This document shows positions 1-64,000 of a DNA stretch of 64,000 nucleotides, piece by piece (positions within the stretch are counted from its first letter, which is position 1; each line of letters starts with the position of its first letter). This stretch comes from Kiritimatiellia bacterium (GTDB taxonomy: Bacteria; Verrucomicrobiota; Kiritimatiellia; RFP12; UBA1067), in assembly GCA_024694365.1 (NCBI GenBank), contig JAILJX010000072.1, forward strand, positions 1 to 64,000, given 5' to 3'. The position numbers and the translations under genes were made by a program. The notes beneath the pieces were generated by a model, which did no database searches, was not told the origin of the DNA, and saw nothing but the letters and a program-made list of their open reading frames with translations.

Positions 1-58
1 ACCTGCGCTCCCGCGGCCTGCTCTGACGCCCGGCCTCGCACGGGGTGAAAATACCCCC

Positions 59-87
59 TTGCGGAATCCGCGCCAATTTGAGATAAT
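59..87 (+). promoter_or_regulatory. fusA promoter
   Basis: TTGCGG at 59-64, a 17-base spacer and GATAAT at 82-87 followed by AT. The expected transcript would start near 94 and give fusA a leader of about 42 bases. It is a weaker relative of the TGGTATAAT promoters elsewhere in the window. Confidence 0.55.
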
Positions 88-135
88 ATGCAGACTTTGC
101 AGCCGTAAGGGTTGCAGAACCAAGGAGATCAAGAA

Positions 136-2238
136 ATGGCAAAGCGTGACATTCCGCTCGAGAGAGTGCGTAACTTCGGCATCATGGCCCACATCGACGG
201 GGGCAAGACGACGACGTCGGAGCGCATTCTCTACTACTCGGGCAAGAACTACAAGATCGGCGAGGTGCATGACGGGGCCGCGACGATGGACTTCATGGCC
301 CAGGAGCAGGAGCGCGGCATCACGATTCAGTCCGCGGCGACGTGCGTGCAGTGGGGGGCCTACCGCCTTTCGCTGATCGACACCCCCGGACACGTCGACT
401 TCACGGCCGAGGTCGAGCGCTCGCTGCGTGTTCTCGACGGCGCGGTCGCGCTCTACTGCGCCGTCGGCGGCGTCCAGCCGCAGTCCGAGCAGGTCTGGCG
501 CCAGAGCGAGAAGTACAAGGTGCCGAAGATCGCGTTCGTTAACAAGATGGACCGCGTGGGCGCGAACTTCTTCAGCGTCATGGAGCAGATGAAGAAGCAG
601 CTCGGGGCGAATCCGGTGCCGATGGTCATCCCGATCGGCGCGGCCGAGACGTTCGACGGCGTAATCGACCTCGTGAGGATGAAGGCCCTCTACTTCGACA
701 TGAAGTCGCTCGGCAAGACGGTGATCGAGAAGGACATCCCGCCCGAACTCGTCGACCAGGCGAAGGAATGGCGCCAGAAGATGGTCGAGTCGGCGGCAGA
801 GCAGGATGACGCGCTGATGGAGAAGTTCTTCGCGGGTGAGGAGCTCACGGTCGATGAGATCAAGGGCGCGATCCGCAAGGGGTGCCTCGCGCGCACGATC
901 ACGCCGGCGTTCTGCGGCAAGGCATTCAAGGACAAGGGCATCCAGCCCTTGCTCGACGCGGTCTGCGACTATCTTCCGTCCCCGCTCGACGCGGGCGCGG
1001 CGGTCTCGCAGGACAATCCGGAGGAGAAGCGCGAGGTTTCCGACGACGAGCCGTTCTGCGGGCTCGCGTTCAAGATCATGAACGACCCGAAGTCTGGCGG
1101 CAAGATCACGTTTGTGCGCGTCTACTCGGGCACGATGAAGCTCGGCGCGGAGATGCTCGACTCGACGATCAACAAGGAGCAGCGCATCAGCCGCCTCTTC
1201 CGCATGCACGCGAACAAGCAGGAGCCGCTCGAGGAGGCTCGCGCCGGCGACATCGTCGCGTGCGTCGGCCTCACCGAGACGCGCACTGGCGACACGCTCT
1301 GCGACCCCGACCATCCGATCACGCTCGAGTCCATCGACTTCCCGGCGCCGGTCATCTCGGTCGCGGTGAAGCCGAAGAGCCGCGGCGACAACGAGAAGCT
1401 CGGCGTCGCGCTGCACGCGCTCGCGATGGAGGACCCGACGTTCGTCGTCACCTTCGACCAGGAGACCTCCGAGACGATCATCGCCGGAATGGGCGAGCTC
1501 TACCTCGAAGTCATCGTAGACCGCCTGAAGCGCGAGTTCAACGTCGACTGCGACGTCGGCGCGCCGCAGGTGGCGTACCGCGAGACGATACAGGCGAAGG
1601 TCGAGAACGAGTACAAGCACGTCAAGCAGTCCGGCGGCCGCGGCCAGTACGCCCACGTATGCCTCAGGCTCGAGCCGCAGGAGCCCGGCAAGGGCTTCGA
1701 GTTCGTCAACGAGGTCAAGGGCGGCGTCATCCCGACGGAGTACATCCCGGCGGTCGAGAAGGGCGTCAAGAAGGCGCTCGAGTCGGGTCCGCTCGCGGGC
1801 TTCCCGGTGGTCGACGTCAAGGCGACGGTGTACTTCGGCAGCTACCACGAGGTCGACTCCAACGAATTCGCGTTCATCACCTGCGCGGCGCAGTGCTTCA
1901 AGCAGGCGTTCCTCAAGGCTAAGCCGCAGCTTCTCGAGCCGATGATGGACGTCGAGGTCGTCGTTCCCGAGCAGTACATGGGAGCCGCGAACGGTTCGAT
2001 CAACCAGCGCCGCGGCCGCGTCGAGGGCATGGACGACCGTGCGGGCGTGAAGCTCATCAAGGCGACCGTCCCGCTCGGCGAGATGTTCGGCTACTCGAAC
2101 GCGATCCGCACCGTCACCCAGGGCCGCGGTTCGTTCACGATGATCTTCAAGCAGTACGAGGCGGTTCCGAAGAACATCGCCCAGGACGTCATCGACAAGC
2201 GCATCAAGGAGGGCAAGGTCCGCCCGATGGCCGACTGA
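136..2238 (+). CDS. fusA: Elongation factor G
   Basis: Ribosomal translocase GTPase that moves tRNA and mRNA after each peptide bond and helps recycle ribosomes; cytoplasmic. The 700-residue length matches EF-G. The G domain opens with the P-loop AHIDGGKTT, followed by the switch region [15 protein letters not shown] (G3) and NKMD (G4); domains II-V follow, including the RGQYAHV region of domain IV. I chose the ATG at 136 because AAGGAG lies 9 bases upstream and the product then begins [13 protein letters not shown]; an in-frame ATG at 112 has no such site. The residue before GK in the P-loop is Gly, whereas EF-G normally has Ala. Codon choice is strongly biased to CGC and ATC, as expected for high expression. 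A terminator follows. Confidence 0.97.
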
Positions 2239-2266
2239 CCCGCCGCCGGCGATGCGCCGGAAAGGG

Positions 2267-2300
2267 GCCTCCCGCCATGCGGCGGGGGGTTCTTTTTTTC
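2267..2300 (+). terminator. Rho-independent terminator after fusA
   Basis: CCTCCCGCC, an ATGC loop and GGCGGGGGG are followed by TTCTTTTTTTC. This is a strong GC stem with a T tract, 30-60 bases after the fusA stop. Confidence 0.85.
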
Positions 2301-2312
2301 TCAAAATCCCAC

Positions 2313-2342
2313 TTGCCGCCAAAGCGGCGTTTTTGGTATACT
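2313..2342 (+). promoter_or_regulatory. rplY operon promoter
   Basis: TTGCCG at 2313-2318, an 18-base spacer ending TTTTTGG, then TATACT at 2337-2342 followed by AT. The expected start is near 2349, leaving a leader of about 70 bases that contains the stem-loop at 2354-2393. Confidence 0.7.
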
Positions 2343-2353
2343 ATGCTGAGTTT

Positions 2354-2393
2354 TGCCGCAGAGTGTAGCGCGCGTGCGCGAGAGTATGCGGCA
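2354..2393 (+). promoter_or_regulatory. Stem-loop in the rplY mRNA leader
   Basis: TGCCGCA (2354-2360) can pair with TGCGGCA (2387-2393); inside it CGCG (2369-2372) can pair with CGCG (2377-2380) across a CGTG loop. The structure lies between the inferred transcription start and the rplY start. It could be an autoregulatory leader for L25, but this is inference only. Confidence 0.4.
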
Positions 2394-2417
2394 CAAAGCG
2401 ACAACAAAAGGCTAACG

Positions 2418-3077
2418 ATGGATCAGATAAAGATCAAGGCGGAGCCGCGTACCGAGCAGGGTACGGGGGCGGTCCGCCGTTTGCGCCGCACCGGGATGAT
2501 TCCCGGGTCGGTGATGAAGATGAAGAAGGGCGGCGTCGAGCTGATCAAGCTCCCCGCGCACGACTTCATGATGGCGATGCGCGGCCATGCGAGCAAGCAG
2601 CTGCTGGTCACGCTCGACATGAACGGAACCGAGGTCCCCGCGCTCATGCGCGAGATGCAGAACGACGTTCTTGCGGGGACCCCGATCCATGTGGATTTCA
2701 GCGAAGTTTCGCTTACCGAGAAGGTTCGCGTGACGGTTCCGCTGTATCTCGTCGGAGAGGCGGTCGGCGTGAAGCTCGGCGGCGGCGTTCTCGAGCAGAC
2801 GCTCCGTTCGGTCGACGTGGAGTGCCTCCCGGAGGACATCGCGGAGAAGTTCGAGGTCGACGTCTCGGGTCTCAACGTGGACGAGACGCTCTTCGTTCGC
2901 GATCTCAAGCTCGGCGAGAAGCAGACGCTCGTCACGCGCGGTGAAGTGCCGGTCGCGGTCATCAAGGCCCCGGACGACATTCCCGCGGCGGGCGGAGCCG
3001 CGGCGGCCGCGGAGGCGGCGGCGCCCGAGGTGATCAAGAAGGGCAAGGAAGAGGAAGCAGCCAAGGAGGCCAAATAA
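2418..3077 (+). CDS. rplY: 50S ribosomal protein bL25 (Ctc/TL5 type)
   Basis: Binds 5S rRNA in the large subunit. The 219-residue protein is the long Ctc form: an L25 domain at about residues 1-90 (AEPRTEQGTGAVRRLRR, then IPGSV), a C-terminal beta domain at about 95-190 (GGGVLEQTLRSVDVECLP) and a low-complexity Ala/Glu/Lys tail. The ATG at 2418 gives the usual L25 N-terminus; the reading frame stays open upstream into the promoter, but an ATG there would lie within the -10 region. Its stop overlaps the rpsF start (TAATG). In many bacteria pth lies between rplY and rpsF; here it is absent. Confidence 0.93.
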   Translation: MDQIKIKAEPRTEQGTGAVRRLRRTGMIPGSVMKMKKGGVELIKLPAHDFMMAMRGHASKQLLVTLDMNGTEVPALMREMQNDVLAGTPIHVDFSEVSLTEKVRVTVPLYLVGEAVGVKLGGGVLEQTLRSVDVECLPEDIAEKFEVDVSGLNVDETLFVRDLKLGEKQTLVTRGEVPVAVIKAPDDIPAAGGAAAAAEAAAPEVIKKGKEEEAAKEAK

Positions 3078-3457
3078 TGAAGAAGTACGACGCTCTTTAC
3101 ATCTTCACCGGAATCTCCAAGGACGATGCGCTCAACGCGTGCCTCGAGAAGGCTCTCGCGGAGGTCGCGCGCGTCGGGGGGACGGTTCTCTCGACGGAGT
3201 CGCTCGGCAAGCGCCAGTTCTCGCGTCCGATGTCCAAGAAGGACAGCGGCGTCTACGTGAAGGTCCGCATGGAGCTCGACCCCGCGAAGGTCGACGGGCT
3301 CGTCAACCGCTACCACCTCGTCGAAGAGGTGTTCCGCGTGCAGATCCTCGCAGTCGACGAGCGCCGCGAAGCGAAGATCGCGGCCGAGCGCCAGGCCCGC
3401 GCCGAGCGCCAGGCGAAGAAGGAGGCCGCCGCGGCCGAGGCTCAGGCCGAAGCCTAA
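3077..3457 (+). CDS. rpsF: 30S ribosomal protein bS6
   Basis: Small-subunit protein that pairs with bS18 on the platform. The 126 residues include the bS6 core (KYDALYIFTGISKD, and LGKRQFSRPMSKKDSGVYVKV) and a charged Ala/Glu/Arg tail from about residue 95. It starts one base inside the rplY stop codon, so translation is probably coupled, and heads the classic rpsF-ssb-rpsR-rplI block. Confidence 0.95.
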   Translation: MKKYDALYIFTGISKDDALNACLEKALAEVARVGGTVLSTESLGKRQFSRPMSKKDSGVYVKVRMELDPAKVDGLVNRYHLVEEVFRVQILAVDERREAKIAAERQARAERQAKKEAAAAEAQAEA

Positions 3458-3475
3458 GCGGGAAGGGGACTTGCC

Positions 3476-3895
3476 ATGGCCTCTTTCAACAAAGTCATTC
3501 TGATGGGCAACCTCACGCGCGATCCCGACGTGCGCGCGACGGGGGCGAGCGGCATGAAGGTCGCGCGTCTCGGTCTAGCGGTCAACGAGCGCAGGAGAGA
3601 CCGCAACGGGCAGATGCAGGATTTCCCCGTCTTCGTGGACGTAGACGCGTGGGACAAGCTTGCGGAGCTCTGCGGGCAGTTTCTCTCCAAGGGGCGCTCC
3701 ATTCTCGTGGAGGGACGCCTGCAGATGGATTCGTGGGAAAGGGATGGCGTGAAGCACCAGAAGCTCAAGGTAAGGGCTTCGACGATAAAGTTCCTGCCAC
3801 AGGGAGACCGTTTCGGCGGCCCCCGCCAGCAGGATGCCTGCCACGCCGCCGCGCCTTCGATGATGGATGGCGAAAGTGACGATGTCCCGTTCTGA
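3476..3895 (+). CDS. ssb: Single-stranded DNA-binding protein
   Basis: Coats single-stranded DNA in replication and repair. The 139-residue product has an OB fold starting MASFNKVILMGNLTRDPDVR and covering about residues 1-108, a short linker and the acidic tip DDVPF that docks partner proteins. The linker (about 25 residues) is short for a bacterial SSB. AAGGGG precedes the ATG. It lies between rpsF and rpsR, the conserved position. Confidence 0.95.
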   Translation: MASFNKVILMGNLTRDPDVRATGASGMKVARLGLAVNERRRDRNGQMQDFPVFVDVDAWDKLAELCGQFLSKGRSILVEGRLQMDSWERDGVKHQKLKVRASTIKFLPQGDRFGGPRQQDACHAAAPSMMDGESDDVPF

Positions 3896-3927
3896 TAAAC
3901 AAACAACTTAACATAAGGAAAGCCAAA

Positions 3928-4158
3928 ATGGGTTTCAAGAAATCGAACAGCTCTGCCGGTGAAGAATTCGCCGCGAGGAAGCGTCCGCCGCTCGGTCCGG
4001 CCGACCAGATCGACGTCAACGACATAGAGACGCTGAAGTACTACATCACCGACTACGGCAAGATCCTGCCTGCGCGCATCACTGGAGTGACGTCGGCGCA
4101 GCAGCGTCAGATCCGCCAGGGCGTCAAGCGCGCCCGCAACATGGGTCTCATGGCCTGA
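3928..4158 (+). CDS. rpsR: 30S ribosomal protein bS18
   Basis: Platform protein of the small subunit and partner of bS6. The 76 residues contain the S18 core IDVNDIETLKYYITDYGKI, then LPARITGV and QQRQIRQGVKRARNMGLM. The N-terminus lacks the zinc-type cysteines. AAGGAAAG precedes the ATG. Confidence 0.95.
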   Translation: MGFKKSNSSAGEEFAARKRPPLGPADQIDVNDIETLKYYITDYGKILPARITGVTSAQQRQIRQGVKRARNMGLMA

Positions 4159-4173
4159 GAAAGGAGCGGAGCA

Positions 4174-4656
4174 ATGACGAAGCACATCGAAGTGATGCTC
4201 ATGGACAGCGTGAAGAAGCTCGGCAAGGCCGGCGAGATCGTCAAGGTCGCCCCCGGCTACGCCCGCAACTACCTCTTCACGAAGGGCCTTGCCGCCATCG
4301 CCACGGAAGCCGCCAAGCGCAGGCTGAAGAAGCTCGAGGCCGAGCGCGCCGCGCGCGCCGCCGAGGAGAAGAAGGCCGCCCTCGAGGTCGCCAAGAAGCT
4401 CGACAAGCTCGAGCTGACGGTCTCTGCGCCGACGGTCGACGGCAAGAAGCTCTACGGGGCGGTAAGCGTGACGGACCTTCTCGCGGCCATCGAAGGCCAG
4501 CGCGGGGTCAAGATCGAGCGCGGCCAGTTCTCGCTCGAGGATTCGCTGCGCGAAGTCGGCGAGTACGACGCGAAGATCGATCTCGGCCACGGCGTGTTCG
4601 CCCGCTGCAAGATCACGATTCTCGACGAAGCCGCCCCTGCCGGCGCCGAGGGCTGA
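4174..4656 (+). CDS. rplI: 50S ribosomal protein bL9
   Basis: Large-subunit protein at the base of the L1 stalk. The 160 residues show the L9 N-domain (VEVMLMDSVKKLGKAGEIVKV type start, then APGYARNYL), a long Lys/Glu/Ala connecting helix at about 45-75 and the C-terminal domain. It is the last gene of the block and is followed by a terminator. Confidence 0.95.
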   Translation: MTKHIEVMLMDSVKKLGKAGEIVKVAPGYARNYLFTKGLAAIATEAAKRRLKKLEAERAARAAEEKKAALEVAKKLDKLELTVSAPTVDGKKLYGAVSVTDLLAAIEGQRGVKIERGQFSLEDSLREVGEYDAKIDLGHGVFARCKITILDEAAPAGAEG

Positions 4657-4685
4657 CGCGGAGCGACGCGAGAAAACGCCAAAGG

Positions 4686-4714
4686 GGCCGCGGAGGGATC
4701 CGCGGCCTTCTTTT
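4686..4714 (+). terminator. Rho-independent terminator after rplI
   Basis: GGCCGCGGA (4686-4694) pairs with TCCGCGGCC (4699-4707), followed by TTCTTTT. It ends the ribosomal protein block. Confidence 0.85.
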
Positions 4715-4758
4715 CGTCCCCGCCTTTCGCCGAAGCCGGGCATTCCATTCCGCGGCGC

Positions 4759-4771
4759 TTTTTGGTAAAAT
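4759..4771 (+). promoter_or_regulatory. Extended -10 promoter of the 4.8-13.7 kb run
   Basis: TTTTTGG followed by TAAAAT at 4766-4771. The expected transcription start is near 4778, only about 3 bases before the ATG at 4781. No good -35 is visible. Confidence 0.65.
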
Positions 4772-4780
4772 ATGAAAACG

Positions 4781-6178
4781 ATGGCTTTTGCAAGGATCAT
4801 GTTGGCGGCGGTGGCGGCATCCGCGGCGGCGTTCGCGGCGGCGGCGGAGGCGCTGTCGCCGCGCGCGGTCGCGGGCTTTTCGCGCGAAGAGGCGGAGGCG
4901 AAGGGCGTCTGCCAGATGCGCGGCGTGGTGATCCACGTCTCGGGGTTCGGGGGATGGTTCGCCGTGGCGCCGGAGGAGAGGCTGCACGAGCCGGGGGTGA
5001 TAGTGTTCGCGCCCGCCGGGGCGCAGGCTCCCGCCCCCGGGGATCTCGTATCGGTCGCGGGCGAGCTCAAGTGGGGGCCGGGCGCGGCGGAGATGGTGGC
5101 GTCGGGGGTGGATGTGATACGCCGGACGACGCTTCCGCCGGCGCACGGGGTGAAGCAGGCCGATTTCCGCAGGGGGCTTCTCGGCAACCGCCGCGTTTCG
5201 CTTTCGGGGCGCGTGACGGAGGTCGGGGAGGGGAGTCCGGAGGCGGGGGCGGAGGTTTCGCGCCTGTCGATCGCGATGGACAACTACACGGCGTGCGTGC
5301 GCGTGCCGGGGCGCGTGGAGCCCGAGGGGCTTCTCGACAGGCCGGTCAGGCTTACGGGGTTCGTGCGCAACCGCTACGGCGCGGACGGCGGCTTCATCGA
5401 CGCGGAGCTCGAGCTCATGGACGCTTCGGCGATAGAGAAAAAGGGCGACGTGGAGATACCGCTTGCGCTGCTGGCGCTCGCGGCGGCGGCGCTTCTCTCG
5501 CTCGCGTGCGTGTTCTTAGCGCTTTGGCTGCGCAGCCGCCGCGAGAGGCGCGAGCTTGCGGTCGTCGCGGCCGAGCGCCGCAGGATGGCGGCGGATCTGC
5601 ACGACACGATAGAGCAGCATCTCGCGGGGGCGAACCTGATCGCCGCCGGGGTTCTGGCGCTCGAGGACACGCCGCCCGACGTCGCGGAGGCGATGAGGAC
5701 GCTTACGGGGCTTCTCGCGAACGCCAAGGCGGAGGTCCGCAGCGCGGTGCTGGATTTGAGGACGACGGAGAACGGCTCGCGCACGCTCGCGGAGGAGATA
5801 GCGGCGGCGTCCGCCGCGCTCGAAAAGACGGGCGTGCATTCGCGCTTCTTCCTGAGGGGGCTTTCGCAGCCGCTGCCGCCGGCGACGGAGAGGGACGTGA
5901 TGCTCATACTGCGCGAGGCGGTGACGAACGCCATAAAGCACGGGAAGGCGCGGACGGTGCTGTTCGTCTCGGACCCTCTCGAGGGGGGAGGTTTCAGGCT
6001 GAGGGTTCTCAACGACGGCGAGCCGTTCGACGGAGCGCACGCGCTGGGTCCGGAGACGGGCCATTACGGACTCAACGGCATGCGCGAGCGCGCGCTGCGC
6101 CGCCACATGGAGATATCGTGGGGGCGCGAAGGGAAGTGGACATACGCCGAACTGCGGCACAAGGAGGCGAAGGCATGA
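4781..6178 (+). CDS. Sensor histidine kinase, NarL/DegS type, with exported OB-like sensor
   Basis: Two-component sensor in the inner membrane. A signal or anchor segment (FARIMLAAVAASAAAFAAAA) leads into an exported region of about 190 residues with the look of the OB-like domain seen in verrucomicrobial kinases (MRGVVIHVSGFGGWFAV, then PGDLVSVAGEL). One membrane helix follows at about 227-250, then HisKA_3 with AADLHDTIEQ (phospho-acceptor His near 274) and an HATPase domain with REAVTNAIKHGKA and a GLNGMRERA G-box. An ATG at 4772 is also in frame but overlaps the -10 element, so I favour 4781, which would make the mRNA nearly leaderless. The stop overlaps the regulator start (ATGA). The ligand is unknown. 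Confidence 0.85.
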   Translation: MAFARIMLAAVAASAAAFAAAAEALSPRAVAGFSREEAEAKGVCQMRGVVIHVSGFGGWFAVAPEERLHEPGVIVFAPAGAQAPAPGDLVSVAGELKWGPGAAEMVASGVDVIRRTTLPPAHGVKQADFRRGLLGNRRVSLSGRVTEVGEGSPEAGAEVSRLSIAMDNYTACVRVPGRVEPEGLLDRPVRLTGFVRNRYGADGGFIDAELELMDASAIEKKGDVEIPLALLALAAAALLSLACVFLALWLRSRRERRELAVVAAERRRMAADLHDTIEQHLAGANLIAAGVLALEDTPPDVAEAMRTLTGLLANAKAEVRSAVLDLRTTENGSRTLAEEIAAASAALEKTGVHSRFFLRGLSQPLPPATERDVMLILREAVTNAIKHGKARTVLFVSDPLEGGGFRLRVLNDGEPFDGAHALGPETGHYGLNGMRERALRRHMEISWGREGKWTYAELRHKEAKA

Positions 6179-6789
6179 TCAAGGTAGCGGTGATAGACGA
6201 CCACGCGGTCGTGAGGATGGGGCTCAAATACGTCCTCGGGGTGAAGAAGGACGCGTTCTCGTTCGCGGGGGAGTGGGCCGGCGGCGAGGGGGCGGTGGAG
6301 TTCGTGAAGCGGACCGATCCCGACGTCGTGCTTCTCGACATACGCATGCCGGACAGGGACGGGCTGTCGGTCTTGAGGGACCTGATGGCGGCGCGGCCGG
6401 GTCAGAAGGTTGTAATGCTCACGACGAGCGACGCCGACAACGACGTGTACACGGCGCTTAACCTCGGCGCGAAGGGATATCTGCTCAAGGACAGGGACGC
6501 GAGCGACATAACGAAGGCGCTCGAGACGGTGATGCAGGGCGGCAAGTACGTGCCGCCGGCCGTCAGGGAGCAGTTCCGCAAGCGCCAGATGACGCCGGAC
6601 CTCACCCCGCGCGAGCTTGTCGTCGTGAACCACCTGAGGGACGGCAGCACGAACGAGGAGATCGCCTCGAGGATGGGGGTCACGAAAGACGCGGTGAAGC
6701 TTCACCTCAAGAACATATTCAACAAGCTCGACGTTGGCGACAGGGTCTCGGCCGTAAGGGAGGCCTACACGCGCGGGTTCATAAAGTGA
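6175..6789 (+). CDS. Response regulator, NarL/FixJ family (REC-LuxR HTH)
   Basis: Partner of the kinase just upstream, with a 4-base ATGA overlap. The 204 residues give a receiver domain (acidic pair DD at 8-9, phospho-acceptor Asp55 in LLDIRMPD, Thr in MLTTSDA, Lys in YLLKDRD) and a LuxR-type helix-turn-helix starting DLTPREL with EEIASRMGVTKDAVKLHLKNIFNKL. It should bind DNA as a dimer after phosphorylation. No target is evident, though the whole run of genes downstream could be under its control. Confidence 0.92.
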   Translation: MIKVAVIDDHAVVRMGLKYVLGVKKDAFSFAGEWAGGEGAVEFVKRTDPDVVLLDIRMPDRDGLSVLRDLMAARPGQKVVMLTTSDADNDVYTALNLGAKGYLLKDRDASDITKALETVMQGGKYVPPAVREQFRKRQMTPDLTPRELVVVNHLRDGSTNEEIASRMGVTKDAVKLHLKNIFNKLDVGDRVSAVREAYTRGFIK

Positions 6790-6797
6790 GGGGTTTG

Positions 6798-7145
6798 ATG
6801 GACTACAGGGACGAGAACGGGTATCCGCTTCCGAGATGGAAGCCGCAGGAGCCGGAGGCGAGAGGCAGGCACAGGACGTTCTCCTCGGCGCTTGACGCGG
6901 CGCTGCACGATCTCACGTCGGAGAAGAATCCGTTCTTCGACAGCCTCGCGGACAGGTGGGGCGAGCTTTTCCCGGGGTCCCCGGCGAGGCCGGGGCGCTC
7001 CGACGGGGGGAGGATCGTCCTCTACGTAAGAAGCGCGCCGGCGCTCTTCGCCTTCCGCCCCAGGCTGGCGGAGGTGAAGCGCAAGCTTTCGGGCCTCCCC
7101 GGCGCGCCGTCGAAGGTTGAAGTAAGGTTGGAGATAAGGAAATGA
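6798..7145 (+). CDS. DUF721 / DciA-like protein
   Basis: Small 115-residue protein. The C-terminal half (DRWGELFPG, then a GGRIVLYVRSAPALFAF strand-helix pattern and a basic end) resembles DUF721, whose best-known member DciA helps load the replicative helicase DnaB. The match is by pattern only and the usual Trp-x-x-x-Val-Gly core is imperfect. I chose the ATG at 6798 because GAGGGG lies just upstream; a GTG at 6786 overlapping the regulator stop is an alternative. The stop overlaps the next gene by ATGA. Confidence 0.55.
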   Translation: MDYRDENGYPLPRWKPQEPEARGRHRTFSSALDAALHDLTSEKNPFFDSLADRWGELFPGSPARPGRSDGGRIVLYVRSAPALFAFRPRLAEVKRKLSGLPGAPSKVEVRLEIRK

Positions 7146-8635
7146 GCATTGCCGCAGGTTTGGTTCTCGCAGCGACATTCACGCGCGCCATGGAGAGGGT
7201 CGGCACGCTCGACCCGATAAAGGCGCAGTCGGCGTACGACGCGAGGGCGGTTATGCTCGTCTACGAGACGCCGCTTTCGATAGACTACGCCGCGCGCCCG
7301 TACAGGCTCTCGCCGGGGGTGTGCGAACTGCCGGAGGTGACGCCGGACGGGCTCGTGTACTCGTTCAGGATGACGCAGGACGCGCGCGTAGGGGCGGCGG
7401 ACGTGGTGCGTTCGCTTGAGAGGCTCAGGGACGAGGACGGGTCGGCGGGGTCCATAGGCAAGTGGACGATGAAGGCCGTGAAGGCGATAAGGGCGACGGG
7501 GGAGCGCACGTTCGAGATAGAGCTCAAGGAGCGTCAGCACGTGTTCCCCTGGTTTCTCGCGATGGACTACGCGGCGGTCTCCGCGCCCGACGGCGGCGGC
7601 ACGGGGCCGTACAGGCTCGCCTCGTGGTGGCGCAACCACGAGATGGTCTTCGAGCGCAACCCGGAATGGCCGGGATGGAAGGGCAACCCGTCGGGGTTCG
7701 ACAGGATAAGGTATCTCGTCGTGAGCGACGCGTCCACGCAGTGGCTGATGTTCCTGCGCGGGGAGCTCGACTGCCTCGGGGAGATAGCGAGGGACAATTG
7801 GAGCGCGGTCATGGACGGGGAGGGGAGGCTCGATCCGTTCCTCGCCTCGCGCGGGGTCAGGCTCTGCGGCGGGGAGCCCGCGCTGGAGATAAGGTACATC
7901 GGCATGAACATGCGCGACCCGGTGCTGGGCGCGAACCGCAAGCTGCGCCAGGCGATATCGTGCGCGTTCGACTTCCCGACGTGGAGAAAGTTCTACAACA
8001 ACAGCATAGACCGCGCCGACGGGCCCGTCCCCCCCGGCGTGGCGGGCAGGCTCGAGACGCCTTCGCCCTACGGATACGATCTCGAGAAGGCGAAGAGGCT
8101 TCTCGCGGAGGCGGGGTATCCCGGGGGGAAGGATCCGGCGACGGGCCGCAGGCTGGTGCTCACGCTCTCCATCGGGCGGCCGACGCAGGACAGCCGCGAG
8201 GCGGGGGAGCTTCTGGCGAGCTTCTACGAGAGGATAGGCGTGAAGCTCGAGCTGCGCTTCGAGACGTGGCCCGCATTCCTCGCGGCGGTCAACCGCGGGG
8301 ACGTGCAGCTCTACCAGATGGCGTGGGTCGGCGACTATCCCGACGCGGAGAACTTCCTGCAGCTGTTCCATTCCGCGAACAAGAGCCCGGGGCCCAACCA
8401 TTCGGACTACGAAAACCCCGAGTACGACGCCGAATACGACGCCGCCATGGCGTCCGCCACCGAGGAGGAGCGCAACAGGCACTGGATAAGGTGCCAGGAG
8501 ATACTCCGGGAGGACTGTCCGTGGATATTCACCCATGTGACGAAAAACTACTCTCTCGTGAATTCGAGGGTCGGGAATTTCATATCAAGCGATTTCCCGT
8601 ACGGACAGGAGAGACATCTGAGGGTCGAGAAATGA
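7142..8635 (+). CDS. Extracytoplasmic peptide-binding protein, SBP family 5
   Basis: Periplasmic solute-binding protein of the oligopeptide/dipeptide class. A short signal-like N-terminus (MSIAAGLVLAATFTRA) is followed by TLDPIKAQSAYDARAVMLVYE and by the family's later signature region: YIGMNMRDPVLGANRKLRQA, then DLEKAKRLLAEAGYPGG. The 497-residue length is normal. There is no ABC permease or ATPase in the neighbourhood, so it may serve a transporter encoded elsewhere or act as a sensor accessory for the upstream two-component pair. It overlaps both neighbours by 4 bases. Confidence 0.85.
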   Translation: MSIAAGLVLAATFTRAMERVGTLDPIKAQSAYDARAVMLVYETPLSIDYAARPYRLSPGVCELPEVTPDGLVYSFRMTQDARVGAADVVRSLERLRDEDGSAGSIGKWTMKAVKAIRATGERTFEIELKERQHVFPWFLAMDYAAVSAPDGGGTGPYRLASWWRNHEMVFERNPEWPGWKGNPSGFDRIRYLVVSDASTQWLMFLRGELDCLGEIARDNWSAVMDGEGRLDPFLASRGVRLCGGEPALEIRYIGMNMRDPVLGANRKLRQAISCAFDFPTWRKFYNNSIDRADGPVPPGVAGRLETPSPYGYDLEKAKRLLAEAGYPGGKDPATGRRLVLTLSIGRPTQDSREAGELLASFYERIGVKLELRFETWPAFLAAVNRGDVQLYQMAWVGDYPDAENFLQLFHSANKSPGPNHSDYENPEYDAEYDAAMASATEEERNRHWIRCQEILREDCPWIFTHVTKNYSLVNSRVGNFISSDFPYGQERHLRVEK

Positions 8636-9246
8636 TGACGCTGGTTTTGGACAGATCGTCGGAGCCGCAGAGCATGGCTCTGGAGGAGGACGGCGCCATA
8701 GTGGCGGCGGAGACGCTGGAGGGGACGGGGCCTCGCAGCGGCGGCTGGGCGCTGCGCGCGAGGGAGTTTCTCGGCGGACGCCGTCCCGGCCGCATCGTAT
8801 GCGGGACGGGGCCGGGGTCGTTCGCGGGGATAAGGGCGTCGCTGGCGTTCGCCCAGGGGTGGGCGCTGGGGGCGGGGTGCGAAGTCTTGGGGCTGCCCTC
8901 GCCGTGCGCGTGCTCGCGCGACGAAGGGCCGCTGGCGGTCGCGGGCGACGCGCGAAGGGGGATGTTCTGGCTGGCGCTTTTCGACGGACGCCGCCTCGTG
9001 CGCCCGGTTTTCCTGACAAGTGCGGCCGAAATCCACGCGTGCGTCCCGCAGTCCGCCGACGTCGTGTCGCCCGACGGGCGGCGCATAGGGGATTTTCTCG
9101 CGGAGACTTTCGCGGAGCGCTATCTGCCGGAGGGGGGCGCGCCGAGCGCCAAAGGGCTCGCCGAGGCGTATCTGGCGCGTCCGGAGCTGCTCGTGCGCGA
9201 GCCGCTGCCCATATACTTGAACCCAGCAGTGCGGACGGACAGATGA
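8632..9246 (+). CDS. tsaB: tRNA t6A biosynthesis protein TsaB
   Basis: Scaffold partner of TsaD in making threonylcarbamoyl-adenosine at position 37 of ANN-decoding tRNAs. The 204-residue product starts MTLVLDRSSEPQSMAL and carries the family hallmark GTGPGSFAGIRASLAFAQGW, ending in the typical PLPIYLNP segment. Two adjacent ATG codons (8632 and 8635) overlap the stop of the previous gene; either may be used. TsaD, TsaC and TsaE are not in this window. Confidence 0.87.
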   Translation: MMTLVLDRSSEPQSMALEEDGAIVAAETLEGTGPRSGGWALRAREFLGGRRPGRIVCGTGPGSFAGIRASLAFAQGWALGAGCEVLGLPSPCACSRDEGPLAVAGDARRGMFWLALFDGRRLVRPVFLTSAAEIHACVPQSADVVSPDGRRIGDFLAETFAERYLPEGGAPSAKGLAEAYLARPELLVREPLPIYLNPAVRTDR

Positions 9247-9995
9247 AATACCGCTATTTCTACCAGACGAAAGAGAACGAGAACAAGGAGGGGTGGATCT
9301 CCGCAAGGAACCGCGCCGAGGCGTACGCCGCGCTGCGCAAGCGGGGCATAAGGCCGTACAGGGTCGTCGGGAACGATCCGGTGGAGTGGCAGCCGTGGGC
9401 GGTCGGCGCGCTCGTCGCGGCGCTCGTGTTCGCGCTCATATGGGCGCTCGTCTTCCGCGCGCCCGGGCCGAGTCCGGAGCCGGCCGCGGAGGAGTCGCCG
9501 GCCGCGCCGGAGGCGCCGTTCGGGTTCCGCAGGGTGCAGCTTTGCGGAGACCCCGCCAGGATCGCGCAAGGCGAGGCGGAGGGGTGGACGGACGTCTTCC
9601 CGCTAGCGCTCGACCGGCTTCTCGCCGCGTACGCGCAGCCGGGGCGCACGGACATAGCGCCGCCGTCCGTTTCGGACGCCGAGGCGGAGGCGCTGGCCCG
9701 CGAGGCCGGGACGCCTCCCCCCGGGGTGCAGGGAGGCGATCCCGAAGAGATACGCATGATAAAGACGGCGGTCGCGGGGATGCGCAGGGAGATGGCGGAC
9801 TACCTGTCGGGCGATCCGGCGGCAACGGTGAAGGGGTATCTGGCGTTCCTCGAAGCGAGGCGCGCGGAGGAGATAGCGTTCCGCGAAGAGGCGCTCTCGG
9901 CGTGGCTCAGGATGCCCGCAGGGATAAAGAACGACGCGCGGATAAACATCAACGCGAGGTTGAGGGACAGGGGGCTTCGCGAAATAAAGGAGTGA
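9243..9995 (+). CDS. Unknown membrane protein with YRYFYQT / RAEAYAALRKRGI N-terminal domain
   Basis: I do not recognise a named family. The 250 residues begin with a compact basic domain (about 1-50: KEGWISARNRAEAYAALRKR, then GIRPYRV) reminiscent of the small domain that opens type II secretion GspF-like proteins. One membrane helix follows at about 55-75, then a Pro/Ala/Glu-rich linker and a helical C-terminal part with MRREMADYLSGD. Topology is probably N-in with the C-terminal part outside. It starts inside the tsaB stop codon (ATGA). Confidence 0.6.
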   Translation: MKYRYFYQTKENENKEGWISARNRAEAYAALRKRGIRPYRVVGNDPVEWQPWAVGALVAALVFALIWALVFRAPGPSPEPAAEESPAAPEAPFGFRRVQLCGDPARIAQGEAEGWTDVFPLALDRLLAAYAQPGRTDIAPPSVSDAEAEALAREAGTPPPGVQGGDPEEIRMIKTAVAGMRREMADYLSGDPAATVKGYLAFLEARRAEEIAFREEALSAWLRMPAGIKNDARININARLRDRGLREIKE

Positions 9996-10025
9996 GAGGC
10001 CCTGTCCGGGCGGAAGGAGGGTTGC

Positions 10026-10751
10026 GTGAAACTTGAACGCATATTGTCGTGGCTCGACCGGGTCCTGGAGCCCGGGAAGTTCGACGACGTATCCAACAAC
10101 GGGCTGCAGATATCGCGTCCGGACGGGGACGTGAGGCGCGTCGCGTTCGCGGTCGACGGGTCGCTGGCGTCGGTGCGCGCGGCGGCCGCGGCGGGGGCGC
10201 AGCTTCTCGTCGTGCATCACGGCATATCGTGGGGCGGCGGGATCAAGCGCATCGCGGGAGGGGAGTACGCTGTCGTGAAGGCGGCGATCGATTCGTCGCT
10301 CGCGCTCTATGCGATGCATCTGCCGCTGGACGCGAACAGGAGATACGGCAACAATCGGGAGATCGCGAGATTCCTCGGACTGACCGGGGTCCGGCCGGCG
10401 TTTTCGTGGCACGGCAACGTCATAGGCGTGACGGGCGTCGCGGCGAAGACGTGCGAGGTGCGTCTCGGCGCGGGCACCGTGCCGCTCGAGAAGGGCCGCC
10501 GCGTCGGGGTGTGCTCGGGCGGGGCGGGCGAATTCGCGTCCGAGGCGAAAGCGCTAGGCTGCAGCGTGTTCGTCACCGGGGAGGCGTCGTGGGGAGAGGT
10601 CGTGGCGGCCGAGAACAGCGGCGCGAGGATGGTCTGCTGCGGACACTACGAGACGGAGACTTTCGGGGTGAAGGCGCTCGCGAAGGGGCTCTCGGCCTCG
10701 CTCGGGGCGGATGCGGTTTTCGTCGGACGCGACGGAGGTTGCGGGCGGTGA
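10026..10751 (+). CDS. Nif3-like dinuclear metal centre protein
   Basis: Member of the YbgI/YqfO (Nif3) family, which forms hexamers with a two-metal site. The metal-binding pattern is present: LLVVHHGI for the paired His, the PLD motif in MHLPLDANRRYGNN, and a late CGHYETE. The 241-residue length fits the form without the PII-like insert. It starts at a GTG with GGAGG about 8 bases upstream. The true substrate of this family is uncertain despite the 'GTP cyclohydrolase 1 type 2' label. Its stop overlaps the next start (GTGA). Confidence 0.85.
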   Translation: MKLERILSWLDRVLEPGKFDDVSNNGLQISRPDGDVRRVAFAVDGSLASVRAAAAAGAQLLVVHHGISWGGGIKRIAGGEYAVVKAAIDSSLALYAMHLPLDANRRYGNNREIARFLGLTGVRPAFSWHGNVIGVTGVAAKTCEVRLGAGTVPLEKGRRVGVCSGGAGEFASEAKALGCSVFVTGEASWGEVVAAENSGARMVCCGHYETETFGVKALAKGLSASLGADAVFVGRDGGCGR

Positions 10752-11074
10752 AGGAGCCGGTCGCGGCGGGGCTTCTTTTCGACGCCGGGGCGGCCGTAAG
10801 GCGCCGGCGCCTGGGCATGAACCTCTCGCAGAGGGAGGTCGCGGCCAGGGCGGGGGTGTGCTGCACGGCGGTGCTGCACCTCGAGGAGGGGCGCGGCGTT
10901 TCGCTGAAGACCTTCCTCGCCGTATGCGTCGCGCTCGGGGCGGCGGATTGGATCGGGGGCTTCGCGCGGGAAGGCGGCGGGGAGGGCGTGCGCTGCCACG
11001 CATACGGCGGCAGGGACGCGAAGGCAAAGGGGAAGAAGAATGGAAAGCGCGGAAAAGGTCTTTCTCGATCCTAG
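10748..11074 (+). CDS. XRE-family helix-turn-helix regulator
   Basis: 108-residue DNA-binding protein starting at a GTG inside the Nif3 stop. The HTH is at about residues 12-65 (AAVRRRRLGMNLSQREVAAR, then AGVCCTAVLHLEEGRG). The C-terminus is basic (GRDAKAKGKKNGKRGKG). The next gene starts 35 bases before its end. It could control this gene run; no operator is visible. Confidence 0.8.
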   Translation: MKEPVAAGLLFDAGAAVRRRRLGMNLSQREVAARAGVCCTAVLHLEEGRGVSLKTFLAVCVALGAADWIGGFAREGGGEGVRCHAYGGRDAKAKGKKNGKRGKGLSRS

Positions 11075-13688
11075 GCGCAAGCCTCTCGACGCGATGGCCG
11101 ACTGGTTCGCGTCGCGCGCGAGGACGGATCCGTCCGGGGCGGTGTCGCTCGCCCACATTCTGGCGGTCGTCCCGACCGCGCAGTCGGGCAGGCGCCTGCG
11201 CCTGGCGCTGGCGAGGCGGTTTCCGCAGGGTCTGCTGCCGCCGCGCGTCGCGATGCCGGCGCAGCTTCTCGCCGTGGAGGGCGGGGAGCCCGCGGCGACA
11301 AGGACCGACGTCCTCGTGGCCTTCTGGGAGGCCCGCGGCGGAAAAGACTCCTTCGACGTCGCCGCGCAGCTGGCCGAAATAAGGGCGGTTCTCGCCTCGC
11401 GCGCGCTTTCCTTCGCCGACGTGGCGGGACGGATAGGGGATGTTCTGAAGACGGAATTCGCCGACGCCGAGGCCGAGCGCTGGCGCGGCCTGGCGGAGAC
11501 GGAGGCGCTCTACGTCGCGGCGCTGAAGCGCCGCGGGAAGCGCGATCCGCTCGAGGCGACGCTCTCAGCGCTCGCCTCGCCGGTGCGTCCCGAAGGCGTG
11601 GAGGAGGCGGTCGTCGCGTGCGTTCTCGATCCGCTGCCGCTCATGGAGATGGCGCTTGGCGCAATGGGGCTGGAGCGTGTGACGGAGCTTCTGCCGGGTC
11701 CGCTCCCGGCGGGGGAGTCGCCGCTCGCGCGCGTGCGCATATTCCCGTGCGCGACGGGGGCGTCGGAGGCGGCGGGGATAGCCGGCGTCTTCGGTTCGGT
11801 GAAGCCCGGCGAGGCGCTGCCGGCGCTTTGCGTGGCGGACGCCTCGCTGTACCCGGAGATTCAGGGCGCGATGGAGGCGAAGGGCCTGAAGCTGCACAAT
11901 CCGTCTTCGACGCCGCTCTCGTCGTCGTCGCTCGGGCATCTCGCTTCCATGATCGCCGCGCTCAAGCGGACGTCGTCGTACGGGGTGTTCTCGGCGTTCG
12001 TCCGCTGCGGAGACGTGCGCAGATGGCTGCGCTCGTCGCTCGGGATGGATGCGGAGGGGCTCGTCGGGGCGCTGGAGGAGCTCGACAGGCGCCAGGCGCA
12101 GATACTGCCGGAGACGGTCGACGACATACGGCCGCGGACCTCGGGCGCGCTCAGAAACATCTTCGAGTTCATCGCGAAGGAACTGCGCAAAAGGACGGTC
12201 CGGGACATGCTGAAGTCGATATTCTCGGAGGTGCCCCTCGACGTGCGCAACCCCGCATCGCGGGAGTTCGCGGCCGCCGCGCTCGCCCTCAAGGGGCTTC
12301 TCGACGAGTGTTTCTGCGAGTCCGTCCCCGAACAGGCGAGACTGGAGCTGTTCGAGAGGCGGCTCGGGGAGACGGGATACTCGCTCGAGCCCGACGAAGG
12401 GGACGCGATTCTCGCCGACGGATGGCTGGAGCTTCCGTATCTCGATGCGGACGAACTCGTCATATCGGGGATGAGCGAAGGCTGCGTGCCGGAAAGCGTC
12501 GTAGGCCATGCGTTCCTGCCGGATTCGCTGAGAAGGGCCCTGTCGCTGCCGGACAACCATTCGCGCGCTCTGCGCGACAGGCGCATTCTCGAGATGGCGC
12601 TCGCCTGCAGGGATGCTTCGGCCGTGAGGGTGTACTTCCATTCCGCGGACGCGGCGGGGAACGCGCTCAAGCCGTCGCGGCTCCTTTTCGAGGGGGTGGA
12701 CGACGCGGTGCTCGCCGCGAGGGCGAAAAGGCTCTACTCCGCGGCGGCGGGGACGCCCGACTCGCCCGCCGCCGATTTCCCGTCCGCCTGGCGGCTTCGC
12801 CTGCCGTTTCCGCCGCAGCGCGGCCTGCTCGCGCACGTCTCGCCGTCGGGGATGGACGAATATCTCAACTGTCCGTTCACATACTTCCTCAAGAAGACGT
12901 TCGGGGAGAGGATGGACGACCGGGCCGACGAACTCGATCCGTCCGAATTCGGCAGCCTCGTGCACGAGGCGCTGGAGGGGTGGGCGCTGGGGGAGCTTGC
13001 GGATTCCGGCTCAGCGCCCGCGATAGCGGCGGATCTCTCCGCGAGGGTGGATGCGATCCTCGGCGGACGCTTCGGCACGGCCGTGCCGGCGATCGTCGCG
13101 CTGCAGGGGGAGAGCGCGAAGAGGAGGCTCGCCGATTTCGCGCGGATACAGGCGGCGAGGCGGGCGCAGGGATGGCGCATAGCGGCCTCGGAGCGCAGGC
13201 TCGAAGTGATGTACGGGCACACGCGCATCCACGGACGCTGCGACAGGATCGACTACAACGACGCTCTCGGGGAATGGTGCGTCATAGACTACAAGACGTG
13301 GGACTCGGCCGGCAGGCAGAGGGCGAGCCTGCAGCTGCCGCTCTACTGCGCGATGCTCGACGCCGATCCCGACCCCGCGTTCGCGGACGCGAAACTGGAG
13401 AGGATATCCTCCGCCTACTGCATCCTCGGGCAGACGGCGGACGACGTATGCTTCTCGGAGCCGTCCGGGGGGGAGCTCGTCCCCGAGGCCGAAATGGAGG
13501 TTCGCCGGCTCATAGACCGCATGGAGAGGGGCATATTCTGGCCTCCCTCCACGGATTGCCGCTGGCGGTACGATTTCGCGGACTGGATATACGGTTCGCC
13601 CGCCGAAAGCGTCGATCCGGCCTGGATCGCGGACCAGGAAAGGCGCATAGCCGGGCTTGATGAGGCTTTTTCCCGGTCCCCCCGTTGA
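11040..13688 (+). CDS. AddB-like PD-(D/E)XK nuclease / inactivated helicase
   Basis: 882-residue member of the RecB/AddB group, which processes double-strand ends. The C-terminal nuclease is clear: SPSGMDEYLNCPFTYFLKK opens it, the conserved His is in FGSLVHEALEGW, and the active site follows as GRCDRIDY and CVIDYKTWD with QLPLYCAML. The N-terminal helicase-like part (AHILAVVPTAQSGRRLRLAL) lacks a Walker A GxGKT, so ATP use is doubtful. AddA is not in the window. An alternative name is a generic PD-(D/E)XK nuclease family protein. Its TGA stop lies inside the -35 of the rplU promoter. Confidence 0.8.
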   Translation: MESAEKVFLDPRRKPLDAMADWFASRARTDPSGAVSLAHILAVVPTAQSGRRLRLALARRFPQGLLPPRVAMPAQLLAVEGGEPAATRTDVLVAFWEARGGKDSFDVAAQLAEIRAVLASRALSFADVAGRIGDVLKTEFADAEAERWRGLAETEALYVAALKRRGKRDPLEATLSALASPVRPEGVEEAVVACVLDPLPLMEMALGAMGLERVTELLPGPLPAGESPLARVRIFPCATGASEAAGIAGVFGSVKPGEALPALCVADASLYPEIQGAMEAKGLKLHNPSSTPLSSSSLGHLASMIAALKRTSSYGVFSAFVRCGDVRRWLRSSLGMDAEGLVGALEELDRRQAQILPETVDDIRPRTSGALRNIFEFIAKELRKRTVRDMLKSIFSEVPLDVRNPASREFAAAALALKGLLDECFCESVPEQARLELFERRLGETGYSLEPDEGDAILADGWLELPYLDADELVISGMSEGCVPESVVGHAFLPDSLRRALSLPDNHSRALRDRRILEMALACRDASAVRVYFHSADAAGNALKPSRLLFEGVDDAVLAARAKRLYSAAAGTPDSPAADFPSAWRLRLPFPPQRGLLAHVSPSGMDEYLNCPFTYFLKKTFGERMDDRADELDPSEFGSLVHEALEGWALGELADSGSAPAIAADLSARVDAILGGRFGTAVPAIVALQGESAKRRLADFARIQAARRAQGWRIAASERRLEVMYGHTRIHGRCDRIDYNDALGEWCVIDYKTWDSAGRQRASLQLPLYCAMLDADPDPAFADAKLERISSAYCILGQTADDVCFSEPSGGELVPEAEMEVRRLIDRMERGIFWPPSTDCRWRYDFADWIYGSPAESVDPAWIADQERRIAGLDEAFSRSPR

Positions 13689-13714
13689 CGGCGACGGCCG
13701 GTTTTTGGTATAAT
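13685..13714 (+). promoter_or_regulatory. rplU-rpmA promoter
   Basis: TTGACG at 13685-13690, an 18-base spacer ending TTTTTGG, and TATAAT at 13709-13714. This is the best -35/-10 pair in the window. The upstream gene's TGA stop (13686-13688) is part of the -35. The expected start is near 13721. Confidence 0.85.
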
Positions 13715-13717
13715 ATG

Positions 13718-13754
13718 CGCTCCAGTTCTTCGTGGGAAGACCACAAGGAGAGCG
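13718..13754 (+). promoter_or_regulatory. Possible two-tier hairpin in the rplU leader
   Basis: CGCTC (13718-13722) can pair with GAGCG (13750-13754), enclosing TCTTC/GAAGA. It sits at the very 5' end of the inferred transcript. A role in L21 autocontrol is possible, as leaders of this kind exist for rplU in other bacteria, but the pairing is short. Confidence 0.3.
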
Positions 13755-13783
13755 GAAAAGACACCAAAACAAGGAAAATCGAA

Positions 13784-14098
13784 ATGGAAGCATACGCTGT
13801 ACTCGAAACCGGCGGCAAGCAGACGCTTGTCAAGGTCGGCGACAAGATCGAGATTGAAAAGCTCTCGGTCGAGGCCGGTCAGGATGCCGTTCTCACCACG
13901 GTCTGCGCCGTGAGCGACGGCACGACACTCAAGGTCGGGAAGCCCTACGTCGAAGGAGCCTCCGTCACGCTTGCGATCAGCGGTCACAAGCGCGGCAAGA
14001 AGGTGATCAATTTCAAGGCGAAGCGCCGCAAAGGCGACCGCCGTCTCGTCGGCCACCGCCAGTCGCTGACCGTCGCCACAGTCAAGGCCATAGCATAA
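13784..14098 (+). CDS. rplU: 50S ribosomal protein bL21
   Basis: Large-subunit protein binding 23S rRNA. The 104 residues start MEAYAVLETGGKQTLVKVGD and end with the basic KAKRRKGDRRLVGHRQ segment, both typical. The ATG at 13784 has AAGGAAA upstream and gives the standard N-terminus. It is followed by rpmA after 12 bases, the conserved pair. Confidence 0.96.
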   Translation: MEAYAVLETGGKQTLVKVGDKIEIEKLSVEAGQDAVLTTVCAVSDGTTLKVGKPYVEGASVTLAISGHKRGKKVINFKAKRRKGDRRLVGHRQSLTVATVKAIA

Positions 14099-14110
14099 GG
14101 AGGAAAGACA

Positions 14111-14347
14111 ATGGCTACTTCCGCATCTGCACGCAACGGCCGCGATTCGAATCCGCAGTACCTCGGCGTAAAGGCGTATGACGGGCAGCTTCTCAAGGCG
14201 GGCTCGATCATCGTGCGCCAGCGCGGCACCAAGATCCACCCCGGCAAGAACGTCGGCCAGGGCCGCGATTTCACCCTCTTCGCCCTCAGGGACGGCAAGG
14301 TGAAGTTCATCAAGGACGGCAAGGTCGTCACCATCGTCGAGGCGTAA
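14111..14347 (+). CDS. rpmA: 50S ribosomal protein bL27
   Basis: Large-subunit protein whose N-terminal tail reaches the peptidyl transferase centre. The 78 residues contain [35 protein letters not shown] and the GRDFTLFAL end. The N-terminus ([13 protein letters not shown]) has no Firmicutes-type cleavable extension and differs from the usual MAHKKG start, lacking its Lys-rich tip. AGGAGG precedes the ATG. Confidence 0.95.
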
Positions 14348-14366
14348 GCCGCCCGGCGCCGGAGGA

Positions 14367-14399
14367 AAGGCCGTTCCGCCATCCGCGGGGCGGCCTTTT
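14367..14399 (+). terminator. Probable terminator after rpmA, overlapping the obg promoter
   Basis: AAGGCCG pairs with CGGCCTT, enclosing CCGC/GCGG, and ends in TTTT. The T tract is also the upstream part of the obg promoter (TTTTGTGGTATAAT), so termination and initiation signals share bases. Confidence 0.6.
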
Positions 14400-14401
14400 G
14401 T

Positions 14402-14409
14402 GGTATAAT
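14402..14409 (+). promoter_or_regulatory. obg promoter, leaderless type
   Basis: TGG then TATAAT at 14404-14409 followed by AT. The expected start is near 14416, about 3 bases before the obg ATG at 14419, with no room for a ribosome binding site. Confidence 0.75.
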
Positions 14410-14418
14410 ATACATTCG

Positions 14419-15579
14419 ATGAAAGCGAAGACATTCATAGACCAGATCGAGGTGCTCGTGCGCTCCGGGCGCGGGGGCGATGGGGCGATGTCCATGCGCC
14501 GCGAGGCGCTCGTCGAGTTCGGCGGGCCCGACGGCGGCGACGGCGGGCGCGGCGGAGACGTAGTCTTCAAGGCGTCGGAGCACATCAACTCGCTGCTCAA
14601 CCTCTACTACGACCCCAAGTGCATCGCGCAGGACGGCGGGCCCGGCCAGGGGCAGAAGATGTACGGAAAGCGCGGGAAGGATCTCGTCGTCCCCGTTCCG
14701 CTCGGCACGGAGGTCTACGACGCCGACACCGGGCTTCTCGTGGCGGACATCACGGAGCCCGGGCAGAGGGTGGTCGTCGCAAAGGGCGGCGCGGGCGGCT
14801 TCGGGAACGTGCATTTCAAGTCGTCCGTGAACCAGGCCCCCACGGAGCACACGCCGGGCGGGGAGCCCGAGGAGCGCAGGCTGAGGCTGGAGCTCAAGAC
14901 GATAGCCGATGCGGGGCTTCTGGGTTTTCCCAACGCGGGCAAGAGCTCTCTTCTCGCCGCGCTCTCCTCCGCCACGCCGAAGATCGCGAGCTATCCTTTC
15001 ACGACGCTCAATCCGATCGTCGGCACGATAGTCTACGACGATTACGCGAAGATAGCGATGGCGGACGTGCCCGGAATAATAGAGGGGGCGGCGAAGGGCG
15101 TGGGGCTGGGGCTCGCGTTCCTCAAGCACCTGGAGCGCTCGAAGATGCTCGTCTACGTGATAGACATGGCGGGGACGGACAACCGCGAACCGTGGACGGA
15201 TTACGGGGTGCTGAAGAAAGAGATCGACGAGTATTCCGCAGAGCTCGCCGGGAGGCCGTCGCTCGTCGTCGCCAACAAGATGGATTCGGAGGCGGCCAAG
15301 GAGAATCTCGCGCGGTTCGTGGAGGAGACGGGCGTGACGCCCATATCCATCTCCTGCGCGACGGGCGAGGGGCTGGACGAATTCAGGAGAAGGCTCCGCG
15401 AAGCCGTCAACCCGAAGATATTCTTTCACCACACGCATCAGGAGCACGGCATGGACCTCGGCGAAATGCCCGATACGACAGGCGACGAGATACCGGCCGG
15501 GGCGCTGAAGTTCGCCACGTTCCTGAAGCTGGAAAAGCCGAAGGCTAAGAGCCATCCGAGCCGCGGCAACATACACTGA
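14419..15579 (+). CDS. obg: Obg family GTPase
   Basis: Essential GTPase linked to 50S assembly and stress responses. The 386 residues have the glycine-rich Obg fold (RSGRGGDGAMSMRREA, GGPDGGDGGRGGDVVF) at about 1-158, then the G domain with GFPNAGKSSLL (P-loop), TTLNP, DVPG, NKMD and SCATGEG (G5). The C-terminus is short and lacks a long acidic tail. The ATG at 14419 matches the family N-terminus (MKAKTFIDQIEVLVRSG) and lies directly at the inferred transcription start. It follows rplU-rpmA as in most bacteria. Confidence 0.95.
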   Translation: MKAKTFIDQIEVLVRSGRGGDGAMSMRREALVEFGGPDGGDGGRGGDVVFKASEHINSLLNLYYDPKCIAQDGGPGQGQKMYGKRGKDLVVPVPLGTEVYDADTGLLVADITEPGQRVVVAKGGAGGFGNVHFKSSVNQAPTEHTPGGEPEERRLRLELKTIADAGLLGFPNAGKSSLLAALSSATPKIASYPFTTLNPIVGTIVYDDYAKIAMADVPGIIEGAAKGVGLGLAFLKHLERSKMLVYVIDMAGTDNREPWTDYGVLKKEIDEYSAELAGRPSLVVANKMDSEAAKENLARFVEETGVTPISISCATGEGLDEFRRRLREAVNPKIFFHHTHQEHGMDLGEMPDTTGDEIPAGALKFATFLKLEKPKAKSHPSRGNIH

Positions 15580-15592
15580 AAAGGGGGGTAGG

Positions 15593-16369
15593 ATGAAAAA
15601 GTGGAATGCGGCGTCGGTCAGGGCGTCGAAGGGAGTGAGGAAGCTCGGCTGCTGCACGGCGTACGATGCGTGCTTTGCGCGCCTGGCGGACGAGGCGGGC
15701 GTGCCCGTGCTGCTCGTAGGCGACTCGATGGGGATGGTCGTTCTCGGCTACGGGACGACGCTCCCGGTGAAGATGGAGGAGACGCTCTCGGCCGTGGCGG
15801 CCGTTTCGCGCGGAGCGAAGGACGCGATGGTCGTCGCGGATCTCCCGTTCGGCAGCTACCAGTGCGGCGAAGACGAGGCGATGGCGAACGCGGTGAAGTG
15901 CCTGCAGGCGGGGGCCGACGCCGTCAAGCTCGAGGGCGCGACGGACCGCGTCTGCTCGCTCATAAGGCGCCTTGTCGAGGCGGGGATCCCCGTCCTCGCG
16001 CATGTCGGCATGACGCCGCAGTCGGTCAACGAATACGGCGGATTCAAGAAGCAGGGCAAGACGCGCGAGGCGGCGGAGAGGGTGATGGCCGACGCGAAAG
16101 CGGTCGAGGCCGCGGGCGCGTTCGCCGTGACGCTGGAGTGCATACCCGCGGAGCTGGCGGCCGAGATAACGGCCGCGCTGAAGATAGTGACCGTCGGCAT
16201 AGGCGCGGGGCCGGTCTGCGATGCGCAGTGGCTCGTCATGCACGATCTTCTGGGCCTCAACGAAAAGGCCCCGTCCTTCGTCAAGCAGTACGCAAACCTC
16301 GCGGGGGAGGTCCGCCGGGCGTTCGCGAAATACGTGGGCGAGGTGGCGGACGGCGTTTTCCCGGGATGA
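15593..16369 (+). CDS. panB: 3-methyl-2-oxobutanoate hydroxymethyltransferase
   Basis: First committed step of pantothenate (and so CoA) synthesis: adds a hydroxymethyl group from methylene-tetrahydrofolate to ketoisovalerate, giving ketopantoate. The 258 residues show the family motifs TAYDACFARLADEAGVPVLL, VGDSMGMVVLGYGTTLPV (metal-binding Asp), ADLPFGSY, KLEGA, HVGMTPQSVNEYGGFK and VTVGIGAGPVCDAQ. GGGGGTAGG precedes the ATG. No panC or panD is nearby. Its stop overlaps queH. Confidence 0.96.
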   Translation: MKKWNAASVRASKGVRKLGCCTAYDACFARLADEAGVPVLLVGDSMGMVVLGYGTTLPVKMEETLSAVAAVSRGAKDAMVVADLPFGSYQCGEDEAMANAVKCLQAGADAVKLEGATDRVCSLIRRLVEAGIPVLAHVGMTPQSVNEYGGFKKQGKTREAAERVMADAKAVEAAGAFAVTLECIPAELAAEITAALKIVTVGIGAGPVCDAQWLVMHDLLGLNEKAPSFVKQYANLAGEVRRAFAKYVGEVADGVFPG

Positions 16370-16923
16370 AGGTTCTTCTGCATGCGTGCTGCGGACCTTG
16401 CGCCAGCGCATGCGTCCCGAGGCTCGTGGACGAAGGCCACGAGGTGACGCTCTTTTTCTCCAACTCGAACATAGACACCGCGGCCGAATTCGGGCGCAGG
16501 CGCGAGGCGGCGGCCAGGCTTGCGGAAAACGACGGGGTGGGGATCGTGACGGACCCCTACGACCACGGGGCGTGGCTCGAGGAGGCGGCGCGGGGGTTCG
16601 AGGACGCGCCGGAGAGGGGGGAGCGCTGCGCGAGATGCTTCCGCTTCAGCCTCAAGCGCGCGGCCGCATACGCCGCCGCGCACGGATACGACGCGTTCGC
16701 GACGTCGCTGACGGTGAGTCCGCACAAGGTCTCCCGGACCGTGTTCGCCGCATCCGCCGATCCGCGTTTCATGCATGCGGATTTCAAGAAGAAGGACGGC
16801 TTCAAGCTGTCGGTGAAGCGGTCGGCCGAGCTTGGGCTCTACCGCCAAAGTTACTGCGGATGCGAGTTTTCCCGACAGGCCGCGGCCAAAAATGGTATAA
16901 TATCCGGAAACAAGGACCTGTAG
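16366..16923 (+). CDS. queH: Epoxyqueuosine reductase QueH
   Basis: Last step of queuosine synthesis in tRNA, the cobalamin-independent form. The 185 residues have the hallmark paired cysteines: HACCGPCASAC at the N-terminus, CARCFRF in the middle, and YCGCEFS near the C-terminus, together with TSLTVSPHK. It starts inside the panB stop (ATGA). The last 21 codons contain a TGGTATAAT promoter, and the stop TAG (16921-16923) lies within the tRNA-Arg gene, so the two genes overlap by 10 bases. Confidence 0.93.
   Translation: MKVLLHACCGPCASACVPRLVDEGHEVTLFFSNSNIDTAAEFGRRREAAARLAENDGVGIVTDPYDHGAWLEEAARGFEDAPERGERCARCFRFSLKRAAAYAAAHGYDAFATSLTVSPHKVSRTVFAASADPRFMHADFKKKDGFKLSVKRSAELGLYRQSYCGCEFSRQAAAKNGIISGNKDL
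16872..16901 (+). promoter_or_regulatory. tRNA-Arg promoter inside queH
   Basis: CCGACA at 16872-16877, an 18-base spacer and TGGTATAAT with TATAAT at 16896-16901. The expected start is near 16908, six bases before the tRNA. The whole promoter is coding sequence of queH. Confidence 0.75.
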
Positions 16924-16990
16924 CTCATCAGGACAGAGCAGCTGCCTTCTAAGCAGCGGGTAGTGGGTTCGAGTCCCGCCAGGTCCGCCA
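16914..16990 (+). tRNA. tRNA-Arg (anticodon UCU), CCA encoded
   Basis: A complete cloverleaf: acceptor GGACCTG/CAGGTCC, D stem GCTC/GAGC, anticodon stem GCTGC/GCAGC with loop CTTCTAA (anticodon TCT), T arm GTGGG TTCGAGT CCCGC (one G-C to G-G style position aside), discriminator G and encoded CCA. It reads AGA and AGG, and AGG is common in the non-ribosomal genes here. It overlaps the queH stop and is followed 5 bases later by the next gene. Confidence 0.95.
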
Positions 16991-16995
16991 ACGCA

Positions 16996-17502
16996 ATGAC
17001 ATCCGATTTCACCATACGCCCCGCGCGCCTCGGCGACGCCGAAGCTGTTTTCGCGCTCATCCACCTCAACCGCGATCTTCTCGTGCCGCGATCGCTGGGG
17101 AACATCGTCGAGAACATAGACAGGTTTCTCGTCGCCGCTGACGGAGCGGACATCGTGGGGTGCGCCGCGTACCAGATACACCCGGAGCTCGGCAAGCCCG
17201 AGGCCGCGACGGTCGAGATACAGTCCGTCGCCGTGCGCGCGCCCTGGCGCAGGAAGGGGATAGGGAGGGCGCTTGTCGACGGGATAGCGGAGCGCGTATC
17301 CGTGTTCAGGCCGCACGAGGTGGTGGTGCTGACGTTCGCCCCGGAGTTTTTCTCGTCGCTCGGCTTCGCCGAGATACCCAAGACCAGGGTCATGCACAAG
17401 CTCTACACGGGCTGCATAAACTGCACGAAGCACACAGATCCCTTCACCTGCCCGGAAATCGCGATGGAGCGCAAGGCGCCCTCGGGCCGCGGAGAAGGCT
17501 GA
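16996..17502 (+). CDS. ArgA-like GNAT acetyltransferase
   Basis: GNAT-fold enzyme of the short N-acetylglutamate synthase type, so a likely first step of arginine synthesis. The 168 residues contain IRPARLGDAEAVFALI, a region with VEIQSVAVRAPWRRKGIGRAL (acetyl-CoA binding loop), the FAPEFFSSLGFAEIPK segment and a C-terminal CINCTKHTDPFTCPEIAM. That Cys-containing tail is characteristic of the group. The ATG at 16996 lies just after the tRNA CCA, so the gene is probably read from the tRNA promoter and released by tRNA processing. No ribosome binding site is visible. Confidence 0.78.
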   Translation: MTSDFTIRPARLGDAEAVFALIHLNRDLLVPRSLGNIVENIDRFLVAADGADIVGCAAYQIHPELGKPEAATVEIQSVAVRAPWRRKGIGRALVDGIAERVSVFRPHEVVVLTFAPEFFSSLGFAEIPKTRVMHKLYTGCINCTKHTDPFTCPEIAMERKAPSGRGEG

Positions 17503-17513
17503 GGCGCGCCGCG

Positions 17514-18077
17514 ATGTCCGCGATGCCGTCCACGTCGATGACTCTGATACGCACTCTCGCGGGAGACCCCGAGAGCGAAAGGTGGAGCGAGCTCTACAGG
17601 CTCTACGAGCGGCCGATGAGGATTTTCCTGGACAGGAACTATCCGTCCCTGGAGGCGGACGATCTCATACAGGAGACGATGATCTCCCTGGTCAAGCGCC
17701 TGCCGACGTACGTTTACATGCCCGACGAGAAGGGGCATTTCCGCAACTACCTGATGGGGATACTCAAGCACAAGGCCATGGACGCGCTGCGCCGCAGAAA
17801 GCGCGCGGCCGACGCCGCCATGGCCACCGCGGACGCCGCGGCGTCCGACGAAGACGCCGCGTGGCGCAAGGAGGCGCTGGAGGTCGCGATATCGCATCTT
17901 CTCGCCGACGCCTCGGTGAACGCGATGCACAGGGCGGTTTTCGACCATGTCGCGCTCAGGCACGAGAAGCCCGACAGCGTCGCGAAGATGTTCGGCATCT
18001 CCCGCGACAATGTCGACAAGATAAAGAGCCGGCTTCTGCAGATTCTGCAGAGGGACGTCGAGAGGCTTGTGGGCTAG
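17514..18077 (+). CDS. RNA polymerase sigma factor, ECF type
   Basis: 187-residue sigma-70 family factor with region 2 (LYRLYERPMRIFLDRNYPSL, then DLIQETMISLVKRLP) and region 4 (HEKPDSVAKMFGISRDNVDKIKSRLL). The N-terminal STSMTLIRTLAGD style start is seen in ECF factors of planctomycetes and verrucomicrobia. No anti-sigma gene is adjacent. ATG codons at 17514, 17523 and 17538 are possible starts. It converges on the NtrC-like gene with 6 bases between stops. Confidence 0.85.
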   Translation: MSAMPSTSMTLIRTLAGDPESERWSELYRLYERPMRIFLDRNYPSLEADDLIQETMISLVKRLPTYVYMPDEKGHFRNYLMGILKHKAMDALRRRKRAADAAMATADAAASDEDAAWRKEALEVAISHLLADASVNAMHRAVFDHVALRHEKPDSVAKMFGISRDNVDKIKSRLLQILQRDVERLVG

Positions 18078-18083
18078 GGGCCG

Positions 18084-19469
18084 TCAGAGCCCCCAGGCGT
18101 TGAGCTTGCGGTGGAGGGTTCTGCGCGAAATGCCGAGCCTGCGGGCGGCCTCGGACTTGTTGTCGCGGCATTCGGCGAGCATTTCGAGGATTCTCGACTT
18201 CTCGGTTTCGGCGAGAGTCTCCGTTGCGGGCGGAGGCGGGGCTGCGGTCTGCGGAGCGGCCGCGGGGGCCGGCGCCGCCGGGCGGGACGCCTCCTGCGAT
18301 CCCGATGCTATCTCCTCGGGGATGTCGTCCACGCCGAGCTTTCCGCCCGCAGAGAGGACGACCATCTTCTCTATCGCGTTCCTCAGCTGGCGGACGTTTC
18401 CCGGCCAGGGGTAGAGCTCGAGCATTTTCAGGGCTTTGGGCTCTATCCCCTTGACGGCGCCGCCGTTTTCGGCCGAGTATTCCTTTATGAACCGGGCGGC
18501 GAGCGGGGCGATGTCTTCGGGGTGGTCTTTCAGCGGGGGCGTCCTTATGTCGATCACGTTCAGCCTGTAGTACAGGTCTTCTCGGAATTTCCCCTCCGCC
18601 GCGAGTTTGGCGAGATTCTTGTTCGTGGCGGCGATGAGGCGGAAGTCGGACGTCCTGTCCTTCGTTTCGCCGACTCTCTGAAAAGTGTGCGTTTCGAGAA
18701 CCCTGAGAAGCTTCACCTGGACGTTCTGGTCGATTTCGCCTATCTCGTCGAGGAAGAGCGTTCCGCCGTCGGCGGTTTCGAAGCATCCTGCGCGGTCGAG
18801 GGCGCCGGTGTAGGCGCCTTTCACCGCACCGAAAAGCTCGGACTCCAGCAGCGTCGCGGGGAGCGAGGCGCACTCCACGGCGACGAAGGGTCCGCCGGCC
18901 CTGCGGGAGAGGTCGTGTATGGCCCTTGCCGTGAGCTCTTTGCCCGATCCGCTCGGACCCTCGATGAGCACCGTCGCGTCAGTCGGCGCGACTTTTCTTA
19001 TGATCGCGTAGACCTTCTCCATCGCGGGGGACTTGCCTGTGAACGAGTCTATGGCTTTGGACTCCTCCATCCTCCTTTCCAAGTCCTCGACGCGTCGCTG
19101 GAGCGAGTTCTTCTCTATGGCCTTCGCGACCCGAATCTCCATCTGGGCGATGTCCGTTATGGGCTTCGTGAGAAAATCGTCGGCGCCCTGCTTCATCGCA
19201 TCGACCGCGAGATCGATCTCGCCGAAGGCCGTCACGAGGATGCATGCGATCGCCGGATTCGCCGCCTTCGCCTTTTTCAGGAGCTCGACGCCGTTTTCGC
19301 CGGGCATTTTGTAGTCCGTCATCAGAAGGGCGACGTCGGGATTGGCGGCGAGCGTCTCCATGGCGGCCCGGGCGTCGGGCGCTGTGAGGCATTCGTATTT
19401 CGAGGAGAGTATCCGCGCCATGACATCGCGCGTAGGTTTTTCGTCGTCGACTATCAGTATCTTCGTCAT
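18084..19469 (-). CDS. Sigma-54-dependent response regulator, NtrC family
   Basis: 461-residue transcription activator. Receiver domain at 1-120 (DD at 8-9, phospho-acceptor Asp52 in MTDYKMPG, Lys102), AAA+ domain with Walker A GPSGSGKE at 171-178, the sigma-54 contact loop as GAYTGA at 218-223, Walker B LFLDEIGEI and the arginine-finger region FREDLYYRLNVI. A Pro/Ala linker precedes a Fis-type HTH (SEAARRLGISRRTLHRKLN). The loop has Tyr in place of the usual Phe, a known functional variant. It is the last gene of the five-gene operon starting at 22417. Confidence 0.93.
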   Translation of the reverse strand: MTKILIVDDEKPTRDVMARILSSKYECLTAPDARAAMETLAANPDVALLMTDYKMPGENGVELLKKAKAANPAIACILVTAFGEIDLAVDAMKQGADDFLTKPITDIAQMEIRVAKAIEKNSLQRRVEDLERRMEESKAIDSFTGKSPAMEKVYAIIRKVAPTDATVLIEGPSGSGKELTARAIHDLSRRAGGPFVAVECASLPATLLESELFGAVKGAYTGALDRAGCFETADGGTLFLDEIGEIDQNVQVKLLRVLETHTFQRVGETKDRTSDFRLIAATNKNLAKLAAEGKFREDLYYRLNVIDIRTPPLKDHPEDIAPLAARFIKEYSAENGGAVKGIEPKALKMLELYPWPGNVRQLRNAIEKMVVLSAGGKLGVDDIPEEIASGSQEASRPAAPAPAAAPQTAAPPPPATETLAETEKSRILEMLAECRDNKSEAARRLGISRRTLHRKLNAWGL

Positions 19470-19477
19470 TGGCTTTT

Positions 19478-20533
19478 TCAGTTGAGTGCCCTTATGCGCC
19501 GTTCGAGGCGGGGGAGGCGTATCGTGAAGGAGGTGCCTTCGCCGGGGCGCGATTCGACGGCTATGGTGCCGCCGTGGTCGCGCACTATCCTCGAGGAGAT
19601 CATCAGCCCGAGCCCCGTGCCGTGGGATTTCGTCGTTCGGTATGGTTCGAAGAGGTGCGCGACCTGCTCTGGATCCATCCCGAGCCCGTCGTCCCTGACC
19701 TTGACGATCACGTCGTTGTCGTCCGAAGACATGGCTATGTCGATGCGGCCGCCGTCCCTGGTCGCCTCAAGGGAGTTCTTGACGAGGTTGAAGAACACCT
19801 GCTCCATCTGTTCCTTGTCGATGGCCACGGGGGGCAGGGCGCCAGGCAGGTCCAGCGTAACGGAGATGGACCTCTGCTCGAACTGGGGCTTCATCACGGC
19901 GAGGCAGTTCTTGACCGGCTCCGCCACCGAGCCCGGCGCGAGGTTGGGTTTGGAAGGCCTGAGAGCCTGCAGAAAGCCCTTGAGTATGCGGTCGAGACGC
20001 TCCACCTGCTTGATGCATTCGTCTATGCCGGCGTCTTCGGGCAGGGTTCGCTTCAGAAGCTGCAGATTGAGGGAAAGGGCGTTGAGGGGATTGCCGATTT
20101 CATGCGCGACGCCGGCGGCGAGATCCCTTACGGCCCTCGTCGCGCCGGCGCGCAGCTCCTCCTCGGTCCGTTCGCGCTCCGCCGTGACGTCCCTGAGGTA
20201 TGCGAGCGTGCCCTGGTCCATGGGGACGGTCTGGATTTCGAGAGTGCGTTTTTCCGGATACGTTACGTCCATGTCTCTTTTCGACGCCTTGCCGAGCGGC
20301 AGGGCGAGCGCGTCGAGGGCGTCGGACGGGTCCATGCCGAGCAGATCCCTGGCGGCGGGGTTGGATTTCACGATCGCGCCGTGTTCGTCGAGGACTATTA
20401 TCCCCTGGGCGATGGTCATGAAAAGCGTGTCTAGCGAGACCGCCTCGTCGGAGAGCCTGGCGTACTGTTCGCGCAGATGGTCCGCATCGAGCTTGCCGAT
20501 GTGCCTGCGCACGCTTTTGAAGAAATCTTTCAT
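19478..20533 (-). CDS. PAS-domain sensor histidine kinase, NtrB-like
   Basis: 351-residue soluble kinase, partner of the adjacent NtrC-like regulator. A PAS domain lies at about 33-115 (GIIVLDEHGAIVKSNPAARD), HisKA has the acceptor His144 in GVAHEIGNPLNAL, and the HATPase domain shows FFNLVKNSLEA, DDGLGMD and GTGLGL. There is no membrane segment, so it senses a cytoplasmic signal. It starts inside the hisC stop (ATGA). Confidence 0.92.
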   Translation of the reverse strand: MKDFFKSVRRHIGKLDADHLREQYARLSDEAVSLDTLFMTIAQGIIVLDEHGAIVKSNPAARDLLGMDPSDALDALALPLGKASKRDMDVTYPEKRTLEIQTVPMDQGTLAYLRDVTAERERTEEELRAGATRAVRDLAAGVAHEIGNPLNALSLNLQLLKRTLPEDAGIDECIKQVERLDRILKGFLQALRPSKPNLAPGSVAEPVKNCLAVMKPQFEQRSISVTLDLPGALPPVAIDKEQMEQVFFNLVKNSLEATRDGGRIDIAMSSDDNDVIVKVRDDGLGMDPEQVAHLFEPYRTTKSHGTGLGLMISSRIVRDHGGTIAVESRPGEGTSFTIRLPRLERRIRALN

Positions 20534-21567
20534 CGTTTCGCGGCGATGGAGTCAAGGGCGTCCAGCAGCGAGGACATTTCGCCGTCTGTCCCTATGGTTA
20601 TGCGGAGCCTGTCTCCGGTGAGCTTGCCGGGGAAGTATCTCACGAATATCCCGCGTCTGCGCAACTCTTCGAACGTCGAGTCGGCCCGCTGCGGGGAAGG
20701 GGGCTTTGCGAAGACGAAGTTCGCGTCGCTCGGGAGGACGTCCCATCCCCGCTTTCCGAGCGCCTTCGCGAACGCCTTGCGGGTCTTGACGACCTTGGCC
20801 ACCGTTTTCCTGTGCCATGCGCGGTCCTTGAACGCGGCCTCGGCGAGCGTCTGCGCCAGGGCATCGACGTTGTAGGAGTCCTTCACTTTGTCCAAGGCGC
20901 CGATGAGATCCTTCGGCCCCACGCAGAACCCGACCCTCAGCCCCGCAAGCGAGTAGCTCTTCGAGAAGGTGCGCATCACGATGATGTTGTCGTTGTCTTC
21001 GGCGACGGCGAGGTCCATTGTGTTCCACCTTGCGAAATCGGCGTACGCTTCGTCCACGATGACGACGCCCCTGAACTTTTTCGCGAACGCCGCAATGTCC
21101 TCCTTCTTCGCGAGGACCCCCGTCGGGGCGTTGGGGTTGGTCCAGAGAAAGAGCGACGTCCCGGGGGCGGGCTTCGCGCCGCCGGCGCCGGGGCCGGTCC
21201 ATTCCACGCCCCTTATGGCCGCGAGGGTCTTGTACAGCGAGTAGCTGGGGTCGAGCGACCCGATCTTCTCGCCGTTCTCCACGAACGCTTTCGCCGCAAG
21301 CGCGAGGATCTCGTCCGATCCGTTGCCGACGAAGACCCTGTCCCGGGTCGTGCCGAAGCGCTTGGCTATCGCCGATCTCAGCGATGCGGACGCGGGGTTG
21401 GGGTATCTCCTGAGCCGTCCGGGATCGAATTCCTTCAGCGCCTTCGCGCATGCGGGGGAGGGCGGATACGGGTTTTCGTTTGTGTTCAGCTTCACTATGC
21501 GCGCGCTTGACGGCTGTTCGCCGGGCACGTACGGGTCAAGAAGCCTCACCGATCTTGCGATGCGCAT
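20530..21567 (-). CDS. hisC: Histidinol-phosphate aminotransferase-like PLP enzyme
   Basis: Class I/II aminotransferase that converts imidazole acetol phosphate and glutamate to histidinol phosphate. The 345 residues have the HisC N-terminus (LDPYVPGEQP, KLNTNENPYPPSP), GNGSDE, the TNPNAPTG loop, DEAYADF and the PLP lysine K203 in RTFSKSYSLAGLRVG, with FVRYFPG and LRITIGT at the end. No other his gene is near, so a related role (another aromatic or cobinamide-type substrate) cannot be excluded. It overlaps its neighbours at both ends. Confidence 0.85.
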   Translation of the reverse strand: MRIARSVRLLDPYVPGEQPSSARIVKLNTNENPYPPSPACAKALKEFDPGRLRRYPNPASASLRSAIAKRFGTTRDRVFVGNGSDEILALAAKAFVENGEKIGSLDPSYSLYKTLAAIRGVEWTGPGAGGAKPAPGTSLFLWTNPNAPTGVLAKKEDIAAFAKKFRGVVIVDEAYADFARWNTMDLAVAEDNDNIIVMRTFSKSYSLAGLRVGFCVGPKDLIGALDKVKDSYNVDALAQTLAEAAFKDRAWHRKTVAKVVKTRKAFAKALGKRGWDVLPSDANFVFAKPPSPQRADSTFEELRRRGIFVRYFPGKLTGDRLRITIGTDGEMSSLLDALDSIAAKR

Positions 21568-21947
21568 GTCGAGCCGTCCTTTCGGGGTATGACAAGCTCC
21601 GCGCTGGTATGGATCGCGTGGCGCTTGAGAAGGATGAAGAAGACGCTTTCGTCGCGCATGTACGACGACACGTCCCTTATCCCCGTGGCGTGATACTTCG
21701 TCGCCGCCCAGTCGAGCATGCGAACGTTGTTTTCAAGTGTCGTGGTCTGCTTGAACAGCCTGAAATCGCACTCGTTCGGGAGGTCGGGATTGCCGGACGC
21801 GAGCGGTATCAGGTTGAAGAGGTACCATCCGCGGTTCGTCACCTCGACCATCGGCTTGCCGCCCTGATCGGTGTATCTCACCGTCGCGCAGCCTGCGCAG
21901 AGGAGGGAGAGTGCCGCCAGGATCGCGCAGTGGGGGATTCTGCTCAT
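21546..21947 (-). CDS. Small lipoprotein, YGWYLF family, copy 2
   Basis: 133 residues with a lipoprotein signal (MSRIPHCAILAALSLLCAGC; lipobox LCAGC). It shares the block VTNRGWYLFNLIPLASGNP with the upstream gene, so the two are paralogues. The function is unknown. It starts in the stop of copy 1 (ATGA) and its end overlaps hisC by 22 bases. Confidence 0.75.
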   Translation of the reverse strand: MSRIPHCAILAALSLLCAGCATVRYTDQGGKPMVEVTNRGWYLFNLIPLASGNPDLPNECDFRLFKQTTTLENNVRMLDWAATKYHATGIRDVSSYMRDESVFFILLKRHAIHTSAELVIPRKDGSTCASQDR

Positions 21948-22417
21948 TTCACGGACTCCTCTCCGTCTTCCAACGAAACCTCGATGCCGCACGGCGCGGC
22001 GGCGGGGCAGGCGCTGAGCACGCCCGAGAGCTGTATGGACCTGAACGACAGCAGGTAGGGGATCGGCAGGGGGAGGTTGATGCCGGGTATCTGCAGCATG
22101 ACCGAGTCGGAGATCGTGTAGTGCATGCCCGCCGCGTCGGCGTTCTGTCCGTTCGCGTACTCCATGAAGCGGCTCTGTATCTTGTCTATCGCAAGATCGT
22201 CCCTGAACATGACCCAAGGGGTCCATGGGTCGGCGCTTGCGTTGCCGCACGCGAGGGGGATGGTGTCGAAAAGATACCACCCGTAGTTGGAGACCAGGAC
22301 ATGCTCCTGGTTTGTGGACTTCACCTTTGCGCGCTGCAGGGAATAGCAGCCCGCGCAGAGGGTCAGCGCCGCGCAGGCCGCGACGGCGTGTCGGAATGTC
22401 GGCAGACGGTTCATCAT
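21944..22417 (-). CDS. Small lipoprotein, YGWYLF family, copy 1
   Basis: 157 residues with a lipoprotein signal ending in LCAGC. The block VSNYGWYLFDTIPLACGN is shared with copy 2. The C-terminal part, absent from copy 2, includes a proline-rich INLPLPIPYLLSF stretch and acidic end. The ATG at 22417 lies about 2 bases from the expected transcription start, so the mRNA should be leaderless. First gene of the operon lipoprotein-lipoprotein-hisC-ntrB-ntrC. Confidence 0.78.
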   Translation of the reverse strand: MMNRLPTFRHAVAACAALTLCAGCYSLQRAKVKSTNQEHVLVSNYGWYLFDTIPLACGNASADPWTPWVMFRDDLAIDKIQSRFMEYANGQNADAAGMHYTISDSVMLQIPGINLPLPIPYLLSFRSIQLSGVLSACPAAAPCGIEVSLEDGEESVK

Positions 22418-22425
22418 GGCCTTAT

Positions 22426-22431
22426 ATTATA
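22426..22431 (-). promoter_or_regulatory. Promoter of the lipoprotein-hisC-ntrBC operon
   Basis: Reading on the minus strand, AAGGAGTATAATATAAG with TATAAT from 22431 to 22426. It lies directly after the ketosynthase stop (TAA at 22438-22436). The expected start is near 22419. Confidence 0.7.
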
Positions 22432-22435
22432 CTCC

Positions 22436-23530
22436 TTATCGCATCCGTCCGCAAGCCGTGCGGCCGAGTATGACGGACGCATTGCTGCCGCCGAAGGCGA
22501 ATGAATTCGAAAGTATCGCGTCCGCCTCGAGCGAATTGCCGGGCCCGGGGACGGGGAAGGGGGCGAGGGACCTGTCGACCGGCGATGCGGCGTGGGGAGG
22601 GAGGCCGCTGCCGGACGAGAGCGCAATCCACGCGAGCGCCGCCTCTATCGCGCCCGCGGCGCCGAGGCAGTGGCCGGTCATCGGTTTTGTGGACGAGCAG
22701 GGGACCGAGTCGCCGAAGACTCTTCTCACGGCGGCGCACTCCATCGCATCGTTGTATGCCGTCCCCGTTCCGTGGAGGTTGATGTATCCGATGTCGTGCG
22801 GTTCGAGCCCCGCGTCCTCGAGGGCGGCTCTCATCGCAGCCTCGGCGCCCGCGCCTGTCGGATCGGGCGCGGTGAGGTGGTGGGCGTCGGAGCTTTCCCC
22901 GACACCAAGGAGCTCGATGCCTTCCGCTTCGCCGCCGCGTCTCATTATGAATATGGCAGCGCCTTCGCCCAGGTTGATGCCGTCCCTGTCGGCGCAAAGC
23001 GGCCTTGCAAGCCGCGGGGACAGCGCTTCGAGGGCGTTGAACCCGCCGCAGACAATCCGCGTCTTCGCGTCAGCCCCGCCCGCCAGCACGGCGTCGCACA
23101 CGCCCTCGGCAAGGAGTCTTCTGGCGGACGCGAAAACTTTCGCGCTCGACGAGCACGCCGTGGAGACGGACCACGCGGGGCCCCTTACGCCCCACTTCGT
23201 CTTGAGCCTTTCGGCGGGGAAGGCCATGTCGATCCTGTCGGGGTTGGAGGTGAACTCCTCCATGGTCGAATTGCTCGTTCCGATCACCGCGCCGAGCCTT
23301 TCCGGCCTGACGCCGAGGTTTTCGAGTTCTGGCCGGAGCTGCTCCATCGCTTCGTCGACGATCGCCGCGATTCCCTTCAGGCCGGTCTCGCCGAACATCG
23401 TCACGTCGCCGCCGGGGAGCGTCGCCGGCTTCATTCCCGACACGTCTCCCGCGAAAAGCCCCCTCGCGGTCTCGTCCACGCCTTTCCCCAGCGCGGATAC
23501 GATACCGGGGCGCGACAGCAGGCATCTCAT
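22436..23530 (-). CDS. Beta-ketoacyl-ACP synthase, FabF-like, of the aryl-polyene-like operon
   Basis: 364-residue condensing enzyme that should extend an ACP-bound chain with malonyl-ACP. The Cys-His-His set is complete: Cys126 in SVSTACSSSAK, His253 in NLHGTGTAYND, His287 in KPMTGHCLGAAGAIEA. DAVLAGGADA and SNSFAFGGSNAS are also typical. The start ATG overlaps the stop of the exporter gene (ATGA). It is the only ketosynthase in the operon, whereas described aryl polyene clusters usually have several. Last gene of the operon. Confidence 0.88.
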   Translation of the reverse strand: MRCLLSRPGIVSALGKGVDETARGLFAGDVSGMKPATLPGGDVTMFGETGLKGIAAIVDEAMEQLRPELENLGVRPERLGAVIGTSNSTMEEFTSNPDRIDMAFPAERLKTKWGVRGPAWSVSTACSSSAKVFASARRLLAEGVCDAVLAGGADAKTRIVCGGFNALEALSPRLARPLCADRDGINLGEGAAIFIMRRGGEAEGIELLGVGESSDAHHLTAPDPTGAGAEAAMRAALEDAGLEPHDIGYINLHGTGTAYNDAMECAAVRRVFGDSVPCSSTKPMTGHCLGAAGAIEAALAWIALSSGSGLPPHAASPVDRSLAPFPVPGPGNSLEADAILSNSFAFGGSNASVILGRTACGRMR

Positions 23531-26460
23531 CGGTTCTCTCCTTTCCCTCCGGACGTTTCCCAGTCGAAGACCTGATCCGGAAATTGCGCCGCCACTTCGT
23601 CCTTTGCGGCGAAGAAAGCCTTTTCCATTTCTTTCGCCCCGGACGGCAGCTTCCTCACCGTCGCCATGTAGCTTGTCATCCCCGTGGCGACGCACGCGAC
23701 GAAATACGTCTTCGCCCCCAAGGCGTGCGCAAAGCGGAAGGCGCCGCGTCCGCGGTCGCCGGCCATGACGAGGGAGTCGCCGCGTTCGAGAGCATCGCCG
23801 GCGAAGAAGGCGCTCTCCATGCCTATTCCGGAGATGGGGCGGATCTTCACCTTCGCCCGCTTCGCGTGCTTGAGGTAGAACCTGTTGAACACGGAGGTCC
23901 TCTCGAGATCCGTCCAAGCGTGGAATGTCGCCCTGCACTCCCCGATCGCCGCCAGGGCCTCGACCGTTCCGACGTGCGAAGAGAGGACGAACACGCCGCG
24001 TCCGGATTTTACGTCGGCGAGGAACTCCTCCGCGTCGGGCGAGCCGTCGGTGACGACGCGCGGCAGGTGCCGGCCTTCGGCCATGATCGCCATCTTGTCC
24101 GCCATGGATCTGGCGAACATCACGGTCTTCGCGAGCTTCGGCGAAGCGCGGCGCACGGGCCGCGAGAACAGCCATATGCAAATCCCCGCCGCCGCCGAGA
24201 GCAGATGGAGAACCCTCAGGCCGAACACCGAATATGCGATGTACAGAAGCTCCATCCCCAGAGGCGAAGCGCCATGCTCGCTTCCGCTGGCGGAAGCCGC
24301 CCTGCACCGGACCGCTTCTTGCGTGTGCGCGAGAATCCACGCCGCGGCGAAGGAGACCGGAAGTCCCGTCCCGAGCACGGCGCCGAAGGCCTGCACGACC
24401 GGGAACGAGACGGTCGCGAGAAGGCCGAACCCGACCATGCTCGTCGCAAGGGAGCAGGCGGCGGGCTTGAGCGCGTCAATCCCTCCCGACCTCAGAAAGA
24501 CGGCGTAGTCGAGGCTCATCCCGACGAGAAGGAAGGCGGCCAGGAGGTGGAAGAGGTTGATCTCCACGCCTGCGAACCCGAGGGCCGCGCCGACGGTCGC
24601 CAGCGCCGCCAGGGACGGCGCAAGGACCTTGAAGGCGGCGAGCCTGTAGACCAGAAGGAGCATCGCCAGCAGAACGCCCATGGCGAGAGCGAGGCGCTCC
24701 GACACTTCATGCGTCCATGCTGCGAGCATGCCGGCAAGATGCCTGCGAGGCTGCCAGAACGAAACGCCGTCCGGCAGCGGGCCGCAGGGCCTGTCCGCGA
24801 CCGGGAAGATCAGCGAATCTCCCGCAGTGAACGCGCCGGTCAGGATTTCGGGGACGTCGCTTCCCCAAGGTTTCGGCGGTTCCGGCGCAGCCGGGATTTC
24901 GGCGCCTAGGCTTTCGGCGAGGCGCGGTCCCTGCTCCCTGTAGAGCTTCTCCACGTTTTCGGCGACGGCCTTGCGCTTTGCGAGAGAGGGGAGAAACTTC
25001 GCGAGATGCGCCGTGCCGGGCGCAAGCGCAAGCTTTTCCTCCTTTTCGAGCATTTCGTCGAGAGTCGCGCCGCTTACGATCACCGTCCCGCAGTCCTGTC
25101 CGCCCATGCCGCCCGTCTCGGCGAAAAACCGTTCCGCCTTGGCGAGGTCTTCGGGCGGACGGTAGAGCGCGTCGGGGCTTGTGCCGAACCCGGCCCTGCC
25201 CAGCCCCCATGCAACCGCGGCCGCATATGCCGCAAGGGCGAGCGGCGCCCACGGCTTCAGGGCCGGCTTCGGAGAGATCCGCATCTCCGACGGGCATTTT
25301 GCCTGCGCATCGGGTTCGCCGTCCCTGCGCGGGTACGCGAAGAGCACCGTCAAAAGCGCAGCTGCGAGCGCGAAGGCGAGGAACGTGGCGCTTTGGCGCA
25401 GGACGGGCATGGACGAAAGGGCCAGCGGCAGAAGGCTGAGCTCCGTCGTGGCGAACGAGACGGCGAGGCTTTTTGCGACTTTCGCCCCGGAGCCTTTCTT
25501 CATCATCAGCCAATGAAACGAGTAGTCCACGACGAGCCCCAGGACCGTCGTCCCGAATACGAGTGTCATGAGGTGAAACGACGGGAAGAATGCGACGAGC
25601 GCCAGGGCCCCGGCGAGGGCGGACGTCCCGAGCGAAAGCGCGAGAAGGGGCAGCCATCTTGCCGATCTGAAAGCAAAGACCGAGAGCAGGACTATGAACG
25701 CCAGGGAGGCCGCCGAGAGGAGACCTATCTCTTTTTTGCATTTTCGCGCCGCTCTGGCGGTATGCATGGGGATGCCGCCCGCCGTGACGGATACGCCGCC
25801 GCCTTGGGCCTCGGCAATGGCCGAGGCCAGGCGGTCGGCGAAGGCGATCGTCCTGTCGGTGTCGCGGGCGGTCTCCGCCGCAAGCTCCACGGCGACGAGA
25901 ATGCTGGTCGTGCCGTTGCGCTCCGCCATCAAGACGCCGTCGCGCCTTTTCCACTCCCCGTGGGACGCTTCGTCCAGAGACCTGACGAATCCCTCGGCGA
26001 GGCCGAACGGGTCGTCTTTCTGGCTTATGAGCCTGGCCGGGGACGAATAAAGGCTTTTTATGTGCCGTCTCGCGATCTTGGCGCGGCCTTCTTCCGTCTG
26101 CAGAAGCTTTTGCGCATCTTCGGACGCGAGCCCCGCGCTGTTCGCGGCGATGAAGTCGAGAGCGTTCGTGAAGCTTTCGTCGGTCCTGAATCTTACGTTC
26201 TTCACCCCGTCGGCGGCGGCCATGGCGCCGGCGAACCGTTCCGCGGCCTGCAGCGCTTCCCTGCCGTCCTTCGACGAGACTGCGACAGGCACCATGTTCG
26301 CCGGCTTTTCCCTTGCCGCTTTCGGGATTTCCCCCGCCGCATCTCCGGCAAGCCCGTCGAGCGCCGTCGCGATCTCCGGCGGATTGCGGAGGCACAAGGA
26401 CGCAAGCGCGAGCGCCAAGGCGCACGGCAGGGCGACGGCGAATGCGGCCCTTGCGTTCAC
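23527..26460 (-). CDS. MMPL/RND exporter fused to an LpxL-like acyltransferase
   Basis: 977-residue inner membrane protein. Two MMPL halves are visible: membrane helices at about 250-390 (including FGTTVLGLVVDYSFHWLMM) and about 640-790 (LLVGMSLDYAVFLRSG), each after a large periplasmic loop; the GxxxDY pattern is the MMPL proton-path motif. The last 190 residues are a lysophospholipid/lipid A-type acyltransferase with SSHVGTVEA, an H-x4-E catalytic motif at His829-Glu834. It should move an acyl product across the membrane and/or attach it to a lipid. The start is a GTG inside the stop of the LolA-like gene. In described clusters these are usually separate proteins. Confidence 0.85.
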   Translation of the reverse strand: MNARAAFAVALPCALALALASLCLRNPPEIATALDGLAGDAAGEIPKAAREKPANMVPVAVSSKDGREALQAAERFAGAMAAADGVKNVRFRTDESFTNALDFIAANSAGLASEDAQKLLQTEEGRAKIARRHIKSLYSSPARLISQKDDPFGLAEGFVRSLDEASHGEWKRRDGVLMAERNGTTSILVAVELAAETARDTDRTIAFADRLASAIAEAQGGGVSVTAGGIPMHTARAARKCKKEIGLLSAASLAFIVLLSVFAFRSARWLPLLALSLGTSALAGALALVAFFPSFHLMTLVFGTTVLGLVVDYSFHWLMMKKGSGAKVAKSLAVSFATTELSLLPLALSSMPVLRQSATFLAFALAAALLTVLFAYPRRDGEPDAQAKCPSEMRISPKPALKPWAPLALAAYAAAVAWGLGRAGFGTSPDALYRPPEDLAKAERFFAETGGMGGQDCGTVIVSGATLDEMLEKEEKLALAPGTAHLAKFLPSLAKRKAVAENVEKLYREQGPRLAESLGAEIPAAPEPPKPWGSDVPEILTGAFTAGDSLIFPVADRPCGPLPDGVSFWQPRRHLAGMLAAWTHEVSERLALAMGVLLAMLLLVYRLAAFKVLAPSLAALATVGAALGFAGVEINLFHLLAAFLLVGMSLDYAVFLRSGGIDALKPAACSLATSMVGFGLLATVSFPVVQAFGAVLGTGLPVSFAAAWILAHTQEAVRCRAASASGSEHGASPLGMELLYIAYSVFGLRVLHLLSAAAGICIWLFSRPVRRASPKLAKTVMFARSMADKMAIMAEGRHLPRVVTDGSPDAEEFLADVKSGRGVFVLSSHVGTVEALAAIGECRATFHAWTDLERTSVFNRFYLKHAKRAKVKIRPISGIGMESAFFAGDALERGDSLVMAGDRGRGAFRFAHALGAKTYFVACVATGMTSYMATVRKLPSGAKEMEKAFFAAKDEVAAQFPDQVFDWETSGGKGENR

Positions 26461-27026
26461 CTTTTCTTTTCCTTGAAGGTGATTTCGGATTTTCCTCCGT
26501 CAGGAGATTCAAGCAAGACCTTTTCGAGCGTCCTGTCTCCCGTCAGCTCGGCCTTCGCCACCAGCTTCTTCACGGCTCCCGATCCGGGGAGGAGGGTTAT
26601 TTTCCATTTTCCGTCTTCGAGAAAGCGGACTTCCGCGTCGAAAAGCCCTTCGAACGCCTTGGGATCGCCGGCCAGGAAGGCATCGGTCTCCTTCCTGATC
26701 TCTTCGTAATGCGGGAGCTCCGAAAGCTTCTTCACCGTCGTGCCCTCGTCTTCGTCCTCGAAGACCATTTCGCCGGCGTTCATGGAGATGGTCCTGGAGA
26801 AAGGTTTGAGGATCTTCCACACTATCCCTTCGCCGGCGGTGCAGACGACTTCGCCTTCCGTCACGAGGGTCTTTTTTGCGTCGGGGAGGGTCCGCTCCAT
26901 CCTCCATGACGCGCTCGAGCCAAGCGATCTTCTGAGCGCCGATTCGCATGTAGAGGGCAAAACCAGCGCGCAGGCGCTCCACGCCAGAGACGCCGAAACC
27001 GCGAAAGAGATGAGCTTCTTCATCAT
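26457..27026 (-). CDS. LolA-like outer-membrane lipoprotein carrier of the polyene-like operon
   Basis: 189-residue exported protein: signal peptide MMKKLISFAVSASLAWSACA, then a LolA-like half-barrel (SSASWRMERTLPDAKKTLVTEG, GIVWKILKPFSRTISMN, and a late GDRTLEKVLLESPDGG). Aryl polyene clusters carry a LolA-like gene thought to escort the lipid-like product to the outer membrane. Two ATG codons (27026 and 27023) overlap the ligase stop. Confidence 0.78.
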   Translation of the reverse strand: MMKKLISFAVSASLAWSACALVLPSTCESALRRSLGSSASWRMERTLPDAKKTLVTEGEVVCTAGEGIVWKILKPFSRTISMNAGEMVFEDEDEGTTVKKLSELPHYEEIRKETDAFLAGDPKAFEGLFDAEVRFLEDGKWKITLLPGSGAVKKLVAKAELTGDRTLEKVLLESPDGGKSEITFKEKKR

Positions 27027-28342
27027 ATTCCGTTCCTTTCTGCCGCGCCGGAGGCGCATATGCCGTTCGGGCCTGTCAGCGAAAAAGAGAAGCATCCTTG
27101 CGCTTTGCGCGAGACCGACAGCAGGAGCTTTTCGCGTGGCGTCGCGATTTTCTGGAATTTCAGCCTGCGGTATGCCGCGGCGTCCGGGAAATCCGCGAAC
27201 GCCTGTTTGGCGAAGTGGTGCAGGAAGTAGAGCTGGGCCACACCTGGGAGGATCGGCATCTGCGGAAAGTGCCCGCTGAAGCATTCGCAGTCCGGCGGGA
27301 AGGCAATGGTCGCTTCGAGGGTGGACGTGTCGGCCCGCCACGACAGGACCGCCGGCTCCTTGCACCATGCAGCCAAAGCCGCTTTCGCGTCCCTGGATGT
27401 GAGCTTGCCCCGTTCGTCCGACGGCAGGGCTCTGACGAACCGCATGCGTCTGGGGAACGCCGTGCGTCCGGTCTTTCCGATCAGTTCGCGCCTGAGAAGC
27501 GCGGCGAGCGATGAGTGGGTCTGTTCCGCAAGGGCATTCATCCCGTCCGCCGAAAGTACGGCGAGCGCGCCGATCCTGGCGACGTCGCCGTCCATCGCCT
27601 CCGCCCTGCACCGCGAGACGAAAGGATGGGATTCGAAGGCCTGCTCTATGGCCGGCAGCGACACGAATTCCTCAAGAATCTTCACCATGCGGTCCGTGCG
27701 GCCCAGAAGCCTGAAGCGCCGCTTGGAGGCGAAGGACACCGCGTCGGACATCTCCAGCCTTTCCCGCATGGCGTGCGGCGATGCTATTTCAAGCCTTCCG
27801 CCTTCGCCTTCCCTGCCCTCGACGCCGGGGAACATATTCCACAGTTCTCCGTCTTGCGCGCGCGATCTGTAGGCGACGGTCCCCGCCTCGGTTGATCCGA
27901 ATATCTCGAGCGGGGAGACGCCGAACGTCTCCAGCGCCGCGTTAGAAGTCTCTTCGCGAAGGAGGCTGCCCGACGTCACGATCGCCTTCACCGCGCCTTT
28001 CAGCGCCCTGGCGTCGGGCATGTCGACGAGCTTTTCCAGGAACGATGGCGTGGTGACCAGGACAAAACGGCCGTATTTGCCTTTGCATGCGGAGAGCTGT
28101 TCGCACGAGATCGCGGTCTCCGGCTCCACGGGAGACCCCGCTTCTTCCGGAGCCCGTACGCGCCATAGCGCACCATACATGTGATCGGCCGGCACGGACG
28201 CCACGATAGGCGTCCGTTCCGCCCATATCTGCGGAAACGCCGCCACCAGCGCCTTTGCGTCCGCCCTCAGGGACTTTTCGGTGCGGGATACGGTTTTCGC
28301 CGCGCCGGACGAGCCGGAGGTCGAGAATGCGACTTCATCCAT
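27023..28342 (-). CDS. AMP-dependent ligase fused to a FabZ-like hotdog dehydratase
   Basis: 439 residues in two parts. The first 330 are an acyl/aryl-AMP ligase: FSTSGSSGAAKT (A3 loop) at residues 6-17, FGSTEAGTVAYR (A5), LGRTDRMVKI (A8) and PSDERGKLT (A10 Lys). The remainder is a hotdog dehydratase with FSGHFPQMPILPGVAQ (His358). The ligase starts right at the A3 loop and so lacks the N-terminal region of ordinary ligases. In aryl polyene clusters the ligase loads the starter acid on the carrier protein, and the dehydratase makes double bonds. It overlaps COG4648 by 8 bases. Confidence 0.83.
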   Translation of the reverse strand: MDEVAFSTSGSSGAAKTVSRTEKSLRADAKALVAAFPQIWAERTPIVASVPADHMYGALWRVRAPEEAGSPVEPETAISCEQLSACKGKYGRFVLVTTPSFLEKLVDMPDARALKGAVKAIVTSGSLLREETSNAALETFGVSPLEIFGSTEAGTVAYRSRAQDGELWNMFPGVEGREGEGGRLEIASPHAMRERLEMSDAVSFASKRRFRLLGRTDRMVKILEEFVSLPAIEQAFESHPFVSRCRAEAMDGDVARIGALAVLSADGMNALAEQTHSSLAALLRRELIGKTGRTAFPRRMRFVRALPSDERGKLTSRDAKAALAAWCKEPAVLSWRADTSTLEATIAFPPDCECFSGHFPQMPILPGVAQLYFLHHFAKQAFADFPDAAAYRRLKFQKIATPREKLLLSVSRKAQGCFSFSLTGPNGICASGAAERNGI

Positions 28343-28721
28343 GGCGAAATCTCCTCCTGTACAGCCATTCCCCCAGGAAAAGCGCGCCCATCATCGCGTA
28401 GGACAGCAGTCCGTTGTAGAACACCCATGTTTCGCGCGATGCGAAGACCGTCGCGACGGTGACGGCGAGATGGACGGCGAGGAACGCGGTCCACACCCTC
28501 GTCACGTTTCTGCAGTATGCGATCCCCCTCGCATCCAGCTCGGCTCCGGAGCGCCGTGCGAAGATCTCGGCGACGGGCGTCCTGAAAAGCGAGAACGAGA
28601 AAACGGCGAGGGCGACGGCGACCATGATGGCCGGATACAGCCTGAACCATACCTTCGCCTTGAGGAGGTATATCGCCCATACGATCCCGAGCGAAAGCGC
28701 GATTCGCAGAACGGATTTCAT
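28335..28721 (-). CDS. COG4648-type membrane protein of the polyene-like operon
   Basis: 128 residues with about four membrane helices (SVLRIALSLGIVWAIYLL, YPAIMVAVALAVFSFSLF, VWTAFLAVHLAVTVATVF and FYNGLLSYAMMGALFLGEWL). The RNVTRVWTAF and YRRRFR features fit the COG4648 family found in aryl polyene and related clusters. Its role there is not established. It starts 4 bases inside the carrier protein gene. Confidence 0.75.
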   Translation of the reverse strand: MKSVLRIALSLGIVWAIYLLKAKVWFRLYPAIMVAVALAVFSFSLFRTPVAEIFARRSGAELDARGIAYCRNVTRVWTAFLAVHLAVTVATVFASRETWVFYNGLLSYAMMGALFLGEWLYRRRFRHG

Positions 28722-28975
28722 TTTCCCTGGCTTGCGGAGAGGGATGCTATGACATCGGCGACGTCTCCGAGCGTGCGTATCGATTTGAAATCCTCGGCCT
28801 TGACCTTCAGGCCCGTCTGCCGCTGCAGGCGCACCACCAAGTCCACCGCATCGATAGAATCGAGGTCAAGATCCTCGTAAAGCCTCGCGTCGGGCGCGAG
28901 GGAAGCCCTGTCGCATTCGAATTCGGCGACCAGCACCTCCCTTATGGCGTCAAGGACCTCTTCTTTCGTTCCCAT
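28718..28975 (-). CDS. Acyl carrier protein 2 of the polyene-like operon
   Basis: 85-residue acyl carrier protein with the phosphopantetheine serine in LDLDSIDAVDLVVRLQ. The fold pattern (MGTKEEVLDAIREVLVAEF start) is normal. It lies 3 bases after carrier protein 1. Described clusters also carry two such proteins. Confidence 0.9.
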   Translation of the reverse strand: MGTKEEVLDAIREVLVAEFECDRASLAPDARLYEDLDLDSIDAVDLVVRLQRQTGLKVKAEDFKSIRTLGDVADVIASLSASQGK

Positions 28976-28978
28976 GCT

Positions 28979-29257
28979 TCAGTCCTCCAGTTCGATGCCT
29001 GCGTTCGCGGCGATGAACGAAGCGAGCGATGCGACAGAGCGGAAATGCTCCCTGTTTTCGTCCGAGTTCGCCTTGAACTTTACGTTGTATCTTTTCCGCA
29101 GCGCCGCGCCGATCTCCAGCGCGTCGATCGAATCCAACCCCACGCCCTCGCCGAAAAGCGGGGCGTCGGAGGGTATGTCGGCAGCCGTGAGGCCGTCGGC
29201 CTCCACGGATGATATGATGGTTTCGCGTATCTGATTTTCCAGTTCGGTTCTTTTCAT
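28979..29257 (-). CDS. Acyl carrier protein 1 of the polyene-like operon
   Basis: 92-residue acyl carrier protein with the serine in GVGLDSIDALEIGAALRKRY. The ATG at 29257 coincides with the expected transcription start of the promoter at 29264-29269, so the operon mRNA should be leaderless; an upstream in-frame extension would run through the promoter. First gene of the operon. Confidence 0.88.
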   Translation of the reverse strand: MKRTELENQIRETIISSVEADGLTAADIPSDAPLFGEGVGLDSIDALEIGAALRKRYNVKFKANSDENREHFRSVASLASFIAANAGIELED

Positions 29258-29263
29258 CTTTAT

Positions 29264-29273
29264 ATTATACCAA
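29264..29273 (-). promoter_or_regulatory. Promoter of the polyene-like operon, leaderless type
   Basis: On the minus strand, TTTGGTATAATATAAAG with TATAAT from 29269 to 29264. The expected start is at about 29257, the A of the first ATG. No -35 is recognisable. Confidence 0.75.
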
Positions 29274-29362
29274 ATCCGCGGGCCTGCATGTGGCTTAATC
29301 GCACGGCCGGCCGTCCTGCGCGGATGCATGCGCGGCGCATGACAAATCGCGCGCCACCCCCC

Positions 29363-29392
29363 TTGCGCAATGCGGGGTAAAAAGTGTATAAT
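29363..29392 (+). promoter_or_regulatory. pcnB operon promoter, leaderless type
   Basis: TTGCGC at 29363-29368, an 18-base spacer and GTGTATAAT with TATAAT at 29387-29392. The expected start is near 29399, two bases before the ATG at 29401. The 90 bases between it and the divergent promoter hold a GC-rich palindromic stretch (CGGCCGGCCG near 29311) with no gene. Confidence 0.7.
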
Positions 29393-29400
29393 ACCTACCC

Positions 29401-30600
29401 ATGTTCGGGTTTCTGAAAAGGAAAAAGAATGTCCCGGTCGTCTACAGGCGGCCGGAGCATTGCATTTCCAGGAAAAACATCGATCAGGACGCGCTGAAGG
29501 TCCTCTATCGCCTGTCCGCCCTCGGATATACCGCGTACCTTGTCGGCGGGGGGGTGAGGGACTTGCTGATGGGAAGGACGCCGAAAGATTTCGATGTCGG
29601 GACCTCTGCGAAGCCGAACGAGGTGAAAAGGGCGTTCCGCAACTGTTTCCTCGTCGGGCGGCGGTTCCGCCTGGCCCACGTAAGGTTCGGCGACAAGGTC
29701 ATAGAGACGGCGACGTTCAGGCGCGAGTCGCAGACGGTCGGGGAGATAATAGAGCATGCATCGGAGGGGCCTCTCGAAGACAACACGTTCGGCACGCCCG
29801 AGACGGACGCGTACAGGCGGGACTTTACGGTCAACGGGCTTTTCTACGACATAAAGGATTTTTCGGTCATCGACTGGGTCGGCGGGATGAAGGACATAGA
29901 AAAACGCACGATCCGCGCGATAGGCGATCCCGACATACGCTTTCAGGAGGATCCTGTCAGGATGATGCGCGCGATAAAGTTCTCCGCGAGGCTCGGCTTC
30001 ACGATAGAGCGGAGAACAGCAGCGGCCATGAAGCGCCATCACGCATGCATACTGTCGGCGTCGGTCCCGCGCGTGTGCGAGGAGGTGTTCCGCCTTTTCA
30101 CGTACGGGCACAGCGAGGAGGCGTTTCGCCAGATGTGGTCGTGCGGGATGCTCGGCGACCTTCTTCCGGAACTTGCGAAGTCGATAGACCGCACCGGAGG
30201 GCGGAAGAGCCCGGCGTGGAGATATCTTGCGACCCTCGACAGATACGAGACAATGATGGCGGAGCGCGGATTTGAGGTCGCCAACGGGCTGCGGGCCGCC
30301 GTGCTCATGACGGTGATGTTCCGCGAATGCTCCAAAGACGGCGCGGGGCGGCGCGTGATGCAGACGATGATGGATGCGCTCAAGATGCCGAAGTCCGTGT
30401 ATTTCCTCGCGGTTCTCCTCATGGAGAGCGGTCGCCGTTTTGCGCAGCTTCCCGCCAAGGGGAAGAGCCGTTTCATCTACAACCGCGATTTTCTGGACGC
30501 CCTCGACTACAACAGGATCGTCGCAAGGGCCGAAGGGACGGACGAAAGCGTCATCGACGCATGGGCGAATCTATACGAAGAGAAAGGAAACAAACAATGA
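29401..30600 (+). CDS. pcnB: Poly(A) polymerase I-like / tRNA nucleotidyltransferase
   Basis: Class II nucleotidyltransferase of the PcnB type. The 399 residues start with the PcnB-style ISRKNIDQDALKVLYRL, then the active site GYTAYLVGGGVRDLL and PKDFDVGTSA, followed by IETATFR, RRDFTVNGLFYD and DPVRMMRAIKFSARLGF. A role in RNA 3' polyadenylation or CCA repair cannot be separated by sequence alone; the GTSA after DFDV favours the poly(A) group. The start lies at the expected transcription start. Its stop overlaps the next start (ATGA). Confidence 0.88.
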   Translation: MFGFLKRKKNVPVVYRRPEHCISRKNIDQDALKVLYRLSALGYTAYLVGGGVRDLLMGRTPKDFDVGTSAKPNEVKRAFRNCFLVGRRFRLAHVRFGDKVIETATFRRESQTVGEIIEHASEGPLEDNTFGTPETDAYRRDFTVNGLFYDIKDFSVIDWVGGMKDIEKRTIRAIGDPDIRFQEDPVRMMRAIKFSARLGFTIERRTAAAMKRHHACILSASVPRVCEEVFRLFTYGHSEEAFRQMWSCGMLGDLLPELAKSIDRTGGRKSPAWRYLATLDRYETMMAERGFEVANGLRAAVLMTVMFRECSKDGAGRRVMQTMMDALKMPKSVYFLAVLLMESGRRFAQLPAKGKSRFIYNRDFLDALDYNRIVARAEGTDESVIDAWANLYEEKGNKQ

Positions 30601-31430
30601 AGGTACCTGAAGAACTCCTCCCCGTAGTCGAATGGTGGGAGCGGAACGGCAAGCGCGCGATGCTGGTCGGCGGAGTCGTCGCCGTCGTTGCCATCGTAGG
30701 CTTCTCATGGTCGGCCCGCCGCGCGCGAAACCGCGCAGCCGCGGCGCAGGCTACGTTCACCGCAGCCGAAAGCCTGCTGGATGTCCGCGTCGGGGCCGAC
30801 GGCGACGGCAGCAAGGAGGCGGCGGTCGCGAAAATACGCGAAACGGCAGGCGGTTCGTCCTCCACGCCGCTTCAGAAGCTGATGCTGGCGGATGCTCTCG
30901 TTTCAAGCGGCAAGGCCGAAGAGCTCGCATCTGCGCGCGGAATCCTGGAGGAGCTCGCCGCCGAAGGCGATTCGCTCCCCGTGATTTGCCGCGATCTGCC
31001 CGCTTTCAAGCTTTGCGTCGTGCTCGAATCCGAGAAGAAGTTCGACGAAGCGCGCAAGGCGTACGAGGATTTTGCAGGCAAAAATCAGAAGAGCGTCAAT
31101 GCTCTCGAGGCCAAGCTCGGCGTCGCAAGATGTTTGGCGCAGTCCGGCAAGAAAGATGAAGCCGTGGACTATCTTGAATCGCTGGATGGGCTCTCGGATG
31201 GAGAGAAGAACCTCGTCGAGTCGACAGTGTCGCTCGTGAAGCGCTGGGTTCCGGCAAATCAGCGCATAATCGGAGAAAAGCCCGTCTCCGAAACTCCCGC
31301 CGCGCCGGATGTCGCCCCTGCTGCTCCCGCCGCGCCGGAGGTAGCCCCTGCGGCCCCCGCCGCGCCGGATGTCGCCCCTGCGGCTCCCGTCGCTCCGGAT
31401 GTCGCCCCCGAATCGGTTAAGGCCGAATGA
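30597..31430 (+). CDS. TPR-type membrane-anchored protein (YfgM-like)
   Basis: 277 residues: a short cytoplasmic start, one membrane helix at about 20-40 (AMLVGGVVAVVAIVGFSW), a helical repeat region (PLQKLMLADALVSSGKAEEL, KFDEARKAYEDFAGKNQKSV, LGVARCLAQSGKKDEAVDYL) like YfgM/TPR_21 proteins, and a Pro/Ala tail of three 10-residue repeats (AAPDVAPAAP). A chaperone-like role outside the membrane is possible. It starts in the pcnB stop and ends in the mlaE start. Confidence 0.65.
   Translation: MKVPEELLPVVEWWERNGKRAMLVGGVVAVVAIVGFSWSARRARNRAAAAQATFTAAESLLDVRVGADGDGSKEAAVAKIRETAGGSSSTPLQKLMLADALVSSGKAEELASARGILEELAAEGDSLPVICRDLPAFKLCVVLESEKKFDEARKAYEDFAGKNQKSVNALEAKLGVARCLAQSGKKDEAVDYLESLDGLSDGEKNLVESTVSLVKRWVPANQRIIGEKPVSETPAAPDVAPAAPAAPEVAPAAPAAPDVAPAAPVAPDVAPESVKAE
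31302..31410 (+). repeat. 30-bp tandem repeat coding for AAPDVAPAAP
   Basis: Three copies at 31302-31331, 31332-31361 and 31362-31391 plus a partial copy to 31410. The copies differ at a few bases. Length variation between strains would be expected. Confidence 0.85.
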
Positions 31431-32245
31431 CGGTAGTACGCGAGCCTATGTGGGACGACGCCCCGCGCTCACGCGCGCAGGGCGTCGTTCGTCATTTGAC
31501 GAAGTTTCTCGCATCGCTTGGCTGGGCGTTCAGGATAATGACGAGATCCGCCGCCGCGTTCCCGTCTGTGGTGTGCCGGTCGAGGGGACGCGAGGATTTG
31601 GTCCGTCAGCTGTACGTAAGCGGCATACGGACGCTTCCGGTCGTCACAATCGTGTCGGTCTTCATCGGAATGATCCTCGCGTTGCAGGTGGGCCTTGAGC
31701 TGAGGCGTTTCAACCAGGAGATATATCTTGGCGCCGCGGTGATGGTTTCGCTCATACGCGAAATGGGTCCGTTCGCCTGCGGAATGTGTCTTGCCGCGTG
31801 CGTGGGTTCGTCCATAGCCGCAGAGCTGGGGACGATGAAAGTCAACGATGAAATCGCCGCGCTTGAGATAATGTCCATTTCCCCCATACGGTTTTTGGCG
31901 GCTCCTCGCATATTGGCGCTTGTGCTTGTGGCGCCGCTTCTTTCGTTTTATTGCTGCATAGTGGGGGCGATGGGCGGAGGCCTTGTCGGCGTGACGCAGC
32001 TTGGGGTCGATTTCGACCAGTACATCGCGAGCGCGATGAGCATTGCGGACGTGAAAGACCTCTATGTAGGGCTTCTGAAGGCTACGCTTTTCGGGCTTAC
32101 CATCGGCACCGTCTCCGTTGCCGAGGGGTTCGGCACGACATTGGGCGCGACCGGAGTCGGGAAATCGACCCAGAGGAGTGTTATCGTGAGTTTTCTGCTG
32201 ATATTGATGTTCGGGTATATGGTTACCCGGGCGTGTTACCGCTAA
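31427..32245 (+). CDS. mlaE: MlaE-type ABC transporter permease
   Basis: Inner membrane permease of the phospholipid (Mla/MCE) transporter. The 272 residues contain the family core LYVSGIRTLPVVTIVSVFIG, EMGPFACGMCLAACVGSSIAAELG, and MKVNDEIAALEIMSISPI, with five or so membrane helices. It overlaps the previous gene by ATGA and is followed by mlaF and mlaD, so the order is E-F-D. Confidence 0.92.
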   Translation: MTVVREPMWDDAPRSRAQGVVRHLTKFLASLGWAFRIMTRSAAAFPSVVCRSRGREDLVRQLYVSGIRTLPVVTIVSVFIGMILALQVGLELRRFNQEIYLGAAVMVSLIREMGPFACGMCLAACVGSSIAAELGTMKVNDEIAALEIMSISPIRFLAAPRILALVLVAPLLSFYCCIVGAMGGGLVGVTQLGVDFDQYIASAMSIADVKDLYVGLLKATLFGLTIGTVSVAEGFGTTLGATGVGKSTQRSVIVSFLLILMFGYMVTRACYR

Positions 32246-32255
32246 GGGGTTGAAG

Positions 32256-32999
32256 ATGGCGCTTGTGGAATTCCAGAACGTGACCAAAACCTTTGCGGGG
32301 GTGCCCGTGCTTGACGGGCTGTCTTTCACTGTCGAGAAAGGCGAGATCCTCTGCATTGCGGGTCCTTCGGGAACGGGAAAGTCGGTCACGCTCAAGCATC
32401 TCGTACGTCTTCTGACGCCGACTTCGGGGACTGTTTTGTTTGACGGGGTTGACGTCTCGGAGTGCTCCGATGCGGAGCTTTCGGCCGTGCGCGACCGCAT
32501 CGGGTACCTTTTCCAGGGGGGGGCGCTCCTCGCGTGGATGACGGTCGCCGAGAATGTGGCGCTGCCCCTGCAGGAATGCACGGACATGCCGGACGCGGAG
32601 ATAGACAGGAGGGTGTCCGCGGCGCTGGAGGCGGTCGAGCTCGCCGATGCGGCGGGGAAATATCCGGCCGAGATATCCGGCGGGATGCAGAAACGCGCGG
32701 GACTGGCCCGTGCGATAGTGCGCGAGTCGGACGTGATTCTCTACGACGAGCCGACCAGCGGACTGGATCCTGTCACTTCGGCGACCATAAACAATCTCAT
32801 ACGCAAGCTGAACAAAAAGCTGGGGATAACGTCCGTCGTCGTGACGCACGATCTTCAGGGTGCGCTCGCCATCGCGGATCGCATACTTCTCCTGAAGAAC
32901 GGCCGCGTCGCGGAGTGCTCGCGTCCGGCCGATTTCGTCAGGTCGGGGAACGGCGACGTAAAAGAGTTTCTTGCGGCCATGAAAGGAGAGATGCTATGA
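32256..32999 (+). CDS. mlaF: MlaF-type ABC transporter ATPase
   Basis: ATPase of the same transporter. The 247 residues have Walker A GPSGTGKS, signature EISGGMQKRAGLARAI, Walker B VILYDEPTSGLDP and the H-loop THD. The Q-loop region is FQGGALLAWMTV. I chose ATG 32256 because AAGGGG lies about 7 bases upstream; a TTG at 32250 is less likely. Confidence 0.94.
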   Translation: MALVEFQNVTKTFAGVPVLDGLSFTVEKGEILCIAGPSGTGKSVTLKHLVRLLTPTSGTVLFDGVDVSECSDAELSAVRDRIGYLFQGGALLAWMTVAENVALPLQECTDMPDAEIDRRVSAALEAVELADAAGKYPAEISGGMQKRAGLARAIVRESDVILYDEPTSGLDPVTSATINNLIRKLNKKLGITSVVVTHDLQGALAIADRILLLKNGRVAECSRPADFVRSGNGDVKEFLAAMKGEML

Positions 33000-34090
33000 G
33001 CGGAAAGAGGAAAGACGCGTTTTCCGAGGCTATAGTCGGCGTTTTCATGCTGGCGGTCCTTGCGCTTCTTGTGTATTTCACGATCGTGATCTCCGGCGTC
33101 GACGTTCTGCACGGGCAGAAGCGCGTCAAGGTTGCCGTGACTTTCGCGGATGTCGGCGGATTGAAGGATCATGACAACGTGATGTACAGGGGGACGAAGG
33201 TCGGTTCGGTGGACAGGATCGAACTCTCCCCGGACGAGCTGAAGGTCGTCATGGAAATAGACCGCGGAGTCGTCCTGAGGGAGGGGTACAGGATTTCCGT
33301 ATGCGATCTTTCGATGCTTGGCGGGCACTATCTTCTGCTAGAGGAGGGGACCGGAGAACCGCTGTCGCTCGAGTCCACGCTTTTCGCCGGGGAGTCTCCT
33401 GTCGATTTCGGCCGCTCGGTGACAAAAGTCGTGCGCAGGCTTGACGAGGTGCTGTCCGATCCGAAGATCACCAACATCGTCGCAAAGGTCGATTCCGCAG
33501 CTGAAGACGTGTCGGCGGTCGTTGCGGATGTGCGCGCGGGCAAGGGAACGGTCGGAAAACTCCTCTCGCCCGACGAGACGCTGTACTCGGAGATGAAGTC
33601 CGCCGTCTCCGGAGCCAACACGGCGATGACGAATCTGGCCGAGATTGCGACGGGAATGCGGGAAGGGAAGGGGACGGCAGGTAAGCTTCTTGCTGACGAC
33701 ACGGTCTACAACGACCTTCAGCGCACGCTTTCCTCGGCGGCGGACATAGCCGAAAGGCTCAGGAACGGCGAAGGCCTCGCGGGGAGGCTCCTTGCGAAGG
33801 ACGATCCGATATATGGAGAGCTTGACGCGGCGGTCAAAGCTTTCCGTTCGGCGTGCGAATCGTTCGACGCGAAAGATGCGATGGATGGCGCCGAGAAGCT
33901 GGTCGCGAACCTTAACGTCATAGTCGAGCGGCTCAAGAACGGCGAGGGTTCTGCCGGAAAGCTTCTCGCGGATGACGATCTGTACAACGAAATAGAGGGT
34001 CTTATGAAAGATGCGCGGCAGGTTCTCGACAACTTCCGCGACACTACGCCGATTTCGACGTTCGGATCTCTCGTGACTGGAGGCCTGTGA
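32996..34090 (+). CDS. mlaD: MlaD-like MCE domain protein
   Basis: Membrane-anchored periplasmic lipid-binding subunit. The 364 residues have one N-terminal helix (AIVGVFMLAVLALLVYFTIV), an MCE domain at about 35-125 (KRVKVAVTFADVGGLKDHDNV, YRGTKVGSVDRIEL) and a long helical C-terminus with four repeats of the form GKGTVGKLLSPDETLY / GEGSAGKLLADDDLYNE. These repeats are common in MCE proteins of this type. It overlaps mlaF by ATGA. Confidence 0.9.
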   Translation: MSGKRKDAFSEAIVGVFMLAVLALLVYFTIVISGVDVLHGQKRVKVAVTFADVGGLKDHDNVMYRGTKVGSVDRIELSPDELKVVMEIDRGVVLREGYRISVCDLSMLGGHYLLLEEGTGEPLSLESTLFAGESPVDFGRSVTKVVRRLDEVLSDPKITNIVAKVDSAAEDVSAVVADVRAGKGTVGKLLSPDETLYSEMKSAVSGANTAMTNLAEIATGMREGKGTAGKLLADDTVYNDLQRTLSSAADIAERLRNGEGLAGRLLAKDDPIYGELDAAVKAFRSACESFDAKDAMDGAEKLVANLNVIVERLKNGEGSAGKLLADDDLYNEIEGLMKDARQVLDNFRDTTPISTFGSLVTGGL

Positions 34091-35520
34091 TGGTTGCGCT
34101 GGCGGCGGTTTTGTGGTTTGCGGAGCCGGCTCCGCTGGACATGCCGAAGGCCGAGGCGTACCTTGTCACGCCATCCGAAGGCGCGCGCAGGCTCGAGGAC
34201 AGGTACGACGAGCTGGATCTGTGGACCGCCAGGACGGTCTTGGGGAGATGGAAAGACAGGGACGGCCGGTACTTCACGGTTTCGCGTCTCGACACGACCG
34301 CTCCGATGTTCCTCGGCGCCACGATGACCCGCTCTTCTTTCGCGGCGGATTCGGAGCCGTTGCCGGCCAAGGACCTGGACGCTCTGGAGCTTGCGATCGA
34401 AAGGCTTTCTCCGTTTGAAATCCCGGACGAGCCCGCACCGCCGAGGCAGAACATACGCGGTATGAAAGACGTCTCATATTGGGAGGGGACGAACGGCACG
34501 GCGATTGTTTGCCTGTTCTGGCCGGAAAACCACCCCTCGCGCTATCTCGCCGTATGGAGTCTTGCGGAGGGGGACGATCCGGACAAGGCAAGGGAGACGT
34601 TCGAGGAGGATTTTCTCGCAAAGTGGGGCGAACGCGTAAAGGAGGGGCTTAGGTCCGAGCTCGCCATGGCCGGCGCCAAGCCTCCCCGCAGGGCGGATGC
34701 GAATGCGCGCCGCAAATCGCTTCCTTGCGAAAGGGAGCTGCTGCGGGCCGACGCCTTTCGCAGCGTGACCAACTATCCCGCCTGGCATGCGACCGCGGCG
34801 CCCGAGTTTGCGGTGCTGGACGATCTGCCGCCGGACAGCACATTCGTCCGGGCCCTCACGAACGAACTTTCGGCAATGCGCCGCAAGTATGCCGAGACGG
34901 TGCCCTCGCCGCTTGACGCGACGAACGTCCTAGCCGTGGCGCGGATATTCAAGGACCGGGACGAATACATCGGGGCGCTTGACGACAACGAGATTTCAGG
35001 AATGGAATGGAGCGGAGCGTATTGGAGTCCGCGCCGCCGCGAACTTGTCGCATACCTCCCCCCCGACGGAGGAAGGGAACTTCTGAAGACGTTCCGCCAT
35101 GAAGCTTTTCACCAGTATCTCTCCTACGCCTGTTCGATGATCCAGGCCTCTCCATGGTTCAACGAAGGCTATGCGCAGTATTTCGAGGATTCCGAAAACC
35201 CGGATTGGGGGATGGAAGTCGATCTCGAGGCATCGGCGGAGCTGCTGCCGGCGGTTTTCGGGATGGATTACGGGCAGTTCTATTCTGGATCGGATATCGA
35301 ACGCAGGCTGAAATACAGGCTCGCGTGGTCCGTCGCATACTTCCTTGAGAAGGGCGCGGGGGAGGTCCGGTTCGATCCGTTCAAGGACGTGAAGCGGACA
35401 TACATAGAGTCTCTTCTGCGCCATCATGACATGCAGCTGGCGACGGCCGAGGCGTTCGGCTCGGTGGACAATCTGAATCTGTTCGTATCGGAATGGAAGA
35501 AATTCTGGCTCGAAAAGTAG
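34090..35520 (+). CDS. Exported zinc metallopeptidase-like protein (HEAFH)
   Basis: 476-residue protein with a short signal-like N-terminus (MVALAAVLWFAEPAPLD). The C-terminal third has a gluzincin-type site: HEAFH at His337-His341 and the third ligand in WFNEGYAQYFE (Glu359). The N-terminal 300 residues match no family I know. A GTG at 34087 overlapping the mlaD stop is an alternative start. Its end overlaps gluQ by 28 bases. It may act on proteins in the envelope; the link to the Mla genes is by position only. Confidence 0.65.
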   Translation: MVALAAVLWFAEPAPLDMPKAEAYLVTPSEGARRLEDRYDELDLWTARTVLGRWKDRDGRYFTVSRLDTTAPMFLGATMTRSSFAADSEPLPAKDLDALELAIERLSPFEIPDEPAPPRQNIRGMKDVSYWEGTNGTAIVCLFWPENHPSRYLAVWSLAEGDDPDKARETFEEDFLAKWGERVKEGLRSELAMAGAKPPRRADANARRKSLPCERELLRADAFRSVTNYPAWHATAAPEFAVLDDLPPDSTFVRALTNELSAMRRKYAETVPSPLDATNVLAVARIFKDRDEYIGALDDNEISGMEWSGAYWSPRRRELVAYLPPDGGRELLKTFRHEAFHQYLSYACSMIQASPWFNEGYAQYFEDSENPDWGMEVDLEASAELLPAVFGMDYGQFYSGSDIERRLKYRLAWSVAYFLEKGAGEVRFDPFKDVKRTYIESLLRHHDMQLATAEAFGSVDNLNLFVSEWKKFWLEK

Positions 35521-36464
35521 GCCGCCTCGCACCGAGCCCCACCGGCGCGTTGCATCTCGGAAACGTTCGCACGTTCATGGTGGCGTGGCTGTCGGCGCGT
35601 TCCTGCGGAGGGAAGGTGATATTGCGGATGGAGGATCTGGACCATCCCAAAGACAAGCCCGGCGCCGCCCGGATGGCCAAAGAGGATTTGGAATGGCTTG
35701 GATTCGATTGGGATGACGAATACGTCCAGTCTCAGAGGAAAAACATATACCGCGAAGCGTTGGATGAACTTGTGCGGAAAGGCCTGGCGTATCCGTGCGT
35801 CTGCTCGAGGCGTGACGTGGCCTCGGCGCAGTCGGCTCCGCATGCGGGCGAGCAGCTGTTCTATCCGGGGACGTGCCGCGGCCGCTTCTCTTCGTGGAAA
35901 GAGGCGTCCGATTTTCTCGCTCCCGCCGGGCGCGTTCCGTGCTGGCGCTTTCGGGCGGACCCCGGGACGAAGGTCTCGTTCACAGATGCATTTGCGGGAG
36001 CGCAGGAGATGGATGTCGGCGCCGTTCTCGGCGATTTCCCGCTTGCGCGCGACGAAGGCGGGGCCGGATACACTCTTGCGGCTGTGACGGACGATCTTCT
36101 CATGGGCGTGACGGAAGTCGTAAGGGGTGACGATCTCCTGCCGGCGACTCCTGCTCAATTGCTGGTCGCGCGCGCGCTTCTTCCGTGGGCAAGGACCCGC
36201 AACCCGGGTGCCGGCGTGCCGTCGTACTTTCACGTGCCGTTGGTGACCGGTCCGGACGGCATGCGGCTGGCGAAGCGTCATGGCGATACGAGAGTCGCAT
36301 CGTTCAGGGAGGCGGGATGGCATCCCGAGGAGATCATCGGTTTTCTTGCCGCATCGTGCGGATGGTGCGCCAGCGGGGAAAGGGCTTCGCTGCGGAAACT
36401 CATCCCGGCATTTTGTCCGGAAAAGATTCCTCACGCTTCATTTGTTGTCCGGAATGTGGTATAA
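35493..36464 (+). CDS. gluQ: Glutamyl-Q tRNA(Asp) synthetase
   Basis: Attaches glutamate to queuosine in the anticodon of tRNA-Asp. The 323 residues lack an anticodon-binding domain and show LAPSPTGALHLGNVRTF (HIGH-like), the zinc ligands CVCSRRD and YPGTC, VRGDDLL, and RLAKRHGDT in place of KMSKS. It fits with queH at 16.4 kb, since queuosine must be present for this enzyme. The stop TAA (36462-36464) lies within the -10 element of the next gene. Confidence 0.9.
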   Translation: MEEILARKVGRLAPSPTGALHLGNVRTFMVAWLSARSCGGKVILRMEDLDHPKDKPGAARMAKEDLEWLGFDWDDEYVQSQRKNIYREALDELVRKGLAYPCVCSRRDVASAQSAPHAGEQLFYPGTCRGRFSSWKEASDFLAPAGRVPCWRFRADPGTKVSFTDAFAGAQEMDVGAVLGDFPLARDEGGAGYTLAAVTDDLLMGVTEVVRGDDLLPATPAQLLVARALLPWARTRNPGAGVPSYFHVPLVTGPDGMRLAKRHGDTRVASFREAGWHPEEIIGFLAASCGWCASGERASLRKLIPAFCPEKIPHASFVVRNVV

Positions 36465-36465
36465 T
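36457..36465 (+). promoter_or_regulatory. Promoter of the 36.5 kb unit, leaderless type
   Basis: TGTGGTATAATGTG with TATAAT at 36460-36465. The expected start is near 36472, four bases before the ATG at 36476. The gluQ stop codon is embedded in the hexamer. Confidence 0.7.
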
Positions 36466-36475
36466 GTGCGTTGAC

Positions 36476-37309
36476 ATGAACGACAATCAAGCCATCCTGT
36501 CCATAAAAGGCAAAGAGGCGCCGCTGTTTGCGGCGGCGCTTACCGTTGTGCTTTCGGATCGCCATGACGGCAAGGCTTTCCTCAAACCGAACGGCTTCGG
36601 CGCCGAAGGGTTCGGCGCCTCCGCCCGCGTTTCGCTCGCCGAGAGCGGGCGTGTCGCGGCGCCTGCGTCGGGAGAGACTCTTTCCTGGACGCTTTCGGTG
36701 CGCGGGGAGGCGGCAGGGCGCATTGCATGCGAGACGCGGACGGAGGGCGAGCTTGACGTCTCGGGTGCGGGGAAGTTTGACGCCGGCGCCATAATCGAGC
36801 GGAAAGAGGATGGCTCATTCGCGCCTTCGGCGGCGATGACGGCGTTCGTGTACGGGAAGATTCTCCCGGCGCTCAGAGGGGGCTTTGACCGAGAACTTGA
36901 CGATGCCGTGGCCATGCTCTATTCCACAGTGGAGGAACTGCATCCGTGGCTGACGGGCCGAACGTTCTCTGAACGGGCCGGGGCGTGCGCGAGGACGTTC
37001 AGGGAGCTTCTCGCCAAGGATCCGGACAGGCGTTTGCTTGGTGCGGTTGACCGGCTGCTGGCCGAGCGCGTGGAGGAGTGGGCGCTCCGCGAGCCGGAGA
37101 ACACGGCGGCATTCCGGGCCGCACCGGATACTTTCGGTGCGGACGTCATCGGATACGACACGGAGCGGATCGACAAGATCGATCGCGAGAACATTTCGAA
37201 AAGGAGATGGTCTGCGGTATTTACGCGCATTTGCGTAGCCATACTTTTCCTTCTTCCGGTAGCCGGATGCATTTTGGGTCTTTTCTATTTCAATTGGTTC
37301 TCCGACTGA
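36476..37309 (+). CDS. Unknown protein with C-terminal membrane anchor
   Basis: 277 residues with no family I recognise. The N-terminal half is beta-rich (ILSIKGKEAPLFAAALTVVL), the middle is helical and charged (ELDDAVAMLYSTVEELHPWL), and there is one membrane helix at the very C-terminus (FTRICVAILFLLPVAGCILG). It would be tail-anchored with most of the protein in the cytoplasm. An ATG at 36464 is in frame but falls in the -10 element. Confidence 0.6.
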   Translation: MNDNQAILSIKGKEAPLFAAALTVVLSDRHDGKAFLKPNGFGAEGFGASARVSLAESGRVAAPASGETLSWTLSVRGEAAGRIACETRTEGELDVSGAGKFDAGAIIERKEDGSFAPSAAMTAFVYGKILPALRGGFDRELDDAVAMLYSTVEELHPWLTGRTFSERAGACARTFRELLAKDPDRRLLGAVDRLLAERVEEWALREPENTAAFRAAPDTFGADVIGYDTERIDKIDRENISKRRWSAVFTRICVAILFLLPVAGCILGLFYFNWFSD

Positions 37310-37314
37310 AGGCG

Positions 37315-38064
37315 ATGAGAGAGACGTTTATTCTTGCGGTACTTCAAGGGATTGCGGAATTCCTCCCCGTTTCAAGCTCGGGGCATCTCGTGATCGGGCA
37401 GAGCCTTCTTGGCGTCAACGAGCCCGGGATGCGCCTGGATCTCGTTCTCCATGCGGGGACGCTCATGAGCATTTTCGTTTTTTACAGGAGAGTCATATGG
37501 AGGATGGTCTCGCGCTTTGAATGGGTCTATGCGATAAAGATCGCGGTCAGCGCCTTGCCTGCGTGCGCCGTGTATTTCCTCTGCCACGGCTTCATTGACG
37601 GAATGTTCGAGAACGTGCGCATGGTGGGGGCGCTTCTCATGTTCACGGGCGCGGTCCTGGTCGGGACGAGATACATGCCGCGCGGCGTCAAAGATATCGG
37701 TTTTCTCCGTGCGTTTTTCATGGGATGCGGGCAGGCCCTCGCGCTGCTGCCCGGAGTTTCAAGGAGCGGAATGACCCTCGCATGCGCGCGCGCGGGGCGG
37801 ACCGATCCGGAGAAAGCCGCCGAATTCTCGTTTCTCATGTCCGCGCCTCTGATAATGGGAGGAATGGTTCTGGACATAGCCAAGGGCGGTGCGGGCGCGG
37901 AGGGTGCCCATGGATGGCTGACATTGGCGGCCGGCGCGCTTGTCGCGGCGGTTGTGGGATATTTTTCGCTTGCGGTGCTTGTGAAGGCGCTCAAGGGCAA
38001 GTGGTTTTGGCTGTTCGGCCCGTACTGCATGGCCGCAGGGCTGGCCGTTCTGCTGTTTCTTTGA
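37315..38064 (+). CDS. uppP: Undecaprenyl-diphosphatase (BacA/UppP)
   Basis: Inner membrane enzyme that recycles undecaprenyl diphosphate for peptidoglycan and other envelope polymers. The 249 residues have both catalytic motifs: QGIAEFLPVSSSGHL and LLPGVSRSGMTLACA, with about seven or eight helices. It starts 5 bases after the previous stop. Confidence 0.94.
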   Translation: MRETFILAVLQGIAEFLPVSSSGHLVIGQSLLGVNEPGMRLDLVLHAGTLMSIFVFYRRVIWRMVSRFEWVYAIKIAVSALPACAVYFLCHGFIDGMFENVRMVGALLMFTGAVLVGTRYMPRGVKDIGFLRAFFMGCGQALALLPGVSRSGMTLACARAGRTDPEKAAEFSFLMSAPLIMGGMVLDIAKGGAGAEGAHGWLTLAAGALVAAVVGYFSLAVLVKALKGKWFWLFGPYCMAAGLAVLLFL

Positions 38065-38079
38065 AATGAGGGTGAAATC

Positions 38080-38955
38080 ATGAGAATTGTCGTGACGGGC
38101 GGGAAGGGAATGCTGGGGCGGACTCTGGGCAAAGAGCTGCGCGAGCATGAAATAATCGTCGCCGATCTTCCGGAATGGGATATAACCGACGACGAGGGAT
38201 TCGCACGCAGACTCGGGGAGGCATCTCCTGACGTCGTGATACATTGCGCGGCCATGACGAAGGTTGACGATTGCGAAACGAACCGCGACCTGGCGTTCAG
38301 GCTCAACGAGGAAGGTTCGCGAAACGTCGCCGTCGCATGCAAGATGTGCGGAGCGCGTCTTATCGCCATATCCACCGATTACGTTTTCTCCGGAGATCCG
38401 CCTCGCGAGCCGTGGGCATGGTCCGAGACCGACATTCCGCGTCCGCGCACGGTGTACGGAGCGTCAAAATTCGCCGGCGAGCAGATGGTGCAGATGCTGC
38501 TTCCCGATGATTCCGTCATCTTGCGCATAGCATGGCTCTACGGGGCCGGAGGCCCAAGCTTCATACACACGATGGCCAAGCTCGGCGCGGAGCGCGGCGC
38601 CGCCCCGCTGAAGGTAGTCAACGACCAGCGGGGCAATCCGACCTCCGCGAATGCGGTGTCGGATGCCGTAAAGTTCATTCTCGGCAAGCCTGACGTAAGC
38701 GGAATCGTTCACGCGACATGTGAAGAGCAGGCGACATGGTTCGAGCTGGCTGTTGAGCTCAAGAGGCTTCTTGGCGACCGTTTTCCACGCGCAATAGTTC
38801 CATGCACAACGGCCGAGTTTCCTCGTCCGGCGCCGAGACCGCGGAATTCTGCGCTCAAAAAGAGCGTTCTCAACCTCTTGGGATACAGGACTCCGGATTG
38901 GCGCACCGCGCTTGCCGGTTTTGTCGCTGCGGAATTCGGAGAGATTTCCGGTTGA
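38080..38955 (+). CDS. dTDP-4-dehydrorhamnose reductase-like protein
   Basis: Extended short-chain dehydrogenase of the RmlD type. The 291 residues have the NAD(P) motif VTGGKGMLGRTL, the STDYVFSG strand and the YGASK catalytic pair. No other rhamnose genes are nearby, so the sugar substrate is uncertain. Its TGA stop (38953-38955) is inside the -35 of the nrdR promoter. Confidence 0.82.
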   Translation: MRIVVTGGKGMLGRTLGKELREHEIIVADLPEWDITDDEGFARRLGEASPDVVIHCAAMTKVDDCETNRDLAFRLNEEGSRNVAVACKMCGARLIAISTDYVFSGDPPREPWAWSETDIPRPRTVYGASKFAGEQMVQMLLPDDSVILRIAWLYGAGGPSFIHTMAKLGAERGAAPLKVVNDQRGNPTSANAVSDAVKFILGKPDVSGIVHATCEEQATWFELAVELKRLLGDRFPRAIVPCTTAEFPRPAPRPRNSALKKSVLNLLGYRTPDWRTALAGFVAAEFGEISG

Positions 38956-38980
38956 CTTTCCGACTGAACAGGGGTATAAT
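38952..38980 (+). promoter_or_regulatory. nrdR promoter
   Basis: TTGACT at 38952-38957, a 17-base spacer and TATAAT at 38975-38980. The expected start is near 38987 with a 24-base leader. The -35 contains the stop codon of the upstream gene. Confidence 0.85.
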
Positions 38981-39010
38981 AATCGTGAAATTGCGTAAAT
39001 AGGCGAAAAA

Positions 39011-39454
39011 ATGAAGTGTCCCAAATGCGGCAATGATGACGACAAGGTGCTGGACTCCCGCGCAGCGCGCGACGGTGCGGCCATACGCCGTCGCCGTGAG
39101 TGCCTGATTTGCGGGGCGCGTTTCACGACATATGAGGAGATAGACCGCGACGAGGTGCAGGTCATAAAGCGTGACGGCACCCGGCAGGCTTTCGACCGCA
39201 CGAAAGTCAGCAAGGCGATACGGCAGGCTTGCGGGAAGCGTCCCGTAAGCGACGAGCAGATCAGAACCATGATTGACCATGTTGTCGCGAGGCTGGAAGG
39301 CGACGAGGTCAAAGCGGAAACGATTGCGGAACTCGTCATGGATGAACTTCACAAGGTTGATGAAGTGGCATACATACGTTTTGCCAGCGTATACCGTCAG
39401 TTCACAGATGTGGCTCAGTTCCTTTCTGCAATAACGGAGATAGTGAAAAAATGA
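39011..39454 (+). CDS. nrdR: Transcriptional repressor NrdR
   Basis: Zinc-finger/ATP-cone repressor of ribonucleotide reductase genes. The 147 residues start MKCPKCGNDDDKVLDSR, continue with RRRRECLICGARFTTYE and have the ATP-cone VIKRDGTRQAFDRTKVSKAI. No nrd genes or clear NrdR boxes are in the window. Confidence 0.95.
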   Translation: MKCPKCGNDDDKVLDSRAARDGAAIRRRRECLICGARFTTYEEIDRDEVQVIKRDGTRQAFDRTKVSKAIRQACGKRPVSDEQIRTMIDHVVARLEGDEVKAETIAELVMDELHKVDEVAYIRFASVYRQFTDVAQFLSAITEIVKK

Positions 39455-40524
39455 GTAACGACTACCAGCGACCGCCAGTCCGCGTGGCCGTCATAGGCCT
39501 GGGACGCTCGTTTTTCACCGAACACTACCCTGTGTTCAAGGCCCACCCGGGACTCTTCAGAATGGTCGCGGCATGCGATCTTGTGAAAGAGCGCCGCGAT
39601 ATGGTCGCCAGGGATTTCCCCGATTGCAAGATGTTCCGGCAGTTTCCGGACATGCTTGATGAGCATGACATAGACATTGTCGATATCGCGACATGCTCCA
39701 AAGACCATGTAAAGCATGCATTGCTGTCTCTCGAGAAGGGTTTTTGGACTCTTCTCGAGTCTCCCATTGCCCTGACGCTGGACGACGCCAACAGATTGCG
39801 CGGGGCGGCGATGAAGGCGAAGAACCGTCTTCTCGTCATGCAACGCGGTTTTTTTGCGGCGGGATTCCTTCTCGCCAAGCAGGAGATGGCAGATCCTCGT
39901 TTGGGCGAAATACATCAGCTCAGGATAAGGCGGGAGGATTACATACGCAGGGATGACTGGCAGACTGTCAAACGCCTTGGCGGCGGCGCTTCGTATTATG
40001 CCATGACGGATCTAATCCTGCAGGCGCTCAAGCTGCTGCCCTCGCCCCCAATCCAGATGTGGAGCGAGCTGAAACGGATAGCTTCGCTCGGCGATGCCGA
40101 AGACTATGCCCACGTGAATCTGAAGACGCGCGGGCTCGTTTCCGGAGACATCGAGTTCAATGGAGGCGTCCTTCCGCAAAACCGGGCTCCGGCTTTCGTA
40201 ATACGCGCTGAGCGAGGCGTCTTCACGGTGCAGGAGGCGAAGTCTACGGAAGGAAAGCTTACAATTATAGATCCGGAATTCAAGTTTCCCCGCAGGCGCT
40301 CGTCCGTGCGCACCCCGGAGATAATGGATCTTCACGAGGAATTTCCGGTAGTGGAAATCCCTGTGACATTGCCGAAGGGGACGATGCATGGCCCCAGCGC
40401 GTTCTGGAAGCATGTGTACGACACGGTCCGGACTGCGGCTCCTTTCCCCCTGCAGCTGGAAGATTCCATAGAAGCAGTAAAATTTGCCCATTTGATGAAG
40501 AAAACCAGCCCGTTCGGGAGTTGA
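39451..40524 (+). CDS. Gfo/Idh/MocA family oxidoreductase
   Basis: 357 residues with an N-terminal NAD(P) Rossmann fold (VAVIGLGRSFFTEHYPVF; VDIATCSKDHVKHAL) and a C-terminal alpha/beta domain. The usual EKP catalytic lysine segment reads LLESPIALT, so the conserved Lys is missing and activity is doubtful or altered. It starts in the nrdR stop (ATGA). No sugar catabolic genes are adjacent. Confidence 0.8.
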   Translation: MSNDYQRPPVRVAVIGLGRSFFTEHYPVFKAHPGLFRMVAACDLVKERRDMVARDFPDCKMFRQFPDMLDEHDIDIVDIATCSKDHVKHALLSLEKGFWTLLESPIALTLDDANRLRGAAMKAKNRLLVMQRGFFAAGFLLAKQEMADPRLGEIHQLRIRREDYIRRDDWQTVKRLGGGASYYAMTDLILQALKLLPSPPIQMWSELKRIASLGDAEDYAHVNLKTRGLVSGDIEFNGGVLPQNRAPAFVIRAERGVFTVQEAKSTEGKLTIIDPEFKFPRRRSSVRTPEIMDLHEEFPVVEIPVTLPKGTMHGPSAFWKHVYDTVRTAAPFPLQLEDSIEAVKFAHLMKKTSPFGS

Positions 40525-40528
40525 CGAC

Positions 40529-40906
40529 ATGTCTAACATGACCCAAAGCCTAGAAGACTACATTGAAGCGATTCACATGCTGATCGAAGACAAGGGGTCT
40601 GCATGCGTTCGCGATGTCGCCAAGATGCTGGATGTGAAAATGCCGAGCGTCGTCAAGGCGATCCATGAACTCAAGAAGATGGAGCTTGTCACTCAGGAGC
40701 CGTATGGCCCGATATTGCTTACGGAAACGGGGCGCAGCCTCGCGCAAAACGTTCTGGACAGGCACAAGCTGCTGCGCTCGTTTCTCGTCAAATTGGGTGT
40801 GAGCGGGAAGATTGCGGACCGGGATGCATGCAGAATGGAGCATATCCTTTCCGCAGAGACGCTTGACAAGATACGTATGTTTTCCGAAACCAGGGGGAAG
40901 AAATGA
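40529..40906 (+). CDS. DtxR/MntR-family metalloregulator
   Basis: 125-residue regulator: a winged HTH (SLEDYIEAIHMLIEDKGSACV, VRDVAKMLDVKMPSVVKAI) and a dimerisation region with metal-binding pattern (LDRHKLLRSFLVKLGVS, ACRMEHILSAET). It lacks a C-terminal SH3-like domain, so it is the short MntR type. The metal cannot be told from sequence. It overlaps the next gene by ATGA, and no metal transporter is adjacent. Confidence 0.85.
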   Translation: MSNMTQSLEDYIEAIHMLIEDKGSACVRDVAKMLDVKMPSVVKAIHELKKMELVTQEPYGPILLTETGRSLAQNVLDRHKLLRSFLVKLGVSGKIADRDACRMEHILSAETLDKIRMFSETRGKK

Positions 40907-41730
40907 AAAGTCAGATCAACACGCTTCGGCAGCTCCAAGAGCTGGTTCTAACACGTGACGAGCACCACCAGACAGGCGACGGCAGTCGCATCGATTCGCT
41001 CAACGATTCCATATTCGCGCTTCAAGACAAGCTGGAGCCTCAAGTCGCGGCCTTGTACGATAGGCTGTACAAGAAGAGTCACATCGTGATAGCCGCCATG
41101 TCCAACGGTTGCTGCTCGGTGTGCGGAATGCAGGTGCCGATCGCGCAAAGTCAGCAGGTCAAGCTTGCGCAGCATCTGGTCACGTGCTCCAGTTGCGGAA
41201 GAATACTTTTTGCTTCGGCGTCTGAAGACGCCCACAACATCGCGGAAAAGCCGGACAGGGATGATCCAAAGACGGGCATTTCGCGTTTCAGCGCCGAGGA
41301 GTTGATGATGGTGGACCTTCCCGGAAGCTCCAAAGCCGAAGCCATAGCAGCCCTTGCCGGTTTGATGGAAAAGAACCATTTTGTCAAAAACGCCGATTCC
41401 CTCGTGACGGCGGCCATGGATCGCGAAGCCATTCTTTCCACCGCTGTCGGCGGGGGGCTCGCATTCCCCCATGTTCGCGGTGTTGAAGGAGGCGGGCTCA
41501 CAATCGCAGTCGGGGTGTCCCGCAAAGGAGTCGATTGGGACGGCGAGACGGTCAACGTGGTGTTCCTTTCGGCGATACCGGTCGCAGTCTCCGCATTCTA
41601 TCTTCGGTTGATGTCCGGAATCGTGCAGTCGTTCTCCAAGAAGGAGAACATCGATACTCTGATCTCTTCTCCCGATCAGGCAACCCTGTGGAAGGCGCTC
41701 GTCAAAGCGACGCGCCATACCGTCAAGTGA
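40903..41730 (+). CDS. Zinc-ribbon / PTS EIIA type-2 fusion protein
   Basis: 275 residues. The N-terminus is helical (LRQLQELVLTRDEHHQTGDG) and is followed by a C4 zinc ribbon with cysteine pairs at 71/74 (CSVCG) and 95/98 (CSSCG), similar to the small C4 zinc-ribbon family. After a linker, residues 130-275 form a PtsN/fructose-type EIIA with the phospho-His190 in GGGLAFPHVRG and VNVVFLSAIP. It could be a regulatory EIIA rather than a sugar transporter. It sits between a DtxR-type regulator and a carboxypeptidase, each joined by a 4-base overlap. Confidence 0.78.
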   Translation: MKSQINTLRQLQELVLTRDEHHQTGDGSRIDSLNDSIFALQDKLEPQVAALYDRLYKKSHIVIAAMSNGCCSVCGMQVPIAQSQQVKLAQHLVTCSSCGRILFASASEDAHNIAEKPDRDDPKTGISRFSAEELMMVDLPGSSKAEAIAALAGLMEKNHFVKNADSLVTAAMDREAILSTAVGGGLAFPHVRGVEGGGLTIAVGVSRKGVDWDGETVNVVFLSAIPVAVSAFYLRLMSGIVQSFSKKENIDTLISSPDQATLWKALVKATRHTVK

Positions 41731-42698
41731 GGGTCGCGGTTCTTTTGCTGGCGGCGCTGGCTTCTTTTTGCGCCGATGCGGCCAAACCGGCCCCTAAAGG
41801 CGCAGGAAACCCCTATCGCCGTTCTCCGTATGTCAGCGCCATGGCGATGGACGCGGACTCTGGGCGCATCCTTTTTTCGGAAAACGCGAACGCCAAGGCT
41901 TATCCGGCGAGCGTTACGAAGCTGATGACCCTCCTGTTGGTTTTGGAGGATGTCAGGGACGGGAAATATGCGCTTGACACGAAAGTCAAGGCTACGCCCG
42001 ATGTCAACAGGTGCGAAGCAAGCTGGATAGGCATCAAGGCAGGCGAGTCGATGACGGTGAGGGATCTCTGTCTTGCGCTTATGGTCGAAAGCGCCAATGA
42101 CGCCGCAATCGTTCTTGGCGTCAATTCCGCCGGCTCTTTCAATGGATTCGTCGACCGCATGAACGCGAGGGCTGCTGAACTGGGGATGAAAGGGACCAGA
42201 TACTACAATCCCAACGGACTCCCCCCAAATTCAGCCAAGAGGTATCCATGGAAGTCTTTCAACGTGACCACGGCAGCCGATCAGCTTCTTCTTGCGCAAG
42301 CGCTTCTCCAGGCTCCGTACATATTCGAGTTCACATCTGTCAAGACGTGCGACCTCGTAAAGACAAAAGACGGTTTCAGGGTGAGCATTACGCGGCGCGT
42401 AAACCATAAGCCCGCGGCGACAGTCCTCGCGAAAGGCGAGAAGCTCGTGAAGCAGTTGTGCAATCACAACAACGTAATGGTGAAAGATAAGCTCAAGGTC
42501 TTCAATCCGGACGGATCCGAGGCTGTCGACGGCTTCAAAACTGGTTACATAGACGCCGGCGGCAGTTCTGTCGTCATGACGGCGACGCGCAACGGAAGAC
42601 GCGTTGTCGCAGTCGTTCTGGGCTCGGCGTCCGCCTCTGAACGCGACAACTCCGCAAGGAGGATGGTCTCGGAAGCGTTGGAGTCATTTCTTCTTTGA
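41727..42698 (+). CDS. D-alanyl-D-alanine carboxypeptidase (S11)
   Basis: Periplasmic peptidoglycan-trimming enzyme. The 323 residues begin at a GTG (overlapping the previous stop, GTGA) with signal peptide VRVAVLLLAALASFCADA. The catalytic set is complete: Ser62 and Lys65 in PASVTKLM, Ser122-x-Asn124 in VESAND, and Lys271-Thr-Gly in FKTGYID. It ends near the last motif and so lacks the C-terminal beta domain and amphipathic anchor of DacA. Its end overlaps the convergent nuclease gene by 15 bases. Confidence 0.9.
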   Translation: MRVAVLLLAALASFCADAAKPAPKGAGNPYRRSPYVSAMAMDADSGRILFSENANAKAYPASVTKLMTLLLVLEDVRDGKYALDTKVKATPDVNRCEASWIGIKAGESMTVRDLCLALMVESANDAAIVLGVNSAGSFNGFVDRMNARAAELGMKGTRYYNPNGLPPNSAKRYPWKSFNVTTAADQLLLAQALLQAPYIFEFTSVKTCDLVKTKDGFRVSITRRVNHKPAATVLAKGEKLVKQLCNHNNVMVKDKLKVFNPDGSEAVDGFKTGYIDAGGSSVVMTATRNGRRVVAVVLGSASASERDNSARRMVSEALESFLL

Positions 42699-43745
42699 TC
42701 TGCTCCACTCCAAGTCGTCTTGCGAGTGCATCCGCATCAGCGAGGCGAGGTCTCTCAGTCTGATCGGCCAGAGCCGCGAAGGGCACCGTGACTCCAACAT
42801 AGCCTCGGTGTCGTCGTCCAACTCGGCGAGAAAATCGTATCCCGTCATATCTTCCAGCTCATCTATGGAGATCAAATACCGTGCAGGCCATGCCCTCCAG
42901 GGGACATCCTGCTCTACAAGAAGGGCAAGCGCGCGGATTTCCTTTCCGTCCTGCGCGACCACCACCTGCCAGTATCGCGTCGGTATGTCGATGCCGGTGT
43001 CGTTCAGTTTTTCGCATCCCTCCGACAGAGCGCCCACAACGACCCATATCTCGCCCCAGCGCGCTGTCCAAAGATTTACTATCCTGTGTTCAATGTCACG
43101 CCATACTCCGCGGTTTAGCGCAGGGGTCTGAGGCGCTATGTTGGACATGCAGAATGTATTGGTCTGGGCAACGGGTCCGAACCTGGTTGCTATCGCGTAG
43201 TTTGGGGCCATATGCCCGCGGTCATATCCGGTCCGTGCGTAGTCTGCCGCTTTGGGCGAGACTTTCAGTCTGGGGTCCTTGCGGAAGCCCGGTCTCTTTC
43301 CTGGCTCGAAAGCGGCATCTTTCGGGACATGGTATGCGCACCAGGCGGGATGCATCAGAGATGGCGACCATCCCACAATGAAATCTCCGCGGTTCAAGAC
43401 GCGTATGTCATCCGGCGCAGGTGCCGATCTGCGTACGGGCATGCCTGCGAAAAAGACTTTGCCGGATGGAGGAGGCCGGTCTGTCTCGGCCGTGACATCG
43501 CTGCCTGTGAGCCCGAGTCCGTCGGTTAAGTCTCCAAGCGGCTCTCCGAGAGAGAGAAGTGCGATTGTGGCGATGCGCGGCCAAGTCCTGCATTTCTCCT
43601 CGATCCACCCTCTTGGATGGTGGACGAACCATAGAGACAGACAAGACCAAAGTATGAATACGGCGATTGAGGCCGCCGCCAAAATTCGCGCAATGCGGCG
43701 TGCGGGGCTTCCGCTGCGCCGCTTTTTGCGCGGTTGGGATTTCAC
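42684..43745 (-). CDS. DNA/RNA non-specific endonuclease, NUC1 family, membrane-anchored
   Basis: 353 residues: a basic start, one membrane helix at about 18-42 (IARILAAASIAVFILWSCLS), then a beta-beta-alpha-metal nuclease with DRGHMAPNYAI (catalytic His in DRGH) and NTFCMSNIAPQTPALNRG. The nuclease should lie outside the cytoplasm. Possible roles are nutrient scavenging or removal of incoming DNA. It is the last gene of the ftsH-ftsK operon and overlaps the zinc-ribbon gene by ATGA. Confidence 0.87.
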   Translation of the reverse strand: MKSQPRKKRRSGSPARRIARILAAASIAVFILWSCLSLWFVHHPRGWIEEKCRTWPRIATIALLSLGEPLGDLTDGLGLTGSDVTAETDRPPPSGKVFFAGMPVRRSAPAPDDIRVLNRGDFIVGWSPSLMHPAWCAYHVPKDAAFEPGKRPGFRKDPRLKVSPKAADYARTGYDRGHMAPNYAIATRFGPVAQTNTFCMSNIAPQTPALNRGVWRDIEHRIVNLWTARWGEIWVVVGALSEGCEKLNDTGIDIPTRYWQVVVAQDGKEIRALALLVEQDVPWRAWPARYLISIDELEDMTGYDFLAELDDDTEAMLESRCPSRLWPIRLRDLASLMRMHSQDDLEWSRSKKK

Positions 43746-43981
43746 AGATCTCCCAGTTCGATCCTGATGGTACGGCTCTTGATTGCAGAGTCCTGCGATT
43801 TCGCGTTCTCGCCTGACGCATGGCGCACGATACCGTCATCGTCAGCACGGCTGTCCGGGACGACAATTTTCGCGCCACATGCAGGGCATTCCGTCTCCTG
43901 CCCGATCATGTCGAGCGATGCTTCGATTTCCGTGTGGCACTTGGCGCAAGAAAAGCTGGTGAAATCTTCGTCGTTGTTCAT
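43742..43981 (-). CDS. Small zinc-ribbon protein
   Basis: 79 residues with two cysteine pairs, SCAKCHTEIEA and CPACGAKI, typical of short zinc-ribbon proteins, then a disordered charged tail. The function is unknown. It lies 22 bases after the rodZ-like gene and overlaps the nuclease start. Confidence 0.7.
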   Translation of the reverse strand: MNNDEDFTSFSCAKCHTEIEASLDMIGQETECPACGAKIVVPDSRADDDGIVRHASGENAKSQDSAIKSRTIRIELGDL

Positions 43982-44003
43982 GATGTCTCTCCTCTTTCCC
44001 GTT

Positions 44004-44801
44004 TCAGTCGATGTAAAGGTGTTTTCCGGTCGCAGTCGTGACACGCATTCCCGGGTTTTGCGCGGCGGGGGCGGCCGCTTCCGCCGGAGCTGAGGATTCC
44101 TGTTCCTCAGCCTGCGGCTCCGCAGGCTTTTCCACCTCTCCATTTCCTTCGATCGACGAAAAGACGGATCTGCATCCCGCAATCACCAGCCATAGAACGA
44201 GGATTGCCGCCCCCGCCAGAAGGACGATTCTTTTCAGCCTTGCCATCATGAGCGCGCGTTCGATGTCATCCGGTTCCGGAAGAGACCTCTCGGGCGGTGC
44301 GAATCTTGAAGCGACTTTAGGCGCGGGTACTGTTTCCGCCTCCAGTGAGAAATCGGCAGGCTGCCGCTCTCCAGGCCATGATTGCGATTGCGTCTCTGGC
44401 GCGGACTCTGCGCCGTCTTCGGAGGCGATACGCTCAGGCTCTGGCGTGCCTGTCAGAACGGCGTCCTGCGCATTGTCTGAGTCTGCGGGAGTTTGCGCCG
44501 TGTCCGGTTCTGGCTGCGGTTCGGGCGTGTGTTTCGGTGTGCGCATGCGTATGGTCGGTTCCCTGTTCCCGGAGTATATGTCCATGAACTCCGCCACCAT
44601 CGTTCTGGAATCGAGTCCAACCGCCTCGCAGTAGAGTTTGACGAATCCCCGCCCGTATATCGGGGCGGCTATCCTGGAGAAATCTTCATTCTCCAGCGCC
44701 TCTATCTGTTGACCCATCATATGGGTTTTCTGGGCGAGTTGAGCGGCGGTGAAACCTTTCGCTTCCCTTGCCTTGCGCAGCGTTTCTCCGAATTCTATCA
44801 T
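44004..44801 (-). CDS. RodZ-like HTH membrane protein
   Basis: 265 residues with an N-terminal Xre-like HTH (GETLRKAREAKGFTAAQLAQ, GRGFVKLYCEAVGLD), a long acidic Pro/Glu linker, one membrane helix at about 190-212 (IVLLAGAAILVLWLVIAGC) and a short outer tail. This is the RodZ arrangement, which links the cytoskeleton protein MreB to cell shape, though the usual beta-domain at the end is missing. It starts in the ftsK stop (ATGA). Confidence 0.75.
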   Translation of the reverse strand: MIEFGETLRKAREAKGFTAAQLAQKTHMMGQQIEALENEDFSRIAAPIYGRGFVKLYCEAVGLDSRTMVAEFMDIYSGNREPTIRMRTPKHTPEPQPEPDTAQTPADSDNAQDAVLTGTPEPERIASEDGAESAPETQSQSWPGERQPADFSLEAETVPAPKVASRFAPPERSLPEPDDIERALMMARLKRIVLLAGAAILVLWLVIAGCRSVFSSIEGNGEVEKPAEPQAEEQESSAPAEAAAPAAQNPGMRVTTATGKHLYID

Positions 44802-47455
44802 GTCTGTTCCTCCGTAATGTCAGTGTTTGCGGCAGGTGCTGCCGCATCGGTTTCGTCTGCTTCCGCGCCTTGCCGGGGCGTGTCGCCGGCCGTCTGGACG
44901 GTCTGTGAATCGTCGCCATTGAGTATGGCTATGAGCTGATCCTGGTCCATCACTATCTGTCTTGGCCCCATTCCCTGCTGGGGGCTCACTATTCCGCGTT
45001 CTGTAAGCATGTCCAGTATCTTTGCGGCATGATTGTATCCCCATCCCATCTGGCGCTGGAAATGGCTTGTCGATGCACGCTTGGTGTTGATTATGCATTC
45101 CACGGCCTTTTTGAAGTCGTCTGCGTTCGCTGCAGCCTTGACCATGGCTCTCTCCTGAGCCTTGTCTTCGGCGGCCGGTTTTTCCTGATTGTCTGGATCA
45201 TCCTCGTTTGATGCAAACGGATCCTCAATGGAGGCTTCTTTCACGCGACCGAGCTTTGTCGCAAACTTTTCGTCAAATTGTACATTGGAATGCTCGCCGA
45301 TGAACTCCGTAATGCGTGCGATCTCTTCGTCGGATATCCATGCTCCCTGCGCCCGTATCAGGAGCCCGTCCTTGCCCTTGAAAAGCATATCGCCTTTCCC
45401 GATCAGGTTTTCTGCTCCGGTATCGTCGAGGATCGTTCTCGAGTCGACCGACGAGGAAGTCTTGAATGCGACGCGGCCGGGGATGTTGGCCTTGATCGCT
45501 CCTGTGATGATTTTCGCGTCCGGTCTCTGTGTCGCGAGAATCAGGTGGATGCCGGCAGCACGCGCTTTCTGCGTTATGCGCTGTATGTCCGGGTTCACCT
45601 CTTTGCCGCACTGACCTATCAGGTCTGCAGCCTCGTCGATGATGATCACGATGTACGGCACGGTTCTCGGCATGTCGGAATTGGCGGTCTCGTCCGCTCC
45701 GAACATGTCGGTTTGCGTTACGGTTCTTCTGTGGTTGAAGTCGTAGATGTTCCTGACCCTTGCACGCGCAAACAGTTTGAGCCTCTTCTCCATTTCGGCC
45801 ACGGCCCAGTGCAGAGAAAAGACCACTTTGCGGTTGTCGGTTATGACGGGGACGAGAAGATGGGGTATGTTCGCGTATGGAGTGAATTCCACGCACTTTG
45901 GATCGACCATGATGAGCTTGAGCTGCTCCGGGGTGCGCGTCATGAGAAGTCCGTTGATGAGCGAGTTAAGGCACACCGATTTGCCCTGTCCTGTCGCGCC
46001 GGCAACAAGCATGTGGGGCATGGAAGCGAGATCGGCGACCAGCTCTTTGCCGTCCGCTCGCTTTCCGAAGAGAAGCGGAAGTTCCGCCTTTGCGTGGCGC
46101 CACGCGTCCGATTCGAATATCTCCCTGAACGTTATGCCTGCCGGCTTTAGGTTCGGGACCTCTATTCCTATGCATTCCTCTCCCGGTATCGGAGCCTCGA
46201 TGCGGAGCGATTTGGCATGGAGCGCGCCTTTGAGGTTGTCGGCGATGTTTGTCACGGTGGAATATCTCGTTCCGGGGGCGAGCAAGATGGCGTACTTAGT
46301 CACCACCGGACCCTGCACCGTGTAGCTCAATGAGGCGTCGACCCCGAAAAGTTTGAGCGTGTCGATGAGTTTTTGGCTCATCGCCCCGACATCGCTGTGA
46401 TCTGCTGTCGAATGCTTGAGCGGACTGAGAAGCTCGGCGCCGGGAAGTATGTACGGGCCCTTGTTCTCCTCGGCGGAGCCTTCTTTTTCTGTGTTGACGG
46501 ATGTTTTTGCGGGTTTGGGCGTTGGAGGCTGTTCTTTCGCGGGTTTCGGCGCGGTTGCCATGGCAGAGGCCTCTCTTGCCGCTGCTATTCTCGCAGCCTC
46601 TCTCGCTGCTGCCTCGGCGCGTTCGGCGGCTGCGCGTTCGGCGGCCGCTTTCGCTTCTTCTGCAGCACGCTTCGCTGCGGCCCTTGCCGCGTCTCTGGCG
46701 GCAGCCTCCGCAGCTTTTGCTGCGGATTTCTCCGCACGTATGCGCTCTTTTTCCTCTTCGCGCAGGCGCTTGGCTTCCTCTCTGGCTTTCAGGGCATTGT
46801 TGTACGCCTCTTGGGCTGCGGCATATTCGGGAGTTCCCGGTCTGGCCCGTCCGGGATTGAAGGAAGGTCCGCCGACCATCGCCCATTGTATCACACCGGA
46901 GAAGAACGAGAGGAGGTTGGCGATCCCTATCGAGGCCACAAGCGAAAGCGCAAGGGAAACCATGACGAGAATTCCCGTGCCGACGCCGCCGATCAGAGGT
47001 TCAAGAAACTTTTCCGTCAGGAAGAAACCGAACATGCCGCCGGCCTCATGGCAGTTTATCGCGTTCTTGCCCGCCTCGACCCCTGGCGCCGTGCGAAGGA
47101 CCTGCATCAGGCAGGCGGACGACGCCAGAATCGCCACCGTCCACAATGCTCTTCTTCCTGGACGCGAACGTTTGCCGCACACAAGCCGCAATCCGTAGAC
47201 GAGACATATGGCCGGAATCACCCACGCGGCGAGGCCGAAGAGGAGATATCCTGCGTAGGAGAACCAGTCGCCGAGCGGACCTATCCAGTTTGTGCTGGGC
47301 TTGGGGGGCGAGTCGACGATGGCGTGAGAATCGTACGTAAGAAGCGCCACAAGCGGGAAAAGCGCCAGCGGGAAGAGAAGCCAGCCTACGAGTTTTCTTT
47401 CGGTTGACGGGTTTTCGCGGTCTGACAGGTTCTTTGTGTATTCGCTTCGGGCCAT
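44798..47455 (-). CDS. ftsK: DNA translocase FtsK/SpoIIIE
   Basis: 885-residue septal DNA pump that clears chromosomes at division. Four N-terminal membrane helices lie at about 24-180; an Ala/Glu/Arg-rich coiled linker follows (about 215-300); the motor has Walker A VAGATGQGKSVCLNS and Walker B IVIIIDEAADLI, with LATQRPDAK. The C-terminal gamma winged helix (RASTSHFQRQMGWGYNHAAK) recognises KOPS-like sites. Its neighbours put it between cdaA and a RodZ-like gene. Confidence 0.95.
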   Translation of the reverse strand: MARSEYTKNLSDRENPSTERKLVGWLLFPLALFPLVALLTYDSHAIVDSPPKPSTNWIGPLGDWFSYAGYLLFGLAAWVIPAICLVYGLRLVCGKRSRPGRRALWTVAILASSACLMQVLRTAPGVEAGKNAINCHEAGGMFGFFLTEKFLEPLIGGVGTGILVMVSLALSLVASIGIANLLSFFSGVIQWAMVGGPSFNPGRARPGTPEYAAAQEAYNNALKAREEAKRLREEEKERIRAEKSAAKAAEAAARDAARAAAKRAAEEAKAAAERAAAERAEAAAREAARIAAAREASAMATAPKPAKEQPPTPKPAKTSVNTEKEGSAEENKGPYILPGAELLSPLKHSTADHSDVGAMSQKLIDTLKLFGVDASLSYTVQGPVVTKYAILLAPGTRYSTVTNIADNLKGALHAKSLRIEAPIPGEECIGIEVPNLKPAGITFREIFESDAWRHAKAELPLLFGKRADGKELVADLASMPHMLVAGATGQGKSVCLNSLINGLLMTRTPEQLKLIMVDPKCVEFTPYANIPHLLVPVITDNRKVVFSLHWAVAEMEKRLKLFARARVRNIYDFNHRRTVTQTDMFGADETANSDMPRTVPYIVIIIDEAADLIGQCGKEVNPDIQRITQKARAAGIHLILATQRPDAKIITGAIKANIPGRVAFKTSSSVDSRTILDDTGAENLIGKGDMLFKGKDGLLIRAQGAWISDEEIARITEFIGEHSNVQFDEKFATKLGRVKEASIEDPFASNEDDPDNQEKPAAEDKAQERAMVKAAANADDFKKAVECIINTKRASTSHFQRQMGWGYNHAAKILDMLTERGIVSPQQGMGPRQIVMDQDQLIAILNGDDSQTVQTAGDTPRQGAEADETDAAAPAANTDITEEQT

Positions 47456-47465
47456 GTGTGGACTT

Positions 47466-47663
47466 TCAGTTTCCTTGCTGGGTCTGCGGAGGTGCGGGCG
47501 CGTGCGGCGCCGGAATCGCAGGGGATTCGTTCAACGACGACTGGCGTATCGTCTCGTATAGAAGTATGGCCAGTACGAGCGCAAGTATCTTCAGCCCGAG
47601 GTTGTGGGTGAAAAGCTTCGCCAGCCTGGAGAAGAGTCCTGCTTCGCTGTCTGAATGTTTCAT
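47466..47663 (-). CDS. Short CdaR/YbbR-like membrane protein
   Basis: 65 residues: a short start, LFTHNLGLKILALVLAILLY as the membrane segment, then ETIRQ and a Pro/Ala tail. The segment matches the N-terminal helix of CdaR (YbbR), the regulator normally encoded right after cdaA, but all YbbR repeats are missing. I see no frameshift or remnant downstream; ftsK begins 10 bases later. It starts inside the cdaA stop (ATGA). Confidence 0.65.
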   Translation of the reverse strand: MKHSDSEAGLFSRLAKLFTHNLGLKILALVLAILLYETIRQSSLNESPAIPAPHAPAPPQTQQGN

Positions 47664-48499
47664 AGATCGGCTCCGTTTTTCTGTGGTTTGGGGAGGATCT
47701 TCGCCATCCATCCGGACGCCGTCTGCAGGAAGCTGCGGTCGTCCTTGCCGTTTGATATCGCCTTGCGCACCCAGCGTGTGACCGGCGCCTTGATCTGGTC
47801 GGACGGCCCGTCATAGCGGTAGAGCCTCCCGTTGTGTGCGATGGAGATCGTCCCCCTCTCCTCGGATACGACGACGACAAGAGCATCGGTTTCTTCGGAA
47901 AGGCCCACCGCAGCCCTGTGCCGCATGCCGCTCCGGATGAGGTCCGGGTTGTTTGATACCGGGAATATGCAGTGGGCTGATGAAATTCTTCCGCCTCTAA
48001 GCACGACTCCGCCATCGTGAAGGGGAAGCGGCGGAGTGAAGATGCTCGTTACGAGCTCGCTTGAGAATGCTGCGTCCGTCTTCACGCCGGTCTCTTCGTA
48101 GCCCCTGAGTGAAATGCCCCGTTCGAAAGCGAAAAGGGCGCCCATGCGTGCAGCGGAGAGCATTATGAGCGTCTCCGTGAACGACTCGGGCGTCAGTTTG
48201 CCGTCGCTGCGCGAGCGCACCTTGTCGAAGTTTCCCAGGGCGCCGACCGCAGACAGCATCCGTCTTATCTCAGGCTGGAATATTATTACTGTGGAGAACG
48301 CGAGATAGAACAGTATGTATTTGATTATGAACGCAAGCACGTAGAAGTTGAACAGATACGTCGACAGCGCCAAGATTGTCGTGAGTATGCCGACCCCCAT
48401 CAGCGCCTGGCCGAAACGCGAACCTCGAGCGCCCTTGAGAATCGCATAGATCGCAAGGTAGATGATGAATATCTGAAGGATCGCGGAAACGTATCCCAT
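47660..48499 (-). CDS. cdaA: Diadenylate cyclase CdaA
   Basis: Makes the second messenger c-di-AMP from two ATP at the inner membrane. The 279 residues have three N-terminal helices and a DAC domain with LPLHDGGVVLRGGRI (DGA-type motif, here DGG) and the RHR motif in GMRHRAAVGLSEETDAL. The usual DGA has Ala in third place; here it is Gly. It starts directly after the ftsH stop. Confidence 0.93.
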   Translation of the reverse strand: MGYVSAILQIFIIYLAIYAILKGARGSRFGQALMGVGILTTILALSTYLFNFYVLAFIIKYILFYLAFSTVIIFQPEIRRMLSAVGALGNFDKVRSRSDGKLTPESFTETLIMLSAARMGALFAFERGISLRGYEETGVKTDAAFSSELVTSIFTPPLPLHDGGVVLRGGRISSAHCIFPVSNNPDLIRSGMRHRAAVGLSEETDALVVVVSEERGTISIAHNGRLYRYDGPSDQIKAPVTRWVRKAISNGKDDRSFLQTASGWMAKILPKPQKNGADL

Positions 48500-50434
48500 T
48501 TACGGCTCTCCTTTCTGGGATTCTGCGTCGGGCGGATTTTCCGTCTTCTCCTTCGCGAGGCCGAGAAGCTCCTCGACATCCCGCCCGTCCATGGTCTCCT
48601 TTTCGAGAAGGGCTTTGGCGAGCGTTTCAAGACGGTCGCGGTTTTCGCCTATGAGTTTCTCCGCCTTCGCGTACGCATCCGATATCAGTCTGGACACTTC
48701 CGCATCGATGGCGCGGGACGTTTCCTCGCTGAACGCCGGCGGAAGTTCGGCTACCGTGAACGCACCCTGCTCCTTGAACGCCTGGAAGCCGAACCTTTCG
48801 CTCATGCCGTAGGTGCATACCATCTTGCGCGCGGTGTCCGTTGCCTGTGCGATGTCCATCGCCGCTCCTGTGGAAAGCTCCCCTGTGAAGAGCTTTTCCG
48901 CAATGCGTCCGCCGCACATCACGACAAGTTCGTCGAGGAAGTGGGATTTCGTGCGGTTGAGGACATCTTTTTCGGGAAGGGACATGGTCGCTCCGAGGGC
49001 GCGCCCGCGCGGGATGATGGTGACTTTGTGGAGAGGGTCGGTGTTCTTCAGGAGAAGTTGCAGAAGGGCGTGCCCGGATTCGTGCCAGGCGGTGATTTCC
49101 CTGTCGTTCTGCGAATATCCCGCAGATTTCCTCTCCCGTCCCCAAAGAATCTTGTCCCGAGCCTCGTCCAGCGTGGCCATGTCGACGGCGTCGAGCTTTT
49201 TTCTTACGGCCATGAGCGCGGCCTCGTTGAGAAGGTTTGCGAGATCTGCGCCGGAAAATCCCGGCGTTCCGCGCGCAACGCGCTTTAGATCGGCGTCAGG
49301 TCCGAATTTTATCTTTTTCCCGTGAAGGGCGAGTATCTCCTCGCGTCCTTTCAGGGTTGGAAGCTCTACAACGACTTGGCGGTCGAATCTGCCCGGTCTG
49401 AGAAGCGCGGCGTCAAGCGTGTCGGGCCGGTTGGTGGCGGCTATGACTATAACGCCTTCGTTCGCATCGAATCCGTCCATCTCGACAAGCATCGTATTCA
49501 GGGTCTGTTCGTATGCGTGGGACCCTCCGATGGCGCCAGCCCCGGTCCGCTTCATTCCGATGGAGTCGATTTCGTCTATGAACACGATGCACGGCGCCCG
49601 CTTTTTCGCTTCCGCAAACATGTCTCGCATGCGGCTTGCGCCGACGCCTACGAACATCTCTTCGAAATCGCTTCCGGAAATCGCGAAGAAGGGGACGCCC
49701 GCTTCGCCGGCGATCGCGCGTGCAAGAAGGGTCTTGCCCGTTCCGGGAGGGCCTACCAGCAGCACTCCTTTTGGGATTCTGCCTCCGAGTTTCCTGAATC
49801 CATCGGGCGCCTTGAGAAATTCGACTATTTCCTGCACCTCTTCCTTTGCTTCGTCGACCCCCGCTACGTCAGTGAACGTCGCGCGCTTCTTCTCCTCCTT
49901 TCCGGTGAGCATCTTTGCGCGAGACTTGCCCATTCCGAACGGTCCTCCGTCTCCGCCCATCCGACGCGCGAACAGCCAGTAGAAAAGGAATATCGATCCG
50001 CCGAAGAAGAGGATGTTCATGAGGAAAGGCGACATTGCGCTTTCGACGGTTTTGACCTTCACTTTAATCTCCCGGGCCTGGAGATCCTCCATGAGTTTTT
50101 CGTTCTCTCCCGGGACCAGCGGGACGGTGAACTTCGTGCGTTTTTCCCGCGGCTCCTCTTCTCCTGATGACGGATTTTTCGTCTTTTCCGATTCTGTCCA
50201 TTCGCCTTCGAGACGGGTCGTCCCGCTGTCGCGGTCGACAATGCGCACAAGAGCCCCCTCGGCAAGGGACTTTCCGGTTGCGGTCTGGTTGTCGACCGCA
50301 TTGAGAAATTCAAGCACCGTCAACTCTTCTGGTTTTGACGAAACCGAATTCAGCTTGTAGAACGCCAGTACGACGAGGCCGACAAGAGCGATGAGCAGCC
50401 ACGGGCGCGCGGCGCCTTGATTCTTTTTGTCCAT
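48500..50434 (-). CDS. ftsH: ATP-dependent zinc metalloprotease FtsH
   Basis: Membrane AAA+ protease for quality control of membrane and regulatory proteins. The 644 residues have two membrane helices (about 10-28 and 135-155), Walker A GPPGTGKT, Walker [13 protein letters not shown], the SRH region [18 protein letters not shown] and the zinc site HESGH. The periplasmic loop is long and charged. The ATG at 50434 lies about one base after the expected transcription start; an upstream ATG at 50473 lies beyond the promoter. First gene of the operon ftsH-cdaA-cdaR-ftsK-rodZ-zinc ribbon-nuclease. Confidence 0.95.
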
Positions 50435-50441
50435 GCAGAAG

Positions 50442-50455
50442 ATTATACCAAAAAA
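50442..50455 (-). promoter_or_regulatory. ftsH operon promoter, leaderless type
   Basis: On the minus strand, TTTTTTGGTATAATC with TATAAT from 50447 to 50442. The expected start is near 50435, one base before the ATG. No -35 is clear. Confidence 0.8.
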
Positions 50456-50541
50456 GACGTTGTCTTTGCGCATGAAATTGCAACTATTTCGCGCGCACGC
50501 GTTTTATTTGCTCGCACGCGCGAGAGGCTCGTCATTTACAG

Positions 50542-50578
50542 TTTCGTCGGAGAATGTTGCCGAAGTGGCAATTTCGTC
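50542..50578 (+). promoter_or_regulatory. Repeat pair and hairpin upstream of sdaA
   Basis: TTTCGTC occurs at 50542-50548 and 50572-50578, exactly 30 bases apart, with a hairpin TTGCC/GGCAA (50557-50561 and 50567-50571) between them. It lies just upstream of the sdaA -10 element and may be a regulator binding site. The remainder of the 190-base gap holds no gene. Confidence 0.35.
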
Positions 50579-50586
50579 AACTTTTT

Positions 50587-50594
50587 GATATAAT
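50587..50594 (+). promoter_or_regulatory. sdaA promoter
   Basis: TTTTTGATATAATTC with TATAAT at 50589-50594. The expected start is near 50601, leaving a 23-base leader with AAGGAGG at 50611-50617. Confidence 0.65.
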
Positions 50595-50623
50595 TCATGC
50601 CCAATATCCACAAGGAGGAATAC

Positions 50624-51820
50624 ATGGAGTCTTTGAGGGAAATCTACAGAATAGGACCCGGTCCAAGCTCGAGCCATACGATGGGGCCCGCCCGCGCAGC
50701 TGCAATCTACCGCGCCCGGAATCAAGGCGCCGTGCGATTTCGCGTCACGCTTTACGGCAGCCTTGCGGCGACGGGCCGCGGACATCTTACCGATGAGGCT
50801 GTGATGCAGTCTCTCGGCAAAGATGCGACGGAAATCGTTTGGCTGCCGGAATCGCCCCTCCCTGCGCATCCCAACGGATTGAAATTCGAATCCTGGGATG
50901 CGGACGGAGCCGAACTCCCTTCGTGGGTCTGCTACTCCATCGGCGGCGGTGCCTTGCGCGAAGACGGCGGGTCGGCCGAGACAAAGGATGTGTACCCGTT
51001 CGCCAACATGGCTGAAATACTCGCCAAATGCGCATCTTCCGGACTTCCCATGTGGCAGCTTGTCGAAGACGCGGAAGGCAGCGACATAGTCGATCACCTG
51101 GAAAATGTTCTCCGTCGCATGGAGTCGGCCATGGAATGCGGTCTCAGGCGCGATGGCGTTCTCCCCGGCGGACTCAGGTTGCCTCGGCGCGCGAGGTCTC
51201 TGTATCTAAAAGCCAGGCTCCAGGATGCCAACTTCCGCAGAACAGGACTTGTTTCGGCATATGCGACTGCCGTGAGCGAGGAGAATGCAAGCCTCGGAAC
51301 GGTCGTGACAGCCCCCACATGCGGCAGTTGCGGCGTTCTGCCCGCCGTTTTGCGCTATCTTCGCGAGACTTTGGGCTGCGAGAAGGCCGAACTCGTCCAT
51401 GCTTTGGAAATCGCCGGGCTTTTCGGCACCGTCGTGAAACAGAACGGGTCCATTTCCGGCGCCGAGGTGGGCTGCCAGGGTGAAATCGGCGTCGCTTGCG
51501 CGATGGCCGCTGCCGCTGCCGCGTACCTCTATGGAGGAACCGCGCCGCAATGCGAAACGGCTGCGGAGATAGGTCTTGAGCACTTCCTTGGACTTACGTG
51601 CGATCCGGTGCTGGGCCTTGTGCAGGTTCCGTGCATCGAACGCAACGCCCTCGCGGCGAATCGTGCGCTTGTCGCGGCCGAGATGGCGCTTCTGTCAGAC
51701 GGGCGACACCTTGTCTCTTTCGACGATGTCGTGCAGACGATGCTTCAGACGGGGCACGATCTGCCGTCGCTTTATCGTGAAACCTCTGCCGGCGGGCTCG
51801 CCGCCAGAGTCAGGGTCTGA
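50624..51820 (+). CDS. sdaA: L-serine ammonia-lyase, iron-sulfur type, single chain
   Basis: Breaks L-serine into pyruvate and ammonia using an oxygen-sensitive [4Fe-4S] cluster. The 398 residues hold the beta domain (RIGPGPSSSHTMGPARAAAI) and the alpha domain (TAPTCGSCGVLPAVLRYL, KQNGSISGAEVGCQGEIG). The cluster cysteines are in VGCQGE, LTCDPV and VPCIERNA. The ATG at 50624 is set by the strong AAGGAGG; an ATG at 50597 precedes the expected transcript. Confidence 0.93.
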   Translation: MESLREIYRIGPGPSSSHTMGPARAAAIYRARNQGAVRFRVTLYGSLAATGRGHLTDEAVMQSLGKDATEIVWLPESPLPAHPNGLKFESWDADGAELPSWVCYSIGGGALREDGGSAETKDVYPFANMAEILAKCASSGLPMWQLVEDAEGSDIVDHLENVLRRMESAMECGLRRDGVLPGGLRLPRRARSLYLKARLQDANFRRTGLVSAYATAVSEENASLGTVVTAPTCGSCGVLPAVLRYLRETLGCEKAELVHALEIAGLFGTVVKQNGSISGAEVGCQGEIGVACAMAAAAAAYLYGGTAPQCETAAEIGLEHFLGLTCDPVLGLVQVPCIERNALAANRALVAAEMALLSDGRHLVSFDDVVQTMLQTGHDLPSLYRETSAGGLAARVRV

Positions 51821-51837
51821 AAATCCGCCATTGCGCC

Positions 51838-52671
51838 ATGAAAACAATACTTGCCGCATTGGTGGTTTTTGCCGCGATTTCCGCAACGGCGCAGTGTTTG
51901 CAATCCGAAAACGAGAAAAAAATTTCCATTCAAGGCCCGAAAGGGACGCTTTCGGCGATTGTTCGACTCCCCGCTGCCGTGCAGCCATCCGCAAAACACC
52001 CGGTGGCCGTATTATGCCATGGATTCGGCGGCGACAAGTGCGAACGCGGAGGAATGTTCAGGGAAATTGCGGATGCTCTCGCGAGGCGAGGGGTGGCATC
52101 AGTGCGGTTTGACTTCAACGGACACGGGGAGAGTGAAGGGGCGATGCGAGACATGACGGTCCTCAATGAAATCGAGGACGCAAAACATGTCGTCGAATGG
52201 GCCCGGAAGAGACCATGGTGCAACGGAAAGGTTTTTCTGGTAGGGCACTCCCAAGGCGGTGTCGTGGCGTCCATGACCGCAGGCGAGCTTGGAGCGTCGG
52301 CGATTTCCGGTCTGGTGCTTCTTGCGCCGGCTTGCGTCCTCAAGGACGATGCGAGAAGAGGGTGTACGTTCGGGGTCGAGTACGATCCGGAGGATCCGCC
52401 GGAAGTCGTGCATCTTCCCGGCGGAAAAGTCATAGGCCGAGAATTCATAAAAACCGCCTGCAAACTTCAGATTTTCGAAACGGCGGCAAAGTATCGCGGC
52501 CCCTTGTGTCTTATACACGGGACGGGCGATTCCATAGCGAAGACGGAGCACGTGGAGCGACTCCATGCCGAGCATCCGGGAAGCGAGATGCATCTCATGC
52601 CCGGTGACGACCACGGGTTTTCCAGGACGCATGGCGAAGTATGCGAAATCGTCGCGGAATTCCTTAAATGA
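51838..52671 (+). CDS. Exported alpha/beta hydrolase, esterase-like
   Basis: 277 residues with a signal peptide (MKTILAALVVFAAISATAQC). The hydrolase core shows AVLCHGFGGDK (oxyanion region), the nucleophile in VGHSQGGVVAS, a cap region and the late His in PGDDHGFSRTHGEV. The family includes feruloyl and other short-acyl esterases, so a role in plant polymer breakdown is possible but not shown. It follows sdaA by 17 bases. Confidence 0.83.
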   Translation: MKTILAALVVFAAISATAQCLQSENEKKISIQGPKGTLSAIVRLPAAVQPSAKHPVAVLCHGFGGDKCERGGMFREIADALARRGVASVRFDFNGHGESEGAMRDMTVLNEIEDAKHVVEWARKRPWCNGKVFLVGHSQGGVVASMTAGELGASAISGLVLLAPACVLKDDARRGCTFGVEYDPEDPPEVVHLPGGKVIGREFIKTACKLQIFETAAKYRGPLCLIHGTGDSIAKTEHVERLHAEHPGSEMHLMPGDDHGFSRTHGEVCEIVAEFLK

Positions 52672-52690
52672 TGCCCCGCAATACCGCTGT

Positions 52691-52702
52691 TTTTGGTATA
52701 AT
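52691..52702 (+). promoter_or_regulatory. ileS promoter
   Basis: TTTTTGGTATAATATAT with TATAAT at 52697-52702. The expected start is near 52709, giving a 29-base leader with AAAAAAGG. There is no T-box sized leader. Confidence 0.8.
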
Positions 52703-52737
52703 ATATACCCTTAGACGAAAAAAGGCTAGAGGTATAC

Positions 52738-55700
52738 ATGTTCAAAGCAGTGTCAAACAAGGTCGCTTTCCCGAAAATGGAGGAAGAGGTTCTCGCGTTT
52801 TGGAACGAAAACGCGACATTTGAGAAGTCTCTGAAGAAAAACGAAGGCAAAGAACGCTACAAATTTTACGACGGGCCTCCGTTTGCGACGGGGCTCCCGC
52901 ATTACGGGCACCTCTTGGCCGGCATAATCAAGGATATCGTTCCGCGCTACCAGACGATGCGCGGGAAGTACGTCGAGCGCCGCTTCGGTTGGGATACACA
53001 TGGCCTTCCGATAGAGGCCCTCGCCCAGGATGCGCTCGGAGTCGCAGGAGCCCCCGAGATCAAGAAGCTCGGCGTCGACAAGTTCAACGAGCAGTGCCGC
53101 TCGATGGTGCTCAAGTATGTTGGCGAATGGCGCAAGACCGTTACGAGGATGGGGCGGTGGGTCGACTTCGACAACGACTACAAGACGATGAATCCCGAGT
53201 TCATGGAGACGATCTGGTGGGTTTTCAAGCAGCTTTGGAACCAGAATCGCGTATACAAGTCGCACCGCATCATGCCGTATTCATGGAAGCTCTCGACGCC
53301 GCTCTCCAATTTCGAGGCGGGCTCGAACTACAAGGACGTGCAGGACCCGACGGTAACCGTGAGGACGAAGGCGCTTTCGGCCGAGTCGGAATCGGTGAAG
53401 GCGCTCCTCGCGAAAGAGCCAACCGTCTACCTCCTCGTCTGGACGACGACCCCGTGGACGCTACCCGAGAACCTCGCGATGTGCGCGGGCGCGAAGATCG
53501 ACTACGTGGCGGTCCGCGACGTGACGGACGAGGCGAAGCCGGTGTACATACTGGCGAAGGCGAGGCTCGAGGCCGTGTTCAAAAAGCCCGAGCAGTATGA
53601 GACTCTCGCCGAATTCAAGGGGACCGAGCTCAAGGGGATGACCTACGAGCCTATCTTCCCGTACTTCGCCGACAAGGCGGCGGAAGGGGCTTTCAGGGTT
53701 TTGAACGACGATTACGTCACGACAGACGACGGCGTCGGGATAGTCCACATCGCGCCCGCCTACGGCGAAGACGACTTCCGCGTGTGCAAGGAGGCGGGGA
53801 TAACGGCGTTCGTCGACCCCTTGGATGATGCGTGCGCATTCACGGACGCCCTCCCCGAATACAAGGGACGCTTCTGCAAGGATTGCGACAAGGACCTCAT
53901 AAAGGCCCTCAAGGCGAGCGGAAAGCTCGTTCACCAGGCGACGATAGTCCACAGCTATCCCTTCTGCGACAGGACCGACACTCCCCTTATCTACAGGGCG
54001 ATCGATGCGTGGTACGTGAGGGTCGAAGACCTCCACGAAAGGCTCAAGAAGAACAATGCGGGAGTGCATTGGACTCCCGACTACGTGGGCGAGAAGCGCT
54101 TCGGCAATTGGCTCGAGGAGGCGAGGGACTGGAACATCTCCCGCAACCGCTTCTGGGGAAGCTGCATACCCGTGTGGATCAACGACGAGGACCCGGACGA
54201 CATGATCTGCGTAGGGTCGGTCAAGGAGCTAGAAGAGCTCTCCGGCGAGAAGGTGACCGACCTCCACAAGCACTTCGTCGACAAGATTGTCATCAAGAAG
54301 GACGGCAAAACATACCACAGGACCCCCGAAGTCCTCGACTGCTGGTTCGAGTCGGGCTCTATGCCCTACGCGCAGCAGCATTATATGGGAACGCACGGGG
54401 GCTCTGGCGCCCCCGCACCCTTGCCCGTGGATGAGGAAGTGTCCCGATTTTTCCCGGCCGACTTCATCGCCGAGGGGCTTGACCAGACTCGCGGCTGGTT
54501 CTATACGCTCATGGTCCTTGGGACCTGCCTCTTCGACAAGAGCCCCTACAAGAACGTGATCGTCAACGGCCTCATTCTCGCCGAGGACGGCAAGAAGATG
54601 TCGAAGCGCCTCAAGAACTATCCCGACCCCAATCTGATGCTTGATACGTACGGGGCCGACGCGATAAGGCTCTACATGATCTATTCGCCCGTCGTGAAGG
54701 CGGAGAGCCTGAAGTTCTCGGAAAGCGGCGTAAAGCAGCTCATGCGCGATCTCCTCATACCGTGGTGGAACGCGTATTCGTTCTTCGTCACCTACGCCAA
54801 CGTCGACGGCTTCGCGGAGAAGGAAGTGACTCTCCCCGACTCGAAGAACGTCCTCGACCGTTGGATTGTCTCTTCGATGGAGACCTTGATCGCTGACGTC
54901 ACGGCGGCGATGGACGCTTACGACCTGCAGAAATCTGTGAGGCCGTTCGTCAAGTTCATCGAAGACTTGACCAACTGGTACATAAGACGCAGTCGCCGCC
55001 GCTTCTGGAAGTCGACGAACGACACCGACAAGCTCGACGCCTACAGGACATTGAGGTATGTGCTCGTCCAGCTCGCGAAGGTCGCCGCTCCCTTCACTCC
55101 GTTCATCGCGGAGGAGATATACCGCAATCTGAAGGGCGAGAGCGATCCCGAATCGGTCCATCTTTGCGACTTCCCGACCGCGAACGCCGCCGCGCGCGAC
55201 CTCGACCTCGAGCGCCGCATGGCCGACGTGCAGGCCGCGGTCGAGCTTGGCCGCCGCTTGAGGGCCGACAACGATCTCAAGGTCCGTCAGCCGCTCTCCG
55301 CGCTCAAGATAGCGGGCGGCGACGTGAAGGGCCTCGAAGAGCTCATCGAAGACGAGCTCAACGTGAAGCGCGTCGATTTGATAGCCGACGAAACCGAGCT
55401 TTGCAACGTGAGCTACAAGGCCAACTTCAAGACGCTCGGCAAAAAGTGCGGGCCGAAGATGAAGGCGGTAGCTTCGGCGATAGCGGGATTGAAGGATTTC
55501 TCCGGTTCGGCGACGATAGAAGGCGTCGAAATAACGGTCGATGACGTCCTCGTCACCCGCTCGCCGAAGGAAGGGCTCGTCGTAGCTTCGCTCGGGAATG
55601 TCGTCGTTGGACTCGAAACCGCGCTTACCCCCGCGCTTGTCGCCGAGGGCAATGCGCGCGAATTCGTCTCGCACGTCCAGTCCATGCGCAAGGAGGCCGA

Positions 55701-55887
55701 TTTCGAAGTCACCCAGCGCATCAGGCTCACGGTCGAGACCGACGATGAACTCAAGGCCGCCATCGAGGCCCACCGCGACTATGCGATGGCCGAGACGCTC
55801 GCAGTCGAACTTGCCTTCGCCCCGTGCGCAGGCGCTGAAACTGGACTCAACGGTCACAAGGCGAAAATCGCCATTGCAACAAGCTGA
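52738..55887 (+). CDS. ileS: Isoleucyl-tRNA synthetase, type 2
   Basis: Charges tRNA-Ile. The 1049 residues have the HIGH-type motif in PPFATGLPHYGHLLAG, RRFGWDTHGLP, an editing domain (LLVWTTTPWTLPENLAM) and KMSKR at about 620-624. Length, the HYGH form and RRFGWDTHG place it in the eukaryote-like group (IleS2), which is often insensitive to mupirocin. The gene is followed after 31 bases by the glycosidase gene. Confidence 0.95.
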   Translation: MFKAVSNKVAFPKMEEEVLAFWNENATFEKSLKKNEGKERYKFYDGPPFATGLPHYGHLLAGIIKDIVPRYQTMRGKYVERRFGWDTHGLPIEALAQDALGVAGAPEIKKLGVDKFNEQCRSMVLKYVGEWRKTVTRMGRWVDFDNDYKTMNPEFMETIWWVFKQLWNQNRVYKSHRIMPYSWKLSTPLSNFEAGSNYKDVQDPTVTVRTKALSAESESVKALLAKEPTVYLLVWTTTPWTLPENLAMCAGAKIDYVAVRDVTDEAKPVYILAKARLEAVFKKPEQYETLAEFKGTELKGMTYEPIFPYFADKAAEGAFRVLNDDYVTTDDGVGIVHIAPAYGEDDFRVCKEAGITAFVDPLDDACAFTDALPEYKGRFCKDCDKDLIKALKASGKLVHQATIVHSYPFCDRTDTPLIYRAIDAWYVRVEDLHERLKKNNAGVHWTPDYVGEKRFGNWLEEARDWNISRNRFWGSCIPVWINDEDPDDMICVGSVKELEELSGEKVTDLHKHFVDKIVIKKDGKTYHRTPEVLDCWFESGSMPYAQQHYMGTHGGSGAPAPLPVDEEVSRFFPADFIAEGLDQTRGWFYTLMVLGTCLFDKSPYKNVIVNGLILAEDGKKMSKRLKNYPDPNLMLDTYGADAIRLYMIYSPVVKAESLKFSESGVKQLMRDLLIPWWNAYSFFVTYANVDGFAEKEVTLPDSKNVLDRWIVSSMETLIADVTAAMDAYDLQKSVRPFVKFIEDLTNWYIRRSRRRFWKSTNDTDKLDAYRTLRYVLVQLAKVAAPFTPFIAEEIYRNLKGESDPESVHLCDFPTANAAARDLDLERRMADVQAAVELGRRLRADNDLKVRQPLSALKIAGGDVKGLEELIEDELNVKRVDLIADETELCNVSYKANFKTLGKKCGPKMKAVASAIAGLKDFSGSATIEGVEITVDDVLVTRSPKEGLVVASLGNVVVGLETALTPALVAEGNAREFVSHVQSMRKEADFEVTQRIRLTVETDDELKAAIEAHRDYAMAETLAVELAFAPCAGAETGLNGHKAKIAIATS

Positions 55888-55918
55888 AACAACTCTTGAC
55901 AAGGAGAAGGGGGATTAT

Positions 55919-58900
55919 ATGAAATTCATGATGAGCACGCTAGCCACAGCCGCGCTTACCGGTGCCTTTGCGGCGCAGCCGACGGGTACGGAGTGGAAAG
56001 AGCCTGAAAACCTTTCGTTTGGCCGCGAAGAGAGGCGCTCGGCATTTTCGAGCTTCGATACGCTCGAGTCGGCCTTGAAGATTCTGCCCGAGTATTCGGA
56101 GCGGACGATCACGCTCGACTCGGATACGGCGTGGAAGTTCAAGTGGTCGAAAGACCCGGCGTTGCGTCCCGTCGGCTTCGAAAAGCCCTCGTACGACGTC
56201 TCGGGATGGGATACGATCAAGGTCCCCTGCTCCTGGCAGGCGTATGGAGCGAACGACAATGGCGGCTGGGGAACGCCGATCTACACGAATCAGACGTATC
56301 CCTTCAAACGCGATCAGCCTGACGTGATGGGCGAGCCGCCGAAGGACTGGACGGCATACGACGCGCGCAATCCAGTCGGTTCCTATCGCCGCGATTTCGA
56401 AGTGCCCGAGAAGTGGAACGGACAGGAAATCTTCCTTAAGTTCGACGCGGTCGATTCTTTCTTCTATCTTTGGGTGAACGGAGAATACGTCGGCTTTTCG
56501 AAGGACTCGCGCAATCCCGCCGAATTCAACGTCACGAAGTTAGTGAAGCCCGGAAAGAACGTCGTCGCGCTTGAAGTCTATCGCTATTCCGACGCGTCGT
56601 ATCTTGAAGACCAGGACATGTTCCGCCTCTCCGGCATCGCCCGCTCGACTTGGCTCCTCGCAAGGCCGAAGCAGGAATACATACGTGATTTCACGGTAAC
56701 TCCAAGGCCTGTAGACAAGGCGAATCTGAATGGCGACTGGGTGCTTGACGTGCGCGCCGACGTTGTCGGCGCGAGCGGAACATCTGTCAGTGCCAAGCTC
56801 TACGACATGGATGGCAATCAGGTCGAGACTGCTGCAGAAGGCCTTTCGCTCCGCGTCAAATCGCCCAAGCTTTGGAGCGCCGAGAAGCCCAACTGCTACA
56901 AGCTGGTGCTGAAGTGCGGATCGGAATACGTCTCCTGCCTTGTCGGCTTCCGCACATCCGAAATCCGTGACGGACGCTACTGCTTCAACAACGAGAAGAT
57001 CAAGCTCCGCGGCGTGAACAGGCACGAGAGCGATCCGATGTATGGTCATTTCGTTCCTCGTGCCGTGCAGGAGAAGGACATCCGACTCATGAAGGAGGCG
57101 AACGTCAATCATGTTCGCAACTCTCACTACCCGCAGGACGACTACTTCTACTACCTCTGCGACATTTACGGCATCTACGTGATGGACGAGGCGAACGTGG
57201 AGTCGCACGGCTACTACTACGGCGAGGCGTCGCTTTCGCACCGCCCCGAGTGGGAGAAGGCGACCGTTGCGCGCAATCTCGACATGGTCGCGAGAAACCG
57301 CAACCATCCTTGCGTCACGATGTGGTCGCTGGGCAACGAGGCGGGCCCGGGAGAAAACTTCCTGGCTGCGGCGAACGCGATCCGCGAGGCCGACACGTCG
57401 CGCCCCCTCCAGTACGAGCGCGACAACTCGGTCGTCGACATGGACTCCAACCAGTACCCCGGCGTCGACTGGGTGAAGTGGAAAGCGGGCGACCACAATG
57501 CGAAAAAGCCGTTCTACATCTCCGAGTATGCGCACAACATGTGCAATGCGATGGGGAATTTGAAGGATTATCAGGACGCGATCGAGTCCTCGGATGTCAT
57601 TCTCGGCGCGGCGATATGGGACTGGGTCGATCAGGGACTCTGGAAGAAGAACAAGGACGGCAAGATGATCCTCGCATACGGCGGCGACTTTGGCGACAAG
57701 CCGAATGATGGACTCTTCGTCATGAACGGCACGATCTTCTCCGACCGCACCGTCCAGCCCGGCTACTGCGAAGTGAAGCACGTCTTCCAGCCGTTCAAGT
57801 TCGAGCTTTCCGATGACAAGAAGTCGGTGAAGATAACGAACCTCAACTATTTCAAGGGGACGGAGAACCTGGAGCTCGTCGTCTGCGCGGTGAAAGACGG
57901 CGTGAGGACGGAGGACGGATTTGTCGTGAAGACGCCCGCGATACCGCCTCGCGGATCGAAAACTTTTGCGCTTCCGAAGCTTCCCCCTGCGGCCGTTTGG
58001 TCGACGGGAGCCGTGTTCGAGCTTAGGCTCAAGGGCGAGGAGGGGCTTCTCGAAACCCGCCACATCGTAGCGAGTGAGCAGTTCGACTTCCCCGTGGCCG
58101 TTCCTGGCGCCGTGCCTCCGAGGAATGGCAAGGTGAAGTTCGATGACGACGGAAAGACGATCACGTTTGGCTGCGCGAACAACCATTCTCCTGAGTCGCC
58201 GATTACGGCCACCTTCGACAAATCTTCGGGCGCGCTCGTTTCGTACAAAAAGTGCGGCAAAGAGCTCCTCGCGGGCCCCATGGTCGTTGACGCGTTCCGT
58301 GCGCCCGTATCGAACGAGGCTGGCCTCGGAAGGCGCTGGCTCGAGGCGGGACTCGACGATCTCGTCGCGACGGCCGAGTCCATTTCGCCCGTGACGGGGA
58401 ATCCCGGCGGCTCGAAGTCGGTGACGATCGTCTCGGATGTGCGCGGGCGCAATTCGAAGCCGCAGTCGCCTCGCTTCATGGTAGCGCAGAAGTGGACATT
58501 CTTCCCCGACGGCACGCTCGCCTGCCAGAGCGAGATCCGTCCGCGCGGGAGGGTGATGGAGCTCGCGAGAATCGGCTACAGGCTTCCGCTCGCAGCCTCA
58601 AATAAGCTCGCATACCTCGGTAAGGGTCCCTTCGAGAACTATGCCGACCGCAAGAGCGGCGCGTTCTTCGGAAGCTACCTTGCTTCTCCTCTCCAGACGA
58701 TCGAGCAGTACGCGATGCCCCAGGATATGGGGAACCGCGAAGGTGCCGTTATGGTCTCTCTCGATGATTTGACCGTCAAGACTCTCGGCGAGCCTTTCGC
58801 GTTTTCGGCGATTCCATATTCGCCGAAGGAAATCGTGGGCGCGAAGCATCCGCAGGAGCTGCCGCCCGTCAAGAAGACAGAGCTCGGGATATACGCCGCG

Positions 58901-60268
58901 ACGCGCGGGCTCGGGGGAGCTTCGTGCGGGCCGGGGCCAATGGGCCGCGACATAATAAGGAACGACCGCGCCTACCGCCTCGACTTCACGATCGAGCCTG
59001 ACGGCGAAGCCGATGTGCAGCCGATTGAAGTCGCGCCCGCAGAACTCCCCGAAGACGTGAGAACGGGCGAGGACATCCTCCCCGTGGTGATTGCGTGCTC
59101 TTCGGCTGAGCCCGGCGAAGGCGACGCCGAGCACCTCATCGACGGGGATCTCTCGACCATCTGGCACTCGCAGTACGGCGTGACGCTCACGAAATATCCG
59201 CATACGGTGACGGTGGACCTCTGCCGTACGGTAGATGCGAAGAGCGTATCCATCTGGCAGCGCGAGAACGGCCAGAACGGGAACGTCAAGAACTTCACAT
59301 TCGAAGTTTCCGAGGACGGGAAGGAGTGGCGTTCCGCCGTCGTCGCGAGTCTCGAGGCGAAACGCGGCGAGCAGAAGTTCGACTTCCCGAAGACGATGAA
59401 GACGAAGTTCTGGCGCTTTACGGGCCTCAATGAGCATAACGGCCGCGAATTCGCCTCCTTGGCAGAGATACGCGTCAATGAGGAGGGTGCGCAGCAAGGA
59501 AATCGAGATCAGGCGATGCGCCAGGCGAGAAGCGTCCATCTTTTTTGGCAGGGAATAGTCCCCGGCGCCTGCGAAGTCGCCGGAACGCTCACCGTCGAAG
59601 AGGAGCAGATGAACAGCTATTATATGGCCATAGGATTCAATGACGGCTATACGGGGGTGCAGAACTACAACGGACAGCACGTCGGGATATTTTCGCTCTG
59701 GGATCCGGTCTCGCATGTGAATGACTATTCCGCCATGGAAGGAGACGTGGATGAGAGCCTTCGTGCGAAGGTTCTCTATGCCGCTCCCGGTGTGGATGTC
59801 GCGCGTTTCGGCGGAGAAGGAACAGGCGCGAGGCTCCTTTTCCCGTATCCTTGGGAAGTCGGGAAACCAGTGACATTCCGAGTTGCGGTTGAGGCTGACG
59901 GCAAGGATCGCACGGCATTCACGGCATGGATAGGCGACGGCAAGACCGAAAGCAAGATAGGCACAATCTCCCGGCTCAGCCACGGGATGCCGCCGGAACT
60001 TACAGGAATCAACTCTTTTGTGGAGGATTTCTGGAGAAACGGCCATTCCAGATCGCTTGTCAGGAGAGCCACGTTCAAGGGTTATGGCTCGCGCGCTTCG
60101 CTTATAGCGAATATGACGCCCGCGACAGGCGCGCAGTTCACGGCCGACGATAACGCGCTGGCGACCATAGATGCCGGTCCGGTTCCCGGAGGCGCTTTCC
60201 TGCAGACTGGCGGCGCTACCGCGAACAAGACCGTTCCGCTTTGGCGCACATTCCCCGTTTCCATGTGA
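55919..60268 (+). CDS. Large exported GH2 beta-galactosidase with F5/8-type C and DUF3472 domains
   Basis: 1449-residue exported glycosidase. A signal peptide (MKFMMSTLATAALTGAFA) leads to a LacZ-like GH2 enzyme at about 30-1050: sugar-binding domain, Ig-like domain, barrel with acid/base Glu474 in WSLGNEAG and nucleophile Glu536 in YISEYAHNMCNAMG, then the small domains. An F5/8-type C carbohydrate-binding domain is at about 1057-1190 (LIDGDLSTIWHSQYG), and a DUF3472 domain at about 1204-1447 (GFNDGYTGVQNYNG, RFGGEGTGARLLFPYPW). The ATG at 55919 is preceded by AAGGAGAAGG. There is no separate promoter after ileS, so it is probably co-transcribed. Confidence 0.88.
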   Translation: MKFMMSTLATAALTGAFAAQPTGTEWKEPENLSFGREERRSAFSSFDTLESALKILPEYSERTITLDSDTAWKFKWSKDPALRPVGFEKPSYDVSGWDTIKVPCSWQAYGANDNGGWGTPIYTNQTYPFKRDQPDVMGEPPKDWTAYDARNPVGSYRRDFEVPEKWNGQEIFLKFDAVDSFFYLWVNGEYVGFSKDSRNPAEFNVTKLVKPGKNVVALEVYRYSDASYLEDQDMFRLSGIARSTWLLARPKQEYIRDFTVTPRPVDKANLNGDWVLDVRADVVGASGTSVSAKLYDMDGNQVETAAEGLSLRVKSPKLWSAEKPNCYKLVLKCGSEYVSCLVGFRTSEIRDGRYCFNNEKIKLRGVNRHESDPMYGHFVPRAVQEKDIRLMKEANVNHVRNSHYPQDDYFYYLCDIYGIYVMDEANVESHGYYYGEASLSHRPEWEKATVARNLDMVARNRNHPCVTMWSLGNEAGPGENFLAAANAIREADTSRPLQYERDNSVVDMDSNQYPGVDWVKWKAGDHNAKKPFYISEYAHNMCNAMGNLKDYQDAIESSDVILGAAIWDWVDQGLWKKNKDGKMILAYGGDFGDKPNDGLFVMNGTIFSDRTVQPGYCEVKHVFQPFKFELSDDKKSVKITNLNYFKGTENLELVVCAVKDGVRTEDGFVVKTPAIPPRGSKTFALPKLPPAAVWSTGAVFELRLKGEEGLLETRHIVASEQFDFPVAVPGAVPPRNGKVKFDDDGKTITFGCANNHSPESPITATFDKSSGALVSYKKCGKELLAGPMVVDAFRAPVSNEAGLGRRWLEAGLDDLVATAESISPVTGNPGGSKSVTIVSDVRGRNSKPQSPRFMVAQKWTFFPDGTLACQSEIRPRGRVMELARIGYRLPLAASNKLAYLGKGPFENYADRKSGAFFGSYLASPLQTIEQYAMPQDMGNREGAVMVSLDDLTVKTLGEPFAFSAIPYSPKEIVGAKHPQELPPVKKTELGIYAATRGLGGASCGPGPMGRDIIRNDRAYRLDFTIEPDGEADVQPIEVAPAELPEDVRTGEDILPVVIACSSAEPGEGDAEHLIDGDLSTIWHSQYGVTLTKYPHTVTVDLCRTVDAKSVSIWQRENGQNGNVKNFTFEVSEDGKEWRSAVVASLEAKRGEQKFDFPKTMKTKFWRFTGLNEHNGREFASLAEIRVNEEGAQQGNRDQAMRQARSVHLFWQGIVPGACEVAGTLTVEEEQMNSYYMAIGFNDGYTGVQNYNGQHVGIFSLWDPVSHVNDYSAMEGDVDESLRAKVLYAAPGVDVARFGGEGTGARLLFPYPWEVGKPVTFRVAVEADGKDRTAFTAWIGDGKTESKIGTISRLSHGMPPELTGINSFVEDFWRNGHSRSLVRRATFKGYGSRASLIANMTPATGAQFTADDNALATIDAGPVPGGAFLQTGGATANKTVPLWRTFPVSM

Positions 60269-60290
60269 AATTTCCCACAACACCACGATT

Positions 60291-60302
60291 TTTTGGTATA
60301 AT
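60291..60302 (+). promoter_or_regulatory. secA promoter, near-leaderless type
   Basis: TTTTTTGGTATAATATAG with TATAAT at 60297-60302. The expected start is near 60309, five bases before the secA ATG. Confidence 0.82.
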
Positions 60303-60313
60303 ATAGCGCATAT

Positions 60314-63300
60314 ATGAATTTGCTGAAATTACTTTTCGGAACGAAGAACGACCGCGAATTGAAGAAGTTGTGGCCGATTGTGCATCAGATCAACCGCATT
60401 GAGGCCGAATATCAAGCGAAGAATTTCGCCGATGAAGACTTCCCTCGCATGACGGCTGAATTCCGCGCACGCGTGGCCAAGGGAGAGAGTCTCGACAAAA
60501 TCCTTCCTGAGGCGTATGCTCTCGTCAAAAATGCATGCCGGCATCTCGTTGGTACGACCGAGGAGGTTTGCGGGCATACCCTGACCTGGAACATGGTTCC
60601 GTTCGACGTCCAGCTGATCGGCGGCATAGTCCTTCATCGCGGCGCCATCGCGGAAATGCAGACAGGCGAGGGAAAGACGCTCGTTGCGACTTTGCCCCTC
60701 TATCTCAATGCGCTCGCGGGCAAAAATGTCCAGCTTGTCACCGTAAACGACTACCTCGCAAGGCGCGACGCTTCATGGATGGGGCATCTGTACAGGTACT
60801 TGGGCCTTACGGTCGGCTGCATACAGAATACGATGAGTTCCGAAGAGCGCCGGGCACAGTACAAGTGCGACATCACCTACGGAACGAATTCCGAATTCGG
60901 TTTCGACTATCTGCGCGATAACGGCATGGCCCAGCGTCCCGAGCAGGTCGTGCAGAACGGACACAATTTCGCAATCGTGGACGAAGTCGACTCGATTCTT
61001 ATCGATGAGGCCAGAACGCCGCTCATCATCTCCGGCCCTGCGACCATGTCCACGAGCCATGTCTACCAGGAATTGAAGCCGATGGTCGACTCGATCGTCC
61101 GCGTGCAGACCGCGCAGTGCAACGACCTCGTCCAGCAGGCGAAGAAGGCTTGGGAGGAGGGCGACGCCGAAAAGACCAGAGACCTCATCTACCAAGTCTA
61201 CCATTCGATGCCGAAGCACAAGCAGTTCCTGCACATGCTCGAAGATCCTGCCGTACGGAAGATCCACGAGGATGGTGAACTGCAGATGCTCGGCGAAATG
61301 CGCCGCGAGCATGCCAGGAAGCTGAAGGACGAGCTTTTCTTCACGATAGACGAGCGCACGCGTGAAGTTGCGCTTACCGACAAGGGCTGCGAGAAGATAT
61401 GCCCCCAAGATCCAAAGCTGTTCGTCATGCCCGATCTCGCGTCCGAGCTGAGCGCTCTTGACGGCGACGCAAGCCTCAGCGAACAGGACAGAGCCGAGAG
61501 GAAGCGCATGGTCCAGACTTCCTTCATGGAGAAGAGCGACCGCATCCATGTGGTCAACCAGCTTTTGAGGGCCTATTGCCTTTACGAGAAGGATGTGGAC
61601 TACGTCGTGCAGGAAAACCATGTCTACATCGTCGACGAATTCACGGGCCGCGTTCTGCCGGGGCGCCGTTGGTCTGACGGGCTCCACCAGGCTGTCGAGG
61701 CGAAGGAGGGCGTCGAGATCGAAAAGGAATCGCAGACACTCGCGACAATAACGATCCAGAACTACTTCCGCCTTTACAAAAAGCTGTCCGGCATGACCGG
61801 TACGGCCGAGACCGAGGCGCGCGAGTTCAAGGACATCTACAAGCTTGGCGTAGTTTCCGTCCCGACCAACAGGCCCGTGAACAGGAAGGACGGCAACGAC
61901 CAGATATACAGAACCCAGCGCGAAAAGTTCAAGGCCATTGTGCAGGACGTGGCCAAGCGCCATGCGGCAGGCCAGCCCGTCCTCCTGGGCACGGTTACGG
62001 TCGATACGTCCGAAATCCTCTCCAGGATGCTCAAGCTCGCCCACATCCCCCATGAGGTGCTGAACGCCAAAAACCATGCCCGCGAGGCCGAGATCGTCGC
62101 TCTTGCCGGGCAGAAGGGTGCTGTCACGATCGCCACGAACATGGCCGGCCGCGGAACGGACATAAAGCTTGGCGAGGGCGTCACCGACCTTGGCGGACTT
62201 CACGTCCTCGGTTCCGAGCGCCATGAATCGCGGCGCATCGACCGTCAGCTAAGAGGCCGCTGTTCGCGCCAGGGCGATCCCGGCAGCTCTCAGTTCTTCA
62301 TTTCGCTGGAAGACCAGCTCATGCGCCTTTTCGGTTCGCAGAGGATCGCGGGTCTTATGCAGCGCCTCGGCATGAAGGAAGGCGAAGTCATGGAGCACAA
62401 GTGGCTGAACCACTCGGTCGAGACGGCCCAGCGCCGCGTCGAGCAGCAGCACTACGCCATCCGCAAGCGGACTCTCGAGTACGATGACGTCATGAACAAG
62501 CAGCGCTCTGTCGTCTACGAGCTGCGCGGGCGCGTCTTGACGGGAGATCAGGCGGCTGTCCACGGAATCATTCTTGACGTCGTCAACGATCTTGTGCGCA
62601 CGCAGTGCGAACGCCTGCTTGCGGACGAAAAAGGCGAGTTCCTGCCTGATTTCCTCCATTGGCTCGTTTCCACGTTCCCCGTGAGCGTCACAGAGGAAGA
62701 GCTCAAGCCTCTTCTCGGCGATACCGTTGCATCCGGAGACCTTGTCTACAAGCGCGTCGAAGACGCCTACGAGGCCAAGTGCGCCGGCGAGGACCAGGAG
62801 ACTCTCCCTTACATGGAGCGCGGAGTCTTCCTCCAGGTCATCGACCGTGAATGGCAGGATTATCTGAGAGCGATGGACGATTTGCGCCATGGCGTCAATT
62901 TGAGGGCTTACGGGCAGCGCGATCCGCTTGTCGAGTACAAGAAGGAAGCGTACGGAATGTTCGAACAGCTGATGAACGCCATAAAGACGAAAGTGGCGGC
63001 GACCGAATTCAGAAGCACTACGGCGGCGAATCTGAGACGCATGTATGCGGCAATGGAGGCTGCAAGGGCGAGAGCTCGCGCAAACAGCGAGGAAGTGACC
63101 GGCGACAATGATGCGTCCGGGAAGAATCCCTCTTCCGCGCCCCGCGCCCCTCAGCCCGCTTCTCCGTCCGACAACCGCAAGGCTGTCGCCGACGTGTTCG
63201 CGTCCATGATGTCTCGTCCTGCCCGTGTCGTTCCAGCGTCGGCTCCGTCTCCGGACTGCGCTCCGCGGCAGCAGACGCCTGTTGGGCGCAACGATCCATG

Positions 63301-63355
63301 TCCGTGCGGTTCGGGCAAAAAATACAAAAAATGCTGTGGGAGGAATGTGTTATGA
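60314..63355 (+). CDS. secA: Preprotein translocase ATPase SecA
   Basis: Motor that pushes unfolded precursors through SecYEG. The 1013 residues have the SecA DEAD motor with MQTGEGKTLVATLPLYLNAL (Walker A), VDEVDSILIDEARTPLIISG (Walker B), the preprotein-binding region, MAGRGTDIKLGEGV and the C-terminal zinc tail RNDPCPCGSGKKYKKCCGR that binds SecB or ribosomes. A low-complexity linker precedes the tail. It overlaps ispD by ATGA. Confidence 0.96.
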   Translation: MNLLKLLFGTKNDRELKKLWPIVHQINRIEAEYQAKNFADEDFPRMTAEFRARVAKGESLDKILPEAYALVKNACRHLVGTTEEVCGHTLTWNMVPFDVQLIGGIVLHRGAIAEMQTGEGKTLVATLPLYLNALAGKNVQLVTVNDYLARRDASWMGHLYRYLGLTVGCIQNTMSSEERRAQYKCDITYGTNSEFGFDYLRDNGMAQRPEQVVQNGHNFAIVDEVDSILIDEARTPLIISGPATMSTSHVYQELKPMVDSIVRVQTAQCNDLVQQAKKAWEEGDAEKTRDLIYQVYHSMPKHKQFLHMLEDPAVRKIHEDGELQMLGEMRREHARKLKDELFFTIDERTREVALTDKGCEKICPQDPKLFVMPDLASELSALDGDASLSEQDRAERKRMVQTSFMEKSDRIHVVNQLLRAYCLYEKDVDYVVQENHVYIVDEFTGRVLPGRRWSDGLHQAVEAKEGVEIEKESQTLATITIQNYFRLYKKLSGMTGTAETEAREFKDIYKLGVVSVPTNRPVNRKDGNDQIYRTQREKFKAIVQDVAKRHAAGQPVLLGTVTVDTSEILSRMLKLAHIPHEVLNAKNHAREAEIVALAGQKGAVTIATNMAGRGTDIKLGEGVTDLGGLHVLGSERHESRRIDRQLRGRCSRQGDPGSSQFFISLEDQLMRLFGSQRIAGLMQRLGMKEGEVMEHKWLNHSVETAQRRVEQQHYAIRKRTLEYDDVMNKQRSVVYELRGRVLTGDQAAVHGIILDVVNDLVRTQCERLLADEKGEFLPDFLHWLVSTFPVSVTEEELKPLLGDTVASGDLVYKRVEDAYEAKCAGEDQETLPYMERGVFLQVIDREWQDYLRAMDDLRHGVNLRAYGQRDPLVEYKKEAYGMFEQLMNAIKTKVAATEFRSTTAANLRRMYAAMEAARARARANSEEVTGDNDASGKNPSSAPRAPQPASPSDNRKAVADVFASMMSRPARVVPASAPSPDCAPRQQTPVGRNDPCPCGSGKKYKKCCGRNVL

Positions 63356-64000
63356 TGACAACGGCGATCATTCTGGCGGCCGGCAAATCCGAGCGAATGG
63401 GGGCTGGAACGGACAAGGCGTTTCTGAGTCTCGTAAGCAAGCCTGTGGTGGCGTGGTCTCTTTTGGCGTTTGAACGCTGCCCGGACATTGACAGGATTGT
63501 GCTGGTTGTGCGGAAAGATCAGCTGGTCGCCTCCAAGGCGGTCGTCAAAATGTTCGGCATCTCCAAGATGTTCAAGATCGTTCCCGGCGGGCAGCGCCGC
63601 CAGGATTCCGTCCAGGCGGGTCTCGAGGCGTGCGACATGGACACGCGCTATGTGGTCATACATGACGGGGCGAGGCCTTGCGTCACCAGCGACCTCGTCT
63701 CAGAAGTCGTGAAATTCGTCAAACGCACGCCCGCAGTGACCGTGGGTCGCCGCGTGACCGATACCATAAAGCGTGTCGAGAAGGGCACTACGGTTTCCGC
63801 CACCGAGGACCGCACGAAACTTTGGGCGGTGCAGACGCCACAGGCCTTCCAGATGAAAACGATAAGAAACGCATACAAGGCGCTCGGCAAGACGGAGGTG
63901 ACCGACGATTGCCAGGCCGTGGAGCTCTCGGGCGAGAGCGTGAAGATACTGGAAAGCCGCAACCCGAACTTCAAAATCACAACCGTTGAAGATCTTCAGC
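63352..64000 (+). CDS. ispD: 2-C-methyl-D-erythritol 4-phosphate cytidylyltransferase (cut by window end)
   Basis: Third step of the non-mevalonate isoprenoid pathway: couples CTP and MEP to give CDP-ME. The 216 residues present show the nucleotide-binding start TTAIILAAGKSERMGAGTDKA, VIHDGARPCVT, RRVTDTIK, AVQTPQAFQ and DDCQAVE; only the last few residues are missing. It starts in the secA stop codon. The isoprenoid product also feeds undecaprenol, which UppP here recycles. Confidence 0.93.
   Translation, partial: MMTTAIILAAGKSERMGAGTDKAFLSLVSKPVVAWSLLAFERCPDIDRIVLVVRKDQLVASKAVVKMFGISKMFKIVPGGQRRQDSVQAGLEACDMDTRYVVIHDGARPCVTSDLVSEVVKFVKRTPAVTVGRRVTDTIKRVEKGTTVSATEDRTKLWAVQTPQAFQMKTIRNAYKALGKTEVTDDCQAVELSGESVKILESRNPNFKITTVEDLQ

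Follow-up and report, generated by a model that had tools for sequence, protein, structure and literature searches.

A seven-gene ape operon on the minus strand

The window analyzed here is a 64,000-nucleotide stretch of one contig (C113) of an uncultured gut-type Kiritimatiellae bacterium, whose assembly is 85% complete and 5% contaminated. It contains a seven-gene ape operon on the minus strand (29257-22436), which begins with an ATG at 29257 and ends with a stop at 22436. Its genes were identified by reference to the annotated aryl-polyene (APE) cluster of E. coli CFT073, and the locus has the following features:

29401..30600, plus strand: divergent pcnB-like gene (own TATAAT at 29387), which bounds the operon upstream
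29264..29269, minus strand: -10-like TATAAT (TTGGTATAAT), 6 bases 5' of the apeE ATG (29257); putative leaderless promoter
28979..29257, minus strand: apeE-like acyl carrier protein (ACP1, PRK09184); 56% identity to E. coli ApeE; NF006617 over cut-off
28718..28975, minus strand: apeF-like acyl carrier protein (ACP2, PRK05350); 47% identity to E. coli ApeF; NF003757 over cut-off
28335..28721, minus strand: apeG-like COG4648 membrane protein; 34% identity to E. coli ApeG residues 59-186
27023..28342, minus strand: apeH-apeI fusion (N-truncated acyl-ACP ligase and ApeI hot-dog dehydratase); AMP-binding; PF22818 over cut-off
26457..27026, minus strand: apeL-like LolA periplasmic lipid carrier (LolA_3); PF19574 over cut-off; 21% identity to E. 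coli ApeL
23527..26460, minus strand: apeM-like MMPL/RND exporter with a C-terminal acyltransferase fusion; 31% identity to E. coli ApeM
22436..23530, minus strand: apeO-like ketosynthase (PRK09185); 42% identity to E. coli ApeO; Cys-His-His present
22426..22431, minus strand: TATAAT of the following gene (21944-22417); downstream limit of the operon

The consecutive intergenic gaps are +3, -4, -8, -4, -4 and -4 nt. The original prediction of a tight seven-gene operon is therefore confirmed, as every gene lies where it had been placed, and with gaps of -8 to +3 nt the neighbours do overlap or nearly touch. A pcnB-like neighbour is also found near apeE in one relative (G084).

The encoded proteins are counterparts of known Ape proteins

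Aryl polyenes are yellow antioxidant membrane pigments. The genes had been called hallmarks of APE clusters from the sequence, an assignment upheld by their 1:1 counterparts in the E. coli CFT073 cluster; the order apeE-F-G-HI-L-M-O is the E. coli order minus several genes. The two carrier proteins stand in tandem, as is characteristic of APE clusters. The apeE-like protein has the serine in its GLDSIDALE motif and is presumed to carry the starter, while the apeF-like protein is the presumed malonyl carrier. The apeG-like protein had no match in the Pfam or NCBIfam scans. The fusion protein shares 30% identity with E. coli ApeH (residues 135-438) and 30% with E. coli ApeI, and its profile matches the X. 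doucetiae ApeI chain 6qsr_A.

In the apeM-like protein the MMPL model scores just below the Pfam cut-off. The acyltransferase part spans about residues 735-977, carries an HX4E motif and resembles LpxM and PatA; this C-terminal part is 31% identical to the acyltransferase part of E. coli ApeJ. A profile match to the lipid A acyltransferase LpxM (5kn7, E = 2e-6), together with fold matches to LpxM and PatA, supports its assignment as an ApeJ-like acyltransferase.

The best PDB matches of the apeO-like ketosynthase are the ApeO chains of X. doucetiae (6qsp_A) and A. baumannii (7f28_B). In the ketosynthase tree it belongs to a Kiritimatiellae clade called type A (20 rows), next to a type B clade (6 rows), and both types group with E. 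coli ApeO and not with FabF or ApeR. The distinct ketosynthase clade that had been foreseen thus exists, inside the ApeO group, and the tree places the window ApeO as a distinct lineage within a known kind. The host genome has a second ApeO, of type B, at the end of another contig (C66). This ketosynthase was considered as a missing partner for the operon and rejected, since it is a separate type B ApeO in the tree.

The remaining core genes lie on a second contig

A ketosynthase search of the host genome led to a separate 5.4 kb contig, C87, on which apeP-apeQ-apeR-apeC-apeD follow one another in one direction. ApeP exceeds the cut-off of PF22817. ApeR matches the Paraburkholderia and Acinetobacter ApeR structures (4ewg, 7f27) with E about 1e-131 or better, the next match being at 6e-72. 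The only two PDB matches of ApeC (PF13723) are the ApeC chains 7f28_A and 6qsp_B, and the best matches of ApeQ are 7caw and 6nrp, with Acinetobacter ApeQ first. The ApeD-like protein is a PlsC-type acyltransferase (PF01553).

Taken together, the two contigs hold the ApeO-ApeC ketosynthase/chain-length-factor pair, with ApeO in the window and ApeC on C87. The ApeQ ketoreductase, the ApeI and ApeP dehydratases and the ApeR ketosynthase are likewise present, all on C87 except ApeI. The gene set for export (ApeM, ApeL) and lipid anchoring (ApeD, the ApeJ acyltransferase) is there, minus the glycosyltransferase half of ApeJ. Core genes of APE pathways usually, although not obligatorily, form one cluster; here they are split between C113 and C87. 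The original prediction had taken the seven genes for a stripped-down set, and had named the clustering of the missing enzymes elsewhere as the finding that would speak against this. That is what we observe: the ketoreductase, second dehydratase, second ketosynthase, chain-length factor and an acyltransferase lie together on C87 of the same genome. Once C87 is counted, the core of the pathway is complete as judged from sequence, rearranged and not stripped down.

Since C87 is a separate contig, its assignment to the host genome draws on composition and on relatives. Its tetranucleotide correlation with the window is 0.93, within the range of the window's own pieces (0.80-0.95), and its GC content is 62%; this composition argues against a contaminant. 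The ApeHI tree groups the host genome with G088 and G077, and the ApeR tree is poorly resolved around them, so that the trees neither contradict nor prove membership. We also considered whether the break between apeO and apeP is a mere contig edge. This was rejected, as apeO is followed by a promoter and a gene within an 81 kb contig. On the other side of the break, apeP has its own TATAAT, and upstream of it lies a divergent unrelated open frame of at least 55 codons that runs off the contig; the break is thus more than a contig end.

Contiguous and broken clusters among relatives

The relatives for which a name is given are assemblies of Kiritimatiellae or Verrucomicrobia; many derive from gut samples of cattle, yak, goat and horse. 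Five (G077, G074, G075, G044 and G002) have a contiguous E-F-G-HI-L-M-O-P-Q-R-C-D run, of which the window and C87 are exactly the two pieces. The run is nearly contiguous in G071 and in G366, a relative from another family, P not being detected in either. Elsewhere the cluster is broken: between O and P in G000, G100, G107 and G054, and in G088, where the second half is inverted head-to-head; between L and M in G058, G062 and G084; between M and O in G098; between P and Q in G106; and at multiple points in G082, G104 and G105. Broken clusters thus number about 15, an approximate tally because some edges are contig ends.

Among 115 genomes of the family, ApeHI was found in 61 and ApeR in 56. 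Both occur in 54 genomes, only one of them in 7 and 2, respectively, and neither in 52 (Fisher p = 2e-22, kinship ignored).

Verrucomicrobiota of the rumen and of the Caprinae gut were already known from gene-cluster surveys to have aryl-polyene clusters (PMC9177762, PMC9769736). What is new is the repeated and differing breaks and the truncated ligase. With about 15 broken clusters and five or more contiguous ones, the family lends itself to the study of cluster break-up. It also illustrates how cluster counts based on contiguity misjudge content, as an apparently minimal operon can be a fragment of a dispersed complete pathway.

The truncated ligase and the starter acid

Type A ApeH starts at the TSGSTG motif and lacks about 130 N-terminal residues relative to E. 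coli ApeH. Its P-loop, GSTE and GR.D motifs and Lys313 show little or no variation across 13 sequences. The AlphaFold model of ApeH-ApeI (pLDDT 90) has fold matches to ANL aryl ligases, among them AuaEII and benzoate-CoA ligases, within a superfamily that is broadly similar, and to a naturally short ligase, 4gs5. Because the catalytic motifs are kept and a confident model matches both aryl-acid ligases and the short 4gs5, the truncated ApeH is probably active.

ApeR provides an indication of the product. The aryl-contacting residues Phe118, Tyr135 and Phe202 are kept in all 26 copies, whereas the host FabF has Ser, Ile and Glu at these positions; in Acinetobacter ApeR, mutation of Tyr135 lowers activity (PMC8358021). 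This conservation makes an aryl polyene the best prediction for the product. The equivalent of Leu185 in Acinetobacter ApeQ is Val in the host, and 23 of 24 copies have Val or Ile there; this position would give weaker support for an aromatic starter than the ApeR residues.

A source for the starter was sought in the genomes. No ammonia lyase/HAL (PF00221), UbiC (PF04345) or Rv2949c-type chorismate lyase (PF01947) was found in the 115 family genomes, and no FkbO/Hyg5-type chorismatase (PF21168) in the host genome (85% complete). Weak-scoring PF21168 chorismatase-like proteins occur in 50 of the 115 genomes. They were dropped as a starter source because they show no association with ApeHI (p = 0.35).

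Proposed pathway and alternative explanations

We consider it very likely that an APE pathway has been split here, with apeE-F-G-HI-L-M-O in the operon as one half and apeP-Q-R-C-D, with its own TATAAT promoter, on C87 as the other. Gene content, orthology, the complementarity of the two loci and their conservation are direct observations; to these we add the individual biochemical steps, the product and its role, inferred from the corresponding systems of E. coli, Xenorhabdus and Acinetobacter (PMC8253772, PMC8358021, PMC8041823). In the proposed mechanism, the truncated ApeH ligase would load an aromatic acid onto ApeE, and malonyl units carried by ApeF would be added by ApeO, with the chain-length factor ApeC, and by ApeR. 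Reduction by ApeQ and dehydration by the ApeI/ApeP pair would yield a conjugated aryl polyene. ApeD, together with the acyltransferase domain fused to ApeM, would attach this polyene to a membrane lipid. ApeM, perhaps with ApeG, and the LolA-like ApeL would deliver it to the outer membrane, with a predicted role there in protection against oxidation. Neither operon, in the window or on C87, encodes a glycosyltransferase, methyltransferase or thioesterase, and apeA, ApeB, ApeK, ApeN and the ApeJ glycosyltransferase half are likewise in neither; an ApeJ-type acyltransferase and ApeK are retained in G366.

The seven genes could instead be a self-sufficient reduced operon for a different, non-polyene lipid, with reduction and dehydration supplied by general fatty-acid-synthesis enzymes. 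Such an operon would fit the presence of its own promoter and the relatives, for example G058 (90% complete), that carry HI and M-O and in which ApeR was not detected. We regard it as highly improbable given that apeP-Q-R-C-D are in the same genome, that the halves strongly co-occur and that relatives have contiguous clusters. Moreover, in characterized systems ApeO pairs with the ApeC chain-length factor (PMC8358021), and FabG is reported to be unable to replace ApeQ (PMC8041823). The suggestion in the original prediction of a non-polyene lipid thus finds no support, in view of the second half on C87, the contiguous relatives and the ApeR aryl residues.

A polyene of the same architecture with a non-aromatic starter, such as a short acyl group, is also improbable, although less so. 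The missing HAL, UbiC and Rv2949c homologues, the Val or Ile at ApeQ position 185 and the truncation of the ligase are all consistent with it. However, the aryl-stacking residues of ApeR are invariant, the fold of the ligase is closest to AuaEII and benzoate-CoA ligases (in a broadly similar superfamily), and the cell could take up an aryl acid from plant material or make it with an unrecognized enzyme. Within the split APE pathway that we favour, a more specific product can be envisaged, somewhat less doubtful than either alternative but still unlikely: a Kiritimatiellae-specific APE lipid made with a minimal truncated ApeH and a starter from outside the cell (e.g. phenolic acids of plant origin in the gut of a herbivore), bearing no glycosyl or methyl decoration, its gene set dispersing while the core is kept. 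Speculatively, a diet-derived starter would link plant phenolics to a membrane pigment of a gut bacterium.

Comparison with characterized clusters

With the clusters of E. coli CFT073 (c1186-c1204) and X. doucetiae (apeA-R) the window shares apeE, F, G, H, I, L, M and O in the same order, and C87 adds apeP, Q, R, C and D. In contrast to these clusters, the Kiritimatiellae set occupies two loci, H and I are fused, H is N-truncated and an acyltransferase is fused to ApeM. An ApeH-ApeI fusion also occurs in the A. baumannii cluster (PMC8041823), and in the PDB its ApeO-ApeC, ApeQ and ApeR rank among the top matches of the Kiritimatiellae proteins; the Kiritimatiellae ligase half differs in beginning directly at TSGSTG, and the cluster is split. 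A precedent for the split is the xanthomonadin/arcuflavin pathway of Azoarcus sp. BH72, whose two loci are unlinked and each indispensable (PMC3949708). A split aryl-polyene pathway therefore works there, although Azoarcus has a XanB2-type chorismatase within its cluster and none was found in the host genome. As for the flexirubin clusters of Bacteroidota, the LolA2_flexi and FlxB models match below threshold, with scores well below the flexirubin cut-offs, and the tyrosine/histidine-type ammonia lyase that supplies the starter in those clusters (PF00221) is absent from the 115 family genomes.

Promoter arrangement

The TATAAT upstream of apeE lies six bases from the ATG, and the sequence between them contains no Shine-Dalgarno. 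This layout fits a leaderless apeE message, which is plausible as a prediction. The same arrangement is found upstream of pcnB, apeP and other genes of the genome: on four contigs, 11 of 24 TATAAT sites lie 4-10 nt before an open frame, whereas random sites do so in 12% of cases (binomial p = 5e-5). The leaderless promoter first proposed as the operon's own hence stands as plausible, but it is nothing special to the operon, the layout being a general habit of the genome.

Genomic context and additional ketosynthase loci

Beside the operon, at 29401-34090 of the window, are divergent pcnB, TPR and MlaE/F/D lipid-transport genes, and pcnB and MlaE are likewise close to apeE in the relative G084 (locus L091). 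The two cluster halves of another relative, G088, are divergent and head-to-head on contig C141 (L096); this inverted form is intermediate between the contiguous and fully split arrangements.

TATAAT occurs 4-10 nt upstream of start codons much more commonly than expected by chance in the window's own genome, G000, and leaderless starts look common across this genome.

TATAAT sites near start codons
Window: 14404, 29387, 36460, 29269, 22431
Locus L039: 5060

G000 carries a second ApeO-like ketosynthase, of type B, on contig C66 (L038:17285-18142). The gene is incomplete, running into the contig end, and an aspartyl-tRNA-synthetase-like gene comes after it. Type-B ApeO-like ketosynthases of relatives are located together with apeP/Q/R-like genes. 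A type I PKS style ketosynthase (IAIVGMSCRFAG) followed by a protein of 1107 residues on contig C11 (L040:4800-9523) is possibly a separate polyketide or polyunsaturated-lipid locus.

FkbO/Hyg5-chorismatase-like, Rid-related two-domain proteins of ~330-350 residues (L131-L134 and 46 further family genomes) are widespread in the family, with no tie to APE genes.
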